A stretch of 64,000 bases of DNA. Origin: Haliea sp. Lineage in GTDB: Bacteria; Pseudomonadota; Gammaproteobacteria; Pseudomonadales; Halieaceae. The notes beneath the pieces are model-generated. The model saw nothing but the letters and a program-made list of their open reading frames with translations. It was not told the origin of the DNA and did no database searches. This document shows, one piece after another, positions 1 through 64,000 of this stretch (position 1 is the first letter of the stretch; the number at the start of each line of letters is the position of its first letter). The position numbers and the translations under genes were made by a program. The stretch covers positions 1-64,000 of the forward strand of contig JAHEBL010000003.1 in NCBI GenBank assembly GCA_024642265.1, given 5' to 3'.

Positions 1-655
1 CGTGAGCCAGCGCGTCCTGCAGCAGCTGGCGCGCCGCCCCGGGGTCACCGCCGAACCGGGCTTCCTCCGCCAACTCGCAGCAATAATGTGCCAGCCGCAG
101 AGCCGGCTTCTGGCCGCGCTCGGGCAGTCCGCTCCGGGTTCCCCGGTCGCGCCCTGATTTTCGCGGCAGCAGTGTCTTCGCCACATCGATGGCGCGCCGC
201 CAGTCGCGTTCAATTTCGTAGATTTCCAGCAGGTGACTCTGGCCGGCCAGGGAATGCCCCGGAAAATCCCGCACTATTTCAAGCAGCAGCTCTTCAGCCC
301 GATCGAGCAGGCCCGCACTGATATAGTCCCGGGCCAGTTCAAGACTTGCACGAACCGCGTCATCAACCGGCAGACTGGGTCGCGCGAGTACATCCTGGTG
401 AACGCGCACGGCGCCGTCCACCTCGCCGCGCCTGCGCAGCTGAACGCCGAACGCTATACGGGAGTGCGCGCTGCCGCCATCCGCCGCCAGCCCCTCGGCA
501 ATACTGTCCGGAGCGTGACCCTCGCCGGGCGGTGCGCCTCGTCGACCCGAGAAATAGTCACTGACTGCAGCGGCCTGGACAGCACTGCGCCGGCCCAGCG
601 CCCAACCGATGACAATCGCAGCAAATAAGAAGCCAAATATTACAAGGTCATTCAC
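1..655 (-). CDS. lapB: LapB (YciM) LPS assembly/regulation protein, N-terminal part
   Basis: A reading frame from a GTG at 655 stays open to the window edge, giving about 218 codons of the N-terminal part. Residues 3-19 form one hydrophobic helix (VIFGFLFAAIVIGWALG). Behind it is a soluble, helix-rich region with TPR-like pairs such as ARDYISAGLLDRAEELL. This is the layout of LapB, the inner-membrane-anchored adaptor that works with FtsH to set LpxC turnover and hence LPS synthesis. The start overlaps the lapA stop by 8 nt, the usual coupled arrangement. The ATG at 651 is in another frame and meets a stop three codons later, so GTG is the better start. The C-terminal metal-binding domain would lie beyond base 1. 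Confidence 0.85.
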   Translation of the reverse strand, partial: MNDLVIFGFLFAAIVIGWALGRRSAVQAAAVSDYFSGRRGAPPGEGHAPDSIAEGLAADGGSAHSRIAFGVQLRRRGEVDGAVRVHQDVLARPSLPVDDAVRASLELARDYISAGLLDRAEELLLEIVRDFPGHSLAGQSHLLEIYEIERDWRRAIDVAKTLLPRKSGRDRGTRSGLPERGQKPALRLAHYCCELAEEARFGGDPGAARQLLQDALAH

Positions 656-974
656 TGACCGTCAGTTCCGTGCTCCGCGGCCGCATATTCGCGCTGCGCA
701 CCTGCTCCAGCTCCGCCCGGGTGCGCGCCAGCTGCCGCCGGGCAGAGCCCAGGGACGCACGCGCACGCAACAAATACAACCAGGAAATCAGCAGGCCGGC
801 GAGCCCGCCCAGGGCAAACGCCGCCAGGATCCAAAGCGCCAGACTGCGGGGTGGGAATGTAACCACAAGCATATCCAGCGGGACTGCCTGTTTATTCTGG
901 AGCGCAAACAGGACGCCCACGCCGATGCCGGCAAGCAGGATAAGGACAGTAAATATGGTACGCAGCTGTTTCAT
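648..974 (-). CDS. lapA: LapA (YciS) inner-membrane protein
   Basis: A 108-residue protein with two hydrophobic helices, about residues 5-25 and 45-70, and a charged C-terminal helix (RRQLARTRAELEQV). Length, two-helix topology and position directly before lapB match LapA (DUF1049), a partner of LapB in the LPS regulation complex of the inner membrane. It lies 81 bp downstream of ihfB on the same strand and is probably cotranscribed. The stop overlaps the lapB start, which suggests translational coupling. Family assignment is firm; the detailed role is taken from the E. coli homologue. Confidence 0.88.
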   Translation of the reverse strand: MKQLRTIFTVLILLAGIGVGVLFALQNKQAVPLDMLVVTFPPRSLALWILAAFALGGLAGLLISWLYLLRARASLGSARRQLARTRAELEQVRSANMRPRSTELTVSE

Positions 975-1055
975 GGTGTCATCCGCTTCAGATTTGACGA
1001 TGCGAGGGCTGCGGCATGTACCTCACCCGGGCAGCCCCTGTTACAAGCGGCAGGC

Positions 1056-1352
1056 TCACAGCCCCATCTGCAAGCCCAGGTTAACGCGCTCTCGCAGTTC
1101 TTTCCCGGGCTTGAAGTGCGGGACATACTTGCCGGTCAGCTCTACGGAATCGCCGGTCTTGGGGTTGCGGCCGCGACGCGGTTCGCGAAAATGCAGGGAA
1201 AAACTTCCAAATCCCCGGATCTCGATACGCTCGCCCGAGGCAAGCGCCTGGGACATATGCTCGAGTACGGTCTTCACCGCGAGCTCCACGTCCTTGGAGG
1301 ACAACTGTGTCTGCCTGGCCGCGATGGCCTCTATCAACTCACTTTTTGTCAC
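1056..1352 (-). CDS. ihfB: Integration host factor subunit beta
   Basis: A 98-residue HU/IHF-fold protein starting with GTG and preceded by a strong Shine-Dalgarno (AAGGAGG). It carries the family signature [21 protein letters not shown] (beta arms, about residues 47-67), including the Asn-Pro pair that intercalates into DNA. IHF-beta pairs with IHF-alpha to bend DNA at specific sites in promoters, origins and recombination sites. The position rpsA-ihfB-lapA is conserved in gammaproteobacteria and separates this protein from HU. The 637-bp gap to rpsA and the leader inverted repeat at 1365-1418 suggest its own promoter. Confidence 0.95.
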
Positions 1353-1364
1353 AGAGCCTCCTTA

Positions 1365-1418
1365 CCCAGAGGTTTTATTATCGATCATTGCCGTTGGAAA
1401 GCTATTGTGGCCTCTGGG
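1365..1418 (-). promoter_or_regulatory. ihfB leader inverted repeat and candidate promoter
   Basis: An 8-bp perfect inverted repeat (CCCAGAGG at 1365-1372, CCTCTGGG at 1411-1418) brackets the region just upstream of the ihfB Shine-Dalgarno. On the minus strand a TTGCGA (1427-1432) and a CACAAT (1404-1409) stand 17 bp apart, a plausible but weak sigma-70 pair (4/6 matches each). If this promoter is used, only the promoter-proximal arm overlaps its -10 region, so the repeat could be an operator. Sequence pattern only. Confidence 0.3.
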
Positions 1419-1485
1419 AGTTATTTTCGCAAGTTGTTATTTTTTAACGAAAAAGTGGATTTATGGGGCATATCCTGCGCCGGCA

Positions 1486-1592
1486 CGTGTCCAGACTCTG
1501 TGCCTTCTGAACACGCCGTAAATACGTCCATGTAGGCTCGTGTCGGCCCTCCATGGCCTCCAACGGTACAGAAGGCACAGAGTCTGGACACG
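1486..1592 (-). repeat. Intergenic stem-loop repeat, copy A
   Basis: Two 24-bp arms, CGTGTCCAGACTCTGTGCCT... at 1486-1509 and its exact reverse complement at 1569-1592, enclose a 59-bp loop. The loop holds a 45-bp core (1523-1567) that is the reverse complement of the core of copy B with only two differences. Similarity continues, more weakly, to 1510. The arms have no similarity to the arms of copy B. No ORF, transposase or target duplication is visible. The function is unknown; it could be a MITE-like element, a transcript-stabilising stem or a protein-binding site. Confidence 0.8.
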
Positions 1593-1697
1593 CGCCTGAC
1601 ATCGCGCACAAGAAAATTAAGGAACTGCAAATACTCTAAGGCGCCTGCCAGATCAAAACTCGCTCGAGCTAGCGACACCCACGGCAGAGCAGCGGGT

Positions 1698-1794
1698 GTT
1701 GGGTATGCATGGGCAGGACCGTTGGAGGCCATGGATGGCCGACACGAGCCTACATGGATGTACTTGCAGCGTGTCCTGCGCATGCATACCCAAC
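1698..1794 (+). repeat. Intergenic stem-loop repeat, copy B
   Basis: Arms GTTGGGTATGCATGGGCAGG... (1698-1719) and its reverse complement (1773-1794) are 22 bp with one mismatch. The enclosed core (1719-1763) matches the reverse complement of copy A at 43 of 45 positions. Inside the core are two small palindromes with the same centre, GGCCAT-GG-ATGGCC (1727-1740) and TACAT-GG-ATGTA (1751-1762). The same design with different arm sequence suggests that the folded shape, not the arm sequence, is kept. Confidence 0.8.
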
Positions 1795-1922
1795 GGCCGT
1801 TGCGTTTGGCCAGGAACGAACCAGGCAAAGAGAATCAGGAGAGGGCCGCAGCCATGGAGCGAGGCAATCCCCGCCCTCCACCGCGAATGGAACAGTACGT
1901 TCGACTTTACTATCGGACAGGC

Positions 1923-1949
1923 AAAAAAAAGGCCCGCCGAAGCGAGCCC
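1923..1949 (-). terminator. Rho-independent terminator of rpsA
   Basis: Read on the minus strand: a 7-bp stem GGCTCGC / GCGGGCC (one G-U pair) around a TTCG loop, followed by eight T residues (1930-1923). It lies 41 bp after the rpsA stop codon. The G-U pair becomes a C-A mismatch on the other strand, so it fits minus-strand transcription. This is the clearest terminator in the window. Confidence 0.9.
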
Positions 1950-1989
1950 TTTTGCTGCGGATCCGGGCACAGGGCCCGGAGTGGCAGGT

Positions 1990-3666
1990 TTACTTTTCGG
2001 CCATCTGGGCCTTGATGAGGTCGCCGATAGTACCCGGGGACGCAGATTCAACCTCCTGGTCCTTGAGTGACTTCACAGCTTCCTGCTCATCTTCGTAGTC
2101 CTTGGCCTTGATAGAAAGGCCCAGGCCGCGGTTCTTGCGGTCAACGGAGATGATCTTGGCTTCAACACTGTCGCCAACCTTGAACATGCTGCGGGCGTCT
2201 TCCACCTTGTCGCGGCTGATGTCAGAGGCTTTCAGTACGCCCTCGACTTCTTCCGCCAGCTTGATGATCACGGACTTGGCATCAACCTCGGTGACTTCAC
2301 CGGTCACGATGGAACCGCGATCGTTCTCGGCCACGTAGTTGCCGAAGGGGTCGTCTTCCAGCTGCTTGATACCCAGGGAGATACGCTCACGCTCAGGGTC
2401 GATAGACAGGATGACGGTTTCGATCTCGTCGCCCTTCTTGTAGTTGCGAACCGCCTCTTCACCGGTTTCGTTCCAGCTGATGTCAGACAGGTGCACCAGA
2501 CCGTCGATGTTGCCTTCCAGTCCGATGAAGATACCGAAGTCAGTGATTGACTTGATGTTGCCGGAAATCTTCGCGCCCTTGGCATAACGTGACGCAAAGG
2601 CGTCCCAGGGGTTCTGCTGGCACTGCTTGATACCCAGCGAGATGCGGCGACGCTCCTCGTCGATATCCAGCACCATCACCTCTACCTCGTCGCCCAGCTG
2701 GACGATCTTGGAGGGGTGTACGTTCTTGTTGGTCCAGTCCATTTCAGACACGTGCACCAGGCCTTCAACACCCTCTTCCAGCTCGGCAAAACAGCCGTAG
2801 TCGGTGAGGTTGGTGATACGGGCCTTGACGCGGCTGCCCTCGGGGTAGCGACCGGTAATGGCGACCCAGGGATCCTCGCCCAGTTGCTTCAGGCCGAGCG
2901 ATACGCGGTTGCGCTCGCGGTCGAACTTGAGGATCTTGACGTCGATTTCCTGGCCGACTTCCACGATCTCGGAGGGATGCTTGATACGCTTCCAGGCCAT
3001 GTCGGTAATGTGCAGCAGGCCATCCACGCCGCCCAGGTCCACAAACGCGCCGTAGTCGGTCAGGTTCTTCACCACGCCCTTCACGGACATGCCTTCCTGC
3101 AGCGACTCCAGCAGTGCGTCGCGCTCTACGCTGTTGGCTTCTTCCATCACAGCGCGGCGTGAAACCACCACGTTGTTGCGCTTCTGGTCCAGCTTGATAA
3201 CCTTGAATTCGAGTTCCTTGCCTTCCAGGTGCACGGTCTCGCGCACCGGACGCACGTCCACCAGAGAGCCGGGCAGGAACGCGCGAATAGTGTTGATGTC
3301 GACGGTAAAGCCACCCTTGACCTTGCCGTTGATAACACCCTTGACCATCTCGTCCGCCTCGTGAGCAGCCTCGAGCTCCTTCCACGCCTCGGAACGCTTG
3401 GCCTTCTCGCGGGACAGCTTGGTCTCGCCGAAACCGTCTTCCACGGTTTCCAGCGCCACCTGAACTTCGTCACCGATGCTCAGCGTGCATTCGCCGCTGG
3501 CGTCGACGAACTGGGCACGGGGGATAACACCTTCGGACTTGAGGCCCGCATGGACGGTGACCCACTCGTTGTCGATGTCGATAACTACACCCGTGACGAT
3601 GGCGCCGGGTTGCATATCGACGGTTTTCAGACTCTCTTCAAAAAGTTCGGCGAAAGATTCGCTCAT
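1990..3666 (-). CDS. rpsA: 30S ribosomal protein S1
   Basis: A 558-residue protein made of six S1 (OB-fold) RNA-binding domains, roughly residues 20-86, 104-170, 190-260, 275-345, 362-432 and 449-518. The later repeats carry the typical tails such as [11 protein letters not shown] and [11 protein letters not shown]1 binds the 30S subunit through its first domains and mRNA through the others, and lets structured leaders be translated. Length and domain count match the gammaproteobacterial protein. It follows cmk, as in most proteobacteria, with a 154-bp gap that probably holds the promoter and autoregulatory leader, and ends at a strong terminator. Confidence 0.98.
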
Positions 3667-3820
3667 TGCACATTACCTGTAAAAAATGATCGGTGGTTAC
3701 CCACCTCTAACCGCGCCTCCAGCCGACCCGGGTCATCCACTGTAAACTGCTGCCCCCCACCCTGACTGGATTCAGCGGGAACAACAGGATTTATGCCATT
3801 TTCAGGAATATCGACGCAGA

Positions 3821-4507
3821 TCAGGCCGCGACAAACCCTCTTTCCTTCACCTTTTGCATCACCTGTGCGAACACATCCTCGATGGAAGCGGCGGTGCTGT
3901 CGATGACTATGGCATCTTCCGCAGGTAACAGTGGCGCCACGTCACGACTGCTGTCGCGCTCATCACGTTCCTGTATGTCCTCCAGAAGGCGCGGGAGACT
4001 AACATTTTCTCCCTTTGCGATCAACTGCTTGTAGCGCCGCTCGGCCCTCTCGAGGGCACTGGCGGTGAGGAAGATCTTGAGGGGTGCCGAGGGGAAAACC
4101 ACGGTTCCCATATCGCGGCCATCAGCCACCAGCCCGGGGGCCTGGCAGAACTCCCGCTGGCGCGCCAGCAGTGCCTCGCGCACCGAGGGAATCGCCGCCA
4201 CGGTGGAGGCACCGCGACCGCCCTCCTCCGTGCGGATCTCACGACTCACATCCCGTCCTTTATAGGACACCAGGATCTCGCCGCTGGGCGCGGTGTGAAA
4301 GCTGACCTGCAGGTGGCGTGCGACTTCGGTCACACCGGGGTGGTCGTCCCAGCTGACGCCCTCGACCAGGCAGGCATGGCCGGTCACCCGATACAGGGCC
4401 CCGCTGTCGAGAAAGTGCCAGCCCAGCGTGTCCGCCAGCATGTGGCTGAGGGTGCCCTTGCCGGCGCCACTGGGCCCATCCACTGTGATTACCGGGATAT
4501 CCGCCAT
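3821..4507 (-). CDS. cmk: Cytidylate kinase
   Basis: A 228-residue P-loop kinase that phosphorylates CMP and dCMP with ATP to the diphosphates, in cytosolic nucleotide recycling. The Walker A motif GPSGAGKGT is at residues 11-19, the substrate-region LDSGALYR at 33-40 and the conserved GRDMGTVVFP at 130-139. Length is normal for the family. It starts 3 bp downstream of the aroA stop, so it is the distal gene of the aromatic operon. The order aroA-cmk-rpsA is widely conserved in gammaproteobacteria. Confidence 0.96.
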   Translation of the reverse strand: MADIPVITVDGPSGAGKGTLSHMLADTLGWHFLDSGALYRVTGHACLVEGVSWDDHPGVTEVARHLQVSFHTAPSGEILVSYKGRDVSREIRTEEGGRGASTVAAIPSVREALLARQREFCQAPGLVADGRDMGTVVFPSAPLKIFLTASALERAERRYKQLIAKGENVSLPRLLEDIQERDERDSSRDVAPLLPAEDAIVIDSTAASIEDVFAQVMQKVKERGFVAA

Positions 4508-4510
4508 GAT

Positions 4511-5815
4511 TCAGTCTGTCATCGCCGAGATCTGCAGGCCGAGGCCGCGGGCCAGGGCGTCAAACCCGGGAAAGGAAGTCGCCACGTGGTCGCAATCGAG
4601 AACCCGGATTTCCTCCTCTGCCCGCAGTGCCGCAATGGCAAATGACATGGCGATGCGGTGATCGTGGAAGGTGCGGATCACCCCGCCACCGATGGTGCCG
4701 CCGTCGATAATGATGCCGTCGTCCAGTACCTCGTTGTGGATACCCAGGGTGGTGAGGCCCTCGGCCATCGAGGCAATACGATCGCTCTCCTTGACCCGCA
4801 ACTCGCCGGCACCGCGCAGCACCGTGCGCCCCTGCGCACAGGCGGCGGCGATGAACAGGGCGGGGAATTCGTCTATCGCCAGCGGGACCTGGTCCTGCGG
4901 AATTTCTATGCCCCTGAGAGGCGCATGGCGCACCAGGATGTCAGCCACCGGCTCACCGCCCACCTCGCGCTGGTTGCGCAGGGTGATGTCCGCGCCCATC
5001 AGCTTGAGAATGTTGATGACACCGATGCGAGTCGGGTTGATGCCAACGTGGGTCAGCAACAGATCCGAACCCGGCGCGATGCTGGCGGCTACCAGGAAAA
5101 AGGCCGCCGAGGAGATATCCGCCGGGACATCAATTGCGGCGGCCTGCAGGCTACCGCCCCCCGCCAGCGAGATCACGCCGTCCCTGTTCGTCACGTCGTA
5201 GCCAAAACCACGCAACATCCGCTCGGTGTGATCACGGGTCGGGGCCGGCTCAGTGACCGAGGTGGTCCCGCTGGCGTAGAGCCCGGCCAGTAAAACGCAG
5301 GACTTCACCTGGGCACTGGCCATGGGCAGGTCGTAGCGGATGCCGGTGAGCCGCTTGCCGCCGCTGATATGCAGTGGCGGCCGTCCGCCATCTGCGCCGT
5401 GTATATCCGCGCCCATCAGGGTCAACGGATCGATAACCCTGCCCATGGGTCGACCCCGCAGGGACTCATCGCCGGTCAGGTCACAACTGAACGGCTGCCC
5501 CGCCAGCAGGCCTGCCAGCAGGCGGATACTGGTACCCGAGTTGCCGAGGTCCAGGGGCCGTTCGGGCGCGCGCAGGCCATTGAGTCCCACCCCGTGAATG
5601 GTCACCCGGCCATCCTCCGGGCCCTCGATCTGCACACCCATGTCGCGAAAGGCCGCGACTGTGGCCAGCGCATCCTCGCCCTCGAGGAAACCGCTGACGC
5701 GGGTCACGCCCTCGGCCAGGGCACCCAGCATGATCGAGCGGTGGGAGATGGATTTATCGCCCGGGACGCGCGCTTCCCCCGTGATATCGCCACCTGGCAG
5801 TAACTTGAATTCCAT
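4511..5815 (-). CDS. aroA: 3-phosphoshikimate 1-carboxyvinyltransferase (EPSP synthase), class II type
   Basis: A 434-residue EPSP synthase that joins PEP to shikimate 3-phosphate in the shikimate pathway. Key regions: PGDKSISHR (18-26), GNSGTSIR (91-98), catalytic Asp315 in PLAIDEFP and KESDR (342-346). It carries the four motifs used to define class II enzymes: GDKS (19-22), SAQVK (167-171), RDHTE (194-198) and NPTR (260-263). I start it at the ATG at 5815 (MEFKLLPGG), the usual N-terminus. The frame is open a further 40 codons upstream, behind the end of tyrA, but that stretch looks like read-through of tyrA DNA. In Pseudomonas these two genes are fused; here they are separate, 25 bp apart. 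Confidence 0.96.
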   Translation of the reverse strand: MEFKLLPGGDITGEARVPGDKSISHRSIMLGALAEGVTRVSGFLEGEDALATVAAFRDMGVQIEGPEDGRVTIHGVGLNGLRAPERPLDLGNSGTSIRLLAGLLAGQPFSCDLTGDESLRGRPMGRVIDPLTLMGADIHGADGGRPPLHISGGKRLTGIRYDLPMASAQVKSCVLLAGLYASGTTSVTEPAPTRDHTERMLRGFGYDVTNRDGVISLAGGGSLQAAAIDVPADISSAAFFLVAASIAPGSDLLLTHVGINPTRIGVINILKLMGADITLRNQREVGGEPVADILVRHAPLRGIEIPQDQVPLAIDEFPALFIAAACAQGRTVLRGAGELRVKESDRIASMAEGLTTLGIHNEVLDDGIIIDGGTIGGGVIRTFHDHRIAMSFAIAALRAEEEIRVLDCDHVATSFPGFDALARGLGLQISAMTD

Positions 5816-5840
5816 AGGCTTTCTCTTGGGCTCAGGGCTC

Positions 5841-6767
5841 TCAGGATTTGGACTGGTTGCGCCCGGCAAGAATGGCGGCAAACTCATCCCGGGCCCGCTT
5901 GGCGCGCGTGAACGTGCTGAACAACTGTTCCCCATCCTCTACCTGCACTGCCTGGCGCAGCTGCGCCAGGTGCTCGCTGAACAGGTCGATAGACTCCAGC
6001 AGGGCGGGCTTGTTGGCGATGGCGATGTCCCGCCACATGGCCGGGTCGCTGGAGGCTATGCGGGTAAAATCCCGAAAGCCCCCCGCGGCGAAGCGGAATA
6101 TGTCCTGGCTGGCGGGGGCTTGCGCCAACGCATCGACCAGCGTGTAGGCCAGTACGTGCGGCAGGTGGCTGGTGGCCGCCAGCACGGCATCGTGCTCCGC
6201 CACTGCCATATCGACCACCTCAGCCCCCGTACTCGCCCACATGGCGCGAATCAGTTCAACCGCCGCCGGGTCATTGCCCTCTACCGGGGTGAGGATTACC
6301 CGATGGTTGATGAACAGTTCGGCATTCGAGGCATCGACACCGCTGCGCTCGGAACCGGCAATGGGATGCGCCAGCACCAGCTGCGGCGGCATGGCACCCA
6401 GTGCACCGATAGCCGCGTCCCGCAGGTTACCCTTGACGCTGGCCACATCGGTGATCACCGGGCCGCGGTCACCGCGCGGCAGCCGCGGCAGAATCTGCCT
6501 CAGCATATCCGCGGCAATCAGCGTCGGCGTGCACACCACCAGGATGTCCGCCTGCTCGATAGCCGCGTCCAGATCCAGGGTGAAATCGTCTATCACCCCC
6601 AGTTCCACCCCGCGACGCAGGGACGGCTCGCGGTGGCCCCAGCCGACGAAGCGCTTGCTGAAGCCGCTGTCGCGCAGCGCCCTTGCCAGTGAGCCGCCAA
6701 TCAGGCCCAGGCCGAGAATGACGACCGTGTCCGCGGGGTATTTGCCCGCGCTGGTATAATTCGCCAC
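5841..6767 (-). CDS. tyrA: Prephenate (cyclohexadienyl) dehydrogenase
   Basis: A 308-residue NAD(P)-dependent dehydrogenase of tyrosine synthesis. It has an N-terminal Rossmann motif GLGLIGGS (19-26) and the prephenate-binding stretch AHPIAGSERSG (133-143), followed by the all-helical dimerisation domain. It starts with GTG whose first base is the last base of the pheA stop codon, so the two are tightly coupled. There is no chorismate mutase domain, unlike enteric TyrA; that activity lies in PheA. Whether it uses prephenate, arogenate or both cannot be told from sequence. Confidence 0.94.
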   Translation of the reverse strand: MANYTSAGKYPADTVVILGLGLIGGSLARALRDSGFSKRFVGWGHREPSLRRGVELGVIDDFTLDLDAAIEQADILVVCTPTLIAADMLRQILPRLPRGDRGPVITDVASVKGNLRDAAIGALGAMPPQLVLAHPIAGSERSGVDASNAELFINHRVILTPVEGNDPAAVELIRAMWASTGAEVVDMAVAEHDAVLAATSHLPHVLAYTLVDALAQAPASQDIFRFAAGGFRDFTRIASSDPAMWRDIAIANKPALLESIDLFSEHLAQLRQAVQVEDGEQLFSTFTRAKRARDEFAAILAGRNQSKS

Positions 6768-7885
6768 TAGAGCACAGCCCGGGGATAGGATCCCAGCGGT
6801 TTCAACAGGATGGATTGCTCTTCCAGCTCGGTGACGATGGCGGCAATGCCGGGGTCCTGCAAATGCCCTTCAAATTCTATAAAGAAGACATAGGCCCACT
6901 TCTCGGTGCGCGAGGGCCGGGTATCAATACGGGTCAGGCTCACGCCGGCCCGGCGGAAAGGATCCAGCAGGGAAAACAGGGCACCGGGCTTGTTGCGGCT
7001 CGATACGATGATGGAGGTCTTGTCCCTGCCACTGGGCGGCACCTCCTCCCTGCCGATCACCAGGAATCGGGTGGTGTTATCGGGGTAATCCTCGATGTGC
7101 TGGGCGAGCGGCTGCAGTCCGTAGAGTTCCGCTGCCATATCCCCGGCCACCGCCGCCACACCGGGTGTCGCCGCCGCCATTTTGGCCGCCTCGCCGTTGC
7201 TGCTGACGGCCTGGCGCTCGACCTTGGGCCAGTGGCGGTCGAGCCAGTTACGACACTGTGCGAGCGCCTGCTGGTGGGCGCAGATGCGCACCACATCCTG
7301 TTCGCGGGTGCCCGGCGCCACCAGCAGGTGATGGCAGATGCGCATCTCGACCTCGCCGGAGATTTTCAGCGGCGAGTCCATGAAATTGTCCAGCGTGTGG
7401 CTGACCATGCCCTCGGTGGAATTCTCCACGGGCACCACACCGTAATTGCACTCCCCCGACTCTACCTGGGAGAACACGGTGTCGATAGTAGTCTGCGGCA
7501 CGCAGATCGCGGCATGGCCGAAGTGCTTGATGGACGCCGCCTGGGTGAAGGTACCCTCCGGCCCCAGGTAGGCCACCTGCAGGGGGCGCTCCAGCGCCAG
7601 GCAGGCCGACATGATTTCACGGAATACATGGGCAACGCTGTCCCCGGCCAGGGGGCCCGCGTCGCGCTCGATGATCCGCCGCAACACCTGCGCCTCCCGC
7701 TCCGGTCGGTAGAAAACAGCTTCTTTTTCAGCTTCCCCGCGGGACCGCGCCGCCTCGGCGTCCTCGAGCTTGATCGCGGCCACCCGCTGGGCACACTGCG
7801 CCCGGCGACTGATAAGCGCCTGGATTTCCTGGTCGATGGCGTCAATGTCAGCCCTGACCTGTTCGAGATTCCTGGTATCCGCCAT
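6767..7885 (-). CDS. pheA: P-protein: chorismate mutase / prephenate dehydratase
   Basis: A 372-residue bifunctional enzyme of phenylalanine synthesis. Residues 1-95 are an AroQ-type helical chorismate mutase, followed by the dehydratase domain beginning near YLGPEGTFTQAA (106-117). A C-terminal ACT domain (about 285-360, with NKPGALFSLLDPFR and LTRIDTRPSR) senses phenylalanine in known family members. I prefer the ATG at 7885 over a TTG three codons upstream. It follows serC by 17 bp. The hisC gene found after pheA in Pseudomonas is absent; pheA runs directly into tyrA. Confidence 0.96.
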   Translation of the reverse strand: MADTRNLEQVRADIDAIDQEIQALISRRAQCAQRVAAIKLEDAEAARSRGEAEKEAVFYRPEREAQVLRRIIERDAGPLAGDSVAHVFREIMSACLALERPLQVAYLGPEGTFTQAASIKHFGHAAICVPQTTIDTVFSQVESGECNYGVVPVENSTEGMVSHTLDNFMDSPLKISGEVEMRICHHLLVAPGTREQDVVRICAHQQALAQCRNWLDRHWPKVERQAVSSNGEAAKMAAATPGVAAVAGDMAAELYGLQPLAQHIEDYPDNTTRFLVIGREEVPPSGRDKTSIIVSSRNKPGALFSLLDPFRRAGVSLTRIDTRPSRTEKWAYVFFIEFEGHLQDPGIAAIVTELEEQSILLKPLGSYPRAVL

Positions 7886-7902
7886 CGCCGCCAACCGCCC
7901 GG

Positions 7903-8982
7903 TTATGCCTTGCGTTGCTCGAAATCCTGCATGAAGGCAATCAGGGCGTCCACCGCTTCCTCGCTGACCGCGTTATACAGGCTGGCGCGCATACCACCAA
8001 CGGAGCGATGGCCCTTGAGGTTAAGCAAACCCGCCGCCTCGGACTCCTGCAGGAACAATTTGTCCAGGGAGGCGTCCGCCAGGGTGAACGGCACGTTCAT
8101 CAGCGAGCGGCTGGCCAGCTCCACCGGGTTGGCGTAAAAACTGCTGCTGTCGATGGCATCGTAAAGTTTGCCGGCCTTGCGGCGGTTGATAAGCTCCATC
8201 GCCTGCAGGCCACCGAGCTGTTGCAGCCAGGTGAACACAAGGTCTGCAAGGTAAATCGCAAAGGTGGGCGGCGTGTTGTACATCGATTCATTATCAGCGG
8301 CGACCTTCCAGTCGAGCATGGTCGGGCAGCCGGCACTGGCACGACCCAGCAGGTCACGCCGCACGACCACCAGGGTCAGGCCCGCCGGCCCTATATTTTT
8401 CTGGGCGCCCGCATAGATCACGCCGTAATCCGCCACGTCAATCGGCCGGGACAGGATCGTGGAGGACATGTCGACTACCAGCGGCACATCCACCCGGGGG
8501 GTCCAGAAATACTCTACCCCGCCAATGGTTTCATTGGGCGTGTAGTGCAGGTAGGCGGCGTCCGCGCCCAATTGCCAGCTGTCCTGGGGCGGGATGGTGG
8601 AAAAGTTGGTGTCCTCGGAGGTGGCCGCGACATTGACCCTGCCAAAACGCTTGCCCTCGGCGATCGCTTTTTTCGACCACTGCCCGGTATTAACGTAATC
8701 GGCAGCGCCCTTGTCTCCCATCAGGTTCAGCGGCACCGCGGCGAACTGGGTGCTGGCGCCGCCCTGCAAAAACAGCACGGCGTAATCCGCGGAAATGCCC
8801 AGCAATTCACGCAGGCTCTGCTCGGCATGCTCCGCGACGCCCACAAACTCCGGGCTGCGGTGGCTCATCTCCATCAGGGAAAGACCCTTGCCGTGCCACT
8901 CCAGCATGTCTTCGCGGGCGATTTCCAGCACCGCTTCGGGCAGGGCGGCGGGTCCGGCACAAAAGTTGTAACAACGGCTCAT
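7903..8982 (-). CDS. serC: Phosphoserine aminotransferase
   Basis: A 359-residue class V PLP aminotransferase converting 3-phosphohydroxypyruvate to phosphoserine (serine synthesis), and also able to act in the DXP-dependent PLP pathway. The N-terminus YNFCAGPAALPEAVL, the cofactor loop GGAST (74-78) and the Schiff-base Lys195 in AGAQKNIGPAG are all present. Length equals the family norm. It sits 38 bp after gyrA and heads serC-pheA-tyrA-aroA-cmk, the mixed-function supraoperon known from pseudomonads. Confidence 0.97.
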   Translation of the reverse strand: MSRCYNFCAGPAALPEAVLEIAREDMLEWHGKGLSLMEMSHRSPEFVGVAEHAEQSLRELLGISADYAVLFLQGGASTQFAAVPLNLMGDKGAADYVNTGQWSKKAIAEGKRFGRVNVAATSEDTNFSTIPPQDSWQLGADAAYLHYTPNETIGGVEYFWTPRVDVPLVVDMSSTILSRPIDVADYGVIYAGAQKNIGPAGLTLVVVRRDLLGRASAGCPTMLDWKVAADNESMYNTPPTFAIYLADLVFTWLQQLGGLQAMELINRRKAGKLYDAIDSSSFYANPVELASRSLMNVPFTLADASLDKLFLQESEAAGLLNLKGHRSVGGMRASLYNAVSEEAVDALIAFMQDFEQRKA

Positions 8983-9020
8983 CTTGCTTGGCTTCCTGGG
9001 TTGTGGGGCAGGTTCAGCAC

Positions 9021-11666
9021 CTAATCGGCGCCGTCGTCCCCTGTTTCGTCGTTGGTCTGCGCATCACCGTTTTCAGGATCGGTGCCCGCCGCGGCGTCCG
9101 TGTCTGCATCTTCAGGGCCGAACAGCTCAGGGTCCGGGGCGGGCTCGTCAATGCGTTCGACGCCCACGAGGAACTCCCCTTCCTTGGTCCTGATAACCCG
9201 CACACCCTGGGTATTGCGACCCAGGATCGACACCTCGTCGGTACGGGTCCTGACCATGGTGCCCTGGTTGGAGATCAGCATCAGCTCATCACCGTCAAAT
9301 ACCTGCACCGCGCCTACCAGCTTGCCGTTGCGGGCGCTGGTGGACATGGCGATAACGCCCTTGTTGCCACGACCCTTGCTGGGGAAATCATCGATTTCAG
9401 TACGCTTGCCATAACCGTTGGCGCTGACGGTGAGTACCTTGCCGTCAACCTGCGGAATGATCAGCGATATCATCCGATGCCCTTCACCCAGGCGAATACC
9501 GCGCACGCCGCGGGCGGTGCGACCCATGGCCCGCACATCCGCCTCCTTGAAGCGCGCGGCCTTGCCCTCGCTGCTGAACAGCATGACATCGCAGTCGCCG
9601 TCGGTGATGGCGGTACCTACCAGGACATCGCCCTCATCCAGTTCCAGGGCGCGCAAGCCGACGCTGCGCTGCCGGGAGAAATCGGTCAACGCGGTCTTCT
9701 TGACCGTGCCGTTGGCGGTGGCCATGAAAATATAGTGACCCTCGGTGTACTCGTTCACCGGCAGGATAGAAGTGACCCGCTCACCCTCTTCCAGCGGCAG
9801 CAGGTTGACCATCGGCCGGCCGCGTGAATTGCGCCCCGCCAGTGGTATCTGGTAGACCTTGAGCCAGTACACCTTGCCCATATTGGAAAAACACAAAATG
9901 GTGGCATGGGTACTGGCTATCAGCAGGTGCTCAACGAAATCCTCATCCTTGACCGCGGTGGCCGACCGGCCCATACCGCCCCGGCGCTGGGCCTGGTAAT
10001 CGGACAGGGGCTGGGTCTTGGCATAACCGCCATGGGAGATGGTAACCACCCGGTCTTCCTCGGTGATCAGGTCTTCCACCGTGAGATCGTGCTGGGACGC
10101 GGTTATTTCAGTGCGGCGCTCGTCGCCGAATTCCGTGACGATCTCTTCCAGTTCCTCGCGGATAACCAGCTTGAGTCGCTCCGGGTCGGACAGTATCTCG
10201 AGATAGTCGGCGATCTCGCGCAGCTTTTCCTGGTACTCGTTCAGCAGTTTCTCGTGCTCCAGCCCTGTCAGGCGGTGCAGGCGCAGGTCGAGGATGGCCT
10301 GGGCCTGGGCCGGGGAAAGGTAGTACTTGCCGTCGCGCAGGCCGTATTGCGCCTCGAGGTCGTCCGGGCGGCAGGCGTCGGAACCGGCGCGCTCCAGCAT
10401 GCCGGTCACCTCGCCCGGCTCCCAGGCGGCTTCCAGCAGTTTCTCGCGGGCCTCGGCGGAGCTGGGAGACGCCTTGATCAGGGCAATCACCGGGTCGATA
10501 TTGGACAGGGCGATCGCCAGGCCTTCCAGCAGGTGGCCGCGCTCACGGGCCTTGCGCAGCAGATACACCGTGCGCCGTGTCACCACCTCGCGGCGGTGGC
10601 GGATGAAGGCCTCGAGAATCTGCTTGAGGTTGAGCGTGCGGGGCTGGCCGTCCACCAGGGCGACCATATTGATGCCGAACACGGACTGCAGGCCGGTCTG
10701 GGCATACAGGTTATTGAGCACCACATCGCCGATCTCGCCACGGCGCAGCTCGATGACTACCCGCAACCCGTCCTTGTCGGACTCGTCGCGCAGCTCGGTG
10801 ATGCCCTCGATCTTCTTCTCCTTGACCAGCTCGGCAATGCGCTCGATCAGGCGCGCCTTGTTGAGCTGGTAGGGAAGCTCGTGAATGATGATGATGTCCT
10901 TGCCGCGCTTCTCGTCGTGAATGACTTCCGCCCGCGCCCGCACGTAGATGCGGCCACGGCCTGTGCGGTAGGCCTGGATGATGCCGGCGCGGCCATTGAT
11001 GATGGCCGCGGTGGGGAAGTCCGGCCCGGGGATGTACTCCATCAGGTCATCGACCGTCAGCTCCGGGTCCCTCATCAGGGCGAGGCAGCCGCTGACCACT
11101 TCCGTCAGGTTGTGGGGCGGGATATTGGTGGCCATGCCCACCGCGATCCCGGCGGAACCGTTGATCAGCAGGTTAGGTACACGGGTGGGCAGCACGTGGG
11201 GAATGCGCTCGGTGCCGTCGTAATTGTCGACGAAATCCACCGTTTCCTTATCGAGGTCGGCCAGCAGCGCATGGGAGATCTTGCGCATGCGAATTTCCGT
11301 GTAGCGCATGGCCGCGGCGGAGTCGCCGTCTATCGAACCGAAGTTACCCTGGCCGTCCACCAGCATGTAGCGCATGGAAAAGGGCTGCGCCATGCGCACG
11401 ATGGTGTCGTACACCGCCGAGTCCCCGTGGGGGTGGTACTTACCGATGACGTCACCCACCACCCTGGCGGACTTCTTGTAGCCCTTGTTCCAGTCGTTGC
11501 TGAGCTCGTTCATGGCGTGCAGCACGCGCCGGTGCACCGGCTTGAGACCGTCCCGCACATCCGGCAGGGCGCGCCCCACGATGACACTCATGGCGTAATC
11601 CAGGTACGACTGCTTGAGCTCGTCCTCGATGTTGACGGGAAGAATTTCTTTGGCTATTTCACCCAT
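9021..11666 (-). CDS. gyrA: DNA gyrase subunit A
   Basis: An 881-residue type II topoisomerase subunit that cuts and rejoins DNA during negative supercoiling, as an A2B2 complex with GyrB. The active-site Tyr122 is in AAMRYTEIR. In the quinolone-resistance region Ser83 and Asp87 ([10 protein letters not shown]) are the susceptible-type residues, with numbering identical to E. coli. The GyrA box (QRRGGMG) opens the C-terminal beta-pinwheel domain. The last 25 or so residues are acidic, as in many gammaproteobacteria. It has its own upstream region with a TATAAT and a 14-bp palindrome. Confidence 0.98.
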
Positions 11667-11984
11667 GTAAAACGGATTCCTTCACTACCAGCGGAGGGCT
11701 TTATTATCCCTGCGGCCAGGCGCTGAAAACGCACCCCTGAATGGCCGAATAAACGGTTTTGCTCGCCCCGAACACAAACCGCCGATTATACGGAATATGG
11801 CGCCATATCACCATATTTTTGCAGTATTTCGGCGCCACTGCGGTGGCATCGGGGAATTTCCGGTTATACTTCTGCCCCAATTCGCCACCGGCACCGCAGA
11901 CCCGATAAACTGGTGATATTTTGACCAGCTTGCAGCGCGCGCCGCCCGCACACTTTTGCCGCCGTTTACAGGGAAGGGCACCCG
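11667..11984. other. Divergent intergenic region gyrA / mtaD
   Basis: 318 bp without a gene, between two divergently transcribed genes. It holds the gyrA TATAAT and palindrome on the minus strand. On the plus strand there is a weaker TATACT at 11865-11870, about 115 bp before mtaD, with no matching -35. Nothing else is recognisable. Confidence 0.6.
11785..11808 (-). promoter_or_regulatory. Candidate gyrA promoter with palindrome
   Basis: On the minus strand a perfect TATAAT (11790-11785) lies about 120 bp before the gyrA start. Immediately upstream, in the spacer region, is a perfect 14-bp palindrome ATATGGCGCCATAT (11795-11808). No good -35 hexamer is visible at 17 bp. A palindrome between -10 and -35 would suit a repressor or a supercoiling-sensitive spacer. 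Pattern only. Confidence 0.4.
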
Positions 11985-13322
11985 ATGGACCCGCAAGCAC
12001 AGACCGCTGACACCCTGATTCACCCGGGCTGGATAGTGCCGGTGATCCCCCGGGGAGCGGTGCTGGAAAATTACAGTATCGCCCTGACCGGCGACCGCAT
12101 CAGCGCCCTGCTGCCGCGCCGGGAGGCCGAGGCCATCACAGCCCGGCATGTGCTGGAACTGCCGGGGCATGCGCTGATGCCCGGGCTGGTGAACAGCCAC
12201 GGTCATGCCGCCATGAGCCTGCTGCGCGGGTATGCCGACGACCAGCCGCTGATGAGCTGGCTGGAGCAGCACATCTGGCCGGCGGAAGCCGCCCACGTCA
12301 GTGCCGGCTTCGTTCGCGACGGCGTGGAGCTGGCTATTGCGGAGATGATCCGGGCCGGCACCACCACCTTCAGCGACATGTATTTTTTCCCCGATGCCTG
12401 CGCGGAGACGGCCCAACGGCTGGGCATGCGCTGCCAGATCACCTTTCCCATCCTGGACCTTCCCACCGTCTGGGCGCGTTCGGCGGACGAATACATCAGC
12501 AAGGGCCTCGCCCTGCGGGACGATGTCAAGCACAGCACACTGGTGACGGTGGGCTTCGGCCCCCACGCCACCTATACCGTGTCCGAACCCAATCTCATCA
12601 AGGTTGCCACCCTGGCAGCCGAACTCGATGTGGCGGTGCAAATCCACCTCCATGAGACCCGCGGCGAGGTACTGCTCGCGGTGGAGAGCAATGGCGAACG
12701 CCCTCTGGACAGCCTGCACCGGCTGGGCCTGCTCGGACCGCGCACCCAGTGCGTGCACATGACTGACCTGGGCGACCAGGACATCGCCCTGCTGGCGGCT
12801 ACCGGCGCCCACGTGGTGCACTGCCCGCAGTCAAACATGAAGCTGGCCTCCGGCACCTGTCCGGTGACCCGCCTGCTGGCGAAGGGCGTCAACGTGGCAC
12901 TGGGCAGCGACAGTGCCGCCAGCAACAACGACCTCAACATGTTCGGGGAAATGCAGTCGGCGGCGCTGCTGGCCAAACTGCACAGCGAGGATGCCGCCGC
13001 CCTGCCCGCTTTCGATGCGTTGGCAATGGCGACTATCAACGGCGCCCGGGCACTGGGCCTGGAGGACCGGATCGGCAGCCTCGAGACCGGCAAACTGGCC
13101 GACCTCATCGCCGTCGATCTCAGCCAGCCCGAAACCCAGCCGGTTTACAATCCGCTGTCGCAGCTGGTGTATGCCTGCAACGGCAGCCAGGTGACCCACA
13201 GCTGGATCGGCGGCGTACAAGTGATGCAGCAGCGACAGCTTACCCACATTGACCTCACCGCACTGGGCTCCCGCACCCGGGTGTGGCAGGAGCGGATACG
13301 GAACAGGTTCCCGGATGACTGA
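11985..13322 (+). CDS. mtaD: 5-methylthioadenosine / S-adenosylhomocysteine deaminase
   Basis: A 445-residue amidohydrolase of the TRZ/ATZ group that deaminates MTA or SAH, part of purine and methionine salvage. Metal-binding His residues are in [13 protein letters not shown] (His72, His74) and IHLHETRGE. The C-terminal metal Asp is in [15 protein letters not shown]. In Pseudomonas the same enzyme precedes ubiG, which supports MTA deaminase over other family members. The gene ends in an 8-nt overlap with ubiG (GATGACTGA), so the two are coupled; the link may be disposal of SAH made by the methyltransferase. Confidence 0.88.
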
Positions 13323-14025
13323 CACACGCAATGTAGACCCGCAGGAAATTGCCAAGTTCGAAGCGCTGGCGTCCCGCTGGTGGGACCGCAGCGGCGATTT
13401 CCGCCCGCTGCACGAGATCAACCCCCTGCGCGCAAACTATATCGATGAGCACTCCCCGGTCGCCGGCCGGCAGCTGGTGGATATCGGCTGTGGCGGCGGC
13501 ATCCTGGCGGAAGCCATGGCCCAGCGCGGCGCCACGGTGACGGGTATCGACATGGGAGAGGCGCCGCTGGCAGTCGCCCGGCTGCACCAGGAGGAATCCG
13601 GGGTGGATGTCCGCTACCTGCAGTCAACGGCGGAGGAACTGGCGCAGCAGGAAGCGGGCAGCTTTGACATCGTCTGCTGCCTCGAGATGCTGGAACATGT
13701 CCCGGACCCGGGCTCGGTAATCCAGGCATGCGCTGAGCTCGCCAAACCGGGTGGCAGCCTGTACTTCTCCACCATAAACCGCAACCCCAAGGCCTTCGTG
13801 TTCGCCATAGTGGGAGCCGAGCACATCCTGAAACTGCTGCCCGCCGGCACCCACGACTACGCCAAATTCATCAAGCCGTCGGAGCTGGCTGGCTGGATCA
13901 GGGACGCGGATCTCGTGGTGGAGGGTATGACCGGGCTGACCTACAACCCGCTCACCCGACACTACCGGCTCAACCCCCGGGATGTCAGCGTGAATTACAT
14001 GGTGCGGGCGGTAAAACCCGCGTGA
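13315..14025 (+). CDS. ubiG: Ubiquinone O-methyltransferase UbiG
   Basis: A 236-residue class I SAM methyltransferase that does the two O-methylations of ubiquinone synthesis. The SAM-binding motif VDIGCGGG is at 55-62, followed by the acidic [17 protein letters not shown] matches the family post-motif. The N-terminal stretch [10 protein letters not shown] is characteristic of UbiG. The ATG at 13315 gives the standard N-terminus, while an upstream in-frame extension would run through mtaD. Its stop shares one base with the start of the next gene (TGATG). Confidence 0.96.
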
Positions 14026-14696
14026 TGTCGCCTCCAGAATCCCTGCAGGCGGTTATTTTCGACCTGGACGGCACCCTGGTGGATACTGCCGACGAGTTCG
14101 TGGTGATTGTGCAGGCCCTGCGGGCGGAACACGGCCGCGCGGCAATGGACCCACAGCGTATCCGCGCCTCGGTGTCCAATGGGGCAAGGGCGCTGGTGAG
14201 CCTGGCGCTGGATATAAAGGAGGATTCCGAGGGCTTCGAAACCCAGCGCCTGCGGCTGCTGGAACTGTACAGCGGGGTACTGGGCAGCGTGGCGAGGCTC
14301 TATCCCGGCATCGGCGACCTGCTGCACGAGCTCGAGCGCCGGAACGTGTCCTGGGGTATCGCCACCAACAAGCCCCGCGCCTACACCGCCCCCCTCCTCG
14401 AACGCCTGAACCTGCAGCCGCAACCGGGTAGCGTGGTGTGCCCGGACGATGTCACCGAGCGCAAACCTCATCCCGAGTCCCTGCTGCGCAACTGCCGGGA
14501 GCTGGGCTGCACCCCCGACCAGGCCATTTATATCGGCGATCACCTGCGCGACATAGAGGCGGGCCGGCGCGCGGGTATGTACACCATCGCCGCGGCGTAC
14601 GGCTACATCGAGCCCGGCGACGATCCCTACAGCTGGGGCGCTGACGCCCACGCCGACAACAGTGCCGACCTGCTGCACATGATACTGGGCGGTTGA
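14025..14696 (+). CDS. mupP: N-acetylmuramic acid 6-phosphate phosphatase MupP (HAD family)
   Basis: A 223-residue HAD hydrolase with the nucleophile motif DLDGT (Asp13, Asp15), motif II Thr in GIATNKPR, the motif III Lys region and the motif IV acid in YIGDHLRDIEAG. It resembles phosphoglycolate phosphatase (Gph). The order ubiG-mupP-SDR is that of Pseudomonas, where this gene product dephosphorylates MurNAc-6-P in the AmgK/MurU cell-wall recycling route. I therefore favour MupP, but Gph activity cannot be excluded. The start is taken as the ATG at 14025 rather than the GTG one codon earlier. Confidence 0.8.
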   Translation: MSPPESLQAVIFDLDGTLVDTADEFVVIVQALRAEHGRAAMDPQRIRASVSNGARALVSLALDIKEDSEGFETQRLRLLELYSGVLGSVARLYPGIGDLLHELERRNVSWGIATNKPRAYTAPLLERLNLQPQPGSVVCPDDVTERKPHPESLLRNCRELGCTPDQAIYIGDHLRDIEAGRRAGMYTIAAAYGYIEPGDDPYSWGADAHADNSADLLHMILGG

Positions 14697-14760
14697 TACA
14701 CTCCGCCTGGCCGCTCACCCGGCGCAGACTCTTGAAACCAGCACACATCAGGAACCGAAC

Positions 14761-15519
14761 ATGTCCTTTCCCAGCGCACCCGCCGACTACCGCCCCTCAC
14801 CCACCCTGCTGCAGGGCAAGACTATTCTGGTCACCGGCGCCGGCGACGGCATCGGGCGCAGTGCCGCACTGGCCTACGCTGCCCACGGCGCCACCGTGGT
14901 CCTGCTGGGACGCACCGAGAGCAAACTGGAAGCGGTCTACGACGAGATCGAGGCGGCCGGTGGCCCCAGACCAGGCCTGGTCGTGCTCGACCTGGCCACA
15001 GCCAGCGAGGACAACGCCATCCACCTGGCCAGCGGCCTTGCGCAGGAGTTTCCGCACCTCGACGGCCTGCTGCACAACGCCAGTATCCTGGGAGAGCGGC
15101 GCCCGGTGGAGAGCGCCGGTTACGCCGCCTGGCAGGAGGTAATGCAGGTCAACGTCAACGCCCAGTTCCTGCTGACCCGCTACCTGCTGCCGCTGTTGCA
15201 GGCGGCGCCCGCCGCGTCGATTATCTTCACCTCCTCCGGCGTCGGGCGCAACGGCAGGGCCTACTGGGGCGCCTACGCGGTCTCCAAGTTTGCCACCGAG
15301 GGTTTTATGCAGGTGCTGGCCGACGAGCTGGAGAATACCTCCAGGGTGCGGGTGAACAGCCTCAACCCGGGCCCCACCAACACCGCCATGCGCCGCACGG
15401 CCTACCCCGGCGAACGGCCAACCGACAACCCTGCGCCGGAAGACATCATGGCGACCTACCTGTTCCTGATGGGCGATGACAGCGCGGGGATTACCGGCCG
15501 GGCGTTTAACGCGCGCTAG
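14761..15519 (+). CDS. YciK-type short-chain dehydrogenase/reductase
   Basis: A 252-residue SDR with the cofactor motif TGAGDGIG (25-32), HNAS in place of NNAG, and the catalytic YAVSK. The N-terminal lead (YRPSPTLLQGKTILVTGAG) is typical of the YciK group, which sits next to mupP in pseudomonads. The substrate is unknown. It follows mupP by 64 bp and ends before a small hairpin with a T tract, so it closes the mtaD-ubiG-mupP operon. Confidence 0.85.
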   Translation: MSFPSAPADYRPSPTLLQGKTILVTGAGDGIGRSAALAYAAHGATVVLLGRTESKLEAVYDEIEAAGGPRPGLVVLDLATASEDNAIHLASGLAQEFPHLDGLLHNASILGERRPVESAGYAAWQEVMQVNVNAQFLLTRYLLPLLQAAPAASIIFTSSGVGRNGRAYWGAYAVSKFATEGFMQVLADELENTSRVRVNSLNPGPTNTAMRRTAYPGERPTDNPAPEDIMATYLFLMGDDSAGITGRAFNAR

Positions 15520-15541
15520 CAACCGGAGCGTTTGGCGCATT

Positions 15542-15559
15542 GCGCAGTAGTGCGCTTTT
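15542..15559 (+). terminator. Possible terminator after the YciK-type SDR
   Basis: A 5-bp stem GCGCA-GTAG-TGCGC followed by TTTT, 22 bp downstream of the SDR stop codon, in the convergent gap to rluB. The stem is short, so termination would be weak. Confidence 0.45.
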
Positions 15560-15597
15560 CCAGCCGCGGCGGAGAGCGGGATTGATGGTGAATTGGC

Positions 15598-16497
15598 CTA
15601 AGGCGCCTTGTGCCTGCGCGATGAGCCCTTCTTCGCGACCCCGCGCCCCTGGCGCTTGCCGAACTGGCGTTCCATGACCTCGCGCTCCTTGAGCGTGGAG
15701 CGCCGCACTTCCTTCATCGGCAGGTTGGCCATCCGGTAGAGGCTCTTGATCTCGGCGGGTTCCATCTCGGTCCACTGGCCCTGCTTCACCCGCGAGGGGA
15801 TAAAGACCTCGCCGTAGCGCACGCGTTTGAGCCGCGACACGGTCAGGCCCTGGGATTCCCACAGGCGCCGAACCTCGCGGTTGCGGCCTTCCATGATCAC
15901 CACGTAAAACCAGTGATTGATGCCCTCGCCGCCGGCGTCGGTGATATCGGTGAAACGCGCCATGCCGTCCTCGAGCATCACACCTTCCACCATGCGGTGC
16001 AGCATCTCCATCTCCACCTTGCCCATTACCCGCACCATGTACTCCCGCTCGATATTGGAGGACGGGTGCATCAGGGCATTGGCCAGGTCACCATCGGTGG
16101 TGAACAGAAGCAGGCCGGAGGTATTGAAATCGAGACGGCCGATCGATATCCAGCGCCCCGACTTGAGTTTCGGCAGCCGCTCGAACACGGTGCGCCGGCC
16201 TTCCGGGTCCTTGCGGGAACAGACCTCGCCCGCGGGCTTGTGGTAGAGGATGCAGCGGGTCTGGACGGCGGGGGCAGGCTCGAGTGGCCGGCCATCGACC
16301 GTGATGCGCGTGCGCTCATCCACCCGGTCACCCAGCTTGGCGGCCTTGCCATCAATGGTGACCCGGCCCTCTTCTATCCAGCGCTCCATTTCCCTGCGTG
16401 AGCCAAGGCCCGCCCGGGCCAGCACTTTCTGCAGTTTCTCATCGGGCTTGGTGGCCGGTGCGACCGGGGTGTCGCCGGAGGTGGGTTTTTTTTTCAT
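15598..16497 (-). CDS. rluB: 23S rRNA pseudouridine(2605) synthase RluB
   Basis: A 299-residue RsuA-family enzyme that isomerises a uridine in 23S rRNA. An S4 RNA-binding domain covers residues 20-65 ([20 protein letters not shown]). The catalytic motif [13 protein letters not shown] (120-132, Asp123) has the Asn-Thr that marks RluB over RsuA. The C-terminal tail is strongly basic ([17 protein letters not shown]). It starts 10 bp after the scpB stop; the order scpA-scpB-rluB is widely conserved. Confidence 0.95.
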
Positions 16498-16507
16498 TGA
16501 ATATTAA

Positions 16508-17440
16508 TCAGGCGCGACTGTCAGGACCGGCTGCAGCCGAATCCGGATCTGCGTCGACCAGGTCGCAGGCGTCTGCCGCGCCGGTGCTCTCTTCGTCTGC
16601 TTCAGGCAGCCCGGCGTCGTCATCGACCAGCTCCGCGGCGGTTACCGCGAGATCCATCAGCGTGGTGTCGCGCTCTGCCACCGCATCCTCCTGTTCCGCA
16701 CTGTCGTGCGGGGTATCGGATGCCGCTTGTGCGTCTGCGTCGGCACCGGCTTCCTGATCAGGACCGCTGACTGCCTCCTGTTCCGCGGGGCGCTCCCCCG
16801 CAAGGTGCTCGGTACCGCCCACCAGGGTCAGGCCGCGCGCACCGCCACTGGCAGCGTCCGCCTCCCCTGCACCTGCCACCGGTTCGCTGAAGCCCAGCTC
16901 GGAGTTCAGGGTTTCCAGGTCGCGGATATCCGCCAGTGCGGGCAGCTGGTCGAGGGTTTTCAGGTTGAAATAATCCAGGAACTGCCGGGTAGTGGCGTAC
17001 ATGGCTGGCCTGCCCGGCACATCGCGGTGTCCTACCACGCGAATCCACTCGCGCTCATGCAGGGTCTTGATGATATTGGAGCTGACCGCGACACCGCGGA
17101 TTTCCTCGATCTCACCACGGGTGATCGGCTGGCGATAGGCGATCAGTGCCAGTGTCTCCAGCAGGGCCCGCGAGTATTTTTGCGGACGTTCCTGCCACAG
17201 CCTGGCAACCCAGGGACTGAGACTCTGGCGCACCTGGTAGCGAAAACCGCTTGCCACTTCCTGCAGCTCAAACCCCCGCCCCTCGCAGCGCGCTGCGGCC
17301 TCTTCCAGGGCAGCGCGGATGGCCGCGTTGTCCGGGCGCTCGGCTTCCTCGAACAATTCACCCAGCTGCGCGACCGTCAACGGTTTGCCCGCCGCCAGCA
17401 GCGCGCCCTCGACAATCTGCAACAAACCAATCTCTGTCAT
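16508..17440 (-). CDS. scpB: Segregation and condensation protein B
   Basis: A 310-residue protein. Residues 1-180 hold the two winged-helix domains of ScpB (EGALLAAGKPLTV, LIAYRQPITRGEIEEIRGV), which dimerises and binds ScpA in the SMC complex for chromosome compaction. Residues about 186-310 are an acidic, Ala/Asp/Glu-rich, probably disordered tail, longer than usual. I start at the ATG at 17440, one base after the scpA stop. The frame is open for 138 codons further upstream, but only as a shadow of scpA. Confidence 0.93.
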   Translation of the reverse strand: MTEIGLLQIVEGALLAAGKPLTVAQLGELFEEAERPDNAAIRAALEEAAARCEGRGFELQEVASGFRYQVRQSLSPWVARLWQERPQKYSRALLETLALIAYRQPITRGEIEEIRGVAVSSNIIKTLHEREWIRVVGHRDVPGRPAMYATTRQFLDYFNLKTLDQLPALADIRDLETLNSELGFSEPVAGAGEADAASGGARGLTLVGGTEHLAGERPAEQEAVSGPDQEAGADADAQAASDTPHDSAEQEDAVAERDTTLMDLAVTAAELVDDDAGLPEADEESTGAADACDLVDADPDSAAAGPDSRA

Positions 17441-17441
17441 C

Positions 17442-18338
17442 TTACTCCGCCCTTGCCTTGACGTGGATGGGACCGAAGTTTTCGGTCTGTACGATTTCCA
17501 CCAGCGACTCCTTGATGAGTTCCATGATCGCCAGGAACGTGACCACCACGCCGAGGCGACCCTCGCGGGCGGAGAACAGGGCCACGAAAGGCACAAACTG
17601 CTGTCCGGACAGGCGCTCCAGGACCTGCGACATACGCTCCCGGGTCGACAGGGCCTCGCGCTGGATATGGTGGCTCTCGAACATATCGGCGCGGCGCAGC
17701 ACTTCGCCCAGCGCCACCAGCAGTTCCCGCATGTCCACGTCCGGGTCCGTCCGGGTGCGATTGAGGTCCGGGGGATTGGCGCTGCCCACCCAGGTGTCGC
17801 GCTCCATGCGCGGCATTTCCTCGATATCCTCCGCGGCCTTCTTGAAACGCTCATACTCCTGCAGGCGCCGGATCAACTGGGCCCTGGGGTCTTCCTCGTC
17901 CTCGTCCAGCTCGGCGGAGCGCGGCAGCAGCATGCGCGACTTTATCTCGGCCAGCATGGCCGCCATCAGCAGGTACTCCGCCGCCAGCTCGAACTGCATC
18001 GCGTCCATCAACTCGACATAGCGCATGTACTGCTCGGTGATCGCGGAAACGTCGATTTCCAGGATATCCAGGTTCTGGCGCTTGATCAGGTAGAGCAACA
18101 GGTCCAGCGGGCCCTCAAAGGCTTCCAGGAATACTTCCAGTGCCTGGGGCGGGATGTAGAGATCACGGGGGAACTCGGTCATGGTCTTGCCCATGACCAC
18201 CGCAAAGGGCATCTCGCCCTGCTGGGGGCGCAGCGGACCAGCGGCAACACCGGGTGCAACGGCCTGATCGGCGCCCTGGGGTGTCTCGGCTGCGGCTGGC
18301 GTTGCGGGTATATCGGATGAGTGTTCGTTAGCTGACAC
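17442..18338 (-). CDS. scpA: Segregation and condensation protein A
   Basis: A 298-residue kleisin that bridges the SMC heads. The N-terminal kleisin motif FEGPLDLLLYLIKRQNLDI is near residues 75-93 and the C-terminal winged-helix part ends in VEIVQTENFGPIHVKA. The first ~50 residues are a low-complexity extension. Translation would begin at GTG 18338; an ATG at the VMGKTMTEF stretch is an alternative shorter start. The gene is directly followed by scpB. Confidence 0.93.
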   Translation of the reverse strand: MSANEHSSDIPATPAAAETPQGADQAVAPGVAAGPLRPQQGEMPFAVVMGKTMTEFPRDLYIPPQALEVFLEAFEGPLDLLLYLIKRQNLDILEIDVSAITEQYMRYVELMDAMQFELAAEYLLMAAMLAEIKSRMLLPRSAELDEDEEDPRAQLIRRLQEYERFKKAAEDIEEMPRMERDTWVGSANPPDLNRTRTDPDVDMRELLVALGEVLRRADMFESHHIQREALSTRERMSQVLERLSGQQFVPFVALFSAREGRLGVVVTFLAIMELIKESLVEIVQTENFGPIHVKARAE

Positions 18339-18408
18339 GGGGCCCTACCTGTAGTTGGCGGCAACCGGCTGGCACCGGGGCCTGCGGATCTGCCGGCAGT
18401 ATACCAAT

Positions 18409-19032
18409 TTAATCCTCAAAAGGCGCGGTATCTCCCTTGCCAACCCGCAATACCATGGGTGTCCCATCGGCCAGGTCGACCACGGTGGTGGGCTCCATGC
18501 CGCAGTATCCGCCATCGATGACCAGGTCCACCTCGTGCTGCAGTGTGTCGCGGATATCGTAGGGGTCGATCATGGGGTATTCCTCGCCCGGCATGATCAG
18601 GGTGACGCTCATCAGGGGCTCACCCAGATCCGCCAGCAGGGCAGCGGCTATGCGATTATCGGGTACCCGCAGGCCGACGGTCTTGCGCTTGGGGTGCATC
18701 AGGCGCCTGGGCACCTCGGAGGTGGCTTTCAGGACGAATGTATACGGCCCTGGCGTGCAGTGGCGCAGCAGCCGGTAGGCCGCGTTGTCGACCTTGGCGT
18801 AGGCGGCGATTTCCGACAGATCGCTGCAGACCAGGGTGAAATTGTGGCGGTCGTCCAGTTTGCGGATACGCCGAATCCGGTCCAGCGCATTCTTGTCACC
18901 GATATGGCAGCCCAGCGCATAGGCGGAGTCGGTGGGGTAGACGACCACACCGCCGGCGCGAATGATATCGGCGGCATTGCGGATCAACCTCGCCTGCGGG
19001 TTGTCGGGATGAATCTGGTAAAACTGGCTCAT
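18409..19032 (-). CDS. YciO-type Sua5/YrdC family protein
   Basis: A 207-residue YrdC-fold protein (GGVVVYPTDSAYALGC, RRIRKLDDRHNFTLVC, LRVPDN) of the L-threonylcarbamoyladenylate synthase superfamily. Length and sequence fit YciO rather than TsaC: the basic residues are laid out as in YciO and the neighbour is the RNase AM gene, as in E. coli. TsaC makes the tRNA t6A intermediate; YciO's main role is not settled. The start overlaps the RNase AM stop by 4 nt (ATGA). Confidence 0.85.
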   Translation of the reverse strand: MSQFYQIHPDNPQARLIRNAADIIRAGGVVVYPTDSAYALGCHIGDKNALDRIRRIRKLDDRHNFTLVCSDLSEIAAYAKVDNAAYRLLRHCTPGPYTFVLKATSEVPRRLMHPKRKTVGLRVPDNRIAAALLADLGEPLMSVTLIMPGEEYPMIDPYDIRDTLQHEVDLVIDGGYCGMEPTTVVDLADGTPMVLRVGKGDTAPFED

Positions 19033-19934
19033 GGCTGCTGCTGCGCCCCCGCTGTATCCGCATCTGCCGGCCGGGGGAGCCAGCGTTCCCAGACCCCGCG
19101 CAGACCATCCAGCAGCGGCGGTTCCACCCCGGGCTGCGGGCTGTAGGGGCCATCGCGGTGGAAGTCCGAACCCACCGATACCTCAAGCGCAAACTCGCTG
19201 GCAAGCTTGCGCAGCTGCGCGGTCTGGTCCGGCGTCTGGTAACCGCTGGTGACCTCGATCGCCGTGCCGCCGGCGGCCATGAAGTCCACCACCAGCCGGC
19301 GCAGTTTCATCCGGGTAAACTTGTACTTCAGGGGATGGGCAATAACGGCCACCCCGCCGGCAGCGACAATCCACGCCACCACCTGGGCCAGTTCCGGCCA
19401 GAACGCCTTGACGTCACCGGTCTTGCCCTGGCCCAGGTAGCGGTCAAAGGCCTGGTTGTGGTCGGCCACGTGCCCGCTGGCCACCATCCAGGCCGAGAAG
19501 TGCGGCCGACCCAGCTGGCTGTCACCCGCCTCCGCCAGGGCGCCCTCCAGCGCGCCGTCGAAGCCGAGGGCTTCCAGCCGTTGCGCTATTTTCCGCCCGC
19601 GCTCGATGCGGGCCGCGTTGAGCAGGTCCAGCCCTTCGCCCATGGCAGGGTGATCGCAATCCATGCCCAGCCCCAGGATGTGGATAGTGGTGGCGGACCA
19701 GCGGCAGGAAAACTCGATGCCGGGAATCAGCCGCAAACCGGGGGTATTGTGCGTATACTGCTCCTCCCGGGCAGTCCGGGCCAGGTCACCCGCCGCCGCC
19801 AGGTAACCGGCGACCGTGTCGTGATCGGTGATGGCCAGCATGCCGATTTGCCGCTCACGCGCCAGCGCCACGAGTTCGCGGGGACTCAACGCGCCGTCGG
19901 AAGCGGCGGTATGGGTGTGGAAGTCAATCAGCAC
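19029..19934 (-). CDS. rnm: RNase AM / 3',5'-nucleoside bisphosphate phosphatase (PHP domain)
   Basis: A PHP-domain metallophosphoesterase of the YciV/TrpH group. Metal-binding motifs are DFHTHTAASDGALS at the N-terminus, ITDHDT, GIEFSC, VIAHPLKY and SDFHRDG. E. coli RNase AM trims 5' ends of rRNA and also hydrolyses 3',5'-bisphosphates. I choose the GTG at 19934, which gives the usual short lead before DFHTH (301 residues). The frame continues upstream to 20033, but that part overlaps the start of yciB and is not conserved-looking. It is coupled to the YciO-type gene. Confidence 0.85.
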   Translation of the reverse strand: MLIDFHTHTAASDGALSPRELVALARERQIGMLAITDHDTVAGYLAAAGDLARTAREEQYTHNTPGLRLIPGIEFSCRWSATTIHILGLGMDCDHPAMGEGLDLLNAARIERGRKIAQRLEALGFDGALEGALAEAGDSQLGRPHFSAWMVASGHVADHNQAFDRYLGQGKTGDVKAFWPELAQVVAWIVAAGGVAVIAHPLKYKFTRMKLRRLVVDFMAAGGTAIEVTSGYQTPDQTAQLRKLASEFALEVSVGSDFHRDGPYSPQPGVEPPLLDGLRGVWERWLPRPADADTAGAQQQP

Positions 19935-20024
19935 AATCTTTACACTTGATGCCCGGCAGCCGTAACGGCGCTGGCACAACCCGGAGAAAAAACACATGGT
20001 AACAGCCGGAGCACCGCGGAATCC

Positions 20025-20618
20025 ATGAAGCAATTAGCGGAATTCCTCCCCATCGCCCTGTTCTTTATCGTCTACCAACTCAAGGGTACATCCGTTGAGC
20101 TGGCCGGCTGGGAGTACACCTTCGACGGCATTTTTTCCGCGACGGCCATCCTGATGGCAGCCACGGTGGCGCAGGTGGCCATCACCTTCGCATTCACCCG
20201 CACCCTGGAGAAGCGGCTGCTGTGGCTGCTGCTCGCCGTCATGGTCTTTGGCGGCGCCACCCTGGTATTTCGCAATCAGATGTTTATCCAGTGGAAGCCG
20301 ACCATTTTCAACTGGGTGCTGGCCCTGGTCTTCGGTGCCTCCCAGTACATTGGCGACAAGAACCTGATGGAGCGCACCCTCGGCAGCCAGATACACCTGC
20401 CAAAAGCCGTGTGGGGCAAGCTGAACCTGCTGTGGGTCGCCAACTTCGTGATCGTGGGCGGCCTCAATCTGGTGGTGGCCTACGGCTACAGCGAGGACAC
20501 CTGGGTGAGCTACAAGCTGTACTCCTCGATTGGCTTCACCCTGCTGCTCACCATTCTCACCGCCCTGCTGATCAGCCCGCACCTCAAGGACGAACAGGAA
20601 CAGGTCGCCAAGGAGTAG
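20025..20618 (+). CDS. yciB: Inner-membrane septation protein YciB
   Basis: A 197-residue polytopic membrane protein with about five helices. It has the family features FLPIALFFIVYQL at the N-terminus, and GDKNLMERTLG and LPKAVWGKLNLLWVANF in the middle. YciB (IspZ) is linked to cell-envelope integrity and division in enterics. It is divergent from the RNase AM gene with about 90 bp between, as in E. coli and Pseudomonas, where yciB is near yciO and related genes. Confidence 0.93.
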   Translation: MKQLAEFLPIALFFIVYQLKGTSVELAGWEYTFDGIFSATAILMAATVAQVAITFAFTRTLEKRLLWLLLAVMVFGGATLVFRNQMFIQWKPTIFNWVLALVFGASQYIGDKNLMERTLGSQIHLPKAVWGKLNLLWVANFVIVGGLNLVVAYGYSEDTWVSYKLYSSIGFTLLLTILTALLISPHLKDEQEQVAKE

Positions 20619-20633
20619 CAGCGCAGGGATGGT

Positions 20634-20660
20634 TGCGCCCCGCTGTCATTGAGGGGCGCA
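20634..20660. terminator. Stem between convergent yciB and SDR genes
   Basis: A perfect 8-bp stem TGCGCCCC / GGGGCGCA with an 11-nt loop, placed 15 bp after yciB and 23 bp before the end of the convergent SDR. No T tract follows on either strand, so it is at best a partial or Rho-assisted terminator. Confidence 0.35.
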
Positions 20661-20683
20661 GCAGTGACCGGACATCGTTGCCC

Positions 20684-21445
20684 CTAGAGGAACCAGGAAC
20701 CGCCGTCGACCATATGGGTCTGGCCTGTTACGAAAGCGCTGTTGTCAGAGGCCAGGTAAATGATGGTGCCGGTGAGGTCGTCGGTCTCGAGATTGCGCTG
20801 GATAAGCTGTCCCGCGGCGATCACCTTTTTGGCCTTTTCCAGCTTTTCGCCGAAAAAATCCTCGGTGCCCTCGGTCATCACGGCCGAAGGGGCCACCGCA
20901 TTGACCCGGATCCTGTCCTGGCCCAACTCCCTTGCCATGCCCCGGGTCATGCCGATCACCGCAGCCTTGGAAGCCACGTAATCCAGGCCATAGGGCAGGC
21001 CATAAACCGCCGCCAGGGACGAAATGTTGATGATGGAGCCACCGCCAGCGTCCCGCATCGGCTGCACGACAGCCTTGCAGCATTGCCACAATCCCTTGAC
21101 GTTGATCGTCATGACCGCGTCCCACTGGGCCTCATCCAGGTTTTCGAAGCGGGCGCCTTTCAGTCCGGCGTACAGGGCGGCATTATTCACCAGCACATCG
21201 ATCCTGCCGAAACTGCTCACCGCCTGCTCTGCCATGGCCGTGCAACTGGCCATATTCGCGATATCGGTCACCGCCCCCACCGCACGCCCCCCGGCAGCGA
21301 CAATGGCGGCCACGGTATCGTCACAGGAATTGATGTCACAGGCGAAAACAGCGGCGCCTTCGCGCGCCATCGCCTCTGCATAAGCGCGGCCGAGGCCTCG
21401 TGCAGCGCCAGTTACAATGGCGACCTTGCCTTCAAGTTGCGACAT
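20684..21445 (-). CDS. Short-chain dehydrogenase/reductase
   Basis: A 253-residue classical SDR: cofactor motif TGAARGLG (12-19), Asp at the end of beta-2 (ACDINS) suggesting NAD(H), NNAA (87-90), Ser142/143, and the catalytic Tyr156/Lys160 (YVASK). The substrate cannot be told; 3-oxoacyl or hydroxysteroid-type alcohols are typical of this group. It lies upstream of accessory catabolic genes and next to an AraC regulator on the same strand, which suggests inducible expression. Confidence 0.85.
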   Translation of the reverse strand: MSQLEGKVAIVTGAARGLGRAYAEAMAREGAAVFACDINSCDDTVAAIVAAGGRAVGAVTDIANMASCTAMAEQAVSSFGRIDVLVNNAALYAGLKGARFENLDEAQWDAVMTINVKGLWQCCKAVVQPMRDAGGGSIINISSLAAVYGLPYGLDYVASKAAVIGMTRGMARELGQDRIRVNAVAPSAVMTEGTEDFFGEKLEKAKKVIAAGQLIQRNLETDDLTGTIIYLASDNSAFVTGQTHMVDGGSWFL

Positions 21446-21553
21446 AAAGATTATCCCGGGCGATTATTGGAGGCGCTAAGTTAGCACAGGCCGCGATGGC
21501 ACGGAACGCCGGCACGGCGCGGTAAACAATGTGAGACAGGGCAGCCACGGGAC

Positions 21554-22573
21554 CTAATGGCCGCCGGCGCGAAACTCAGTGGGCGACTTCCCGGTCCAGC
21601 GCTTGAAGGCGCGAATGAAATTGCTGAGATCGGAAAAGCCCAGCATGAAGGCGATCTCGGTGATCGACAGCCGGCTCTGCCCGATGTACCCCAGGGCCAG
21701 TTCGTGCCGGGTCTCGTCCAGCAGTTGCTGAAATGACAGTCCCGCCCGGGCAAGCTTCACCTGCAGGGTGCTGGCACTCATATTGACGCTCGAAGCTATG
21801 GTCCCGCGGCTGACTGACCCGCCGCTGAGACCGGAGACAATATTGGCCCGCACCCGGGTGACAATATCGTCGCGGTCGAGCTTTTGCAGATAACTCATCA
21901 CTATCTGATCGTTGTGCTGGGCCAGCTCCCGGCTGGCCCCGGACAGGGGCTCGCGCATGGTGGCCAGATCGAAGTAGAGGCTGAGCGACGCCTGCTCAAA
22001 CAATAGCGGGCAGCCGAAATTTTCGCGATAGGGCGCGTCACCAGCAGCCGGCATCGGTCTGCGCAGTTCCACACGCAGGGGGTGCAGGTCGCCCTGGTAG
22101 GCCATGCGCATCAGGCGCAGAATCAGGGCGACAAAGGTATCCTCGGTTTCAAAACACAGGCTGGAACTTCTGGGTACCGCGGCCAGCCTCAGTTCCGTGC
22201 CGTCTTCACTGACACTGTAGGCACCACTTTGCGCGACCAGCGCCCAGTAGCGCACCAGGCGGTTGCAGAAATCCTCAAGGGTCTCGCTGGCGAGCAATGC
22301 GTAGCCCAGCGCGTGCAGCATGCCCGGCAGAATGCAGTCAGCGACGCGCAGGCCAAAATAGGCGTCGCCGGTAGCCGCCACCGCCCGGGCGTAGATGGCG
22401 TTAATATCCGAGTCGGTGATGCGCAGCATGGGGTCATTGCTGCGCACTCGCTCCACGTGGGCATCCCGCAAAATTTCGACGGGATCTGCTCCGGCGGCCT
22501 CCAGCGCCCGCGTGATAGCCTCGGTATAGCCCGCAAGGGTGGTGGGTTCAGCGGAAGACCTGGGCCGGCTCAT
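21554..22573 (-). CDS. AraC-family transcriptional regulator
   Basis: A 339-residue regulator with an N-terminal ligand-sensing domain of the Arabinose_bd (OruR/ArgR-like) type. It ends in a C-terminal pair of helix-turn-helix motifs (TIASSVNMSASTLQVKLARAG, then LSITEIAFMLGFSDLSNFIRAFKRWTGKSP). I start at the ATG at 22573 (MSRPRSSAEP). A frame extension to 22639 exists but reads through a CCAACC-N7-GGTTGG inverted repeat that is more likely an operator. It is divergent from the epoxide-hydrolase-like gene and probably controls it and/or the SDR. Confidence 0.87.
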   Translation of the reverse strand: MSRPRSSAEPTTLAGYTEAITRALEAAGADPVEILRDAHVERVRSNDPMLRITDSDINAIYARAVAATGDAYFGLRVADCILPGMLHALGYALLASETLEDFCNRLVRYWALVAQSGAYSVSEDGTELRLAAVPRSSSLCFETEDTFVALILRLMRMAYQGDLHPLRVELRRPMPAAGDAPYRENFGCPLLFEQASLSLYFDLATMREPLSGASRELAQHNDQIVMSYLQKLDRDDIVTRVRANIVSGLSGGSVSRGTIASSVNMSASTLQVKLARAGLSFQQLLDETRHELALGYIGQSRLSITEIAFMLGFSDLSNFIRAFKRWTGKSPTEFRAGGH

Positions 22574-22584
22574 GCACAACCGCT

Positions 22585-22603
22585 CCAACCGGTGCCAGGT
22601 TGG
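22585..22603. promoter_or_regulatory. Inverted repeat upstream of the AraC-type regulator
   Basis: CCAACC (22585-22590), 7 bp, GGTTGG (22598-22603), 12 bp upstream of the regulator's ATG in the divergent promoter region. It is a candidate operator for autoregulation. Only the symmetry supports it. Confidence 0.3.
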
Positions 22604-22737
22604 GCGCCGCAATGACAACTTCCCGGGCCAAAAAGCCAAGCATAATTTTCAAGCATTAGTATTATCGTCTGTAGCTCTGCGCTCTTTTTTACCATGCCGA
22701 CCGCCAAACCGCCAATGACACCGCCTGCGACGAGGAC

Positions 22738-23568
22738 ATGATGGCCCAACCCCGCATCCGCTTCGACGGCCGGCAAATCGCCGTCAACGGCCTCACCCTC
22801 AACGTGATCATCGAGGGCGAAGGCCCCGACGTACTGCTGGTGCATGGCTTTCCCGATAGCCACCAGGTGTGGCGCCACCAGATTCCCGCGCTGGTGGCGG
22901 CCGGCTACCGGGTCATTGCTCCGGACATCCGCGGCTTCGGCGAGAGCGAGGCCCCCACTGGCAAGGGTGCGTACCGGGTGAAAAATTTTGTGACTGACAT
23001 GGTCGCCCTGCTCGATGCGCTGGAAATCGACAAGGTGCGGCTGGTGAGTCACGACCTGGGCGCCGTCGTCGGTTGGGCCTTCACGATCGCGCATCCGGAG
23101 CGGGTGGACCGCCTTGTCGCCATGTCAGTGGGACACCCCGCGGCCTACCCCCGCGGCGGACTGGCGCAGAAGCTCAAGGGCTACTACGTACTGATCTGTG
23201 CCTCGCCCATCGGCGAGTGGTTCCTGAGGCTGTTCAACTGGCGTATGTTTCGCATGGTATTGAACTACCCTGCCGAATTTCCTCACTGGCAGGCAGAGAT
23301 GTCGCGCCCCGGACGACTGTACGCGGGGATCGGCTTCTATCGCGACAACCTCCATCTGGTGCTGCCACGCAAGTACCCCAAAGTGACTGTGCCGGTAATG
23401 GGCATCTGGAGCAGTGGCGACCACGCCCTGTCGCGCAAACAGATGGTTCTCTCCGGCGAGTATGTAGATGCCCCCTGGCGCTATGAGCAGATCGACGGCG
23501 CCAGCCACTGGCTACAGCTGGACGCGCCGGATAGTATCAACTCCTTGTTGCTGGATTACCTGACCTGA
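22738..23568 (+). CDS. Alpha/beta hydrolase, epoxide-hydrolase-like
   Basis: A 276-residue alpha/beta hydrolase. The oxyanion motif HGFP is at 36-39. The nucleophile is an aspartate, Asp106 in SHDLGAVVG, as in epoxide hydrolases and haloalkane dehalogenases. Asp228 (SSGDHALS) and His257 (GASHWL) complete a likely triad. The residue after the nucleophile is Leu, not the halide-binding Trp of dehalogenases, so epoxide hydrolase is the better guess. A second ATG directly follows the first. It is the only plus-strand gene in this neighbourhood and shares its promoter region with the AraC regulator. Confidence 0.8.
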   Translation: MMAQPRIRFDGRQIAVNGLTLNVIIEGEGPDVLLVHGFPDSHQVWRHQIPALVAAGYRVIAPDIRGFGESEAPTGKGAYRVKNFVTDMVALLDALEIDKVRLVSHDLGAVVGWAFTIAHPERVDRLVAMSVGHPAAYPRGGLAQKLKGYYVLICASPIGEWFLRLFNWRMFRMVLNYPAEFPHWQAEMSRPGRLYAGIGFYRDNLHLVLPRKYPKVTVPVMGIWSSGDHALSRKQMVLSGEYVDAPWRYEQIDGASHWLQLDAPDSINSLLLDYLT

Positions 23569-23598
23569 TTGACGGTGCCGCCATTGGCAGCGGACTCA

Positions 23599-24630
23599 TT
23601 AACTACCCGCTTTCCTGGCCCGCAACAGCACCTTGCCAAAATTCCTGCGGTCCTGCAGGTAGTGGTGGGCGGCTGCGGCCTCCTCGAAGGGGAACACCTT
23701 GTCCACTACCGGCGCCAGCACACCCTCCCCCAGCAACCGCACGATCTCGACCATGTCAGGGGTGAGGCGATCAAACTCCTCGAACAGGCGCCCCATGTTG
23801 GTGCCGAATACGCCACGATTATTGTTGAGCAGGGACAGCGGGTGGAACCACGGCGTGGTGACCACCGCTCGCAACAGGGCCAATACATTCATACGCTCGC
23901 CCTGCACGCTGTCGGCCATGCCGAACATGAACAGGCGACCCAGCGGCGCAAGGCAGCGGTAACTGCGACGAAATGAGTTGCCGCCCTGGGGGTCGAGCAC
24001 CACGTCAACTCCACGTCCCGCCGTGTAGCGCATGACTTCCTTTTCAAAGTCCTGGCTGCGGTAGTCGATACAGTGGGCGTAACCGAGTTCCTTCAGGCGC
24101 GCGTGCTTGCCCGCACTGGCGGTGCCGATCGCGGTGGCCCCGCGCCACTGGCATATCTGCAGGGCGGCGATGCCGACGCCGCCCCCGGCAGAATGCACCA
24201 GCACGGTCTCGCCCGGCCGCAGCGCGCCCAGGCGGATCAGCATGGTCCAGGCAGTGGCGTAGTTCACAGGCACCGCGGCGGCAGCTTCCAGTGACACCGA
24301 GGCCGGCACCTTGTGCACCCATGAGGCATCGACTACCACGGTATCGCTGTAGCCGCCAAAGCGGGTGAAGGTCAGCACCCGGTCGCCCACGCCGAAGCCA
24401 CTGACGCCAGCGCCGACCTGGTCGACGATACCGGCGACCTCATAGCCCACCACGCAGGGCACGGGCGGGGCGTCTGGGTACTGGCCCATGCGCGCCTGGA
24501 TGTCGGCGAAATTGACGCCCGCACAGGCGACGCGGATGCGCAGCTGGCCCGCGCCTGCCTGGGGGTCCGGCGCCTCGCGCACCTGCAGGGTCTCGGGGGC
24601 ACCCTTGGCCGTAATCCAAACCTGTTTCAT
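23599..24630 (-). CDS. NAD(P)H quinone oxidoreductase / VAT-1-like MDR protein
   Basis: A 343-residue medium-chain dehydrogenase/reductase with the nucleotide motif HSAGGGVGIAALQI (146-159). The structural and catalytic zinc cysteines are missing, which marks the quinone oxidoreductase (zeta-crystallin, VAT-1) branch. Such enzymes reduce quinones or enones with NADPH. It is the last gene of a three-gene minus-strand operon. Its ATG overlaps the stop of the dehalogenase remnant by 4 nt (ATGA), so its translation may depend on that remnant being read. Confidence 0.85.
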   Translation of the reverse strand: MKQVWITAKGAPETLQVREAPDPQAGAGQLRIRVACAGVNFADIQARMGQYPDAPPVPCVVGYEVAGIVDQVGAGVSGFGVGDRVLTFTRFGGYSDTVVVDASWVHKVPASVSLEAAAAVPVNYATAWTMLIRLGALRPGETVLVHSAGGGVGIAALQICQWRGATAIGTASAGKHARLKELGYAHCIDYRSQDFEKEVMRYTAGRGVDVVLDPQGGNSFRRSYRCLAPLGRLFMFGMADSVQGERMNVLALLRAVVTTPWFHPLSLLNNNRGVFGTNMGRLFEEFDRLTPDMVEIVRLLGEGVLAPVVDKVFPFEEAAAAHHYLQDRRNFGKVLLRARKAGS

Positions 24631-24836
24631 TGCTGGGCTTCCTCTGCGTGACCGCAGGCCTCTATGGCCAGGCGCGCGAAGTTCTGCGGATCATCCTCCT
24701 GGATAAAGTGGCCGCCGCGCTGGGTGACATGGGACTGGCCTTTGGCGCCCGGCAGCCGTTGTATGAACTGCGCATCGCCACTGCGGGTTATCGGTAATCC
24801 CGAGAAGCGGGAATCCGGGGTTCGCATTACTTTCAT
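24627..24836 (-). pseudogene. Internally deleted haloalkane dehalogenase remnant, frame intact
   Basis: A 69-codon frame. Residues 1-15 align with residues 1-15 of the complete haloalkane dehalogenase at 30126-31022 (10 of 15 identical). Residues 16-62 align without gaps with residues 247-293 of that protein (33 of 47 identical). An in-frame loss of about 231 codons at a shared proline codon therefore explains it. The catalytic His (RGGHFIQEDDP) is kept; the nucleophile Asp, Trp and acid are gone, so it cannot be a dehalogenase. It has a Shine-Dalgarno (GGGAG) and is coupled to the oxidoreductase behind it. It may survive as a leader for that gene or encode a small protein. Confidence 0.85.
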
Positions 24837-24871
24837 CCTGTACGCTCCCTGCTGACAACCATCAAAAAGTA

Positions 24872-25528
24872 TTACCTGCGAATCGCCGCCCGCAACCAGC
24901 CAATTGCCATAAACAAAATAAGCAACGCGCCGCCCACCATCCAGCGCAACTCCGGCACCACGATGCCGCCGTAGGTCGGGGTCAATACCACTTGCAGAGC
25001 CATCATCTTATATGGCTCAAAGGGCGCATACGCCGGGTCAGCAAACAGTTCCAGCACCGCGCGCCGACTGGGGTAGCGCATCACAATCACCCGGCTCCAG
25101 TCATCCAGTTCGGCGGCGTGTCCGATCAGGTTCTGGCCCTGGGTCATTCCCGCGAACAGGGGGTAGGAGCCGTGGGCGAAGGCCAGTGGCATCACTGAGG
25201 TCTCATAGTATTGGTTGGACTCCAGCGGCGTGCCATCAAACGCCGGCGCGCCCTCAAACCGGCGCAGCTGCGGGTAGTAGCGCATCAAGTTGAGCATAAA
25301 CACCGGCCTGCCGTCATCAGCAAGGGCCCAGGCCCGCAACCTGGCCAGCACCTCGGCTTTCTTTTCGGCGGGCATGGCGAGGTTTTTTTCGATCATCTGA
25401 TAATGGAAGTCCACCTCCTCCAACGTGAGATGCCCACGCCACGAGCCCGGCGTCTGCCATGCCCAGAAACCGCCAAACAGCAATAGTAAGACGAGTGCCA
25501 GCTTGGGCATGAACGACGAGCTTTTCAT
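24872..25528 (-). CDS. Membrane-anchored DUF1330-like protein
   Basis: A 218-residue protein starting at an ATG with a good Shine-Dalgarno (GGAGAAAAGG). There is a hydrophobic helix at residues 8-24 and a second at about 196-212. The domain between them resembles DUF1330 dimeric alpha/beta-barrel proteins (VFMLNLMRY at 76-84, later WSRVIVMRYPSRRAVLEL and a DPAY motif). The function is unknown. It is the first gene of the operon with the dehalogenase remnant (35 bp gap) and the oxidoreductase. The family match is from motifs only. Confidence 0.65.
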   Translation of the reverse strand: MKSSSFMPKLALVLLLLFGGFWAWQTPGSWRGHLTLEEVDFHYQMIEKNLAMPAEKKAEVLARLRAWALADDGRPVFMLNLMRYYPQLRRFEGAPAFDGTPLESNQYYETSVMPLAFAHGSYPLFAGMTQGQNLIGHAAELDDWSRVIVMRYPSRRAVLELFADPAYAPFEPYKMMALQVVLTPTYGGIVVPELRWMVGGALLILFMAIGWLRAAIRR

Positions 25529-25608
25529 CCTTTTCTCCGTTGATGGTGATTTACAAATACACGCCACGACTTGCGCCAGGACAAGCTGCGTCCCAGCGTA
25601 CAACGATA

Positions 25609-25622
25609 GTACACATTTGTAC
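25609..25622. promoter_or_regulatory. Possible operator GTACA-N4-TGTAC
   Basis: A 14-bp palindrome about 80 bp upstream of the DUF1330-like start and about 205 bp upstream of the GST-like start. The form is that of a TetR/MarR-type operator, but no such regulator lies nearby. Confidence 0.3.
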
Positions 25623-25639
25623 CGTCAACCTGTCACTTC

Positions 25640-25659
25640 AGCCGGAAAGCCCGGCTTTT
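25640..25659 (+). terminator. Terminator-like hairpin in the GST leader
   Basis: A 6-bp perfect stem AGCCGG / CCGGCT with a 5-nt AAAGC loop; the last stem base opens a TTTT tract. It sits about 170 bp upstream of the GST-like gene with no plus-strand gene before it. It could end a short leader transcript (attenuator) or a small RNA. Confidence 0.4.
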
Positions 25660-25828
25660 CGAGTATGGATTGCGGCCGGATCTATCCTGTAGCACACCCT
25701 GGCAGGCCGCGTTGCCGGGACAACAGGTTCGGCCCACAGGATAGGCTGCCGGGGCTGGGCCGGCGCATACTCGGATCTTCAATTTCGTCCTCCGTGGCGA
25801 GCCGGGTCGGAGCAAGGGAGTCGCACTA

Positions 25829-26938
25829 GTGCAGCGGGATAAAACAAACTACACCCAGGTCGGGGTGGAGCTTTCGATGTACTCCGGCAAAACGCGCAGC
25901 TACCTGCTGCACAAACACATACCCTTTGTGGAGCGCGGGACCAACGCCTGGGAATTCTTCTACCGCTTTCGCCGCCGCAACAACGCCGCCGCCATTCCCG
26001 TTGTGATTACGCCCGAGGGCGATTGGCTCCAGGACACAACAGTCATTATAGACACGCTCGAGCAGCGTTTTCCCAAACAGCCGGTCCTGCCAGCCACCCC
26101 CGTGTTGCGTATAGCGGCCTACCTGTTCGAACTGTGGGGCGATGAATTCTGGTTGCCGCTGGCCATGCACACCCGCTGGAGCCACCCCGAGAATGTGCCA
26201 TTCTTCGTCGCCGAGGCCGGGGACGGCCTGCTGCCCGGATTCCCGCGCTGGTTCAAAACCCTGTTGGGCAATAAACACGCACGCCTTATGCAAAGTCACG
26301 CAGCGAATGTCGGCGTGACACCCCGGATGGCGCCGGTACTCGATCGCTTCCTGCAAATCCAGCTGGATGGGCTGGACGCACATTTTGCACAGCACCGATT
26401 TTTACTGGGGGATCGTCCCTGCCTGGGTGACTATGGGCTGATCGCTCCGCTATACGCACACCTTGCCCGGGACCCCTGGTCAGGGCGCGAATTGATTGCA
26501 CCGCGAGTACACCTGAAAGCCTGGACAGAGCGCATGTTCAATCCCGACTTATCCACCGGCGGCGAATTCTGGCCGGAAGACAAACTGCCTGCCACGCTGA
26601 TGCCGGCATTGCGCTCGATCTTCGACGAAATGCTGCCGTTCCTCGCGGCCTGCGGTGCCGAGGTATGCAAGACACCCATACTGCCGGCGGACACGCGCAC
26701 CGCGCCCCGTTTCCTCGAGACAATAAATTACCCGATGGCCGGAGGTATTCACAGCCGCCCCGCCCCGAGCTACCCGGTGTGGATGGCGCAACGCCTGCTT
26801 GAGGCCTACGCCGCCACGACAGTGGAGGATCAGGGGCAGGTGCGGGCGTGGCTAGCAGAGGCTGGCGGCGACGCGCTGCTGCAGCTGGAACTGCCCCGGG
26901 TCAGGCGGGTGGGCCTCGCGGCGGCTCATATCGGTTAA
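25829..26938 (+). CDS. Glutathione S-transferase family protein
   Basis: A 369-residue protein starting with GTG. Residues about 10-85 have the thioredoxin-like GST N-terminal layout (VELSMYSGKTRSYLLHKHIPF, later IPVVITPEGDWLQDTTVIIDTLEQRFP). A long helical C-terminal part follows with a GST-like LLGDRPCLGDYGLIAPLYAHL. It is longer than ordinary GSTs (about 220 residues), so it belongs to an extended, uncharacterised group. Substrate and glutathione use are unknown. Nearby dehalogenase and epoxide-hydrolase-like genes make a detoxification role plausible. Confidence 0.72.
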   Translation: MQRDKTNYTQVGVELSMYSGKTRSYLLHKHIPFVERGTNAWEFFYRFRRRNNAAAIPVVITPEGDWLQDTTVIIDTLEQRFPKQPVLPATPVLRIAAYLFELWGDEFWLPLAMHTRWSHPENVPFFVAEAGDGLLPGFPRWFKTLLGNKHARLMQSHAANVGVTPRMAPVLDRFLQIQLDGLDAHFAQHRFLLGDRPCLGDYGLIAPLYAHLARDPWSGRELIAPRVHLKAWTERMFNPDLSTGGEFWPEDKLPATLMPALRSIFDEMLPFLAACGAEVCKTPILPADTRTAPRFLETINYPMAGGIHSRPAPSYPVWMAQRLLEAYAATTVEDQGQVRAWLAEAGGDALLQLELPRVRRVGLAAAHIG

Positions 26939-26958
26939 GAGGCAGGCAGTTTTAGTGT

Positions 26959-26991
26959 CCCGCCGGCGATTCAGCTCTGATGGCGGGTTTT
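26959..26991 (+). terminator. Likely terminator after the GST-like gene
   Basis: A CCCGCC / GGCGGG stem (26959-26964 and 26982-26987) with a 17-nt loop, followed by TTTTA, 20 bp after the GST-like stop and in the convergent gap before the substrate-binding protein gene. Confidence 0.5.
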
Positions 26992-27098
26992 ATCGAGCGT
27001 CTGACGGATTTGCCCCCCGGCCCTTGGGGCCGCTATCGGAGCAAGCCCGCGACGACGCCATTGGCAACGTGCAGTCGGGCGGGGAACCGTTACCGCTG

Positions 27099-28421
27099 TC
27101 ACTGCCGTATTATCACCTTCTCCCCCGCCGTTATCCCGCTCCCGGTCCAGTCACATTGCCAGCCGGGAAAGACCAGTTGCGGATAGGGTTCGGGCGCTAT
27201 CCACTCGGGCGTCTCATAAACGATATCGAACTGACGGTCCTGGCGAATCCTGCCGATAAGAAATGGCTTGTAGGTGTGGTGCGTCTTCGGGTCGACCATG
27301 ATCCGGCCACCGGGCGCCTCGAATTCTATGCCATCGCCGAATGCCTGGAGCACCCGGTCCACATCGAAACTACCGGCTTTCTCCACCGCCAGTTTCCACA
27401 GGTAGACCTGGGAGTAAGCGGCTTCCATCGGGTCGCTGACCACCCGGTCCTCGCCGTGCTCTGCCTGGAACCTTGCCACAAACGAGCGATTGGCCGGGGT
27501 ATCGACGCTCTGGAAGTAACTCCACCCGGCGAGGTGACCCTCAACGTGCGCCGGCAGCAGCCCGCGCAACTCATCCTCGCCCACGCTAGTGGCAAAGACA
27601 GGCAGTTGCTGGGGAAGAATGCCGCGCGCAGACAACTCCCGATAGAAGTAGACGTTGGTGTCACCGTTGAGAGTGCTGAAAATGATATCCGGGTTCAAAG
27701 CCACTATTTCGTCGACGATACCCGAGTAATCCCGCTCTCCCAGTGCCGTGTATGCCTCACCGAGAATCTCGGCGCCGGCATCCTCTGCATACTTCCTGGC
27801 TATGAGATTCGCCGTTCTGGGGTAGATGTAATCGGAACCGAGCAGGTAGAACCGCCTTCTCCCGCCGCCCGCCCCGCTGGCCAGCCATTGTATCGCCGGA
27901 ATGATCTGCTGGTTGGGTGCCAGCCCGGTGTAAATTATGTTGCGGGAGCATTCATTCCCTTCATATTGCAAAGGATAGAACAACAGGCCGTTGTACTCTT
28001 CAAAAACCGGCAGCACCGATATGCGGCTCGAGGAGGTCCAGCAACCGAACACGGCGGCCACCTTGTCCTCCGTAAGGAGTTGGGTGGCCTTCTTGGGGAA
28101 AATATCGTCAGAGCGAGAGCGCGCATCCTCGATCACCGGCACGATTTTTCTCCCGAGCACACCCCCGGCAGCGTTGATTTCCTCGATCGCCATAATCTCC
28201 ATATCGACGAGGGAAATCTCACTGATGGCCATGGTGCCTGTCTGGGAGTGCAAAATGCCGACTTTCACCACATCCTGCTCGGGGGGGCTTTGCTCGTCAC
28301 AACCGGCCAACATCAGCGGCGCCAGGGGTGCCGCGGCCACAAGGCCGATCGCACCCCCGCCGCGGCGCAGGACCTGGCGACGGGTAAGCGCGCCATGTCT
28401 GTTTTTCAAGGTGTGATCCAT
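27099..28421 (-). CDS. UrtA/FmdD-like substrate-binding lipoprotein, no permease nearby
   Basis: A 440-residue type I periplasmic binding protein of the urea/amide branch (UrtA, FmdD): DVVKVGILHSQTGTMAISE, LFYPLQYEGNECSRNIIYTG and the EAAYSQVYLWKLAVEKAG region. The N-terminus combines a Tat-like TRRQVLRRG (13-21) with a lipobox LAGC (Cys41). Asp follows the Cys, a signal for inner-membrane retention in E. coli. No permease or ATPase gene lies near, so it may act as a sensor or partner rather than a transport component. It ends a three-gene operon with AIM24 and DUF4239 proteins (44 bp from the former). The start is the ATG at 28421; an upstream TTG is less likely. Confidence 0.82.
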   Translation of the reverse strand: MDHTLKNRHGALTRRQVLRRGGGAIGLVAAAPLAPLMLAGCDEQSPPEQDVVKVGILHSQTGTMAISEISLVDMEIMAIEEINAAGGVLGRKIVPVIEDARSRSDDIFPKKATQLLTEDKVAAVFGCWTSSSRISVLPVFEEYNGLLFYPLQYEGNECSRNIIYTGLAPNQQIIPAIQWLASGAGGGRRRFYLLGSDYIYPRTANLIARKYAEDAGAEILGEAYTALGERDYSGIVDEIVALNPDIIFSTLNGDTNVYFYRELSARGILPQQLPVFATSVGEDELRGLLPAHVEGHLAGWSYFQSVDTPANRSFVARFQAEHGEDRVVSDPMEAAYSQVYLWKLAVEKAGSFDVDRVLQAFGDGIEFEAPGGRIMVDPKTHHTYKPFLIGRIRQDRQFDIVYETPEWIAPEPYPQLVFPGWQCDWTGSGITAGEKVIIRQ

Positions 28422-28465
28422 ATCCTGCTCGCCCCCAGTCAATCCCGCCAACACTGTTACCCGGT

Positions 28466-29152
28466 CTACTCCTGCCAGGGAATGAACGGCTTGTCTTCCT
28501 CACTATTTGCAAACAGCCGATAACGCCAGTTCGGCGAGGGGTTCAGGAGCACCCGGCCGGGACCGAAAAATACTCGCAAACGACCCTGCCCGGAGGTGAA
28601 CTTGCCGAAAAAGTTATCCGTGGAGCGACGGATCCTGAACTGCACATCCGAGCTCCAGCCGATCACGCTCTTGCCGTCCACGGCGACCTTTTCACCCTCG
28701 GCCAGGGTCATTTCCTGGATGGGTCCACGGGTACGCACCGCAACCTTGCCAGTGCCTCCGACCCTGGTCTGCAAATATATAATCGGCTCCTGAGCGCGAT
28801 ATGCCGTCCAGAAACCCACCCGATGAAAACTGACATCGACGCTGCCTTCCGATGCCCAGTAGGTACCGCGCTCCAATATCCAGGCCTCATCGTCGAGCTC
28901 CATGACATGAAAGCCCCCCACCGAGGACAGCAGTGTCACGGTGCCCGTGCCGGTATAGGTAGGCCGGTAAATCGCCTGCAACGCCAACATGGACTTTATG
29001 GCAGATGGAATCGAGGGGATCAGCTTGGAATGAACACGGATATCGCCCTTCAGATAGGACAATGAGCCCGCCTCGGCACGCACGGTTTCGTTATCCAGAA
29101 TGATGTCGACATAGTTTACCCCCTCGACTTCATGCACCTCAAAGCTGGCCAT
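28466..29152 (-). CDS. AIM24 family protein
   Basis: A 228-residue all-beta protein of the AIM24/DUF124 type: NYVDIILDNETVRAEAGSLSYLKGDI near the N-terminus, and YTGTGTVTLLSS, GSVDVSFHR and GTGKVAVRTRGPI in the body. Bacterial members have no settled function; the yeast namesake acts in mitochondrial inner-membrane organisation. No signal peptide is seen, so it is probably cytosolic or peripheral. It starts 6 bp after the stop of the DUF4239 gene and is followed by the binding-protein gene, so all three are likely one unit. Confidence 0.8.
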   Translation of the reverse strand: MASFEVHEVEGVNYVDIILDNETVRAEAGSLSYLKGDIRVHSKLIPSIPSAIKSMLALQAIYRPTYTGTGTVTLLSSVGGFHVMELDDEAWILERGTYWASEGSVDVSFHRVGFWTAYRAQEPIIYLQTRVGGTGKVAVRTRGPIQEMTLAEGEKVAVDGKSVIGWSSDVQFRIRRSTDNFFGKFTSGQGRLRVFFGPGRVLLNPSPNWRYRLFANSEEDKPFIPWQE

Positions 29153-29158
29153 CGATCA

Positions 29159-29941
29159 TTAATCCCGCATTCTGTCCCAGTACAACTGCTCGAACGGTTC
29201 CGGTGAAATACTGACTGCGCCCCTGAAGGGATTATCCATCACCGCGATCAACAGGATCATCGCGCCGAGAAAGAACGACAGCACTCCGCCCAGGAAAATC
29301 ATGGTGATGTAGCGAATATCGAACAGCCAGAATAATGCAATATTCAGGATCGCCCCCACGATCACAACGTACCACATGATTGCCGGAATACCGGTCTTGA
29401 CCGACTGCTCACGTACCCGCTGCTTGTCGAGAAACACGTTAAACTGGCTCAGTGTCTCGGAAAAAATGAGTTCCTCGGTTTTGGACTGGGGCTCGAATGC
29501 CAGCATTCGCTCCTGAAACGCTTTCAGCTTTGTTGTTCCCTGTTTCGGGATCCTGCCAACCCTGTATTCAGGCCAGCCGTACTTGATGACCCAGCGGGTG
29601 TAGTCACGAAGTAACCAGCGCAAGTTCTGCCCATGGGGTTCGGGAAACGTCGAGACACCTTCGTAAAGGGTTTCCAGCGAAGACACTTCCTGCACCACGT
29701 TGGACTCTACACGACTGAAATTCTGGTAGGCAGCGACCGCTATCAGCCCGAGCAATAAACCATAGAAGACGCCGAAAGAGGACAGTACGTAGCCCACTAT
29801 TTCATTACCACTGGTACGCGAGCGCACGAAGGGACGAAGAAGCGGTCTCAGGATGGTGCCACCCAGCCAGCAATAACCGACGAAGATGACCGCTACCCAA
29901 ATGGCCAGCGTTCGAATCGGGAGGTCGTAAATCCAGTCCAT
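29159..29941 (-). CDS. DUF4239 (bestrophin-like) membrane protein
   Basis: A 260-residue protein with two N-terminal membrane helices (about 11-33 and 48-72), a soluble helical middle with the EVSSLETLYEG-type stretch, and two C-terminal helices (about 187-210 and 213-237). This topology and the motif SRVESNVVQEVSSLETLY match DUF4239, described as bestrophin-like and possibly channel-forming. The function is unknown. It is the first gene of the operon with AIM24 and the orphan binding protein. Confidence 0.75.
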   Translation of the reverse strand: MDWIYDLPIRTLAIWVAVIFVGYCWLGGTILRPLLRPFVRSRTSGNEIVGYVLSSFGVFYGLLLGLIAVAAYQNFSRVESNVVQEVSSLETLYEGVSTFPEPHGQNLRWLLRDYTRWVIKYGWPEYRVGRIPKQGTTKLKAFQERMLAFEPQSKTEELIFSETLSQFNVFLDKQRVREQSVKTGIPAIMWYVVIVGAILNIALFWLFDIRYITMIFLGGVLSFFLGAMILLIAVMDNPFRGAVSISPEPFEQLYWDRMRD

Positions 29942-30078
29942 TACCTTGCTTTCTTCACTTGTAGCCCATAGCTCGAATTGTCGACGACACCGATATGATA
30001 GTTACTGGCAGTGAAATCGCCAGCCCTGCAATCACAAAATCCTGCGGTGATGTAAATCGCCACTGACCGGACTGTTGC

Positions 30079-30099
30079 AAAAACGGCAGACAAGTCGCC
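30079..30099 (-). terminator. Possible terminator of the haloalkane dehalogenase gene
   Basis: On the minus strand GGCGAC-TT-GTC(T)GCC, a 6-bp stem with one bulged T, is followed by GTTTTT. It lies 27 bp after the dehalogenase stop codon. Confidence 0.4.
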
Positions 30100-30125
30100 T
30101 ACTGGCGCCTCCCCGCCACAGGCAC

Positions 30126-31022
30126 TCACGCTGCCACGCCAAGGCCACAGGCCGCAATCGCCAGCCGGGCAAAATTCACGGGATCGTCTTCCTGGATGAA
30201 GTGGCCGCCATGCAGGGTGGTGTGGGGCCGGCCCGCCGCGCCGGGGACACGTTCCCGCCATACCGCGTCACCGCCGCGAGTAATAGGGTCGCCATCACTG
30301 AAGCAACAGATAAAGGGTTTGTGCCACTGTTCGAAAACTGCCATGGCCCGCTGATTCTCAGCCACCCCGGTTATGTGCGGCTCCATGGGTACCATTGATG
30401 GGTAGGCCCTGGCTGCCACCTTGTATTTGCTGCCGGGAAAGGGCGCGTCGTAGGCCGCCACCTCTGCTGCGGACAGGGTACGCTTGCTGCCCTGTTGCAC
30501 GATGCGGCCGACCGGGAATACCGGGCTGTAACGGGAGAAGGCTCTCCAGAGGGCAAAGGGCCGTGAAAATCCGGTCCCCACCGGTAACCCGCCATTGCTG
30601 AGCACTATGCCTGCAAACCGCTCAGGATTTTCCGCGGCCAGTCGCAGGCCAATCAGTGAGCCCCAGTCCTGGCAAACCAGGGTGATGTCGCGCAGGTCCA
30701 GGGCTTCAATCCAGTGGAGGATCCATGCAACCTGTCCAGCATAGCTGTAGTCCGATCGCGCCGCCGGTTTATCGGACTTGCCAAAACCGACCAGGTCCGG
30801 GGCCAGCGCGCGCAACCCGGCCCCGGCTATGGGTGGGATCATATGTCGGTAAAGGTAGGACCAGGTGGGCTCACCGTGCAGCATCAAAACCGGCGGCGCG
30901 TCGCCGGGTCCCTCATCGACATAATGCAGTCGCAGTTCCGGCGTCACCTGGTGGTAACGGGGCTCGAAGGGAAAGTCCGGCAGATCGGTAAATCGTGTTG
31001 CCGGCGTTCGAAATACTTTCAT
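30126..31022 (-). CDS. Haloalkane dehalogenase (subfamily I-like)
   Basis: A 298-residue alpha/beta hydrolase that would cut carbon-halogen bonds of haloalkanes, giving alcohol and halide. The oxyanion/halide region HGEPTW is at 49-54, the nucleophile Asp119 with the halide-binding Trp120 in CQDWGS, the likely acid Asp245 in SDGDPITRG and the base His274 in HGGHF. The acid after the equivalent of strand beta-7, and QDWG, fit subfamily HLD-I. Length is typical. It is divergent from the 2-oxoacid dehydrogenase operon. A related, internally deleted copy lies 5.3 kb away at 24627-24836. Natural substrate unknown. Confidence 0.88.
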   Translation of the reverse strand: MKVFRTPATRFTDLPDFPFEPRYHQVTPELRLHYVDEGPGDAPPVLMLHGEPTWSYLYRHMIPPIAGAGLRALAPDLVGFGKSDKPAARSDYSYAGQVAWILHWIEALDLRDITLVCQDWGSLIGLRLAAENPERFAGIVLSNGGLPVGTGFSRPFALWRAFSRYSPVFPVGRIVQQGSKRTLSAAEVAAYDAPFPGSKYKVAARAYPSMVPMEPHITGVAENQRAMAVFEQWHKPFICCFSDGDPITRGGDAVWRERVPGAAGRPHTTLHGGHFIQEDDPVNFARLAIAACGLGVAA

Positions 31023-31400
31023 TTCATTTCTCTGGGGTCGGTTAACCGCGACTGATAGAGATTATCACATGCGACGAACCGGCCCGGCCGTTTTTTGGCC
31101 CTGCCACGGGTAAAGCGGGTGGTTCTGGGCACCTGGGTAGCTCGCCACGCCGGGGCAATCAGTTGCAAATGACAGACAAAACATTGATCTGGACAGGGTA
31201 CACGGAAAGCAATGCACTACTATTCTTGGGTGAGGCATTGGCCGGAAATGATTGTTGGCTGGCCCGATATCAGCTTCATATCGGCGGTTGTACTGCGTAC
31301 GCTCCGACTCAGAAAATCAGTATCTGCGCGCGGGCACACCGTAACAATAATTCTCTCTCCGCCAGATTAGTGGCGGCCGCGATCCTGCAGGAGGAATCCC
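31023..31400. other. Divergent intergenic region before the 2-oxoacid dehydrogenase operon
   Basis: 378 bp without a recognisable gene. It carries a perfect 7-bp inverted repeat CCGATAT-N7-ATATCGG (31264-31284), a strong Shine-Dalgarno (AGGAGGAA, about 31389-31396) for the first operon gene, and a GC-rich stretch followed by TTTTTT near 31090. I looked for a sigma-54 -24/-12 element, as found before aco operons elsewhere, and saw no convincing one. Confidence 0.5.
31264..31284. promoter_or_regulatory. Candidate operator CCGATAT-N7-ATATCGG
   Basis: A perfect inverted repeat with 7-bp arms, 117 bp upstream of the first operon gene. The symmetry and promoter-region position suggest a regulator site; no regulator gene adjoins. 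Confidence 0.35.
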
Positions 31401-32381
31401 ATGGCTCTGGGCAAGGAACAAATGGCACTGCTGTACCGCAACCTGATACGGGCGGATCATTTCGACAAGATGATGATGAACCGCATCATGCAGGGCAAAT
31501 TGATTGGTTTTTATCACCCGGGCGACGGGGCCATGGCTGCCGGCGTTGGCGCCAGCACCTTCCTCGGCGACAACGACATCCTCAACCCCCACCACCGGGC
31601 CCACGGGCTGGGTTACGCCGCCGGTCGAGGCATAGACGTGGGCCGCTACCTGGCGGAACACACCGGCAAGGTGGATGGCTGCTGCGGCGGCCGTTCCAGC
31701 TTCCACTGGTCCTTCCCGGAGAAAAAACTCTACGGCGCTTCCGGTTTTATCGGCTGGCATTTCTGCCCGGTGGTGGGCTGGGGCTGGGCCTCGAAACGCA
31801 AGGGCAACCAGATGGTGCTGATGGCCTCCGGCGATGGTTCCTACGGCCAGGGCGGTGCCCACGAGGCCATGCTGTTCGCCATGAACTGGAAGCTGCCCAT
31901 CGTTTTCTTCTGCGAGAACAATGGCATGGCCATCCATTCCACCATCTCCGATATGCACCCCATGCCCGATATCTCCAGCCTGGCCCAGGGCTACGGCATG
32001 CCCGCAGTGGTGATCGACGGTCAGGATGTATTCGCGGTGGCGGAGACGGTAATCGCCGCTCGCGAGCATGCGCTGGCGGGCAAGGGCCCGACTTTTGTCG
32101 AGGCCAAGACCCTGCGCCTGCGCGAACACGACGTGGGCACGCCAGACCTGGCGCGGGCCGAACCGCGCGATGCGCAATACCTGGAGGAACTGAAAAAGCG
32201 CGACCCGGTGGTGCTCGCCACCACCCGCGTACTGGCGGAGAAGGTGTTGACGCAAAAACAGATCGACGAGATCTACAAGGAGGCAAAAGAGGAAGTCGCC
32301 GCGATCGAGAAGTTCGCCGACGACAGCCCCATTGCGCAGCCGAGTATTGAAGAACTGCTAGCCGGCGTCTACGTGGCCTGA
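31401..32381 (+). CDS. Acetoin/pyruvate-type 2-oxoacid dehydrogenase E1 alpha
   Basis: A 326-residue TPP-dependent E1 alpha subunit. The TPP motif runs from GDGSYGQGG (144-152) to ENN (172-174), with the E1 alpha signature NPHHRAHG and HEAMLFAMNWKLPIVFF. Together with E1 beta it oxidatively decarboxylates or cleaves its substrate and passes the acyl group to E2. The strong Shine-Dalgarno GGAGGAA precedes the ATG. The AcoX-like gene in the same operon points to acetoin or a similar C4 compound rather than pyruvate. Confidence 0.87.
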   Translation: MALGKEQMALLYRNLIRADHFDKMMMNRIMQGKLIGFYHPGDGAMAAGVGASTFLGDNDILNPHHRAHGLGYAAGRGIDVGRYLAEHTGKVDGCCGGRSSFHWSFPEKKLYGASGFIGWHFCPVVGWGWASKRKGNQMVLMASGDGSYGQGGAHEAMLFAMNWKLPIVFFCENNGMAIHSTISDMHPMPDISSLAQGYGMPAVVIDGQDVFAVAETVIAAREHALAGKGPTFVEAKTLRLREHDVGTPDLARAEPRDAQYLEELKKRDPVVLATTRVLAEKVLTQKQIDEIYKEAKEEVAAIEKFADDSPIAQPSIEELLAGVYVA

Positions 32382-32397
32382 GTCGAGGAGAATCCCA

Positions 32398-33369
32398 GTG
32401 AGTGAAGTACGTGAATTACCCCTGGTAGAAGCCATCAGGGAAGCCTACCGACAGGAGATGGAGCGCGACGAGCGCGTGTTCATGGTCGGCCAGGATATCG
32501 CCGGCGGCATCTTTCCCCACACCAAGGGCCTGGTGGAGCAATTCGGCACCGACCGCATCGTCGACACCCCGCTGGCGGAGGTCGGCATGTACGGCACCGC
32601 CTTCGGTGCCGCCATGGAGGGCTTTCGCCCGATCGTTGATTTCATGTTTGCCGGTTTCTTCCTGAACGCGGCCTCCCCCATCCTGGCGCAGACCGCCCAG
32701 TTCCGCTTTATCCACGGCAGCCAGATGTCCCTGCCAATGGTGATTACCGCCGCCTGCGGCGCGGGTATGCGGCTGGGCAACGAGCACGCCATGCTGGTAC
32801 ACAACATGATCGCCCAGGTACCGGGGATCAAGGTTTGCATGCCCTCCACTCCCTACGACGCGAAGGGGCTGATGACGGCGGCAATCCGCGACGACAACCC
32901 GGTGGCCTTCATCTGGCACCTGGGCACCATGATGGACCGCGGGCCGGTACCCGAGGAGCCCTATGTGGTGCCACTGGGCGTAGCCGACGTGAAACGCGAG
33001 GGCAGCGATGTCACCCTGGTTGCCAACGGTTTCCAGTACAAGAATGCCGAGATCGTCGCCGACAAGCTGGCGGGCGAGATCAGCGTGGAGATCATCGATC
33101 CCCGCAGCTTCTCCCCGCTGGACATCGACACCATCCTCAAATCGCTGGAAAAAACCGGACGACTGGTGGTGGTGGACGAGAGCTGGGAAAGCCGCAGCAC
33201 CGCAAGCGAAATCGCCGCACAGGTGGTCGATGTGGGCTTCGACCTGCTCGATGCTCCTATCCGCCGGGTAACCATTCCCAATATCCCCCTGCCGGGGGGT
33301 CATATGGAACCCTACGTGGCCCCCAACCCCGACGCCATCGAGGCGGCGGTTCGCGACGTCTGCCGATAG
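32398..33369 (+). CDS. 2-oxoacid dehydrogenase E1 beta
   Basis: A 323-residue E1 beta subunit of the transketolase-like fold, starting with GTG behind GAGGAG. Typical stretches are GQDIAGGIFPHTKGL, DTPLAEVGMYGTAFGAAMEGFRP and the C-terminal VVVDESWESRS. It forms the alpha2beta2 E1 with the preceding gene (16 bp gap). In related operons the same pair handles acetoin, branched-chain or pyruvate substrates; sequence does not decide. Confidence 0.88.
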   Translation: MSEVRELPLVEAIREAYRQEMERDERVFMVGQDIAGGIFPHTKGLVEQFGTDRIVDTPLAEVGMYGTAFGAAMEGFRPIVDFMFAGFFLNAASPILAQTAQFRFIHGSQMSLPMVITAACGAGMRLGNEHAMLVHNMIAQVPGIKVCMPSTPYDAKGLMTAAIRDDNPVAFIWHLGTMMDRGPVPEEPYVVPLGVADVKREGSDVTLVANGFQYKNAEIVADKLAGEISVEIIDPRSFSPLDIDTILKSLEKTGRLVVVDESWESRSTASEIAAQVVDVGFDLLDAPIRRVTIPNIPLPGGHMEPYVAPNPDAIEAAVRDVCR

Positions 33370-33381
33370 GAGCCCGGGATC

Positions 33382-34659
33382 ATGGCCACGAATTATCTAA
33401 TGCCGAAACTGGCGATGGGAATGAACGAGGGCACCGTGGTCGAGTGGCTGGTGACCGAAGGCCAGCAGGTCGAGCGCGGCGCGCCCCTGATGGAGGTCGA
33501 GACTGAGAAAGTCGCGTATGACGTGGAAGCGCCAGTGGGCGGCTGGTTCCATATTCTGGTACCCGCCGGTGATACCGTGCCGGTGGAGTCGGTGATCGGC
33601 CAGTTTGCCGCGAGCGCGGAGGAATATGCAGAAATAACAGGCGGTGCGACACCGCCGGCTGCACCCGCCCCCACCCCGGCAGTGACATTCAACGACAAGC
33701 TCACTTCCACCGGTGCTGTGATGGGATCTGTTCCGACCGCAGCGGCACCAGCGGCGATCAGTAGCCGTATCAAAGCCTCCCCGCTGGCACGCAAGCTGGC
33801 CCGTGACCGCGACATCGATCTCGCCACACTGACAGGGACAGGGCCCGAAGGACGCATCGTAAAACGCGATGTACTGGCGGCGAAAGCCCAGGCGCCGCTG
33901 ACCGTCGCGGCGGCGACAGTGGCTGAACCAGGCGCGCTTACGGTGAAGGGTACGGTACCCCTGAAAGGCATGCGCGGCGCCATTGCCCGGCGCATGACCC
34001 AGAGCCTGCAGACAGCCGCCCAGTTATCACAATTTTCCGAGGTGGATGCCAGCCGGCTGCTGAAAGCGCGCAAGCGTTTTATCGCCAATGCCGACGCCTA
34101 CGGCACCCGGGTATCGGTCAACGCATTTGTCGTAAAGGCCATGGCAGTAGCCTGCCAGGCGGTTCCCATCGCCAATGCCGGTATCGTCGATGACCAGATC
34201 GTGCTGTGGAACGAGGTTAACGTGGGCATAGCCGTATCCCTGCCCGGCCAGGGTGAGTGGGACAGCGGCTTGATTGTACCGGTGCTGCGCAACGCGGAAC
34301 GCAAGGGACTGGTGCAGATAGACACCGAGTTGCGCGACCTCGCCACCCGTGCCCGGGAAGGGCGGCTGCTGCCAGGAGAAACCGAGGGCGGCACCATCAC
34401 CCTCTCCACCACCGCGGCCATGGGCGGCGAGGCCATGTACTCCTGGTCCACGCCGGTACTCAACCTGCCCCAGGCACTCATCGTCCAGCCGGGCATGATC
34501 ATGCCGCGTGCAGCGGTACACAAGGGCAAGATCAGGAAGCGCGAGATGATGCCGCTGAGCATAACCTTCGACCACCGCGTGCTCGACGGTGACCCGGTGG
34601 CGGGTTTTGTCATCGCGCTGCGTCGCTGTCTGCAGTCGCCCGAACTGATGCTGGCCTGA
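33382..34659 (+). CDS. Dihydrolipoamide acyltransferase E2
   Basis: A 425-residue E2 core subunit. It has one N-terminal lipoyl domain (lipoyl Lys43 in METEKVAYDVEA), a flexible Ala/Pro linker, a peripheral subunit-binding domain around residues 130-170 (SPLARKLARDRDI, GPEGRIVKRDVL), and the catalytic acyltransferase domain ending with the His398/Asp402 motif (DHRVLDGD). It moves the acyl group from E1 to CoA. It follows E1 beta by 12 bp. Confidence 0.92.
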   Translation: MATNYLMPKLAMGMNEGTVVEWLVTEGQQVERGAPLMEVETEKVAYDVEAPVGGWFHILVPAGDTVPVESVIGQFAASAEEYAEITGGATPPAAPAPTPAVTFNDKLTSTGAVMGSVPTAAAPAAISSRIKASPLARKLARDRDIDLATLTGTGPEGRIVKRDVLAAKAQAPLTVAAATVAEPGALTVKGTVPLKGMRGAIARRMTQSLQTAAQLSQFSEVDASRLLKARKRFIANADAYGTRVSVNAFVVKAMAVACQAVPIANAGIVDDQIVLWNEVNVGIAVSLPGQGEWDSGLIVPVLRNAERKGLVQIDTELRDLATRAREGRLLPGETEGGTITLSTTAAMGGEAMYSWSTPVLNLPQALIVQPGMIMPRAAVHKGKIRKREMMPLSITFDHRVLDGDPVAGFVIALRRCLQSPELMLA

Positions 34660-34676
34660 GCAACCCGGGCTCTTGC

Positions 34677-35702
34677 TTGAAAAGCGTCGGTATTATCGTC
34701 AACCCGGCCGCGGGCAAGGACCTGCGGCGCCTGGTCGCATTTGGCTCAACCGCCACCCATAGTGAAAAGGTCAACGCGGTGGTGCGCATCCTGCGGGCGC
34801 TCGATGCACTGGGCGTGGAACGAGTGCGCATAGCACCGGACCCGACCAACCTCGGCCAGCGCGCTATCGGGGCCATCGGCGATGAGCTGGTATCTATCGA
34901 CGCCGCCTGCCTGGAGCTGCCCTGGCTGCTGGGCAGTCGCAGCGATACCGAACGCGCCGCCACACTCATGCGCGAGCAGGACTTTGGCTGCATCCTGGTA
35001 CTGGGGGGCGATGGCACCAGCCGGGCGGTGGCCAGCCACTGCGGCGATGTGCCGCTGATACCCATATCCACAGGCACCAACAACGCCTTCCCCCGCATGC
35101 TCGAGGGAACCCTTGCGGGCATGGCAGCGGCCTGCGCGGTGCGCGCCCTGCATGGCGAAGAGGCACTGGTGCAGGCCCCGATGCTGCGCCTGCTCGCCGA
35201 TGGTGAGGAAGTGTCACACGCGCTGGTGGATATCGCGGTGATCGACACAATTGACAGCGGTGCGATCGCGGTCTGGGAAGGCCACTCTGTTCGCGAGTTA
35301 TTTCTGGCCCAGGCCAGGCCCGACAGTATCGGCTTGTCCGCGATTGGCGGCTGCCTGGCACCGCTGGAACCCGGCTGTGGCCAGGGCCTGCACCTGCAGC
35401 TTGGAGAAGTTGATGACCCCACCTGCACCCACGTTACCGCGCCCATGGCACCGGGCCTGGTGGTGAGGATCGCGGTGAGGGACTTCGCGCGCTTCAGCGA
35501 GCGGGCCGGTGTAAACACCAGTGAGGGCGTGTTCGCTTTTGACGGGGAGCGGGAAATGGCCATTGACGATAGATTCTGCTGGGAGGTTGTCTACGACCCC
35601 CGGGGGCCGCGAGTTGTCGATGTCCAGCAGGCACTCGCCCTCGGTATTGAACGCGGGCTGTTCCGGGATGACTTTCACCCGGCGGCATACCAGAAACCAT
35701 AA
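34677..35702 (+). CDS. AcoX-like NAD-kinase-fold protein
   Basis: A 341-residue protein starting with TTG. The N-terminal IIVNPAAGK and the diacylglycerol/NAD kinase motif GGDGT (110-114), then STGTNNAFP, place it in the ATP-NAD kinase superfamily, AcoX branch. AcoX is encoded in acetoin catabolic operons but has no established reaction. It lies between E2 and E3 genes here, 17 bp after E2, which is the main reason to call the complex acetoin-type. Confidence 0.82.
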   Translation: MKSVGIIVNPAAGKDLRRLVAFGSTATHSEKVNAVVRILRALDALGVERVRIAPDPTNLGQRAIGAIGDELVSIDAACLELPWLLGSRSDTERAATLMREQDFGCILVLGGDGTSRAVASHCGDVPLIPISTGTNNAFPRMLEGTLAGMAAACAVRALHGEEALVQAPMLRLLADGEEVSHALVDIAVIDTIDSGAIAVWEGHSVRELFLAQARPDSIGLSAIGGCLAPLEPGCGQGLHLQLGEVDDPTCTHVTAPMAPGLVVRIAVRDFARFSERAGVNTSEGVFAFDGEREMAIDDRFCWEVVYDPRGPRVVDVQQALALGIERGLFRDDFHPAAYQKP

Positions 35703-35720
35703 CCCTTGCGGGAGCAAACC

Positions 35721-37115
35721 ATGTCCGAACCGACAATTGATATTGCCATTATCGGCGCCGGCCCGGGGGGCTACGTCGCCGCGATCCGCGCGGCGCAACT
35801 GGGGCTGCAAGTCGCCGTTGTCGAAATGGATACCCCGGGCGGCGTATGCCTCAACTGGGGCTGCATCCCCTCGAAAAACCTTATCCAGCAGGCCGAGGAC
35901 TACCATGTGCTCCACAGGATGGAAAAACTGGGGGTAAAGGTAGACCGCTCCGGCCTTGACTACGGCAAGGTGCACGCAAACTCCCGAGCGGCAGCCAATA
36001 CGCTGGCCGGCGGCGTCACCGGACTACTGCGCAAAAACAAGGTAAAGGTCATCAAGGGCCGCGCGCGGCTGGCGGGCGCGGGCAAGGTGGTCATCGAGGG
36101 CGGAGAAACCCTCAGCGCGAAGAATATACTGATCGCCACGGGTTCGCGCCCGATGGACGTCAAGGGCTTTGAATTCGACGAACAGCAGGTGCTCTCCTCT
36201 ACCGGCATCCTGGATCTCAAAACACTGCCAGAGTCACTGGTCATACTGGGCGGGGGCGCGATCGGCTGTGAGTTCGCTTTTGTGATGAATGCTTTCGGTG
36301 TAGCGGTCACCGTGGTCGAAATGACGGACCACCTGCTGCCGACAGAGGACTTCGAGTGCGCCGCGGTACTGCAGGCGGAATTCGAAAAGGCGGGTATTAC
36401 TGTACTCACCGACACCCGGGCCACCGCTTTGACCCGCTCGGCGAAGGGCGTCAGCGTGTCACTCAGTACCCCTGCGGGCGACGTCGCCGTCAAGGCCGAC
36501 AAGGCACTGGTGGTATTCGGCCGGCGCCCCAATACCGAGGAACTGGGACTGGACTCCGTGGGCCTGAAAACCGATGAGCGCGGCTACATTCCGGTCGGCG
36601 ATTACAACCAGACCTCCGCCAAAGGCGTGTTCGCCATTGGCGATGTGACCAGTACCCCCCTGCTGGCCCACGTGGCGTCCCGGGAAGGCGAGCTGGCAGT
36701 CGGGTTCATTGCTGGCCATGGCGGCCAGATGAAGCAGGTTGATACGGCGGCGGTACCGTCGGCCATCTACTGCGAACCCCAGGTAGCCGGCTTCGGCCTG
36801 CGGGAGGACGAGGCGAAGAGCAAGGGTATCGCTATTCGCAAGTCGGTATTCCCCTACCGGGGTATCGGCAAGGCAGTGGCCGTAGGCAAGCCGAATGGGC
36901 TGGTAAAAATAATCACCGACCCCGACACCGGTGAGATACTCGGAGCTCATGTGGTGGGGCTTAACGCCACCGAGATCCTGCATGAGATACTGCTGGCGAA
37001 GACGGCGGAATTGTTGCCGGAGGATATAACCCGGATGATTCACGCACATCCGACGCTGTCCGAGGGTGTGATGGAAGCCGCGTTGGGCCTGACCGGGGCG
37101 CCCATACATATGTAG
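35721..37115 (+). CDS. lpdA: Dihydrolipoyl dehydrogenase (E3)
   Basis: A 464-residue flavoprotein that re-oxidises the dihydrolipoyl arm with NAD+. It has the FAD motif IGAGPGGYVA (11-20), the redox disulfide Cys43/Cys48 (GGVCLNWGCIPSK), the NAD motif LGGGAIGCEF and the C-terminal His/Glu of HAHPTLSEG. It lacks a lipoyl domain. The ATG at 35721 has a Shine-Dalgarno (GGGAG). It is the last gene of the dehydrogenase operon, 18 bp after the AcoX-like gene. Confidence 0.93.
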   Translation: MSEPTIDIAIIGAGPGGYVAAIRAAQLGLQVAVVEMDTPGGVCLNWGCIPSKNLIQQAEDYHVLHRMEKLGVKVDRSGLDYGKVHANSRAAANTLAGGVTGLLRKNKVKVIKGRARLAGAGKVVIEGGETLSAKNILIATGSRPMDVKGFEFDEQQVLSSTGILDLKTLPESLVILGGGAIGCEFAFVMNAFGVAVTVVEMTDHLLPTEDFECAAVLQAEFEKAGITVLTDTRATALTRSAKGVSVSLSTPAGDVAVKADKALVVFGRRPNTEELGLDSVGLKTDERGYIPVGDYNQTSAKGVFAIGDVTSTPLLAHVASREGELAVGFIAGHGGQMKQVDTAAVPSAIYCEPQVAGFGLREDEAKSKGIAIRKSVFPYRGIGKAVAVGKPNGLVKIITDPDTGEILGAHVVGLNATEILHEILLAKTAELLPEDITRMIHAHPTLSEGVMEAALGLTGAPIHM

Positions 37116-37298
37116 CGACCACCCTGTGCACTGCCGCTACTTTCTGGCTCTTCGAACCCAGTTGCGGATACTATTACGTCGATTCGTCCTCACGCCAACA
37201 AGGGGAAGGCAGGAATGGTACCGATCAAACCCTGCTGCGCCTGGCCGCCGAATCCCGGCCCGCCCCGGCATCAACAGCTCAAACCAATGGACTGAAGC

Positions 37299-37619
37299 AT
37301 GCACAGCCTGATTTTTTATGCCTACGCCGGCATCGTGGCCATTACCTCACTGCGACCTGCTGGTGATATGAATATCGATCCCATGGATAAAGTCGTCCAT
37401 CTGCTGGTTTACTATATCTTCGCGGTCTTCGGCCACCGCGCGCTGACGAACAAGCGCTACTACCCCTACCTGTGTCTTGGCATTATTGCCTACGGTGCGC
37501 TGCTGGAGCTGGGGCAATCCTATGTTCCCGGACGGCACATGTCGGCTTACGACCTGCTGGCAAACACCCTCGGGGTCCTGCTGGGGGCCGCGGTCGTCAC
37601 GCGCCGGGCTGCCCGGTGA
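37299..37619 (+). CDS. VanZ-like small membrane protein
   Basis: A 106-residue protein with about three to four hydrophobic segments and the VanZ-family pattern (DKVVHLLVYYIFAVFGHRAL, LELGQSYVPGRHMSAYDLLANTLGVLLG). VanZ-like proteins are common envelope proteins; VanZ itself gives low-level teicoplanin resistance, but a role here is unknown. It lies 183 bp after lpdA with no clear signal between. Confidence 0.78.
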   Translation: MHSLIFYAYAGIVAITSLRPAGDMNIDPMDKVVHLLVYYIFAVFGHRALTNKRYYPYLCLGIIAYGALLELGQSYVPGRHMSAYDLLANTLGVLLGAAVVTRRAAR

Positions 37620-37722
37620 TACCATACCTGCTGGCGTTGGGGGCCAAAAAACCCGCCGCATGATAGCCGCGCTGGTTTTGCCGCAATATACTCTTTAACT
37701 ATCAATCAGTTAGGATAATTCG

Positions 37723-38022
37723 ATGTACTATGCAATTCTCTGTGAAGACGTAAAGGACAGCCTGCCGATGCGCCAGGGCGCCCGCCCGGCCCACCTGGCA
37801 AGGCTGCAGGAGCTGGTGGACCAGGGCCGACTGCTCGCGGCGGGCCCCCACCCCGCACTCGACACCGCGGACCCTGGGGAGGCCGGATTTACCGGCAGCC
37901 TGATCATCGCCGAGTTTGACAGCCTGGAGGGCGCCACTGCCTGGGCGGACTCGGACCCCTATGTGGACGCGGGTGTTTTCAGTCGCGTGATCGTCAAACC
38001 CTACAAGCTGGTGCTGCCCTGA
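37723..38022 (+). CDS. YciI family protein
   Basis: A 99-residue ferredoxin-like alpha/beta protein: [10 protein letters not shown], the conserved [11 protein letters not shown] and HPALDT, and [20 protein letters not shown]. The Asp/His pattern is that of YciI, a small enzyme-like family of unsettled function. It is preceded by a TTAGGATAATTCG leader and lies 103 bp after the VanZ-like gene. Confidence 0.88.
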
Positions 38023-38101
38023 GCTTAAATTTACCGGCAAACGGGGTTACACTGGCGGCCTTTTCGGCAGCCCGCGCGCTCCCGATATCGTCCAGGCCAA
38101 T

Positions 38102-38797
38102 ATGAAGGAATCCGTTTTGAAATTTGCACTGTCTTTTTTGCTGCTTGTCGGGCTGTTGGGTTCCAACATCGAAGTCCACGCCCAGGACGTACGCTATATC
38201 AGTGACAAGCAATACATTCCCGTGCGCCGCGGTGCCGGCAACGAATTCAAGATTATCCACCGGGGCCTGCCGACCGGCACACGCCTGAAGGTGTCGAAGG
38301 TGTCCGAGAACGGCGAGTGGGCGGAAATCACCACCGATGATGGCACCAGCGGCTGGATACGGGCCCAGTACCTGATGAAGGAGGTCCCGGCCCAGCAGCG
38401 CCTGGACGAAATCACACAGAAAGCCAGGCAGGCCGGCGGGCTGACCGAAGCACTGGAGCAGGAAGTATCGACCCTCGAGACCGAGCGGGACACGCTGTTG
38501 GGGCAGGTCGCCGAGTATGAACTGCAACTGGGTACGGTCAACGATGAGTTGAGCCAGCTCAAACAGATTTCGGGCAAAGCCGTGCAATTGGATGAGGACA
38601 ACCGCCGCCTGGTGGTGAGCTCCGAGCAGCTGCGTGCGGAGCTCGACATGCTGGAGGCTGAAAACCAGCGCCTGCACGACAAGGTGGACAGCGAGGATTT
38701 CCTCAACGGGGCGCTGGCGGTTTTACTCGGCGTCATTATCACCCTGGTGGTACCGCGGCTGTGGCCCAAGCGCCGCAAGAGTTCAAGCTGGGCATAA
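38102..38797 (+). CDS. SH3/coiled-coil envelope protein (YgiM type, TIGR04211)
   Basis: A 231-residue protein: signal peptide 1-27 (cleavage near VHA-QD), a bacterial SH3 domain at about 30-95 (VRYISDKQYIPVRRGAGNEFKIIHRGLPTGTRLKV, ending WIRAQYLM), a coiled coil at about 110-198, and a C-terminal membrane helix (about 204-221) followed by a basic tail. This is the layout of E. coli YgiM. The SH3 domain would sit in the periplasm and could touch peptidoglycan; the function is not established. Confidence 0.88.
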   Translation: MKESVLKFALSFLLLVGLLGSNIEVHAQDVRYISDKQYIPVRRGAGNEFKIIHRGLPTGTRLKVSKVSENGEWAEITTDDGTSGWIRAQYLMKEVPAQQRLDEITQKARQAGGLTEALEQEVSTLETERDTLLGQVAEYELQLGTVNDELSQLKQISGKAVQLDEDNRRLVVSSEQLRAELDMLEAENQRLHDKVDSEDFLNGALAVLLGVIITLVVPRLWPKRRKSSSWA

Positions 38798-38825
38798 GCC
38801 CTGTCTCATCCTGGAGAAATACATC

Positions 38826-39398
38826 GTGCTGAAAAGGCTGCTTGTTTGCTTCGCCATCCTGTTGGCTCCTCTGGCCATTGCACAGGAGACGCCCCTGCCC
38901 AATCCGCAGGTGATAATCAAGACCAGCGAGGGCGATATCACCCTGCGTCTGTTCCGCGACAAGGCCCCTCTCAGCGTCGATAATTTCCTCGCCTACGTCG
39001 ACGCGGGTTTTTATAACGGCACGATATTCCACCGGGTGATTCCTAATTTCATGATCCAGGGCGGCGGCTTTCTCCCGGACATGAGCCAAAAAGCCACCGG
39101 GGACCCGGTGCCCAACGAGTCCCGGAATCGCCTGCACAATACTCGCGGCACCATCGCCATGGCGCGCACCAATGATCCGGATTCCGCCACCGCGCAGTTT
39201 TTCATCAACCAGCGCAACAACCTGCAGCTGGACTGGGCGCCGGGGCGCGACGGTTACACGGTGTTCGGCGAAGTCATCCTGGGGATGAATATTGTGGACT
39301 TCATCGCTACAGCGCCCACCGGTAAAGTGGGCATGTTGGACGACGTGCCGCTGCAGCCGATCATGATAAAAGAAATCGTGCGCGCCAAGGCCCTATGA
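38826..39398 (+). CDS. Periplasmic cyclophilin-type peptidyl-prolyl isomerase
   Basis: A 190-residue protein starting with GTG behind GGAG. It has a signal peptide of about 20 residues (cleavage near AIA-QE) and a cyclophilin domain ([35 protein letters not shown], the active-site Arg in [22 protein letters not shown]). It would speed proline isomerisation of exported proteins, like PpiA. Its stop overlaps the pdxJ start (ATGA), an unusual coupling. Confidence 0.92.
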
Positions 39399-40156
39399 TC
39401 GCGCTCAGCGTCAATCTCAACAAAATAGCCCTGATACGCAACTCCCGGGATACCACCAACCCCAGCGTCACTGAACACGCGCGCATGTGCATCGCGGCGG
39501 GCGCGGACGGCATAACGGTTCACCCCCGCCCCGACCAGCGCCATATTCGCGCCCGGGACTGCGTTGACCTCGCCGCAATGCTGACGGTGGAATTCAACAT
39601 TGAAGGGAACCCGATGGCCGGTCCCCGGCGCAGCGAACGCGCCGGTGTCGGCGACTACCCGGGCTTCATGGAACTGGTAAAAGCGCTGCGCCCCGCCCAG
39701 TGCACCCTGGTACCCGACGGTGACGATCAGCTCACCTCAGATCACGGTTTCGACCTTAAAAAAGATGGCGAAAAGGTTGCGCCCCTGGTATCCGAGCTGA
39801 AATCCCTCGGTATCCGCACCAGCCTGTTCATGGATCCCGAGCCGGAACAGATTCGCCTCGCAGCACAGGTGGGCGCCGACCGTATCGAACTCTACACCGA
39901 AAGCTACGCCCGGGCGTTCAGGACAGGCACGAACGTGGACAGCGTTCTGCACCAGTTTGTCAGCGCAGCTGAGACTGCAGCACAGGAAGGCCTTGGGCTG
40001 AATGCCGGCCACGACCTGGACCTGGATAACCTGCCACGCTTCGCTACCGTTCCCGGCCTGCTGGAAGTCTCCATCGGCCACGCGCTGACCGTGGATGCCA
40101 TTCGCATGGGCCTGGCCAATGCGGTTGCGGCATACCAGAAAGCGTTGGGTAAATAG
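39395..40156 (+). CDS. pdxJ: Pyridoxine 5'-phosphate synthase, divergent type
   Basis: A 253-residue TIM barrel that makes pyridoxine 5'-phosphate from DXP and 3-amino-2-oxopropyl phosphate. The active-site loop [15 protein letters not shown] (38-52; His43, Arg45, His50) and Glu70 (FNIEGNP) are present. However, [22 protein letters not shown] and [15 protein letters not shown] resemble the Bacteroidetes form more than the usual proteobacterial NIDHVATLR / VPE-R-E-TTEGG form. There is also an insert at about 74-88. It is coupled to a cyclophilin gene, not in the usual recO-pdxJ-acpS context. Confidence 0.9.
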
Positions 40157-40226
40157 ACGGCCCTGCGCAGCTGATCCTGGTCGAACGAATCGCCGCAGAT
40201 AAACCAGCGCTATTGTGCTCTTTGCC

Positions 40227-40619
40227 CTAGCGAGCGGCGAGCCGCTCCCGCAGACCCTCGGGAAGACGCGATGGCGCTTTAGTGGCTGCATCCAGATGCA
40301 CCAGCACCGCGGTCCCGCGCACGGTGACTTTACCGCCCTGCGACATTTCACAGACTATCGTGAGGGAACTGTTGCCGGCCCTGGCATCGGTGACAGTGGC
40401 AATGACATCGCTGCCGTAGAAAGTCTCTGCAACAAAGTCGATATGCAGTGACGCCAGCACCCAGTGCAGTGTCGACTCCGTTCCCTCCTCACCCAGCGAT
40501 TCCACGAAGGAAATCCGCGCCACCTCGAACCAGGCGGCAATGGAGGCATTGTTGATATGCCCGAGGGCATCCGTTTCATAAAACCGTGGACTGATGGTGA
40601 TGGAATATGGGGACGACAA
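40227..40619 (-). CDS. Acyl-CoA thioesterase (4-hydroxybenzoyl-CoA thioesterase-like)
   Basis: A 130-residue hotdog-fold protein starting with TTG after GGAGTG. The motif FYETDALGHINNASIAAWFEVARI carries the catalytic Asp of the YbgC/4-HBT group, and DFVAETFYGSDVIA follows. It would hydrolyse an acyl-CoA thioester in the cytosol; the substrate is unknown. It lies convergent to pdxJ and downstream of the glycine-zipper gene on the same strand (41 bp). Confidence 0.85.
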   Translation of the reverse strand: MSSPYSITISPRFYETDALGHINNASIAAWFEVARISFVESLGEEGTESTLHWVLASLHIDFVAETFYGSDVIATVTDARAGNSSLTIVCEMSQGGKVTVRGTAVLVHLDAATKAPSRLPEGLRERLAAR

Positions 40620-40660
40620 AATTCACTCCGTTAAAAAATTCCGGCAAGCCGACCGGCGTT

Positions 40661-41212
40661 TCATTCAGAATACGAGCGACCTGAACGCGACAGCACCAGC
40701 TGACCATCCTGCACAGGAATGACCGCACCGGGATCATAATCCATGCGCACTTGGCCGGATTCCTCGCCCAGGCGATACTGCACATCGTAGCCAACCGTGC
40801 GCTGGCTGGTGTCGGTCACAGTCTTGCACTGGCGCTCGGTGGTCTGATAGGTGTCGTTTTCCTGCATACTGCCCTGGACCTTGTTACCGGCAATGCCGCC
40901 GACCACGGCGCCGGCGATTTTCGCGCCCTTGTTTTTGCCGCCCCCGCCTATTGCATCACCGGCCAGGCCGCCCGCCACTGCACCCAGCACGCTGCCGGTG
41001 ATCTTGTGTTCATCCTTGATCGGCTTCTGGCGGGTGACCACAACGTCCTTACACTCTTCACGTGGTGTTTTCACCGTTTCCGTCACCGGCGTTACCGCCG
41101 TCACCTGGGCGAACTCCGGCCCCGAAGAGAGCATGTTGTAGCCGGCGAACCCCCCCGCTGCAGTCGCCACAGCGACCCCGAGTACAGTGCCGGTAAGCAT
41201 GGATTTGTTCAT
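40661..41212 (-). CDS. Glycine-zipper 2TM (17-kDa antigen-like) protein
   Basis: A 183-residue protein with an N-terminal hydrophobic helix (about 6-28) and a central glycine-zipper hairpin GSVLGAVAGGLAGDAIGGG ... IAGAVVGGIAGNKVQG. A C-terminal beta-type region ends in PGAVIPVQDGQLVLSRSG. This is the 17-kDa surface antigen / glycine-zipper family of envelope proteins, often outer-membrane linked. There is no lipobox. The role is unknown. Confidence 0.82.
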   Translation of the reverse strand: MNKSMLTGTVLGVAVATAAGGFAGYNMLSSGPEFAQVTAVTPVTETVKTPREECKDVVVTRQKPIKDEHKITGSVLGAVAGGLAGDAIGGGGKNKGAKIAGAVVGGIAGNKVQGSMQENDTYQTTERQCKTVTDTSQRTVGYDVQYRLGEESGQVRMDYDPGAVIPVQDGQLVLSRSGRSYSE

Positions 41213-41385
41213 TGATAACTCCTGGTCTGGTTGAGCCGTGCAGCCGGTGGCCCGGCTCTCATCAACTTGGCAGCGTCTCGCAGGGATCGCTGTGAGGCCA
41301 GCTTAACGCCCGCCGGAACCGACTCAAGCCCGGCATGGGCGCAAAATTACCGCAATCAAAATGGAATACTACAGGGCAAAAACGG

Positions 41386-42693
41386 TCAGCGGCCCGCCAC
41401 CAGGCTGATCATCACCCCGGCCGCCACCGCCGAGCCGATAACCCCGGCAACATTCGGCCCCATGGCGTGCATCAGCAAAAAATTATGGGGATCCGCTTCC
41501 AGGCCAAGCTTGTTGCTGACCCGCGCCGCCATCGGCACGGCCGACACACCGGCCGAGCCAATCAGGGGGTTGACCGGTGAGCCCCCCATTTTGTTCATGA
41601 GTTTGGCGATAAGCACACCCGATGCGGTGCCGATGGCAAAGGCGACAATGCCCAGGCCGAGAATACCGAGGGTATTGACGTCAAGAAACTTGTCCGCCAC
41701 CAGCTTTGAGCCCACCGAAAGGCCGAGAAAAATAGTAGTGATATTGATCAGGGCGTTCTGCGCGGTAAAGCTAAGGCGCTCCACCACGCCGCACTCTTTC
41801 ATAAGGTTACCAAAGCAGAACATACCCAGCAGTGGCGCGGCAGCCGGCAACAGCAAGGCCACCAGGATCAACAGTACCAGGGGAAACACGATTTTCTCGC
41901 GTCTGGACACCTGCCGCAGCTGCACCATGACAATGCGACGCTCCGCCTCGGTGGTGAGAGCGCGCATGATGGGTGGCTGTATCAGAGGCACCAATGCCAT
42001 ATAGGAATAGGCGGCGACCGCGATGGCGCCCAGCAGATCCGGCGCCAGCAGGCTGGCAACGTAGATGGCCGTGGGGCCGTCGGCACCGCCGATGATACCG
42101 ATGGCGGCCGCATCGCTGAGACTGAAGTTCATCAGGCCGATGCTGCTCAAACCGACCGCGCCCAGTACCGTGGCAAAGATACCGAACTGGGCGGCGGCAC
42201 CCAGGAACAGGGTCTTGGGGTTGCCCAGCAGGGGACCGAAGTCGGTCATTGCCCCAACGCCCATGAAAATGACCAGCGGCGCCACACCGCTGGCAATCGC
42301 AACGGTATAGAAGTTATAGAGCATACCGTTGCTGTAGCTGGCGTGTTCGGCCACTTGTGTCATTGCCAGTTGCACAGGCGCGCCAGCGGCATGGTAGGCG
42401 GCGAGCAATTCCCCGGGCGACGCCCCGACGGCGGTACCCAGGGTGCGGGCGAATTCACCCAGCAGCGCGGGATCGCCGGCGTACACGGCATTTTCCACCG
42501 CGGACCACGCCAGGCCGGCCCCGGGGATATTTGCCAGGATGCCGCCAAAGCCGATGGGTACCAGCAGCAAGGGCTCGAAACCCTTGCGGATGGCCAGGAA
42601 CAAAAGTCCGAGGCCAATCAGAATCATAAAGGCCTGGCCGGCCTGGATCTGGGCCACACCGGAGGAGTCCCAAAGCAGCAGCAGATTATCCAT
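41386..42693 (-). CDS. oadB: Oxaloacetate decarboxylase subunit beta (Na+ pump)
   Basis: A 435-residue polytopic membrane protein that decarboxylates carboxybiotin and exports Na+. The essential Asp region [10 protein letters not shown] (202-211, Asp205) is present, as is the C-terminal core [17 protein letters not shown]. Its length matches the family. It starts 6 bp after the oadA stop. The last of three subunit genes in oadG-oadA-oadB; a sodium pump fits a marine host. Confidence 0.95.
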
Positions 42694-42699
42694 GCGGGG

Positions 42700-44505
42700 T
42701 CAGGCCACGCTGATCAGCGGATCGCCGACCGCGACCTTGTCGCCCACTTTCACCATGACTTCGGCCACGGTGCCGGAGCGCTGGGCCCTGACCTCGGTTT
42801 CCATTTTCATGGCCTCCAGCACAACGATTACATCGCCCGCCTCCACCTCGTCACCCACGATCACATTGACGTGGAAAATATTGCCGGCCAGTGGTGCAGA
42901 AAGCGGATGTGCGGCAGAGGCAGGCGCGACCGGCGGCGGAGCACTGGCCGCCGGACTTATAGAGGAAACATCACCGCCCTCTGCGACTTCCACCACGTAA
43001 CTCTGGCCATTCACTTTCACCGTATAGATGCCGGGCTGCCCAACCGCCGCCGGCGCGCCGGCCGGGGCTGTCACTGCTGCCGTGTTCGGCGCAGCCTCCG
43101 CGCCCCCCGGTACCGGTTCAAAAGCCGAGGGATCGCCACGGTTCTCCAGGAACTTCAGCCCGATCTGGGGAAACAGGGCATAGGTCAGTACGTCGTCGAT
43201 CTCTCCCTCGCCGGGTGTCAGCGCAATGGATTTCTCCCCCGCCAGGATGCGCAGCTCATCGGTAAGCTTGTCCATCTCCGGCTCCAGCAGGTCAGCCGGG
43301 CGACAGGTAATCGCGGGCTTCCCTTCCAGCACCCGCAACTGTAACTCGGCGTTGACAGGCGCCGGGGTGGCGCCGTATTCACCCTTGAGTACACCGGCGG
43401 TCTCCCGGGAAATGGATTTGTAGCGTTCGCCGGTAAGCACATTGATCACCGCCTGGGTGCCGACGATTTGCGAGGTGGGTGTCACCAGCGGGATAAAGCC
43501 CAGGTCCTCACGCACCCGCGGGATTTCCGCCAGCACCTCGTCCATCTTGTCCGCCGCGCCCTGCTCCTTGAGCTGGCTTTCCATATTGGTAAGCATACCG
43601 CCCGGTACCTGTGCCACCAGGATGCGGGCGTCCACGCCACGCAGCGACCCCTCGAAGGCCGCATACTTCTTGCGTACCTCGCGAAAATACGCGGCTATTT
43701 CCGCCAGCTTGACGATGTCCAGGCCGGTCTGGCGACCGGTCGCCGCCAGCATTGCCACCACCGACTCGGTGGGTGAGTGGCCATAGGTCATGGACATGGA
43801 GGAGATAGAGGTGTCCACATTGTCGATGCCGGCTTCCACGCATTTGAGAATGGTGGCAGTGGACAGTCCGGTGGTCGCGTGGCACTGCATATGAATGGGT
43901 ATTGCACAGGCCGCCTTGAGCCGGGTGACCAGTTCGTAGCCGACATAGGGGTGCAGCAAACCCGCCATATCCTTGATCGCGATGGAATCGGCACCGGTGT
44001 CCTCGATCCGCTTGCCCATTTCTACCCAGGTATCCACCGTGTGTACCGGACTCAGCGTGTAGGAGATAGTGCCCTGGGCATGCTTGCCGACTTCCTTGAC
44101 AGCCTTTAGCGCGACCTCGAGATTGCGCATATCGTTCATGGCGTCGAACACGCGGAATACGTCCACGCCGTTATGGGCGGCACGTTCGACGAATTTCACC
44201 ACCACGTCATCTGCATAGTGACGATAACCCAGGATGTTCTGGCCCCGGAACAGCATTTGCTGGGGGGTCCTGGGCATCGCTTTTTTCAGCTCGCGGATAC
44301 GCTCCCAGGGGTCTTCACCAAGGTAGCGGATACAGGCATCAAAGGTGGCGCCACCCCAGGTTTCCAGTGACCAGAAACCCACCTCATCAAGCTGCGCGGC
44401 AATGGGCAGCATGTCGTCCAGGCGCATACGGGTCGCCAACAGGGACTGGTGAGCGTCGCGCAACACCACGTCGGTGATACCCAGCGGGCGGTTATTCTGG
44501 TCCAT
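42700..44505 (-). CDS. oadA: Oxaloacetate decarboxylase subunit alpha
   Basis: A 601-residue protein: an N-terminal carboxyltransferase TIM barrel ([20 protein letters not shown], metal site motif MQCHATTG), a Pro/Ala-rich linker at about 470-530, and a C-terminal biotinyl domain with the biotin Lys567 in [10 protein letters not shown]. It transfers the carboxyl group from oxaloacetate to biotin. I choose the ATG at 44505; a TTG three codons upstream is possible. It is flanked by oadG and oadB. Confidence 0.95.
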
Positions 44506-44556
44506 TGCAGTCAAGCCTCTTTTGCCTGGTGAAACCTGGCGCCCTGTTAGAGGGCA

Positions 44557-44814
44557 TCAGTCATCTGTCTTGCGGTGCTGGTGAATCGCTGCGGTAATAA
44601 CGGCCACGACGCCCGGGTCGAGCTGGGGAGCGACAGCCTTGCCAGCGCTGCGCTCCCGGGTCGTGACCGGAGGGGGTTCGGGCTGTGGGAAGTAGCGGGC
44701 AATAAGCCCCGACATACCGGTAGTGGCCAACACCAGCAGGGCCAGGAATATCACCACGGTACCCATGCCATACAGCATGAGCTCGATCCCCTGTGCAACA
44801 ATATCGCCCTGCAT
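44557..44814 (-). CDS. oadG: Oxaloacetate decarboxylase subunit gamma
   Basis: An 85-residue protein with one membrane helix (about 11-32, ELMLYGMGTVVIFLALLVLA) and a short hydrophilic C-terminus ending LDPGVVAVITAAIHQHRK, as in OadG, which holds the complex together and binds zinc. The usual start MQGDIVAQGIELM is at 44814; a longer frame upstream is not conserved-looking. It heads the oadGAB operon. Confidence 0.9.
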   Translation of the reverse strand: MQGDIVAQGIELMLYGMGTVVIFLALLVLATTGMSGLIARYFPQPEPPPVTTRERSAGKAVAPQLDPGVVAVITAAIHQHRKTDD

Positions 44815-44833
44815 GTTGTTACCCGTCACCACG

Positions 44834-44852
44834 GCCCGCCCATTCGGCGGGC
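44834..44852 (-). promoter_or_regulatory. Leader hairpin upstream of oadG
   Basis: A perfect 7-bp stem GCCCGCC-N5-GGCGGGC lies 19 bp before the oadG start codon. No T tract follows, so it is more likely a leader structure that affects translation or an operator than a terminator. Confidence 0.3.
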
Positions 44853-45035
44853 GCCGAGCGAGTAAGTTTAAAGCAGTAAAGGAAGGGGCGCCATGGCGTC
44901 CGGAGCGGAATCCGCAGTTAAGCCACCGCTCGCGCCAGCCCCGCCGCCGGGCCATAAAGGCGTGGATATTCCCCAACATGCGGTTTATCCTGCTGCCTCG
45001 CTATGTTCCCGATTCTTCATTAAAGAGGTACACGG

Positions 45036-45791
45036 ATGTTGAGATTTGCCTGGCTTTTGATTACAGCGGTGGCGCTTTACAGCGGCGCGGCCAGCGCCGA
45101 GCAGACGGTGCGCCTGATGGCCAACACCTCACCGCCCTATGCCGACCAGAAACTGCCCGGGGAGGGTCTCGCCGTAGAACTGGTAAAGCATGTTTTTGAG
45201 CGCACCGAGTACAAGCCGGACATCACCATTGAAAACTGGTCACGGGCCGTGGAAGGAGCGCGCCTGGGTGTCTACGATGGCCTGGCAGCGGCCTGGTACT
45301 CGGAAGACCGCAACAAGGACCTGCTGTTCAGCGAGCCCTACCTCAACAGCAGGCTCATGATCCTCAAACTGCGCAGCAACCCGCGCCAGTACAGCAAGCT
45401 GCAGGACCTGGCCGGGGCACGACTCGGGGTCAGGGTGGACTATGCCTACGGCATCGATTTCGCGGCGATACCGAACCTGACGCTGGTCGAGGAAAACCAC
45501 CTGATCCAGAATTTGCTCAAACTGCAGAATGGCTCGGTCGATGCAATCATCGGCGATCGACGCTCCATCATCATGCAGTTGAATGAATACATGAAAGACA
45601 GGATTACCGACTTTGCCGTGGTCGATATCCCCCTGCCGGATGTGCAGCGGCACGTGGCCGCCAGCCGCGACCTGCCCGGGCACGAAAAGCTGATTGAACA
45701 GTTCAATCGCGCCCTCGCGGAAACACGCAAGGATGGTTCGCTGCAGGCGATTATAGAGAAATGGGATGCGCGCCTGGGCAAGTTCGAATAA
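45036..45791 (+). CDS. Periplasmic substrate-binding protein (SBP_bac_3-like)
   Basis: A 251-residue protein with a signal peptide (cleavage near ASA-EQ, residue 21) and the bilobal amino-acid-binding fold (VRLMANTSPPYADQKLPGEGLAVELVKHVFERT, later AGARLGVRVDYAYG and VDAIIGDRRSI). A good Shine-Dalgarno (AGAGG) precedes it. No permease or ATPase genes are nearby, so it may serve a remote transporter or a receptor. The substrate is unknown. Confidence 0.8.
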   Translation: MLRFAWLLITAVALYSGAASAEQTVRLMANTSPPYADQKLPGEGLAVELVKHVFERTEYKPDITIENWSRAVEGARLGVYDGLAAAWYSEDRNKDLLFSEPYLNSRLMILKLRSNPRQYSKLQDLAGARLGVRVDYAYGIDFAAIPNLTLVEENHLIQNLLKLQNGSVDAIIGDRRSIIMQLNEYMKDRITDFAVVDIPLPDVQRHVAASRDLPGHEKLIEQFNRALAETRKDGSLQAIIEKWDARLGKFE

Positions 45792-45824
45792 CAGTCCCGG
45801 GAACACCCGCCTGGCGGTTCGCTT

Positions 45825-46811
45825 ATGCGGCTGATGCTCGCCCCTATGGAGGGCGTGATAGACCACACCATGCGCGACCTGCTGACGTCGCTGGGTGGTA
45901 TCGATCGCTGTGTCACGGAATTTGTCCGCGTCACCGAGCGCCTGCTGCCCGCGAAGGTGTTTCATCGCCTCTGCCCGGAGCTCGCCAATGGCGGCACCAC
46001 TGCCTCAGGGGTGCCCGTATATATCCAGTTGCTGGGCGGGCAGCCATCGGTTGTTGCGGACAACGCTGCGCGCGCCGCAGAGCTGGGCGCCCCCGGTATC
46101 GACCTGAACTTTGGCTGCCCTGCCAAAACCGTCAACCGCTCGGACGGCGGCGCCATCATCCTGCGTGAGCCGGATCGTGTACACGCGATCACCAGCGCAG
46201 TGCGTGCCGCAGTACCTGCCCGGGTACCCGTGACGGTAAAAACCCGGCTGGGCTATGAGGACGAGAGCCTGTTCCTGGATATCGTGCGCGGCATCGACGC
46301 GGCGGGTATCAATGAACTCACTGTGCACGCCCGCACCCGACGCCACGGCTACCGACCGCCAGCCTACTGGGAACAGATAGCCCGGGCGCGGGAAATCACC
46401 TCACTGAATGTCATCGCCAACGGTGAAATCTGGAACCCCGCCGACGCCCTGCGCTGCCGCGAGGTAACTGGCTGCGAGGACCTGATGCTGGGTCGCGGCG
46501 CCCTGTGCCGGCCGGACCTGCCGCGCCTGGTGGTGGCAGCCGTGGCGGGCAAGCCCCGGTCCTCCCTGCACTGGCCCGACATTCCGCCCCTGCTGCTGCG
46601 TTTTTTCGAACTGAACCTGGCGCACTATGACGACCGCTACGCACCCAATACGGTGAAACAGTGGCTGGCCTACCTGCGCGCCTATTTTCCCCAGGCGGCG
46701 CTGTTGTTCGAACGGGTCAAGCGACTGCGCGATCCCGCGCAGATGCACGGGGTGTTGCTGACGGAATCGCAAACGGCAGGGGCGGATCTCAGAACTGCAG
46801 AGACGGCCTGA
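45825..46811 (+). CDS. dusC: tRNA-dihydrouridine(16) synthase DusC
   Basis: A 328-residue FMN-dependent TIM barrel. It has the Dus motif LAPMEGVIDHTMRDLL, the catalytic Cys98 in NFGCPAKTVNRSDGGA, VKTRLGYED and HARTR. DusC reduces U16 in tRNAs; the N-terminus MRLMLAPMEGV and total length fit DusC over DusA/DusB. The 3' end overlaps the convergent outer-membrane protein gene by 23 bp. Confidence 0.9.
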   Translation: MRLMLAPMEGVIDHTMRDLLTSLGGIDRCVTEFVRVTERLLPAKVFHRLCPELANGGTTASGVPVYIQLLGGQPSVVADNAARAAELGAPGIDLNFGCPAKTVNRSDGGAIILREPDRVHAITSAVRAAVPARVPVTVKTRLGYEDESLFLDIVRGIDAAGINELTVHARTRRHGYRPPAYWEQIARAREITSLNVIANGEIWNPADALRCREVTGCEDLMLGRGALCRPDLPRLVVAAVAGKPRSSLHWPDIPPLLLRFFELNLAHYDDRYAPNTVKQWLAYLRAYFPQAALLFERVKRLRDPAQMHGVLLTESQTAGADLRTAETA

Positions 46812-47751
46812 ATCTCAGGGCGATCTCCGCGTAGGGCGCCGTGCTGACATCCAGGTCCGGCGCGTCAACATCGGTGCCGCTCAGGCGCAGGCCACGAAAA
46901 CCGCCCACCCCGGCCTCCACCGACAACCACAGATCCTTGGCGAGTCTTCGCTCGGCGGACAGGCCGAAGTCCCAGGCATCCAGGTTCACCGTGGTGTCAC
47001 CACTTCCCTGTGGATTGAAAGACCAGGACGCCCCCGACGGGGACGCACCCAGGCGCAACAGCCAGTTCTTGTCGGGCGCGTAGAGAATGGCCGGCCAGGG
47101 CATCATGGCGCTCACGGTCCAGCGTTCATTGATACTCCAGGAAGCGCCTACATAGGGAATATAGAAATCGTCCCCGGGTCCGACATCGGCGTAGAAGCCG
47201 AAGGCCCACCAGAGTCGATCGTGCTGGACATACCGGGCGAACGCCCCGCCCATGTATTGCCAGGTCCATTCCGAGCCGTCCCTGTCGTCGCGGTGCCCCA
47301 TGGGCATCACGAAAGCCACTGACTGCCAGTCCGGGTCGATCTGGCGCAACCAGCCCACCGGCAGACCGAGTGTCGCAACCGTGAAGGAGTCAGTATTCGT
47401 TGTTTCAATGTCGATATCGGCAATACTCACGTACTCGCCGACTATCAGCGCGTCGCGCTCAGTGAGCAGGAACGGCATGCCAGCTGCCTGGGATACGGCG
47501 GTCACGTCATAGCTGATATCCTTCGCCCCGCGCCGGTTGGTGTCGACATCAGCATCGCCGTAATACGAGGCGCCAAGAAAGGCTACCGGCAAAAAGGGAA
47601 TATTCGACGCGGCGCGCTGGAACTCGATGTCGCTGTTCTCGAACTGCCGGGTGAGGCGTCGCATCAAGGAATCATCTTCGCCCGCTGAATCCGCCGATGC
47701 CAGGCCGGTAACGAGGGAGATACCGAGTGCTATACACCACTTCCTATTCAT
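46789..47751 (-). CDS. Predicted outer-membrane beta-barrel protein (DUF6268-like)
   Basis: A 320-residue protein with a signal peptide (about 1-20, GLASA-DS) and alternating hydrophobic strands typical of a barrel (WTWQYMGGAFARYVQHDRLWWAFGFYADVG, and YAEIALRFRPSLQF with a terminal Phe). The C-terminal Phe is an outer-membrane assembly signal. I cannot name a substrate. It lies 13 bp behind the TPP enzyme and could be cotranscribed. The start is the ATG at 47751; the longer frame is a shadow of the TPP enzyme gene. Confidence 0.75.
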   Translation of the reverse strand: MNRKWCIALGISLVTGLASADSAGEDDSLMRRLTRQFENSDIEFQRAASNIPFLPVAFLGASYYGDADVDTNRRGAKDISYDVTAVSQAAGMPFLLTERDALIVGEYVSIADIDIETTNTDSFTVATLGLPVGWLRQIDPDWQSVAFVMPMGHRDDRDGSEWTWQYMGGAFARYVQHDRLWWAFGFYADVGPGDDFYIPYVGASWSINERWTVSAMMPWPAILYAPDKNWLLRLGASPSGASWSFNPQGSGDTTVNLDAWDFGLSAERRLAKDLWLSVEAGVGGFRGLRLSGTDVDAPDLDVSTAPYAEIALRFRPSLQF

Positions 47752-47764
47752 CCGAACCTTCTCC

Positions 47765-49324
47765 CTAGAGAAGCGTGGGGACAATGGCGTCGATAAGCCG
47801 GGGGCCTGTTGCGCTGATCGCCGCGGCAAACTGCTCGTTGAACTCCTCGGCAGTAGTGGCGCGGGTGGCCTCGACGCCCATACCCGTGGCAATCGCGACA
47901 AAATCCATGTCCGGACCGCCGATATCCAGCACACTGGCGGCGTTCGGACCCGGCTTGCCGCCACGGGCGCCGGTGCGGGCAAATTCCATCTCCAGCACAC
48001 TGTATTTGGTGTTGTTGAAAATCACCACCGTCACGTCCAGGTGTTCACGGGCCATGGTCCACAGGGACTGGATCGTATACATGGCGCTGCCGTCGCCCTC
48101 CAGGCAGATTACCTTGCGCTCCGGGCATGCGACCGCCGCGCCAACGGCGGCGGGCAGGCCCCAGCCGATGCTGCCGCCGGTAAGGTTGAGCCAATCGTGG
48201 GGCTGGGCTGTGGCAGTCGCCGGGAACAGCGCGAACCCGGAGGTGATGGACTCGTCCACCACGATGGCATTCTCCGGCAGGTAATGGGCAACGGCCAGGG
48301 CAACCTTGCCGGCATCGAGCGGTCCGGCCCCCAGGTCGGGTATGGTCAGCGGGTGCACATCGGGCTTTGCATCAACCGCGTCGAGCTGTTCAAGCAAGTC
48401 CTCCAGCGCCTGGTCTATATCGTCATTGGGTCCGGCCAGGACAAACTGCCGGCAATTGGGCGCGGCAATCGCGCTGGGTACATTGGGGTAGGCAAAGAAC
48501 GACACGGGCGGGGCTGCGCCCACCAGCACGAGGTTTTCGATGTCCTTGATATGGTCGATAGCCAGTTCGGCAAGGTAGGGCAGCCGGTCGATCACCGCCG
48601 TACCGGCGCCGCGCGCCACCCGGCCGGGAAAAACCTCGGTGCAGATCCGCACCCCGGCGGCCTTGCCGATGCGGCTCAGCATGAGGCCGCGCTGGCTGTC
48701 CACCTCCCTGCCGCCGATCATGATCATGCATTTCTCACCCGACTTCAGCAGGGCGAGTGCCTCTTTCACCCGGAATGCGGCTACCTCCGCAGGTGGCGCA
48801 ACCGCCACGGCGGGCTCTGCGCCACCCGGGTTGTCTCCCCAGGACACATCCGCCGGCAGCATCAGGGTAGCCACCTGGCCTATGCCGGCCTGCCGCACTG
48901 CTTCGGCGGCATCCCGGGCGATCTCCCCTGCCGCCGCGGAGGTGTGAACCCAGTGTGACACCGGGCCGGCAATACCCTCGATATCCGCGGTCAACGGCGC
49001 ATCGTACTGCAGGTGATAGGTGGCGTGATCGCCAACGATATTCACCATGGGCACATGCCCTTTTTTGGCGTTGTGGATATTGGCCAGGGCATTACCCAGG
49101 CCCGGCCCCAGATGCAGGAGGGTAGAAGCCGGCCTGCGTGCCATGCGGGCATAGCCGTCGGCGGCCCCACTCAGCACCCCTTCGAACAGGCACAGTATGC
49201 AGCGCATTCCCTCCACCTCGTCCAGGGCGGCGACGAAGTGCATCTCCGATGTACCGGGGTTGGTAAAGCACACATCAATATTGTTGTTGACCAGCGTGGT
49301 GAGCAGGCTCTCGGCACCGTTCAT
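47765..49324 (-). CDS. TPP-dependent enzyme of the acetolactate synthase / benzoylformate decarboxylase group
   Basis: A 519-residue three-domain TPP enzyme. The cofactor-activating Glu48 is in LFEGVLSGAADGYARM. The middle domain follows, and the C-terminal TPP motif is EGDGSAMYTIQSLW with VVIFNNTKYSVLE. It lacks an obvious FAD-binding acetolactate-synthase fingerprint and no small subunit is nearby, so it is not the biosynthetic enzyme. A decarboxylase of 2-oxoacids is likely, substrate unknown. It follows the peptide ABC transporter genes by 65 bp on the same strand. Confidence 0.82.
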   Translation of the reverse strand: MNGAESLLTTLVNNNIDVCFTNPGTSEMHFVAALDEVEGMRCILCLFEGVLSGAADGYARMARRPASTLLHLGPGLGNALANIHNAKKGHVPMVNIVGDHATYHLQYDAPLTADIEGIAGPVSHWVHTSAAAGEIARDAAEAVRQAGIGQVATLMLPADVSWGDNPGGAEPAVAVAPPAEVAAFRVKEALALLKSGEKCMIMIGGREVDSQRGLMLSRIGKAAGVRICTEVFPGRVARGAGTAVIDRLPYLAELAIDHIKDIENLVLVGAAPPVSFFAYPNVPSAIAAPNCRQFVLAGPNDDIDQALEDLLEQLDAVDAKPDVHPLTIPDLGAGPLDAGKVALAVAHYLPENAIVVDESITSGFALFPATATAQPHDWLNLTGGSIGWGLPAAVGAAVACPERKVICLEGDGSAMYTIQSLWTMAREHLDVTVVIFNNTKYSVLEMEFARTGARGGKPGPNAASVLDIGGPDMDFVAIATGMGVEATRATTAEEFNEQFAAAISATGPRLIDAIVPTLL

Positions 49325-49389
49325 AGGACTGCGCTCCGTTTTTTTTGGTTATTCCCTCCGACAAGCATAGGGCATAGCCGACGGACTCG

Positions 49390-51000
49390 CTACGCCGGAT
49401 CGAGTCTCGGCACGGAATCGAGCAGCGCCCGGGTGTAGGGATGCTGGGGCGCCGTGAGAATCTGCTCTGCGCTGCCCTGCTCCACCAGCTTGCCAGCCTG
49501 CATCACGCCCACGTGATGGGCCAGGCTGGGTACAATGGAGAGATCGTGGGTGATGAACAGGTAGGACACCCCGAACTCGCGCTGCAGTTCCTGCAGCAGG
49601 CCAAGCACTTCGGCCCGGATCGACACGTCGAGCGCGCTGGTGGGCTCGTCGCAGACGATAAGCTCCGGCTCAACCGCGAGGGCGCGGGCAATTGCAACAC
49701 GCTGTAACTGGCCGCCGGAGAATTCGTGGGGATAGCGCTGGCTGTATTCGCGACGCAGTTGTACCCGGTCGAGCAACAGGCCGATGCGCTCCTCGCGCTC
49801 CTCGGCGGACAGGCCCATACCCAGGCTCACCATGCCCTCGGAGATGATCTCGCCCACTGTCAGTCGCGGGTTCATGGAAGAGAAGGGATTCTGGAAAATC
49901 ACCTGGATCAGTTTGCGATAGGGCAGCATCTCGCGCCGGGCCAGCGAACCGATAGCGTGACCCTTGAAGCGAATCTGGCCGCCGCTGATTTCCTCCAGGT
50001 TGAGAATCGCGCGTCCCAGGGTGGACTTGCCGCTGCCGGACTCGCCAACCAGCGCATAGGTCTCGCCGCGACCGATCGACAGGGAAACACCGTCCACTGC
50101 CCGGGTATGGTCAACTACCCGTTGCAGTACACCCTTGCGGATGGGGAAATAGACCTTGACGTCATCCAGCTGCAACAGCGGCTCTTCCACCGCGACGCTC
50201 TGGAAGTGGGTGAGGTCGGGCAGCGCATCGATCAGGCGGCGGCTGTACTCCTGCCTCGGGTTGTGGAAAAACTCGTCCACCTCGGCCTGTTCGATAATCT
50301 CGCCGCGGTACATCACCGCCACCTCGTCGGCGGTATTGCGCACGACACCCATGTCGTGGGTGATCAGCAGCACCGCCAGCCGTCGCGACTGGGTCAGTTC
50401 GCGGATGAGCTTCAGCACCTGTTCCTGGATCGTCACATCCAGCGCTGTGGTAGGTTCGTCGGCTATCAGGATATCCGGTTCGCAGGCCAGCGCCATGGCG
50501 ATCATGATGCGCTGCTGCTGGCCACCGGATAACTGGTGCGGGTAAAAGCTGAAGCGGCTGTCGGGGTCGGGAATGCCGACTTCTGCAAATAATTGCACTA
50601 CACGCTTGCGCAGGCTGTCGCCGCGCAGTGGCGTATGCAGCCGCAGCGTTTCCGCCACCTGCTGGCCCACAGTCTGGACCGGGTTGAGGGCGCTCATGGC
50701 ATTCTGGAAGATCATGGCGACCCGTCGTCCGCGCACGTTTTGCATCTTCGCCTCGGGCAGGTCGAACAGGTCCTGCTCGCCCACCAGCACCGCTCCGGAG
50801 GTAATCTGCAGCGCATCCGGGAGCAGGCGCATCGCCGCCAGCGAGGTCACCGACTTGCCGCTGCCGGATTCACCCACCAGGGCAAAGATCCTGCCAGCAC
50901 GCAATGCCAGGCTGACACCCTTGAGGATCTCCTCCCCCGTCTCGCCGAGCACCACCCTCAGGTCACGGACCTGCATACGAATATCGGCCGGGGTACTCAT
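49390..51000 (-). CDS. Peptide ABC transporter ATP-binding protein (YejF-like, duplicated)
   Basis: A 536-residue protein with two complete ABC domains. Walker A GESGSGKS occurs at 43-50 and again near 315-325. The signatures LSGGQQQR and FSGGQLQR, and both Walker B/ADEPT motifs, are intact. Each domain ends with an oligopeptide-transporter C-terminal extension. The fusion of two DppD/DppF-like halves is the YejF layout. It powers the importer encoded just upstream; its start overlaps the permease stop (ATGA). Confidence 0.92.
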   Translation of the reverse strand: MSTPADIRMQVRDLRVVLGETGEEILKGVSLALRAGRIFALVGESGSGKSVTSLAAMRLLPDALQITSGAVLVGEQDLFDLPEAKMQNVRGRRVAMIFQNAMSALNPVQTVGQQVAETLRLHTPLRGDSLRKRVVQLFAEVGIPDPDSRFSFYPHQLSGGQQQRIMIAMALACEPDILIADEPTTALDVTIQEQVLKLIRELTQSRRLAVLLITHDMGVVRNTADEVAVMYRGEIIEQAEVDEFFHNPRQEYSRRLIDALPDLTHFQSVAVEEPLLQLDDVKVYFPIRKGVLQRVVDHTRAVDGVSLSIGRGETYALVGESGSGKSTLGRAILNLEEISGGQIRFKGHAIGSLARREMLPYRKLIQVIFQNPFSSMNPRLTVGEIISEGMVSLGMGLSAEEREERIGLLLDRVQLRREYSQRYPHEFSGGQLQRVAIARALAVEPELIVCDEPTSALDVSIRAEVLGLLQELQREFGVSYLFITHDLSIVPSLAHHVGVMQAGKLVEQGSAEQILTAPQHPYTRALLDSVPRLDPA

Positions 51001-52382
51001 GCTTCTGACCTCCCGCTACTGCTGCGCGGATCGAAGGCATCGCGTACCAGGTCGGAAAACAGGTTGGCCGCCAGCACCAGCACGAACATAAAGAAGAATG
51101 CCCCGGTCAGGGTCCACCACACTGCCGGCTCTCGCGAGAGCTCTGTGCGGGCGCCATTGATCATATTGCCCCAGCTGCCCATCGACGGATCGATACCGAC
51201 GCCGATATAGGACAGCACCGCTTCGGCCAGAACCAGTGCGCTGAAATCCAGCACAAAGGTGATCAGGATGATATGCACCACGTTGGGCAGGATGTGGCGG
51301 GCAAGGATACGAGTGTGGCTTACCCCGAATGCATGGGCTGCCTGCACATAGCCCAGCTGGCTTATTTTCAGGGTCTCCGCGCGAATCAGCCGGCACAGGC
51401 TGGACCAGCTGGTCAGGCCGAGAATAAAACACAGGGCGATAAAGCGCGCGTCCGCCTTTTCCATGCCGACAGAGAAAAAGTCCGGGTTGAGGTCGATATA
51501 TACCTGGAACAGCAATACGGAGGCGGCAATCAACAGGATGCCGGGAATCGAGCTCAGGGTGGTGTAGAGATACTGCACCACGTCATCCACCCAGCCCTTG
51601 AAGTAGCCTGCCATCACGCCCAGGGTCACGGCGATGGGCAACATCACCAGGGTGGACAGGGTGCCCAGCAACACGCCGGTACGTATACCCTTGATGCTCT
51701 GGTAAGCCACATCGGTACCACCCTGGTCGGTACCCAGCACGTGGTAGTAGTGACTGATATACACGAGCCAGACCATGAAACAGATCACCGAGGTCTGCAC
51801 GGTCCAGGAGGCGTACCACGGATAGACGCTGTTGCGCAGCAACCGCCACTGCAAACCCACGACGACCGCGGATGCGAGTAAGCCCCAGCCCAGTGCGATG
51901 GCACTGAGGCGGAGCACGTCCGGCCAGCGGTGAGCCGGCTCGGCCAGGTGCTGGCCGGCGTGTTCAAGCCAGTCGAAGTCCCGCACCATATTGCCCTGCT
52001 CATCCTTCATATTGCTTTTTTCAAAGGATTTCAGGGCAAATGGTGCCGAGTAGGTCCGCTCGAAGCGATCCCCCATGCCGTCAAGCATCACATCCAGTAC
52101 GCTGGTCACCTTGTTGTCGTAGAACACCTCATTGGTCTCCACGCCATCGGGCGGCGGCAGCGCACGCCGAAAATGCAGTGAGTCGAGCAGGGCCACGCCC
52201 ACGTAGACCATAATGATAGTGAAGGTGACCATGCCCAGGCGCGAGGAAAACACCTGGCTCCAGCGCTCCCTGGATTGCGGATCGTTACGCAGGCGATAGA
52301 AAAAGGTCGTCAGCACCGCGACCAGCATAAAGACCAGCGCGTCTGACCACAGCAGGACCGGCTTTGCGTCGAGCTCCCACAT
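50997..52382 (-). CDS. Peptide ABC transporter permease (YejE-like), enlarged N-terminus
   Basis: A 461-residue DppC/YejE-type permease. The BPD_transp domain is in the C-terminal half with the EAA-like loop ETLKISQLGYVQAAHAFGVS and the coupling stretch VLAEAVLSYIGVGIDPSMGSWG. The N-terminal half adds helices at about 10-27 and 48-66, a soluble segment of roughly 90 residues, and two more helices (about 157-178 and 187-210). Together these are larger than the usual 340-residue YejE. It pairs with the upstream permease, with which it shares one base (TGATG). Confidence 0.88.
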   Translation of the reverse strand: MWELDAKPVLLWSDALVFMLVAVLTTFFYRLRNDPQSRERWSQVFSSRLGMVTFTIIMVYVGVALLDSLHFRRALPPPDGVETNEVFYDNKVTSVLDVMLDGMGDRFERTYSAPFALKSFEKSNMKDEQGNMVRDFDWLEHAGQHLAEPAHRWPDVLRLSAIALGWGLLASAVVVGLQWRLLRNSVYPWYASWTVQTSVICFMVWLVYISHYYHVLGTDQGGTDVAYQSIKGIRTGVLLGTLSTLVMLPIAVTLGVMAGYFKGWVDDVVQYLYTTLSSIPGILLIAASVLLFQVYIDLNPDFFSVGMEKADARFIALCFILGLTSWSSLCRLIRAETLKISQLGYVQAAHAFGVSHTRILARHILPNVVHIILITFVLDFSALVLAEAVLSYIGVGIDPSMGSWGNMINGARTELSREPAVWWTLTGAFFFMFVLVLAANLFSDLVRDAFDPRSSSGRSEA

Positions 52383-53359
52383 CAGCTGAGCCTCACCCTG
52401 GGGTCGGCCCAGGTATAGGAAATATCCGTGAGAATCAGGCCGAGGATATAGAGGATGGATCCGATGAACACCATGGTGCGCACAATGGCGAAATCCTGGG
52501 AGCGGATGGCATCGAGCATGTAACTGCCGAGTCCGGGAATGCCGAAGAAAGACTCGATCAGCAGGCTACCCATGAACAGCGAGGGTATGAGCACCACGAT
52601 GCCGGTAAGAATCGGAATAAGCGCGTTGGGCAGGATATGCTTGAACAGGATACTGATTTCACTGGCGCCCTTGGCCCGCGCGGTGCGCACATAATCCTGG
52701 CCGGCCTCCTCCAGGAACAGGGTCCGGTACCAGCGCGCCCCGGAGCCGATGCCCGACACCACACTGACCAGCACCGGCAGGATCAGAAACTTCCAGGGCT
52801 TGAAGTCAGGGTCGAAGCCGGAAATAGGTACCAGCATCCACTGCTTGGCCACGAGGTACTGGCCGCCGATGATATAAAACAGGTAGGAGATGGACATCAG
52901 TGCCACGAAGACAAACACAGCCCAGCGATCCAGTGCAGTGGCCCGGAACATGACGACCATCAGGGCAACGCAGATATTCACCCAGATGCCAATGGCAAAG
53001 CTGGGCAGGGCTACCGCCAGGCTGGGCCACATGCGGGTGGACACGTCGGTAGTGATATCACGGCCACTCTCGGAGCGACCGAAATCGAATGCGAACAGCC
53101 TGACCGACTTGGTGAAGAAAATGGTGTCGGTCAGCGCGGCAACCCCGCTGGCATCGTCGTTGAGGAACAGCGGTTTGTCGTAGCCGTTCTTGCGCTTCCA
53201 GTTCGCTATCGCCTCGGGCGTGACATACTTGTCACCGAGCTGTGAGGCCGCCATGTCATCCGGCGAGTTCACCACGAAAAACAGGGTAAAGGTCAGCAGG
53301 TTCACCCCGATGAGAATAGGGATGGCATAGATCAGGCGGCGGATAATATAGGCTAACAT
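52382..53359 (-). CDS. Peptide ABC transporter permease (YejB/DppB-like)
   Basis: A 325-residue permease with the DppB N-terminus MLAYIIRRLIYAIPILIGVNLLTF, a periplasmic segment of about 100 residues, and the conserved loop RTARAKGASEISILFKHILPNALIP with the C-terminal ESFFGIPGLGSYMLDAI. The start is the ATG at 53359, which shares one base with the stop of the binding protein gene. A longer frame upstream runs through that gene and is discarded. Confidence 0.92.
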   Translation of the reverse strand: MLAYIIRRLIYAIPILIGVNLLTFTLFFVVNSPDDMAASQLGDKYVTPEAIANWKRKNGYDKPLFLNDDASGVAALTDTIFFTKSVRLFAFDFGRSESGRDITTDVSTRMWPSLAVALPSFAIGIWVNICVALMVVMFRATALDRWAVFVFVALMSISYLFYIIGGQYLVAKQWMLVPISGFDPDFKPWKFLILPVLVSVVSGIGSGARWYRTLFLEEAGQDYVRTARAKGASEISILFKHILPNALIPILTGIVVLIPSLFMGSLLIESFFGIPGLGSYMLDAIRSQDFAIVRTMVFIGSILYILGLILTDISYTWADPRVRLS

Positions 53360-55554
53360 CAGCTGTCCTCCGCCACGCGCGCAGTGGCTTTCTGGCGCCG
53401 CCGATAGGCAATTACGCCGGGCAACACGAGGCTCAGCAGCAACAGGGCACCCGCGTACAGGGGCCAGGTTATCGGCTGGTTCCACTCGACCTGCTTGCGG
53501 GCCCGCTCCCGGGTGTCAATCCGGGTATACATAAGGCTGGCCTTGGAAACGCCGTGGCGCTTGTTGTTATACACCCAGCTGTTATTCAGATAGATGTCCT
53601 TGGGGTAGTAGGCGAACAGCCAGACCGCGTCCTTGCGGTACTGCTCCACCGCGAGCGCGACCCGCTCGTCGCGCTCGGGGCCCGGTGGCAGCATACGGAT
53701 CTGGCGGAAGGCCTCATCGAAGACTTCACTGGAATAGTTGGAGTTGTTGGCACCATCACACTTGCAGTCCAGGGGACTCTCGGGGCCATAAAGCAGGAAC
53801 AGGAAGTTTTCCGGGTCCGGGTAATCTGCCAGCCAGCCGTGGGAGAAAATCTGGGTGTTACCGGTGAGAAGTTTTTCCCGGGTGCGGTTCCAGTCGGCCG
53901 GCCGATACTCCACCTGCACGCCAATCTCACCAAAGGCGCGGTCCATCCAGTTCATCGTGGTGTTGCTGATAGCCTGTGACTGCACATCGATAAATATTTT
54001 CAGGGGCTCCCCGGTGCGCGCATCGCGCCCGTTGGGATAGCCCGCCTCGGCGAGTAACTGCCTGGCATAGTCCAGTGGCTTGCGCCGGGGCTCGCCGTCC
54101 ACCCAGTCATAGACATAGGGATTCATGCCGGCTTCGCCCTCGAGGAAGCCCGGAATACCCGGGGGGATAATGGACTGGGACGGTATGCCATTGCCCTTGT
54201 AGAAAATATTCAGGTACTCCTCGGTATTGAAAGCAATCTGCAGTGCCTGGCGCAGTTTGCGCTTGTCCTCGGTGTAGCCGCCCACTACCGGGTCACGCAT
54301 GTTGAAGCCGTAGTAATAGATAGCGGGCTTCACGTCGGGGGACATGGTGATGTGGTGATCCTCCAGCTCTTTCGACATCTCCACCCCGTCCGGTCCCACC
54401 ACGAAGGCCTGGTCGTAGACGCCATTGGTATTGCCGTGCACCTCGCCCGAGCGGTCATAGTAGCCCTGCAGGAACTTCGTCCACAGGGGCAGTACCTCCT
54501 TCTCGAGGCGGAACACGGCGCGGTCTATGAAGGGGATCTGTTTGCCGGCGTCATCCAGCAGCCCCGCCTCCCGGTCGCCGGGCTCTCCCTCGCTGGGATA
54601 AAACTCCTCGCGGAAGTTGGGATTGCGCTCCAGCACAATCTCGCTGTTCGGATCATTTTTCACCATCATGAAAGGACCGGCACCAACCGGCCACCAGTCC
54701 AGGGTCAGGTTGCGCTCGGCAAACCCGGGGTTGTGGTAGAAGCGGTCCACTTCCGGCGCGATGGGTGAAAAGAAGTGCATCGCCAGCCAGTACCTGAACT
54801 GGGGGTACCGGCCCTTGATGGTGATGGTGAAGGTGCGCTCATCAAGCACCTGCAGCCCCTCCATCGGGTATTCATTGAGGTTCAGCCAGCCGCTGCGGGG
54901 CACCTCGCCCAGCTGTTTCGAGAAGTCCTCCCAACCGACGATATAGTGCGCCATGAACCCCAGCATCGGCGAGCCGATTTCCGGGTCCGCCAGCCGCTTG
55001 ATGGCGTAGACAAAGTCATTGGCCTGCACCTGCCGGGTGCCGGTTTCCGGGAAGTCGGGGACTTGTCGGTAGCGCCTGCCCTCCTCTGCCGTCTCGAACA
55101 GGTACAGCGGCCTGCCCGCCGCATCCAGGGCAAAAGCCGGATGGGGCTGGTAACGCTCGTCCTCGCTCACCTGCAGGGTATAGCGGGAAAACGCCATAGC
55201 CTCGTCGCTCTCCTGCACTTCATTGCCGTCTGCGTCGAGGAACGTCAGCACGGGCTCGGAACCCAGCGCCAGGGGCACCAGCTCGTAGGGGCGCTTGAGA
55301 AAGTGATAGCCCATGGGCGGTTCATAAATCTGGTCGATAAACAGGCTTTCATCGGAGGCGTAGGATGTGGCGGGGTCGAGGTGCTTGGGAGGCGCCGGGC
55401 TCATCACTGACTGATAGGTGATGAACTCGTCATCGTACTGCGGATTGGGGTCGTTCCAGGGGGGCGCACCGCAACCCGCAAGCAACGCCAGGGTTACACA
55501 GAGGGCCGCGCCACACTTTCTGACAGTCGCCAGACCTGTATTTTTTATTGGCAC
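53359..55554 (-). CDS. Peptide-binding lipoprotein (YejA-like) with C-terminal membrane helix
   Basis: A 731-residue SBP_bac_5 protein. The GTG start at 55554 gives a lipoprotein signal with lipobox LAGC (Cys28); AGGAG lies 10 bp upstream. The binding-protein body shows typical stretches (DFVYAIKRLADPEIGSPM, RGDP-like MRDPVVGGYTEDKRKLRQALQIAFN, HGWLADYPDPENFLFLLYG). Unlike standard YejA, it ends in a predicted membrane helix (about 697-716, YAGALLLLSLVLPGVIAY) and a basic tail. It would thus be tethered at both ends. It is the first gene of the transporter operon. Confidence 0.88.
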   Translation of the reverse strand: MPIKNTGLATVRKCGAALCVTLALLAGCGAPPWNDPNPQYDDEFITYQSVMSPAPPKHLDPATSYASDESLFIDQIYEPPMGYHFLKRPYELVPLALGSEPVLTFLDADGNEVQESDEAMAFSRYTLQVSEDERYQPHPAFALDAAGRPLYLFETAEEGRRYRQVPDFPETGTRQVQANDFVYAIKRLADPEIGSPMLGFMAHYIVGWEDFSKQLGEVPRSGWLNLNEYPMEGLQVLDERTFTITIKGRYPQFRYWLAMHFFSPIAPEVDRFYHNPGFAERNLTLDWWPVGAGPFMMVKNDPNSEIVLERNPNFREEFYPSEGEPGDREAGLLDDAGKQIPFIDRAVFRLEKEVLPLWTKFLQGYYDRSGEVHGNTNGVYDQAFVVGPDGVEMSKELEDHHITMSPDVKPAIYYYGFNMRDPVVGGYTEDKRKLRQALQIAFNTEEYLNIFYKGNGIPSQSIIPPGIPGFLEGEAGMNPYVYDWVDGEPRRKPLDYARQLLAEAGYPNGRDARTGEPLKIFIDVQSQAISNTTMNWMDRAFGEIGVQVEYRPADWNRTREKLLTGNTQIFSHGWLADYPDPENFLFLLYGPESPLDCKCDGANNSNYSSEVFDEAFRQIRMLPPGPERDERVALAVEQYRKDAVWLFAYYPKDIYLNNSWVYNNKRHGVSKASLMYTRIDTRERARKQVEWNQPITWPLYAGALLLLSLVLPGVIAYRRRQKATARVAEDS

Positions 55555-55686
55555 TATGCCTGAGCTCCTGATGCGAGCGCGCAAGGATACCTTGTGAGAC
55601 CCGCAAGGGCCAGTACCCCAATGGCGGTATGCCCGACCGTTCACAGTATTTACCGGCAATACGTGCCCACGGGCCACTTATGTCCC

Positions 55687-55692
55687 TATAAT
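55687..55692 (+). promoter_or_regulatory. Candidate -10 element for the POT transporter gene
   Basis: A perfect TATAAT 52 bp upstream of the transporter ATG, in the divergent region shared with the ABC transporter operon. The hexamer 17 bp upstream (TGCCCA) is a poor -35. Confidence 0.4.
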
Positions 55693-55743
55693 AGCCGGCT
55701 GGCATCCCCTGACGGCGCCGATAGAGCGGGACAATCAAGAACC

Positions 55744-57300
55744 ATGGCAACAGTCAGCATTCCCTATACCGACCCGGCCACCGACACCGGCTTTTTCGGC
55801 CACCCCCGCGGGCTGCTGATCTGTTTCACCACCGAGCTGTGGGAGAGATTTTCCTTCTACGGCATGAAGTACCTGTTGTTGCTGTACCTCACCAAGTATC
55901 ACCTGTTCACCGACAGCAGCGGTCTTGAGGTGCTGGGCAGCTACGCCGCGCTGGTGTATGCCATGCCGGTTATCGGGGGGTTGCTGGCCGACCGCTACCT
56001 GGGGATGCGCAAGGCCGTGGTCTTTGGCGGCATACTGCTGGTATTGGGTCACCTGGGAATGGCTCTGGAGGGCGAGCAGGCCCGCAGCGAGGGCGGGCAG
56101 ATCCTGCGCGACGAGAGCGCCCTGCAGGTTTTCTACCTGTCGCTGGCGCTGATTGTCATAGGGGTGGGCTTTCTCAAACCGAACATCTCCACCATAGTCG
56201 GCCGCTTGTACGGCCAGGATGATCCGCGCCGGGATTCGGGCTTCACGATTTTCTACATGGGTATCAACCTCGGTGCATTCAGCGCCACCCTGCTGTGCGG
56301 CTACCTGGGCGAAACATTCGGCTGGCGCTACGGGTTTGGTCTCGCGGGCGTCGGCATGCTGGTGGGACTGACCTCCTTCCTTGCCGGGCAACGCCACCTG
56401 CACGGCCAGGCGGAACCGCACGACCCGGATTTGCTGCGGCAGAAGTCACCGCTGGGCATCAGCAAGGAACTGACCATTTACCTCTGCGGCCTGCTGGGGG
56501 TGGTGGCAGCCTGGCAAATGCTGCAGTTCCACGGCGCCGTCGGCCACCTGCTGCACATCATGTCGGTGGCCGTACTGCTGGGGCTGGGCTGGTTCATCAC
56601 CGTCAAGTGCAACGCGGTCGAACGCAGCCGGATGATCGTGCTGGTTATTCTCACCATGTCGACGGTGGTTTTCTGGGCGCTGTTCGAGCAGAGCGCGGCT
56701 TCCATGACCCTGTTTGCAGACAGGGTCATGGATCGCACGCTGCTGGGCTTCGAACTCACCGCCTCGCAGTTTGGCGCCATGAACTCGTTCTTTATTTTTC
56801 TGTTCGCGCCGTTGTTTGCCTGGCTGTGGACGGTGCTGGGGCGGCGCGGACTGGAGCCCTCCACCCCCATGAAGTTTTCCCTGGGTATTGCCCAGGCGGG
56901 CCTGGGCTTCGGTGCCCTTGTTTACGGTGCGGCCTCACCCAACGAGGCCGGCCTGGTTGCCGCCTACTGGATGGTGCTGGCCTACCTGCTGCACACAACG
57001 GGCGAACTGTGCCTGTCCCCGGTAGGTCTTTCCGCCGTGACCAAGCTGGCCGTACCAGGCGTCGTCGGCGTCATGATGGGCGCATGGTTCCTGGCCACGG
57101 CCTACTCGGAGTTCGTCGCGGTCCAGCTGGCAAAGCTGGCGGCTATCGACACCCTCGACGGGGCGGTGGCCGACATCAGCATAGCCCTGGCGAGCTACAC
57201 CCAGCTGTTCACGGACCTGTGTTACACGGGCCTGGCCTGCGCCGCCCTGTTGGTGCTGGCGACACCGGTGTTGAAGAGAATGATGCACGGTATTCATTAA
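55744..57300 (+). CDS. Proton-dependent oligopeptide transporter (POT/PTR family)
   Basis: A 518-residue polytopic protein with the POT signature ELWERFSFYGMKYLLLLYL (31-49; the proton-coupled ExxER motif is Glu31, Glu34, Arg35) and the second signature GFLKPNISTIVGRLYG ... FYMGINLGAF. It imports di- and tripeptides with protons. The start is the ATG at 55744. It is divergent from the Yej-like ABC peptide importer, so the two may form one peptide-uptake locus. Confidence 0.93.
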   Translation: MATVSIPYTDPATDTGFFGHPRGLLICFTTELWERFSFYGMKYLLLLYLTKYHLFTDSSGLEVLGSYAALVYAMPVIGGLLADRYLGMRKAVVFGGILLVLGHLGMALEGEQARSEGGQILRDESALQVFYLSLALIVIGVGFLKPNISTIVGRLYGQDDPRRDSGFTIFYMGINLGAFSATLLCGYLGETFGWRYGFGLAGVGMLVGLTSFLAGQRHLHGQAEPHDPDLLRQKSPLGISKELTIYLCGLLGVVAAWQMLQFHGAVGHLLHIMSVAVLLGLGWFITVKCNAVERSRMIVLVILTMSTVVFWALFEQSAASMTLFADRVMDRTLLGFELTASQFGAMNSFFIFLFAPLFAWLWTVLGRRGLEPSTPMKFSLGIAQAGLGFGALVYGAASPNEAGLVAAYWMVLAYLLHTTGELCLSPVGLSAVTKLAVPGVVGVMMGAWFLATAYSEFVAVQLAKLAAIDTLDGAVADISIALASYTQLFTDLCYTGLACAALLVLATPVLKRMMHGIH

Positions 57301-57303
57301 CCA

Positions 57304-57356
57304 GCCCCCGCTGCCGGATTGCCCGCACTACAAATTGCTGGAGCGCGGCAGGGGGC
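57304..57356. repeat. Long hairpin between POT transporter and saccharopine dehydrogenase-like genes
   Basis: GCCCCC-GC-TGCCG (57304-57316) pairs with CGGCA-GGGGGC (57346-57356), leaving a two-base bulge on the left arm and a loop of about 29 nt. No T tract follows, so it is not a classical terminator; it may attenuate or stabilise read-through transcript. Confidence 0.35.
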
Positions 57357-57375
57357 CACATTGAGGTAAAGATTT

Positions 57376-58605
57376 ATGGCGAAACGCGAATTCGATCTGG
57401 TTGTCTGGGGCGCCAGCGGCTTCACCGGGCACCTGGTAGCCGATTACCTGGCCCGCACCTACGGGACCGATGGCGATTTGCACTGGGCCATCGCCGGGCG
57501 TAACCCGGAAAAACTGGAGCAGGTGCGCGACGAATGCCTGCCCAAGGCCAGGCGCAAGAGCCTGCCGATACTGATTGCCGACAGCGGCGATCCCTCCAGC
57601 CTCGCGCGGATGGTGGCCCGCACCGGAGTGATATGCAGCACCGTCGGGCCCTACGCAAAGTTCGGCACTCCACTGGTTGCCGCCTGTACCGAGGAAGGGG
57701 TTGATTACTGCGACCTGACCGGCGAGGTGCAGTGGATGGCGCGGGTCATTCCCGCCTACCAGGGCGCTGCCGCGGCATCCGGCGCACGGATCGTTCACAC
57801 CTGTGGCTACGACTCCATACCATTCGATATCGGCACCTGGTACCTGCAGCAGGCAATGCTGGAGCGTTACGGCGTGGCCGCTCGCCGCGTCAAGACCCGG
57901 GTTGGTCGCACCCGCGGCGGCGCCAGTGGCGGCACGATCGCCAGCATGCTCAACATGCTTGAGGAAATGAAGCATGACCCATCCATTCGCAAGGTAATGG
58001 ACGACCCCTACGCCCTCAACCCGCCTGCGGTGCTCGCCGGCAGGGATGGCCCCGACCAGGCCGATGCCCGCTTCGACCCGGATTTCGGACAGTGGACCTC
58101 GCCCTTTCTGATGGCCGCCGTCAACACCCGCGTGGTGCGGCGCACCCATGCCCTGCTGGGCCTGCCCTGGGGCAAGGACTTCCAGTACGACGAGGCAGTG
58201 CTGAATCGTTCCCGGGGCCAGGCGACCGCGGCGGCTGTGGCCGCCGGCGCAGGCATGAAAGCGCTGGGATTTGGTCCCGCTCGCAAACTCGCCGGGAAGC
58301 TGCTGCCCTCCCCCGGCGACGGGCCCTCCCGTCGACAGCGCGAGAACGGTTACTGGGAGGTGTTTTTCCACGGCGTGCATCCCGACGACCGGAGCAAGGA
58401 CCTGCGGCTCAAGGTCACGGGAGATATGGATCCCGGTTATGGGTCCACTGCAAAAATGCTGGGCGAGTCAGCGGTATGCCTCGCTCTCGACAAACCGGTG
58501 ACAGGCGGCGGATTCTGGACCCCCGCCTCCGCCATGGGTGAGCAATTGCAGCAGCGGCTGGCCAGCAATGCGGGTATCGATTTCGAGTTTGTCGAGCCGG
58601 AATAG
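57376..58605 (+). CDS. Saccharopine dehydrogenase-like NAD(P)-binding protein
   Basis: A 409-residue protein with an N-terminal Rossmann motif WGASGFTGHLVADYLA (GASGFTG, 12-18) and the family stretch VGPYAKFGTPLVAACTEEGVDYCDLTGE, followed by HTCGYDSIPFDIG. It belongs to the trans-acting enoyl reductase / saccharopine dehydrogenase-like group that is common in mycobacteria and marine proteobacteria and is linked there to lipid metabolism. The substrate is unknown. Confidence 0.82.
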   Translation: MAKREFDLVVWGASGFTGHLVADYLARTYGTDGDLHWAIAGRNPEKLEQVRDECLPKARRKSLPILIADSGDPSSLARMVARTGVICSTVGPYAKFGTPLVAACTEEGVDYCDLTGEVQWMARVIPAYQGAAAASGARIVHTCGYDSIPFDIGTWYLQQAMLERYGVAARRVKTRVGRTRGGASGGTIASMLNMLEEMKHDPSIRKVMDDPYALNPPAVLAGRDGPDQADARFDPDFGQWTSPFLMAAVNTRVVRRTHALLGLPWGKDFQYDEAVLNRSRGQATAAAVAAGAGMKALGFGPARKLAGKLLPSPGDGPSRRQRENGYWEVFFHGVHPDDRSKDLRLKVTGDMDPGYGSTAKMLGESAVCLALDKPVTGGGFWTPASAMGEQLQQRLASNAGIDFEFVEPE

Positions 58606-58684
58606 GCATGGGTAAGGCGCGTCGGCACCCCCCTCAATCCGCGCGCACCACCCTCTGTGGATTACAGGAGCGAGACAGACAGGC

Positions 58685-61429
58685 GTGAACCGGTTCAACC
58701 TGACCTTCAGCGGCGAATTTATCGAGGGCCATGACAGGGAGCTGGCAAAAGCCCGTATGGCACAGCTGCTCGAGATAGACGACTCGGACTTGCTGCAACG
58801 CGGTTTCTCCGGCGAGCGGATCGTACTGCGCCGCAACCTCGAACGCCGGGAGGCCGCCGAGCTTTATGCCCGCTTGCGGCGCATTGGTGTGCACTCTGAA
58901 CTGGTAAAGATAGGTGAGCGAGGAGACCTGCACGGCGGCGAAAAAAGTAGTTCGGTCGCGTCTCAACAAGCACAGGAGCCGCAAGCGGCACCGGCCGATG
59001 AGCATATCGAGCCGGCGCCCCCCCGCAAGGTCCGGGTGCAGGAAGCACCTGCCGCGCCCGTGACCACAACCGGACAGCGGACAAACGTTGCCGGGAAATC
59101 GCCCGATAATGACCGCAAGCCTGCGGTGCGGACTACCGCCGCAAGCAAGGGCGCGCCGACCCAGGCAAAGGCAGCAGGGAAAGCGGCAGAGGCGCGCAGA
59201 GCCGACCTGGCGGCACAAAAAAGCCTGCAGGGCGAAGAAGCCGCCCAGTTGGAAGCCAAGGAAAAAGCGCTGAAAAAAGCGCTGAAAATAAAGCAGAAGG
59301 AGGCGGCAAAGCGCAACAGGGCCAGCGAGCGGGCACGCCAGCAGACCCTCGCCCGGGAGGCGAGCCACAAGGCGAAACTCGAAGCGGTCAGACAAAAAGC
59401 ACAACAGGAAATGGCGAAAGCGCGCGCGAACGCGGCACTGGCGGCAGAACAGGCCGAGCGCGAGCGCAAGGCCGCAGAGGCGGCGCTCAAGCGGGCGCAG
59501 GAGCAGGCGCAGGCGCAGGCGGAGCGGGAAGAGCAAATCGCGCAGCGCCGCGCGATGGAGGAACAGGCTATACAACGGGGCGCCGCCGAATTGGCGCAGA
59601 AACCCTCGCTAAAGCCCGTCGATGCGCGTGTCAGGACCCGCATGGAAACGCCCTCGCGCCAGCGTCGATCGGCAGAAGCCGGCGACGGGACCAGGCGCAG
59701 ACGCCAGCCTGGCGCACCCAACCTCTACAGCCTGACACCTTTTCGCAATACCCAGGAAATTCGCGCCAGGGCGGCCAGGTCGCAGAACATGATGCGGCGC
59801 GCTTTTATCGGCGCGGCCGGCGCCCTCGCCGCAGCGCTGCTGGTCGCCCTGCGCCTGTTCACGCTGGCGGGGGAGCCGCTAAGCACCGGTGCCGAAACTA
59901 TCGCTGTCAGCCCCCGGGAAAATCCCCTGTTGCTGGTCGGCGATCACCTGCTGCTGCACGACCGGGCCGGCGCCGCCAGGGCCGACCTGGAACTGCGACA
60001 ACTCGGCCTGGCGGAGTTACACGCACCAATGGCGTTTGATAGCGCCGGCAACTTGCTGGCTCCCGGACTGCTCTCGAATACGCCCGCTGGCGCGGCACAA
60101 GCCGCGCCGGCACAGCTGTTGCGTTGTAATCTGGACGAGGGCGTCTGCGCAGCGTTCCCGGGGGCACTGGCGGCAACGAAGGTCTCGGCGCTCGCGGTTC
60201 ACCCGCTGGACGGCACCCTGTTTGTGGCCGACAGTGGCAGCGGTGAACTGCTCAAGGTCAGTGCCGATGGCGAGGTGCTGGCGCGGGCGGCGCTCGATCT
60301 GCCTGCAAACCCGGTACTGCGGCTTGATTCCGGACTGCTGCTGATGAACAGCGTGGCGGGGCCGGCCGTCCGTATTCTTCGCTATGAGGACGAGGCCTTC
60401 GGCCAGCAACTGGATGAGATTCTATTGCTGCCGCCCGACGCCGACCTCGCCAGTTTTACCGGGGTGAGGGACTTTGTCTGGAGCGGCGAGCACTGGTGGG
60501 TGCTGCTGGAGCAGGCGGGTGCAAGCAGCGGCCAACTTCACCGCTTTGACGCCCAGTGGCAATTCGTCGACAGCCCGGCGCTGACAACCGGCAGCCGGCC
60601 GACCCAACTTGCGAGCTGGGGTAACCGGGTCCTCGTCGCAGACGGCTCACGCATACCGATACAGCGCTTCAGCAGCACCGGTGCGGCGGAGGCACCGCTG
60701 GTCTCAACCGCTCTGGTCGAGCTGCTTGACGGGCAGGCGCACCGCGCCAGCCTGGTCCAGCTCGGCTGGCGCACGGGCCTGGCATTGTGCCTGCTGGCAG
60801 CGGTCGCCGGCCTGTGTATCGGCGTCCTGCATCGGCTGCGCAGCCAGGTATACCGATCGTGCCGCGAGCGCGGTGCCGAGCCGATCGACGAGATTGTCGA
60901 TGCCATAGACTGGGTGGAGCTCGCCCCGGGACGCAGTGAAGGCCTGCGCAAGACCGGCATCGCCTATGCCGTGCTGACGCTGGCCCTCATCCTGGGGGCG
61001 ATAGGCCTGGGAGCATCGAGCCTGCAACTGGCCGCCCTGTTAGCGGCCTTGACGGGGCCGGCGGTGGCCCTGCTGCTGCTGCAGCGCAGCGATCCCGGAC
61101 ATATCGGCACCCGCGACAGGGAGTTGGTGCTGGTAGATCATGCCGGCATGTACCACCTCGGCACCGGCAGCCGCATTCATTGGCGTGGCCCGTTCCTCAT
61201 GCTGGACGACGTGACTGTATTCACGGGAGCACCATTACTGCCGGGTTTCGCACCAGCCGGTATCGCGCAGCGGGTGGTACCTGCTGCCACCGAAGGAGTG
61301 AAGGTTGACCGCAAGATCGTCACCGTCAAACTGTTGCAGGGGCGCCACCCCCTCGCACTGGGTGGAGTGGCGATCCTGGCCGCCGCTGCCGCCGCTGTCG
61401 CATTGCTGTCACTGCAGGGTATTTTTTAG
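58685..61429 (+). CDS. Large membrane protein with coiled coil and propeller-like domain, unknown function
   Basis: A 914-residue protein starting with GTG; I recognise no named full-length family. Residues 1-78 are a small alpha/beta domain (FNLTFSGEFIEGHDRE, GFSGERIVLRRNL, AAELYARLRRIGV), which looks like a leader domain I recall on other proteobacterial membrane proteins. Residues 80-155 are a disordered linker. Residues 160-305 are an Ala/Lys/Glu/Gln-rich, probably coiled-coil helix. A membrane helix lies at about 373-394. Residues 400-690 are repeats with an NHL-like unit (VHPLDGTLFVADSGSGELLKVS), perhaps a beta-propeller in the periplasm. Further helices are at about 695-717, 757-778, 779-800 and 889-912, around a soluble segment at 800-888. 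It may be a signalling or envelope scaffold protein. Confidence 0.7.
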   Translation: MNRFNLTFSGEFIEGHDRELAKARMAQLLEIDDSDLLQRGFSGERIVLRRNLERREAAELYARLRRIGVHSELVKIGERGDLHGGEKSSSVASQQAQEPQAAPADEHIEPAPPRKVRVQEAPAAPVTTTGQRTNVAGKSPDNDRKPAVRTTAASKGAPTQAKAAGKAAEARRADLAAQKSLQGEEAAQLEAKEKALKKALKIKQKEAAKRNRASERARQQTLAREASHKAKLEAVRQKAQQEMAKARANAALAAEQAERERKAAEAALKRAQEQAQAQAEREEQIAQRRAMEEQAIQRGAAELAQKPSLKPVDARVRTRMETPSRQRRSAEAGDGTRRRRQPGAPNLYSLTPFRNTQEIRARAARSQNMMRRAFIGAAGALAAALLVALRLFTLAGEPLSTGAETIAVSPRENPLLLVGDHLLLHDRAGAARADLELRQLGLAELHAPMAFDSAGNLLAPGLLSNTPAGAAQAAPAQLLRCNLDEGVCAAFPGALAATKVSALAVHPLDGTLFVADSGSGELLKVSADGEVLARAALDLPANPVLRLDSGLLLMNSVAGPAVRILRYEDEAFGQQLDEILLLPPDADLASFTGVRDFVWSGEHWWVLLEQAGASSGQLHRFDAQWQFVDSPALTTGSRPTQLASWGNRVLVADGSRIPIQRFSSTGAAEAPLVSTALVELLDGQAHRASLVQLGWRTGLALCLLAAVAGLCIGVLHRLRSQVYRSCRERGAEPIDEIVDAIDWVELAPGRSEGLRKTGIAYAVLTLALILGAIGLGASSLQLAALLAALTGPAVALLLLQRSDPGHIGTRDRELVLVDHAGMYHLGTGSRIHWRGPFLMLDDVTVFTGAPLLPGFAPAGIAQRVVPAATEGVKVDRKIVTVKLLQGRHPLALGGVAILAAAAAAVALLSLQGIF

Positions 61430-61455
61430 CGCGACAGGCGGCACCGTTCGGGGCG

Positions 61456-61470
61456 ACAGGACTTCCCTGT
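61456..61470. promoter_or_regulatory. Inverted repeat ACAGG-N5-CCTGT upstream of lutA
   Basis: A short inverted repeat 63 bp upstream of lutA, next to a possible -10 (TATACT, about 61477-61482). It could be an operator of a GntR-type lactate regulator, but the symmetry is short and no regulator lies in view. Confidence 0.25.
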
Positions 61471-61533
61471 ATTCGATATACTGTCACGCAAAAGACCAGC
61501 CACCTCGCGACAGACACCAGGGACCACGGTTGC

Positions 61534-62328
61534 ATGACTACCCCCTCAACAGATCAGCCGAGCCCGCCACCCGCACTTCGGGTCTCGCTGTTCGTGACCT
61601 GCCTTGCCGACCTGTTTCGTCCCTCCGTGGCCTTTGCCAGTATCAAGCTGCTGGAACAGGCCGGCTGCGAAGTGACCGTGCCTCTGAGCCAGACCTGCTG
61701 CGGCCAGCCGGCGTACAATACAGGTGATTTCGAATCGTCCATTCCCCTTGCACAACAGCTTATACGGCAGTATGAAGGTGCCGACTATGTGGTTATGCCC
61801 TCGGGTTCCTGCGCGGGGATGATCTGCGAGCACTATCCAAAGCTGCTGGACGGCGAGTGGCGCGAGCGGGCCCTGCGCCTTGCGGCGAAAACCTTCGAGC
61901 TCACCACCTTTCTGAATGATATCGCCCACCTCGATCGCGGCGACCGCGCGCCGGTAGAACTGCCCGGCGTAACCTACCACGACAGCTGCGCCGGCCTGCG
62001 GGAGCTGGGCATCAAGAGCCAGCCGCGCGCGCTGCTTGAGAAATTGTGCGACACACAGGTCCAGGAGCTGCAGCAGACCGAGGTATGCTGTGGCTTTGGC
62101 GGCACCTTCTGCGCCAAGATGCCGGACATTTCCGGCAAGATGGTGGAAGACAAATTGGCGAGCGCCCTCGCCACCAAAGCGCAGATTCTCGCCGGGGGCG
62201 ACCTGGGCTGCCTGCTCAATATAGCCGGGCGTGCAAAACGCAACGGCGCAACTATCGAGGTCAGGCATATCGCGGAGCTGCTCACCGGAGATCTCGACAG
62301 CCCACCTATTGGCCATGGCAAGCAGTGA
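61534..62328 (+). CDS. lutA: LutA-type (Fe-S) subunit of L-lactate oxidation
   Basis: A 264-residue protein with two cysteine-rich CCG domains: LSQTCCGQPAYNTGDF with CAGMICEHYP, and YHDSCAGLRELGIK with TEVCCGFGGTFCAKMP. This is LutA/YkgE, which with LutB and LutC oxidises L-lactate to pyruvate in a cytochrome-independent way. The order lutA-lutB is kept; lutC would be expected beyond the window. Confidence 0.9.
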   Translation: MTTPSTDQPSPPPALRVSLFVTCLADLFRPSVAFASIKLLEQAGCEVTVPLSQTCCGQPAYNTGDFESSIPLAQQLIRQYEGADYVVMPSGSCAGMICEHYPKLLDGEWRERALRLAAKTFELTTFLNDIAHLDRGDRAPVELPGVTYHDSCAGLRELGIKSQPRALLEKLCDTQVQELQQTEVCCGFGGTFCAKMPDISGKMVEDKLASALATKAQILAGGDLGCLLNIAGRAKRNGATIEVRHIAELLTGDLDSPPIGHGKQ

Positions 62329-64000
62329 CGGATGCACCAGTTTGAAACAAACCAGTAACACCTTTCTCGACAACGCCCACGAGGCCCTGCAGGACGCGGG
62401 CAAGGTCGAGCGCCGCAACCTGATGGCATACTACATGCACATCGTGCGCGATGCGGCGGTGGACCAGTTCGGGCACTTCGAGGACTTGCGCCAGCATGTA
62501 AAGCAGGTAAAACAGCACAGCCTCGAACACCTTGAATACTACCTGAACCAGTTCGAGCAGGCAGCGCTGCAAAATGGCAACCACGTGCATTTCGCCGAGG
62601 ACGGTGACCAGCTGAACAGTATCGTGCTGGATATCTGCCAGCAGCATAGCGCGCGCCGCATCGCCAAGGGCAAGTCCATGGTGACCGAGGAGACGGGCCT
62701 CAACGATTACCTGAAACGGGCCGGCATGAAGGTGGTGGAAACCGACCTCGGTGAATACATTATCCAGCAGGCGGGGGAAACCCCCAGCCATATCGTGGGC
62801 CCCGCGCTGCACAAATCCGCCGCGGAAGTACGCGAGTTGTTTTTTGCCAAGCACGACCTGGGAGAGCGCGAACTGGCCGACACCGGGGAGATGGTGAGCG
62901 AGGCGCGTCGTGTGCTGCGCGAGCACTTTCTCAAGGCCGAGGTCGGCATCATCGGTGCCAACGCGCTTATCGCCGAAAACGGTTACAGCATGCTGGTGAC
63001 CAATGAGGGTAACGGCGACCTGTGCGCCAACCTGCCCAATGTACTGATCGTCTGCACCACCCTCGACCGGGTAGTGCCCCGATCGGAAGATGCCACCGCC
63101 ATGCTGCGCCTGCTGGTCCGCTCAGCCACGGGCCAGCCGCAAACCTGCTACACCAGTTTTTACTCCGGCCCCCGGCGCGAGCATGACATTGACGGGCCGC
63201 TGGAAACACACATAGTGCTGCTGGATAACCGTCGAACCGAAATTCTGGCAAGCGACTACCGGGAAATGCTGCAGTGCATCCGCTGCGGAGCCTGCCTGAA
63301 CCACTGTCCGATCTACGCCGGTGTCGGGGGCCACGCCTACGGCTGGGTGTACCCGGGCCCGATGGGTTCAGTACTTACCCCGCTGCTGACGTCACTCGAG
63401 CAAAGCAAAGCCCTGCCCAATGCCTGCACCAGCTGCGGCCGATGTGCGGAGGTCTGTCCCGCGGACATCCCGCTGCCCGACCTGCTGCGGGACCTGCGCC
63501 ACGATGAAACCAGGCAGAAGTTGTCCTCCTCGCGCTGGCGTCTGGGCATGCGACTCCACGCCTGGCTGGCACGTCACCCGACGCTCTACCACGCTGTTAC
63601 AGGGCTGGGCATTTTCACGCTTCACCTGTTGGGACGCCGCAAGGGCAGCTTTGCCAGCCTGCCGTTGGCGGCCGGATGGACCAGCCAAAGGGATTTCCCG
63701 GCGCCCGAAGGCAAGACTTTCATGCACCAGTACTCAGCGATGCATCGCGAGGAAAAAGCCCGCGAGCACAAGGCGGCTCAGGCGTTGGAGCAGAATACCA
63801 AAGCGGGCCCGGCTGCGCCGCGACGGACCGCCCAGGGTCGCACCCCGGCCCGACGCAACGGGACAGAGCGCATAGAGCCGAGCCTGCGCGTGGACTGGCC
63901 ACGCAAACCCGACCCGCGCAAGCCGAGCGGAACCCGGCCCCGCCGCGAGGGTGACGACTCGGCCTCCGGCAAAAAGCCCGCCGCACATCCCGGGGGACCC
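62315..64000 (+). CDS. lutB: LutB-type iron-sulfur LUD protein, 3' end cut by window
   Basis: The frame runs off the window edge. Residues about 60-310 are the LUD domain (YLKRAGMKVVETDLGEYIIQ, IGANALIAENGYSMLVTNEGNGDL). Two 4Fe-4S motifs follow: CIRCGACLNHCP and CTSCGRCAEVCPADIP. After that, a basic Arg/Pro/Lys-rich tail of 80 or more residues continues to the edge, longer than in standard LutB. The start is uncertain. The ATG at 62315 (overlapping lutA by 14 nt) is used; a TTG at 62342 (KQTSNTFLDNAH) is equally possible. Confidence 0.85.
   Translation, partial: MASSDGCTSLKQTSNTFLDNAHEALQDAGKVERRNLMAYYMHIVRDAAVDQFGHFEDLRQHVKQVKQHSLEHLEYYLNQFEQAALQNGNHVHFAEDGDQLNSIVLDICQQHSARRIAKGKSMVTEETGLNDYLKRAGMKVVETDLGEYIIQQAGETPSHIVGPALHKSAAEVRELFFAKHDLGERELADTGEMVSEARRVLREHFLKAEVGIIGANALIAENGYSMLVTNEGNGDLCANLPNVLIVCTTLDRVVPRSEDATAMLRLLVRSATGQPQTCYTSFYSGPRREHDIDGPLETHIVLLDNRRTEILASDYREMLQCIRCGACLNHCPIYAGVGGHAYGWVYPGPMGSVLTPLLTSLEQSKALPNACTSCGRCAEVCPADIPLPDLLRDLRHDETRQKLSSSRWRLGMRLHAWLARHPTLYHAVTGLGIFTLHLLGRRKGSFASLPLAAGWTSQRDFPAPEGKTFMHQYSAMHREEKAREHKAAQALEQNTKAGPAAPRRTAQGRTPARRNGTERIEPSLRVDWPRKPDPRKPSGTRPRREGDDSASGKKPAAHPGGP

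Follow-up and report, generated by a model that had tools for sequence, protein, structure and literature searches.

We found that a gap between two genes of Haliea sp. holds two inverted copies of a mobile repeat of Gammaproteobacteria, and that the folding of one strand of this repeat is constrained. On balance, the repeat is probably a non-autonomous element whose single-stranded form is a dual CsrA-type hairpin. The family is widespread, has no Rfam match and, as far as we found, is apparently undescribed in the open-access literature that we searched, where no published description appeared and where subscription journals lie mostly outside the coverage.

The window is the whole stretch of DNA that was analyzed, 64,000 nucleotides of contig JAHEBL010000003.1. 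A sequence-only reading had noticed an intergenic inverted pair of near-identical cores. The neighboring genes are rpsA and an IHF/HU family gene, which we take to be ihfB from its position after rpsA. The pair is real: the reverse complement of 1718-1774 agrees with 1511-1567 at 52 of 57 positions. The first core had been placed correctly at 1523-1567, and the second lies one base away from where it had been put; 1523-1567 pairs with 1718-1762 with two mismatches (counted by eye), whereas a literal comparison with 1719-1763 matches at 11 of 45 positions. The listed open reading frames across the repeat region are short overlaps only. The element itself is larger than the 45-bp core that had been proposed, namely a 115-nt, T-shaped unit with copy-specific complementary arms. 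We call 'sense' the strand that carries GGA in the hairpin loops, and the features of the region are as follows.

1056..1352, minus strand: flanking gene for an IHF/HU family protein
1482..1596, sense strand minus: unit 1, 115 nt, with 31-nt arms, a three-way junction and two GGA hairpins
1482..1512, minus strand: unit 1 arm, 3′ side in sense, 29/31 complementary to the other arm
1513..1565, minus strand: unit 1 core between the arms, 53 nt
1523..1534, minus strand: unit 1 hairpin A, sense TAC(ATGGAC)GTA
1545..1558, minus strand: unit 1 hairpin B, sense GGCC(ATGGAG)GGCC
1566..1596, minus strand: unit 1 arm, 5′ side in sense, pairing with 1482..1512
1597..1688, no strand: interior between units 1 and 2, 92 nt, with no resemblance to other interiors by eye
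1689..1803, sense strand plus: unit 2, 115 nt, with 31-nt arms, a three-way junction and two GGA hairpins
1689..1719, plus strand: unit 2 arm, 5′ side, 27/31 complementary to the other arm
1720..1772, plus strand: unit 2 core between the arms, 53 nt
1727..1740, plus strand: unit 2 hairpin B, GGCC(ATGGAT)GGCC
1751..1762, plus strand: unit 2 hairpin A, TAC(ATGGAT)GTA
1773..1803, plus strand: unit 2 arm, 3′ side, pairing with 1689..1719
1990..3666, minus strand: flanking gene rpsA (ribosomal protein S1), with six S1 stretches

Because unit 1 has its sense strand on the minus strand and unit 2 on the plus strand, the sense strands of the pair are directed outward. The two units are identical at 54 of 61 middle positions, and their arms are unrelated (identity 11/27 and 9/27). 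Both units, on both strands, fold beyond chance (z from -5.3 to -10.5; none of 200 shuffles as good), and in both the sense strand folds better than the antisense strand (-79.3 versus -70.9 kcal/mol, and -79.9 versus -59.3 kcal/mol). In two relatives, G002 and G010 (L063, L069), the rpsA-ihfB gap is occupied by different hairpins with long stems, whose sequences look unrelated by eye and which may represent additional families of structured repeats.

In the sense direction, a unit consists of a 5′ arm ending in GGAC, then CGT, hairpin B, CGAGC, hairpin A, TTYACGGCG[T/A] or a variant of it, and GTCC, which opens the 3′ arm. The arms form a 31-bp stem that is topped by a three-way junction with the two short hairpins, giving the T shape. 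When 15 regions of the unit's own genome were compared, copy-specific arms lay flush on the core in 10, an offset inverted repeat was present in one and none reached the threshold in four. We quantified arm pairing with 111 model matches from two Parahaliea-like genomes, in an alignment fitted to the same structure, which favors the resulting figures: both sides change in 36 of 38 pairs, paired cells make up 90.4%, a share that drops to 36-45% if one partner is shifted by 1-3 columns, and the covariation score is 0.715 versus at most 0.121 after shifting. Across 127 non-redundant units, pairing (including G·U) reaches 91-100% at arm positions 10-23 and is weaker at positions 8-9, 24-25 and the outermost four. 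The stem requires pairing more than any particular sequence.

Evidence on how the arms change is restricted to alignable copies of one and the same insertion (31 pairs, several within one genome, with five L228 rows ignored for an apparent one-base register shift). In the insertion common to Marinobacter sp. ATCH36 and M. denitrificans, 25 of 31 arm pairs are unchanged, and the rest comprise three two-sided compensating changes, two one-sided changes that keep pairing and one break. The insertion common to M. orientalis and M. vulgaris has diverged further, with 9 of 31 pairs unchanged, 16 changed on both sides with pairing kept, three broken and three unpaired in both. Orthologous loci with different arms were dropped as a sign of arm turnover in situ, since independent insertion into the same gap also occurs. 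Some units carry insertions of about 12-16 nt in hairpin B or at the base, of two recurring sequence types (L050 1146-1272 and 3226-3352; L007 386-500; L014 1304-1417).

The imperfect pairs within the arms distinguish the two strands. Using 127 non-redundant units, which remained from 208 after off-register and redundant ones were dropped and for which the search score treats G·U and A·C alike, we found that G·U outnumbers A·C on the sense strand by 171:20 at arm positions 5-31 and by 207:43 over all 31 positions (p about 4e-31 for an even split, with related copies not independent). An earlier set of 50 units, kept from 75 candidates after spurious, truncated and odd-length ones were dropped and chosen by a score that penalizes A·C more, had G·U 96 versus A·C 14, and purine-purine mismatches outnumbered pyrimidine-pyrimidine ones by 83 to 11. 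Mutation and hairpin-templated repair are expected to act symmetrically on the strands, and the G·U excess is not symmetric; this points to a constraint on the sense strand in its folded state, whether that is RNA or single-stranded DNA. These counts support constrained folding of one strand, the sense strand.

The loops of the two hairpins are near-invariant as ANGGAN. Among 180 distinct model hits, a few of which are reverse-strand echoes, the loop contains GGA in 173 of 180 for hairpin B and 176 of 180 for hairpin A, in a search whose model seeds all bore GGA and which therefore favors GGA among its hits; an earlier count, in which hairpin B lay outside the search anchor, found GGA in 120 of 126. 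Hexaloops account for 315 of 360 loops, and 24 of the hairpin B loops are pentaloops. Within the 315 hexaloops, the conserved positions are A1 (313), G3 (314), G4 (310) and A5 (315), while positions 2 and 6 accept all four bases. The closing pair is C-G in 156/159 and 175/177 cases where both letters are present among the 180 units, and in all 98 and 110 cells of the 111-unit alignment, where the next pairs covary. Of 126 units examined, 123 allowed the distance from GGA to GGA to be measured, and in 113 of these it is 23 or 24 nt.

A Csr/Rsm site of high affinity is defined as an ANGGAX hexaloop seated immediately on a stem, where N and X may vary (PMC4005645), and the consensus selected for CsrA by SELEX is RUACARGGAUGU (PMC4844966). 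The units have this A(N)GGAX hexaloop on a stem, as found in Csr/Rsm-binding RNA. The CsrA reading is favored because, in each of the two hairpins, the loop positions that are constrained and those that vary are the same as in the CsrA consensus, and we infer from this agreement that the units may bind CsrA as RNA. Binding of CsrA to a DNA hairpin whose loop contains GGA has also been reported (cited in PMC4005645), so that the loop alone is no proof of RNA. The junction (CGAGC, GCG[T/A]GTCC) is more conserved than CsrA binding needs, and another specific factor may read it.

The distribution of csrA itself is uninformative as a correlate, as the gene shows no correspondence with the units: 35 of 38 relatives gave a csrA match, some of them free of units, and a match was absent from G002 (10 units, assembly about 90% complete) and G012 (1 unit, 66% complete). 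Replacement of RsmZ by the units was likewise set aside, because RF00166 matched 0 of 38 genomes, with or without units, and says nothing.

The repeat is abundant well beyond the window. A 71-base query over unit 1 gave 18 matches at E<=0.001 in its own genome, and a covariance model (R1) built on 18 units gave 22 matches there at E<=0.01. Units recognized by R1 are present in 25 of 38 relatives and in at least 71 of 369 Gammaproteobacteria (E<=1e-4, a lower bound with 11 candidates scored per genome). The expectation that the core would recur in this genome and its relatives is thereby borne out, and so is the proposal of an element family, by the many copies and by the fixed polarity of adjacent units, although the 45-bp core was too small a definition of it. 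An exact 32-nt core pattern occurs in at least 117 stretches, from Halieaceae, Marinobacter, Marinimicrobium, Agaribacterium, Aquisalimonas and Halopseudomonas to Stenotrophomonas nematodicola, Lysobacter, Vulcaniibacterium and others, and the junction sequence is conserved across orders. Copy number varies steeply even within a genus, one of which has three genomes with 104, 65 and 2 model matches.

Rfam contains no family that reaches its gathering score in the window; over the units, it yields sub-threshold matches to microRNA precursors only, and beyond them a weak sub-threshold rsmX match at 1927-1990. Carriage by plasmids or phages was rejected, as neither collection of records matched unit 2. 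The core does appear in one viral contig, an IMG/VR contig of 54 kb (unit at L260 6202-6305), where it is either a prophage edge or a real phage-borne copy. One unit lies in a contig labelled as a Klebsiella pneumoniae MAG (L254), possibly through a binning or labelling error.

Adjacent units obey a nearly fixed polarity. Among units at most 700 bp apart, 46 of 53 pairs are minus-plus, or 47 of 55 when two weak hits are added (L006 would add a minus-plus pair and L044 a plus-plus pair); this set comprises 71 of 77 and 129 of 133 rows, once echoes on the reverse strand, two duplicated rows, two that were cut off or partial and the two weak hits had been removed. The units are thus inverted doublets and, by simple ORF calling only, intergenic, as had been suggested. 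In the 104- and 65-unit congeners, all 55 adjacent pairs among 149 of 169 hits are minus-plus, and 18 of the 55 have interiors of 60-66 nt; composite interiors span about 30-340 nt overall. Many of the composites listed combine, by eye, two units of two different core classes, as left and right ends would. Direct-tandem units, against the polarity rule, occur in L048 (G034) and in L152 (Stenotrophomonas nematodicola).

At the 110 ends of 55 composites from two Parahaliea-like genomes, a weak consensus, GGGACTTCGTAGCCC, runs through the outermost 15 nt, and CTTCG or CTCCG is found in 45 of these ends versus 7.7 expected. There is no clear target-site duplication (the best-scoring offset gives 3 of 55 at length 4), and in the insertion-site comparisons the junctions are not resolvable to a single base. 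One MAG, CSMAG_2835 (JAUXCW contigs, within L150-L257), contains a burst of closely related single units with common arms; by eye, these sit in an inverted terminus AATGGCACTTACTTAAGC...GCTTAAGTAAGTGCCATT, and many of the contigs end near a unit. Judging from this terminus, the unit may be carried by transposases of more than one kind.

Comparison of matching gaps supports the repeat's mobility. Across relatives we compared a gap that we recognized by eye and take to be rplT-pheS, in which 86 of 100 family members were matched and units were present in 11 of 30 loci examined. Within one genus, three genomes have an empty gap, two have a common insertion and one has an independent insertion with another orientation and other arms. 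A unit pair of Parahaliea maris (species name inferred) is missing from the matching gap of both congeners.

The units appear to be indifferent to the direction of neighboring genes. The flanking gene orientation of 38 classable pairs out of 46 is random (12 divergent, 17 tandem and 9 convergent), and so is that of single units (79 of 92 classable, by simple ORF calling). UTR elements tied to gene direction were rejected on these counts; random orientation is what is expected for a selfish element rather than a UTR element. Intrinsic terminators were rejected because the stems have no T-run after the unit. Independent sRNA genes with a fixed start were rejected as well, since the 24 nt before 127 non-redundant units contain no -10-like conserved base and some interiors are merely 31-39 nt long.

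How would such an element act? On the reading that we favor, the 115-nt sense unit would fold into a 31-bp stem with a three-way junction and two C(ANGGAN)G hairpins. One CsrA dimer bridges two nearby sites. Transcription in the sense direction would turn the unit into an RNA module on which a single CsrA/Rsm dimer may hold both hairpins. With the sense strands of a pair facing outward, a transcript reading into the pair from either flank would contain one unit in sense. CsrA would then be tethered or titrated by the dozens of copies, or transcripts reaching a copy would be marked by it. Weighing against this reading are the lack of a promoter or terminator signal, the random orientation, the poor correspondence with csrA and the strongly conserved junction. 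A stronger form of this proposal, which we put forward tentatively, is that the units are self-spreading chromosomal elements across Gammaproteobacteria whose single conserved product would be a dual-site CsrA-binding RNA, embedding them in the Csr/Rsm network, where CsrA would serve them as a host factor in transposition or be the target of a distributed, copy-number-tunable sponge.

The main rival holds that the units are the ends of a miniature transposon, recognized as folded single-stranded DNA by some nuclease, somewhat as the terminal repeats of parvoviruses or the hairpins of IS200/IS605 and REP are, with the CsrA-like loops either coincidental or a site for a host factor. The fixed outward polarity suits such ends, as do the two core classes seen by eye in many of the listed composites, the weak terminal consensus at 110 ends without a clear target duplication, the position of the sense fold toward the 3′ end of either strand, the conservation of the junction across orders and the bursts of copies. 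The enzymes searched for point the other way: five relatives that each carry 21-35 units (G006, G011, G017, G020, G024) gave no hit to the Y1 transposase family (PF01797) at E<=0.001. A Y1 match is present in 20 of 38 genomes, and 20 Y1 loci of about 3 kb each contain 0 units at E<=0.1. No known mobile element with a transposase was found by these searches or in the ORFs of three multi-unit loci, none of which appeared transposase-like by eye, so that no parent transposon emerged. A gene carried between units was also considered and rejected; two units 2 kb apart in L050 enclose metabolic-looking ORFs (by eye), which gives no sign of an autonomous element. The loops also count against the rival, since their variable positions 2 and 6 and their almost constant C-G closing pair fit the CsrA consensus closely. 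We regard the single-stranded DNA end as a serious but rather unlikely account when taken in place of the CsrA reading, and both could be true together.

It is improbable that the arms are maintained by hairpin-templated repair or gene conversion instead of selection, leaving the units as neutral debris. The insertion common to M. orientalis and M. vulgaris has a conversion-like look, in that adjoining arm positions changed as a block along with parts of the core, yet both processes should be strand-symmetric and the 207 G·U versus 43 A·C over all positions are not. A REP/REPIN-type element moved by a RAYT, which would share the intergenic, paired, inverted and many-copy arrangement and the single-strand hairpins, is very improbable given the five PF01797-negative genomes, the unit-free Y1 loci, the 115-nt units with variable arms and the sequence upstream of the foot, where the 24 nt preceding each of 127 non-redundant units hold no conserved tetranucleotide such as the GTAG/GTGG of REP hairpins (a GTAG suspected there by eye was gone in this set), and RAYT-driven REPINs are rejected for at least five genomes, barring a RAYT too divergent for PF01797.

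If the CsrA reading is true, the copy number of a mobile repeat, which ranges from 2 to 104 units within one genus, could rewire global post-transcriptional regulation, and jumping DNA may seed genomes with protein-binding RNA sites. If the DNA reading is true, the units would be the structured, T-shaped ends of a transposition system for which no enzyme is known. On either reading, the family is widespread, and its variable arms record selection on base pairing that is almost free of sequence.

Several known systems share parts of this architecture. The inverted terminal repeats of AAV and other parvoviruses fold into a T with a long stem and two small hairpins, and stand inverted at both ends. 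The units resemble them in shape only; unlike them, the units are repeated in bacterial chromosomes, enclose interiors of about 30-340 nt and have no replication gene. MITEs are short, non-coding and inverted at their termini, and arise in bursts of copies. The units are likewise short and non-coding and come in copy bursts. The inverted consensus at their ends is weak (in two Parahaliea-like genomes), and they have no clear target-site duplication, no parent transposon in the three loci read, and ends that are three-way junctions under single-strand constraint.

REPINs are short non-autonomous inverted hairpin doublets, randomly placed in extragenic space with many per genome, and REP singlets also occur (PMC3116915, PMC6006769). 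The repeat shares with them the inverted intergenic hairpin doublets in many copies per genome; REP hairpins are 21-65 nt long with a GTAG-type foot and have a RAYT, whereas the units are 115 nt long with a copy-specific 31-bp stem, a three-way junction and two GGA hairpins, and five unit-rich genomes are without a Y1 match. The CsrA-related sRNAs CsrR1 and CsrR2 of Alcanivorax are described as having more GGA sites and few copies (PMC9788540). The sponge RNAs of the CsrB/RsmZ type share with the units the ANGGAX hexaloops placed directly on a stem and more than one site per RNA (PMC4005645). The units differ from these sponges in that no promoter or terminator of their own was seen and no Rfam family matched, and in that they carry two sites only, held inside a long enclosing stem and dispersed as tens of mobile copies per genome.
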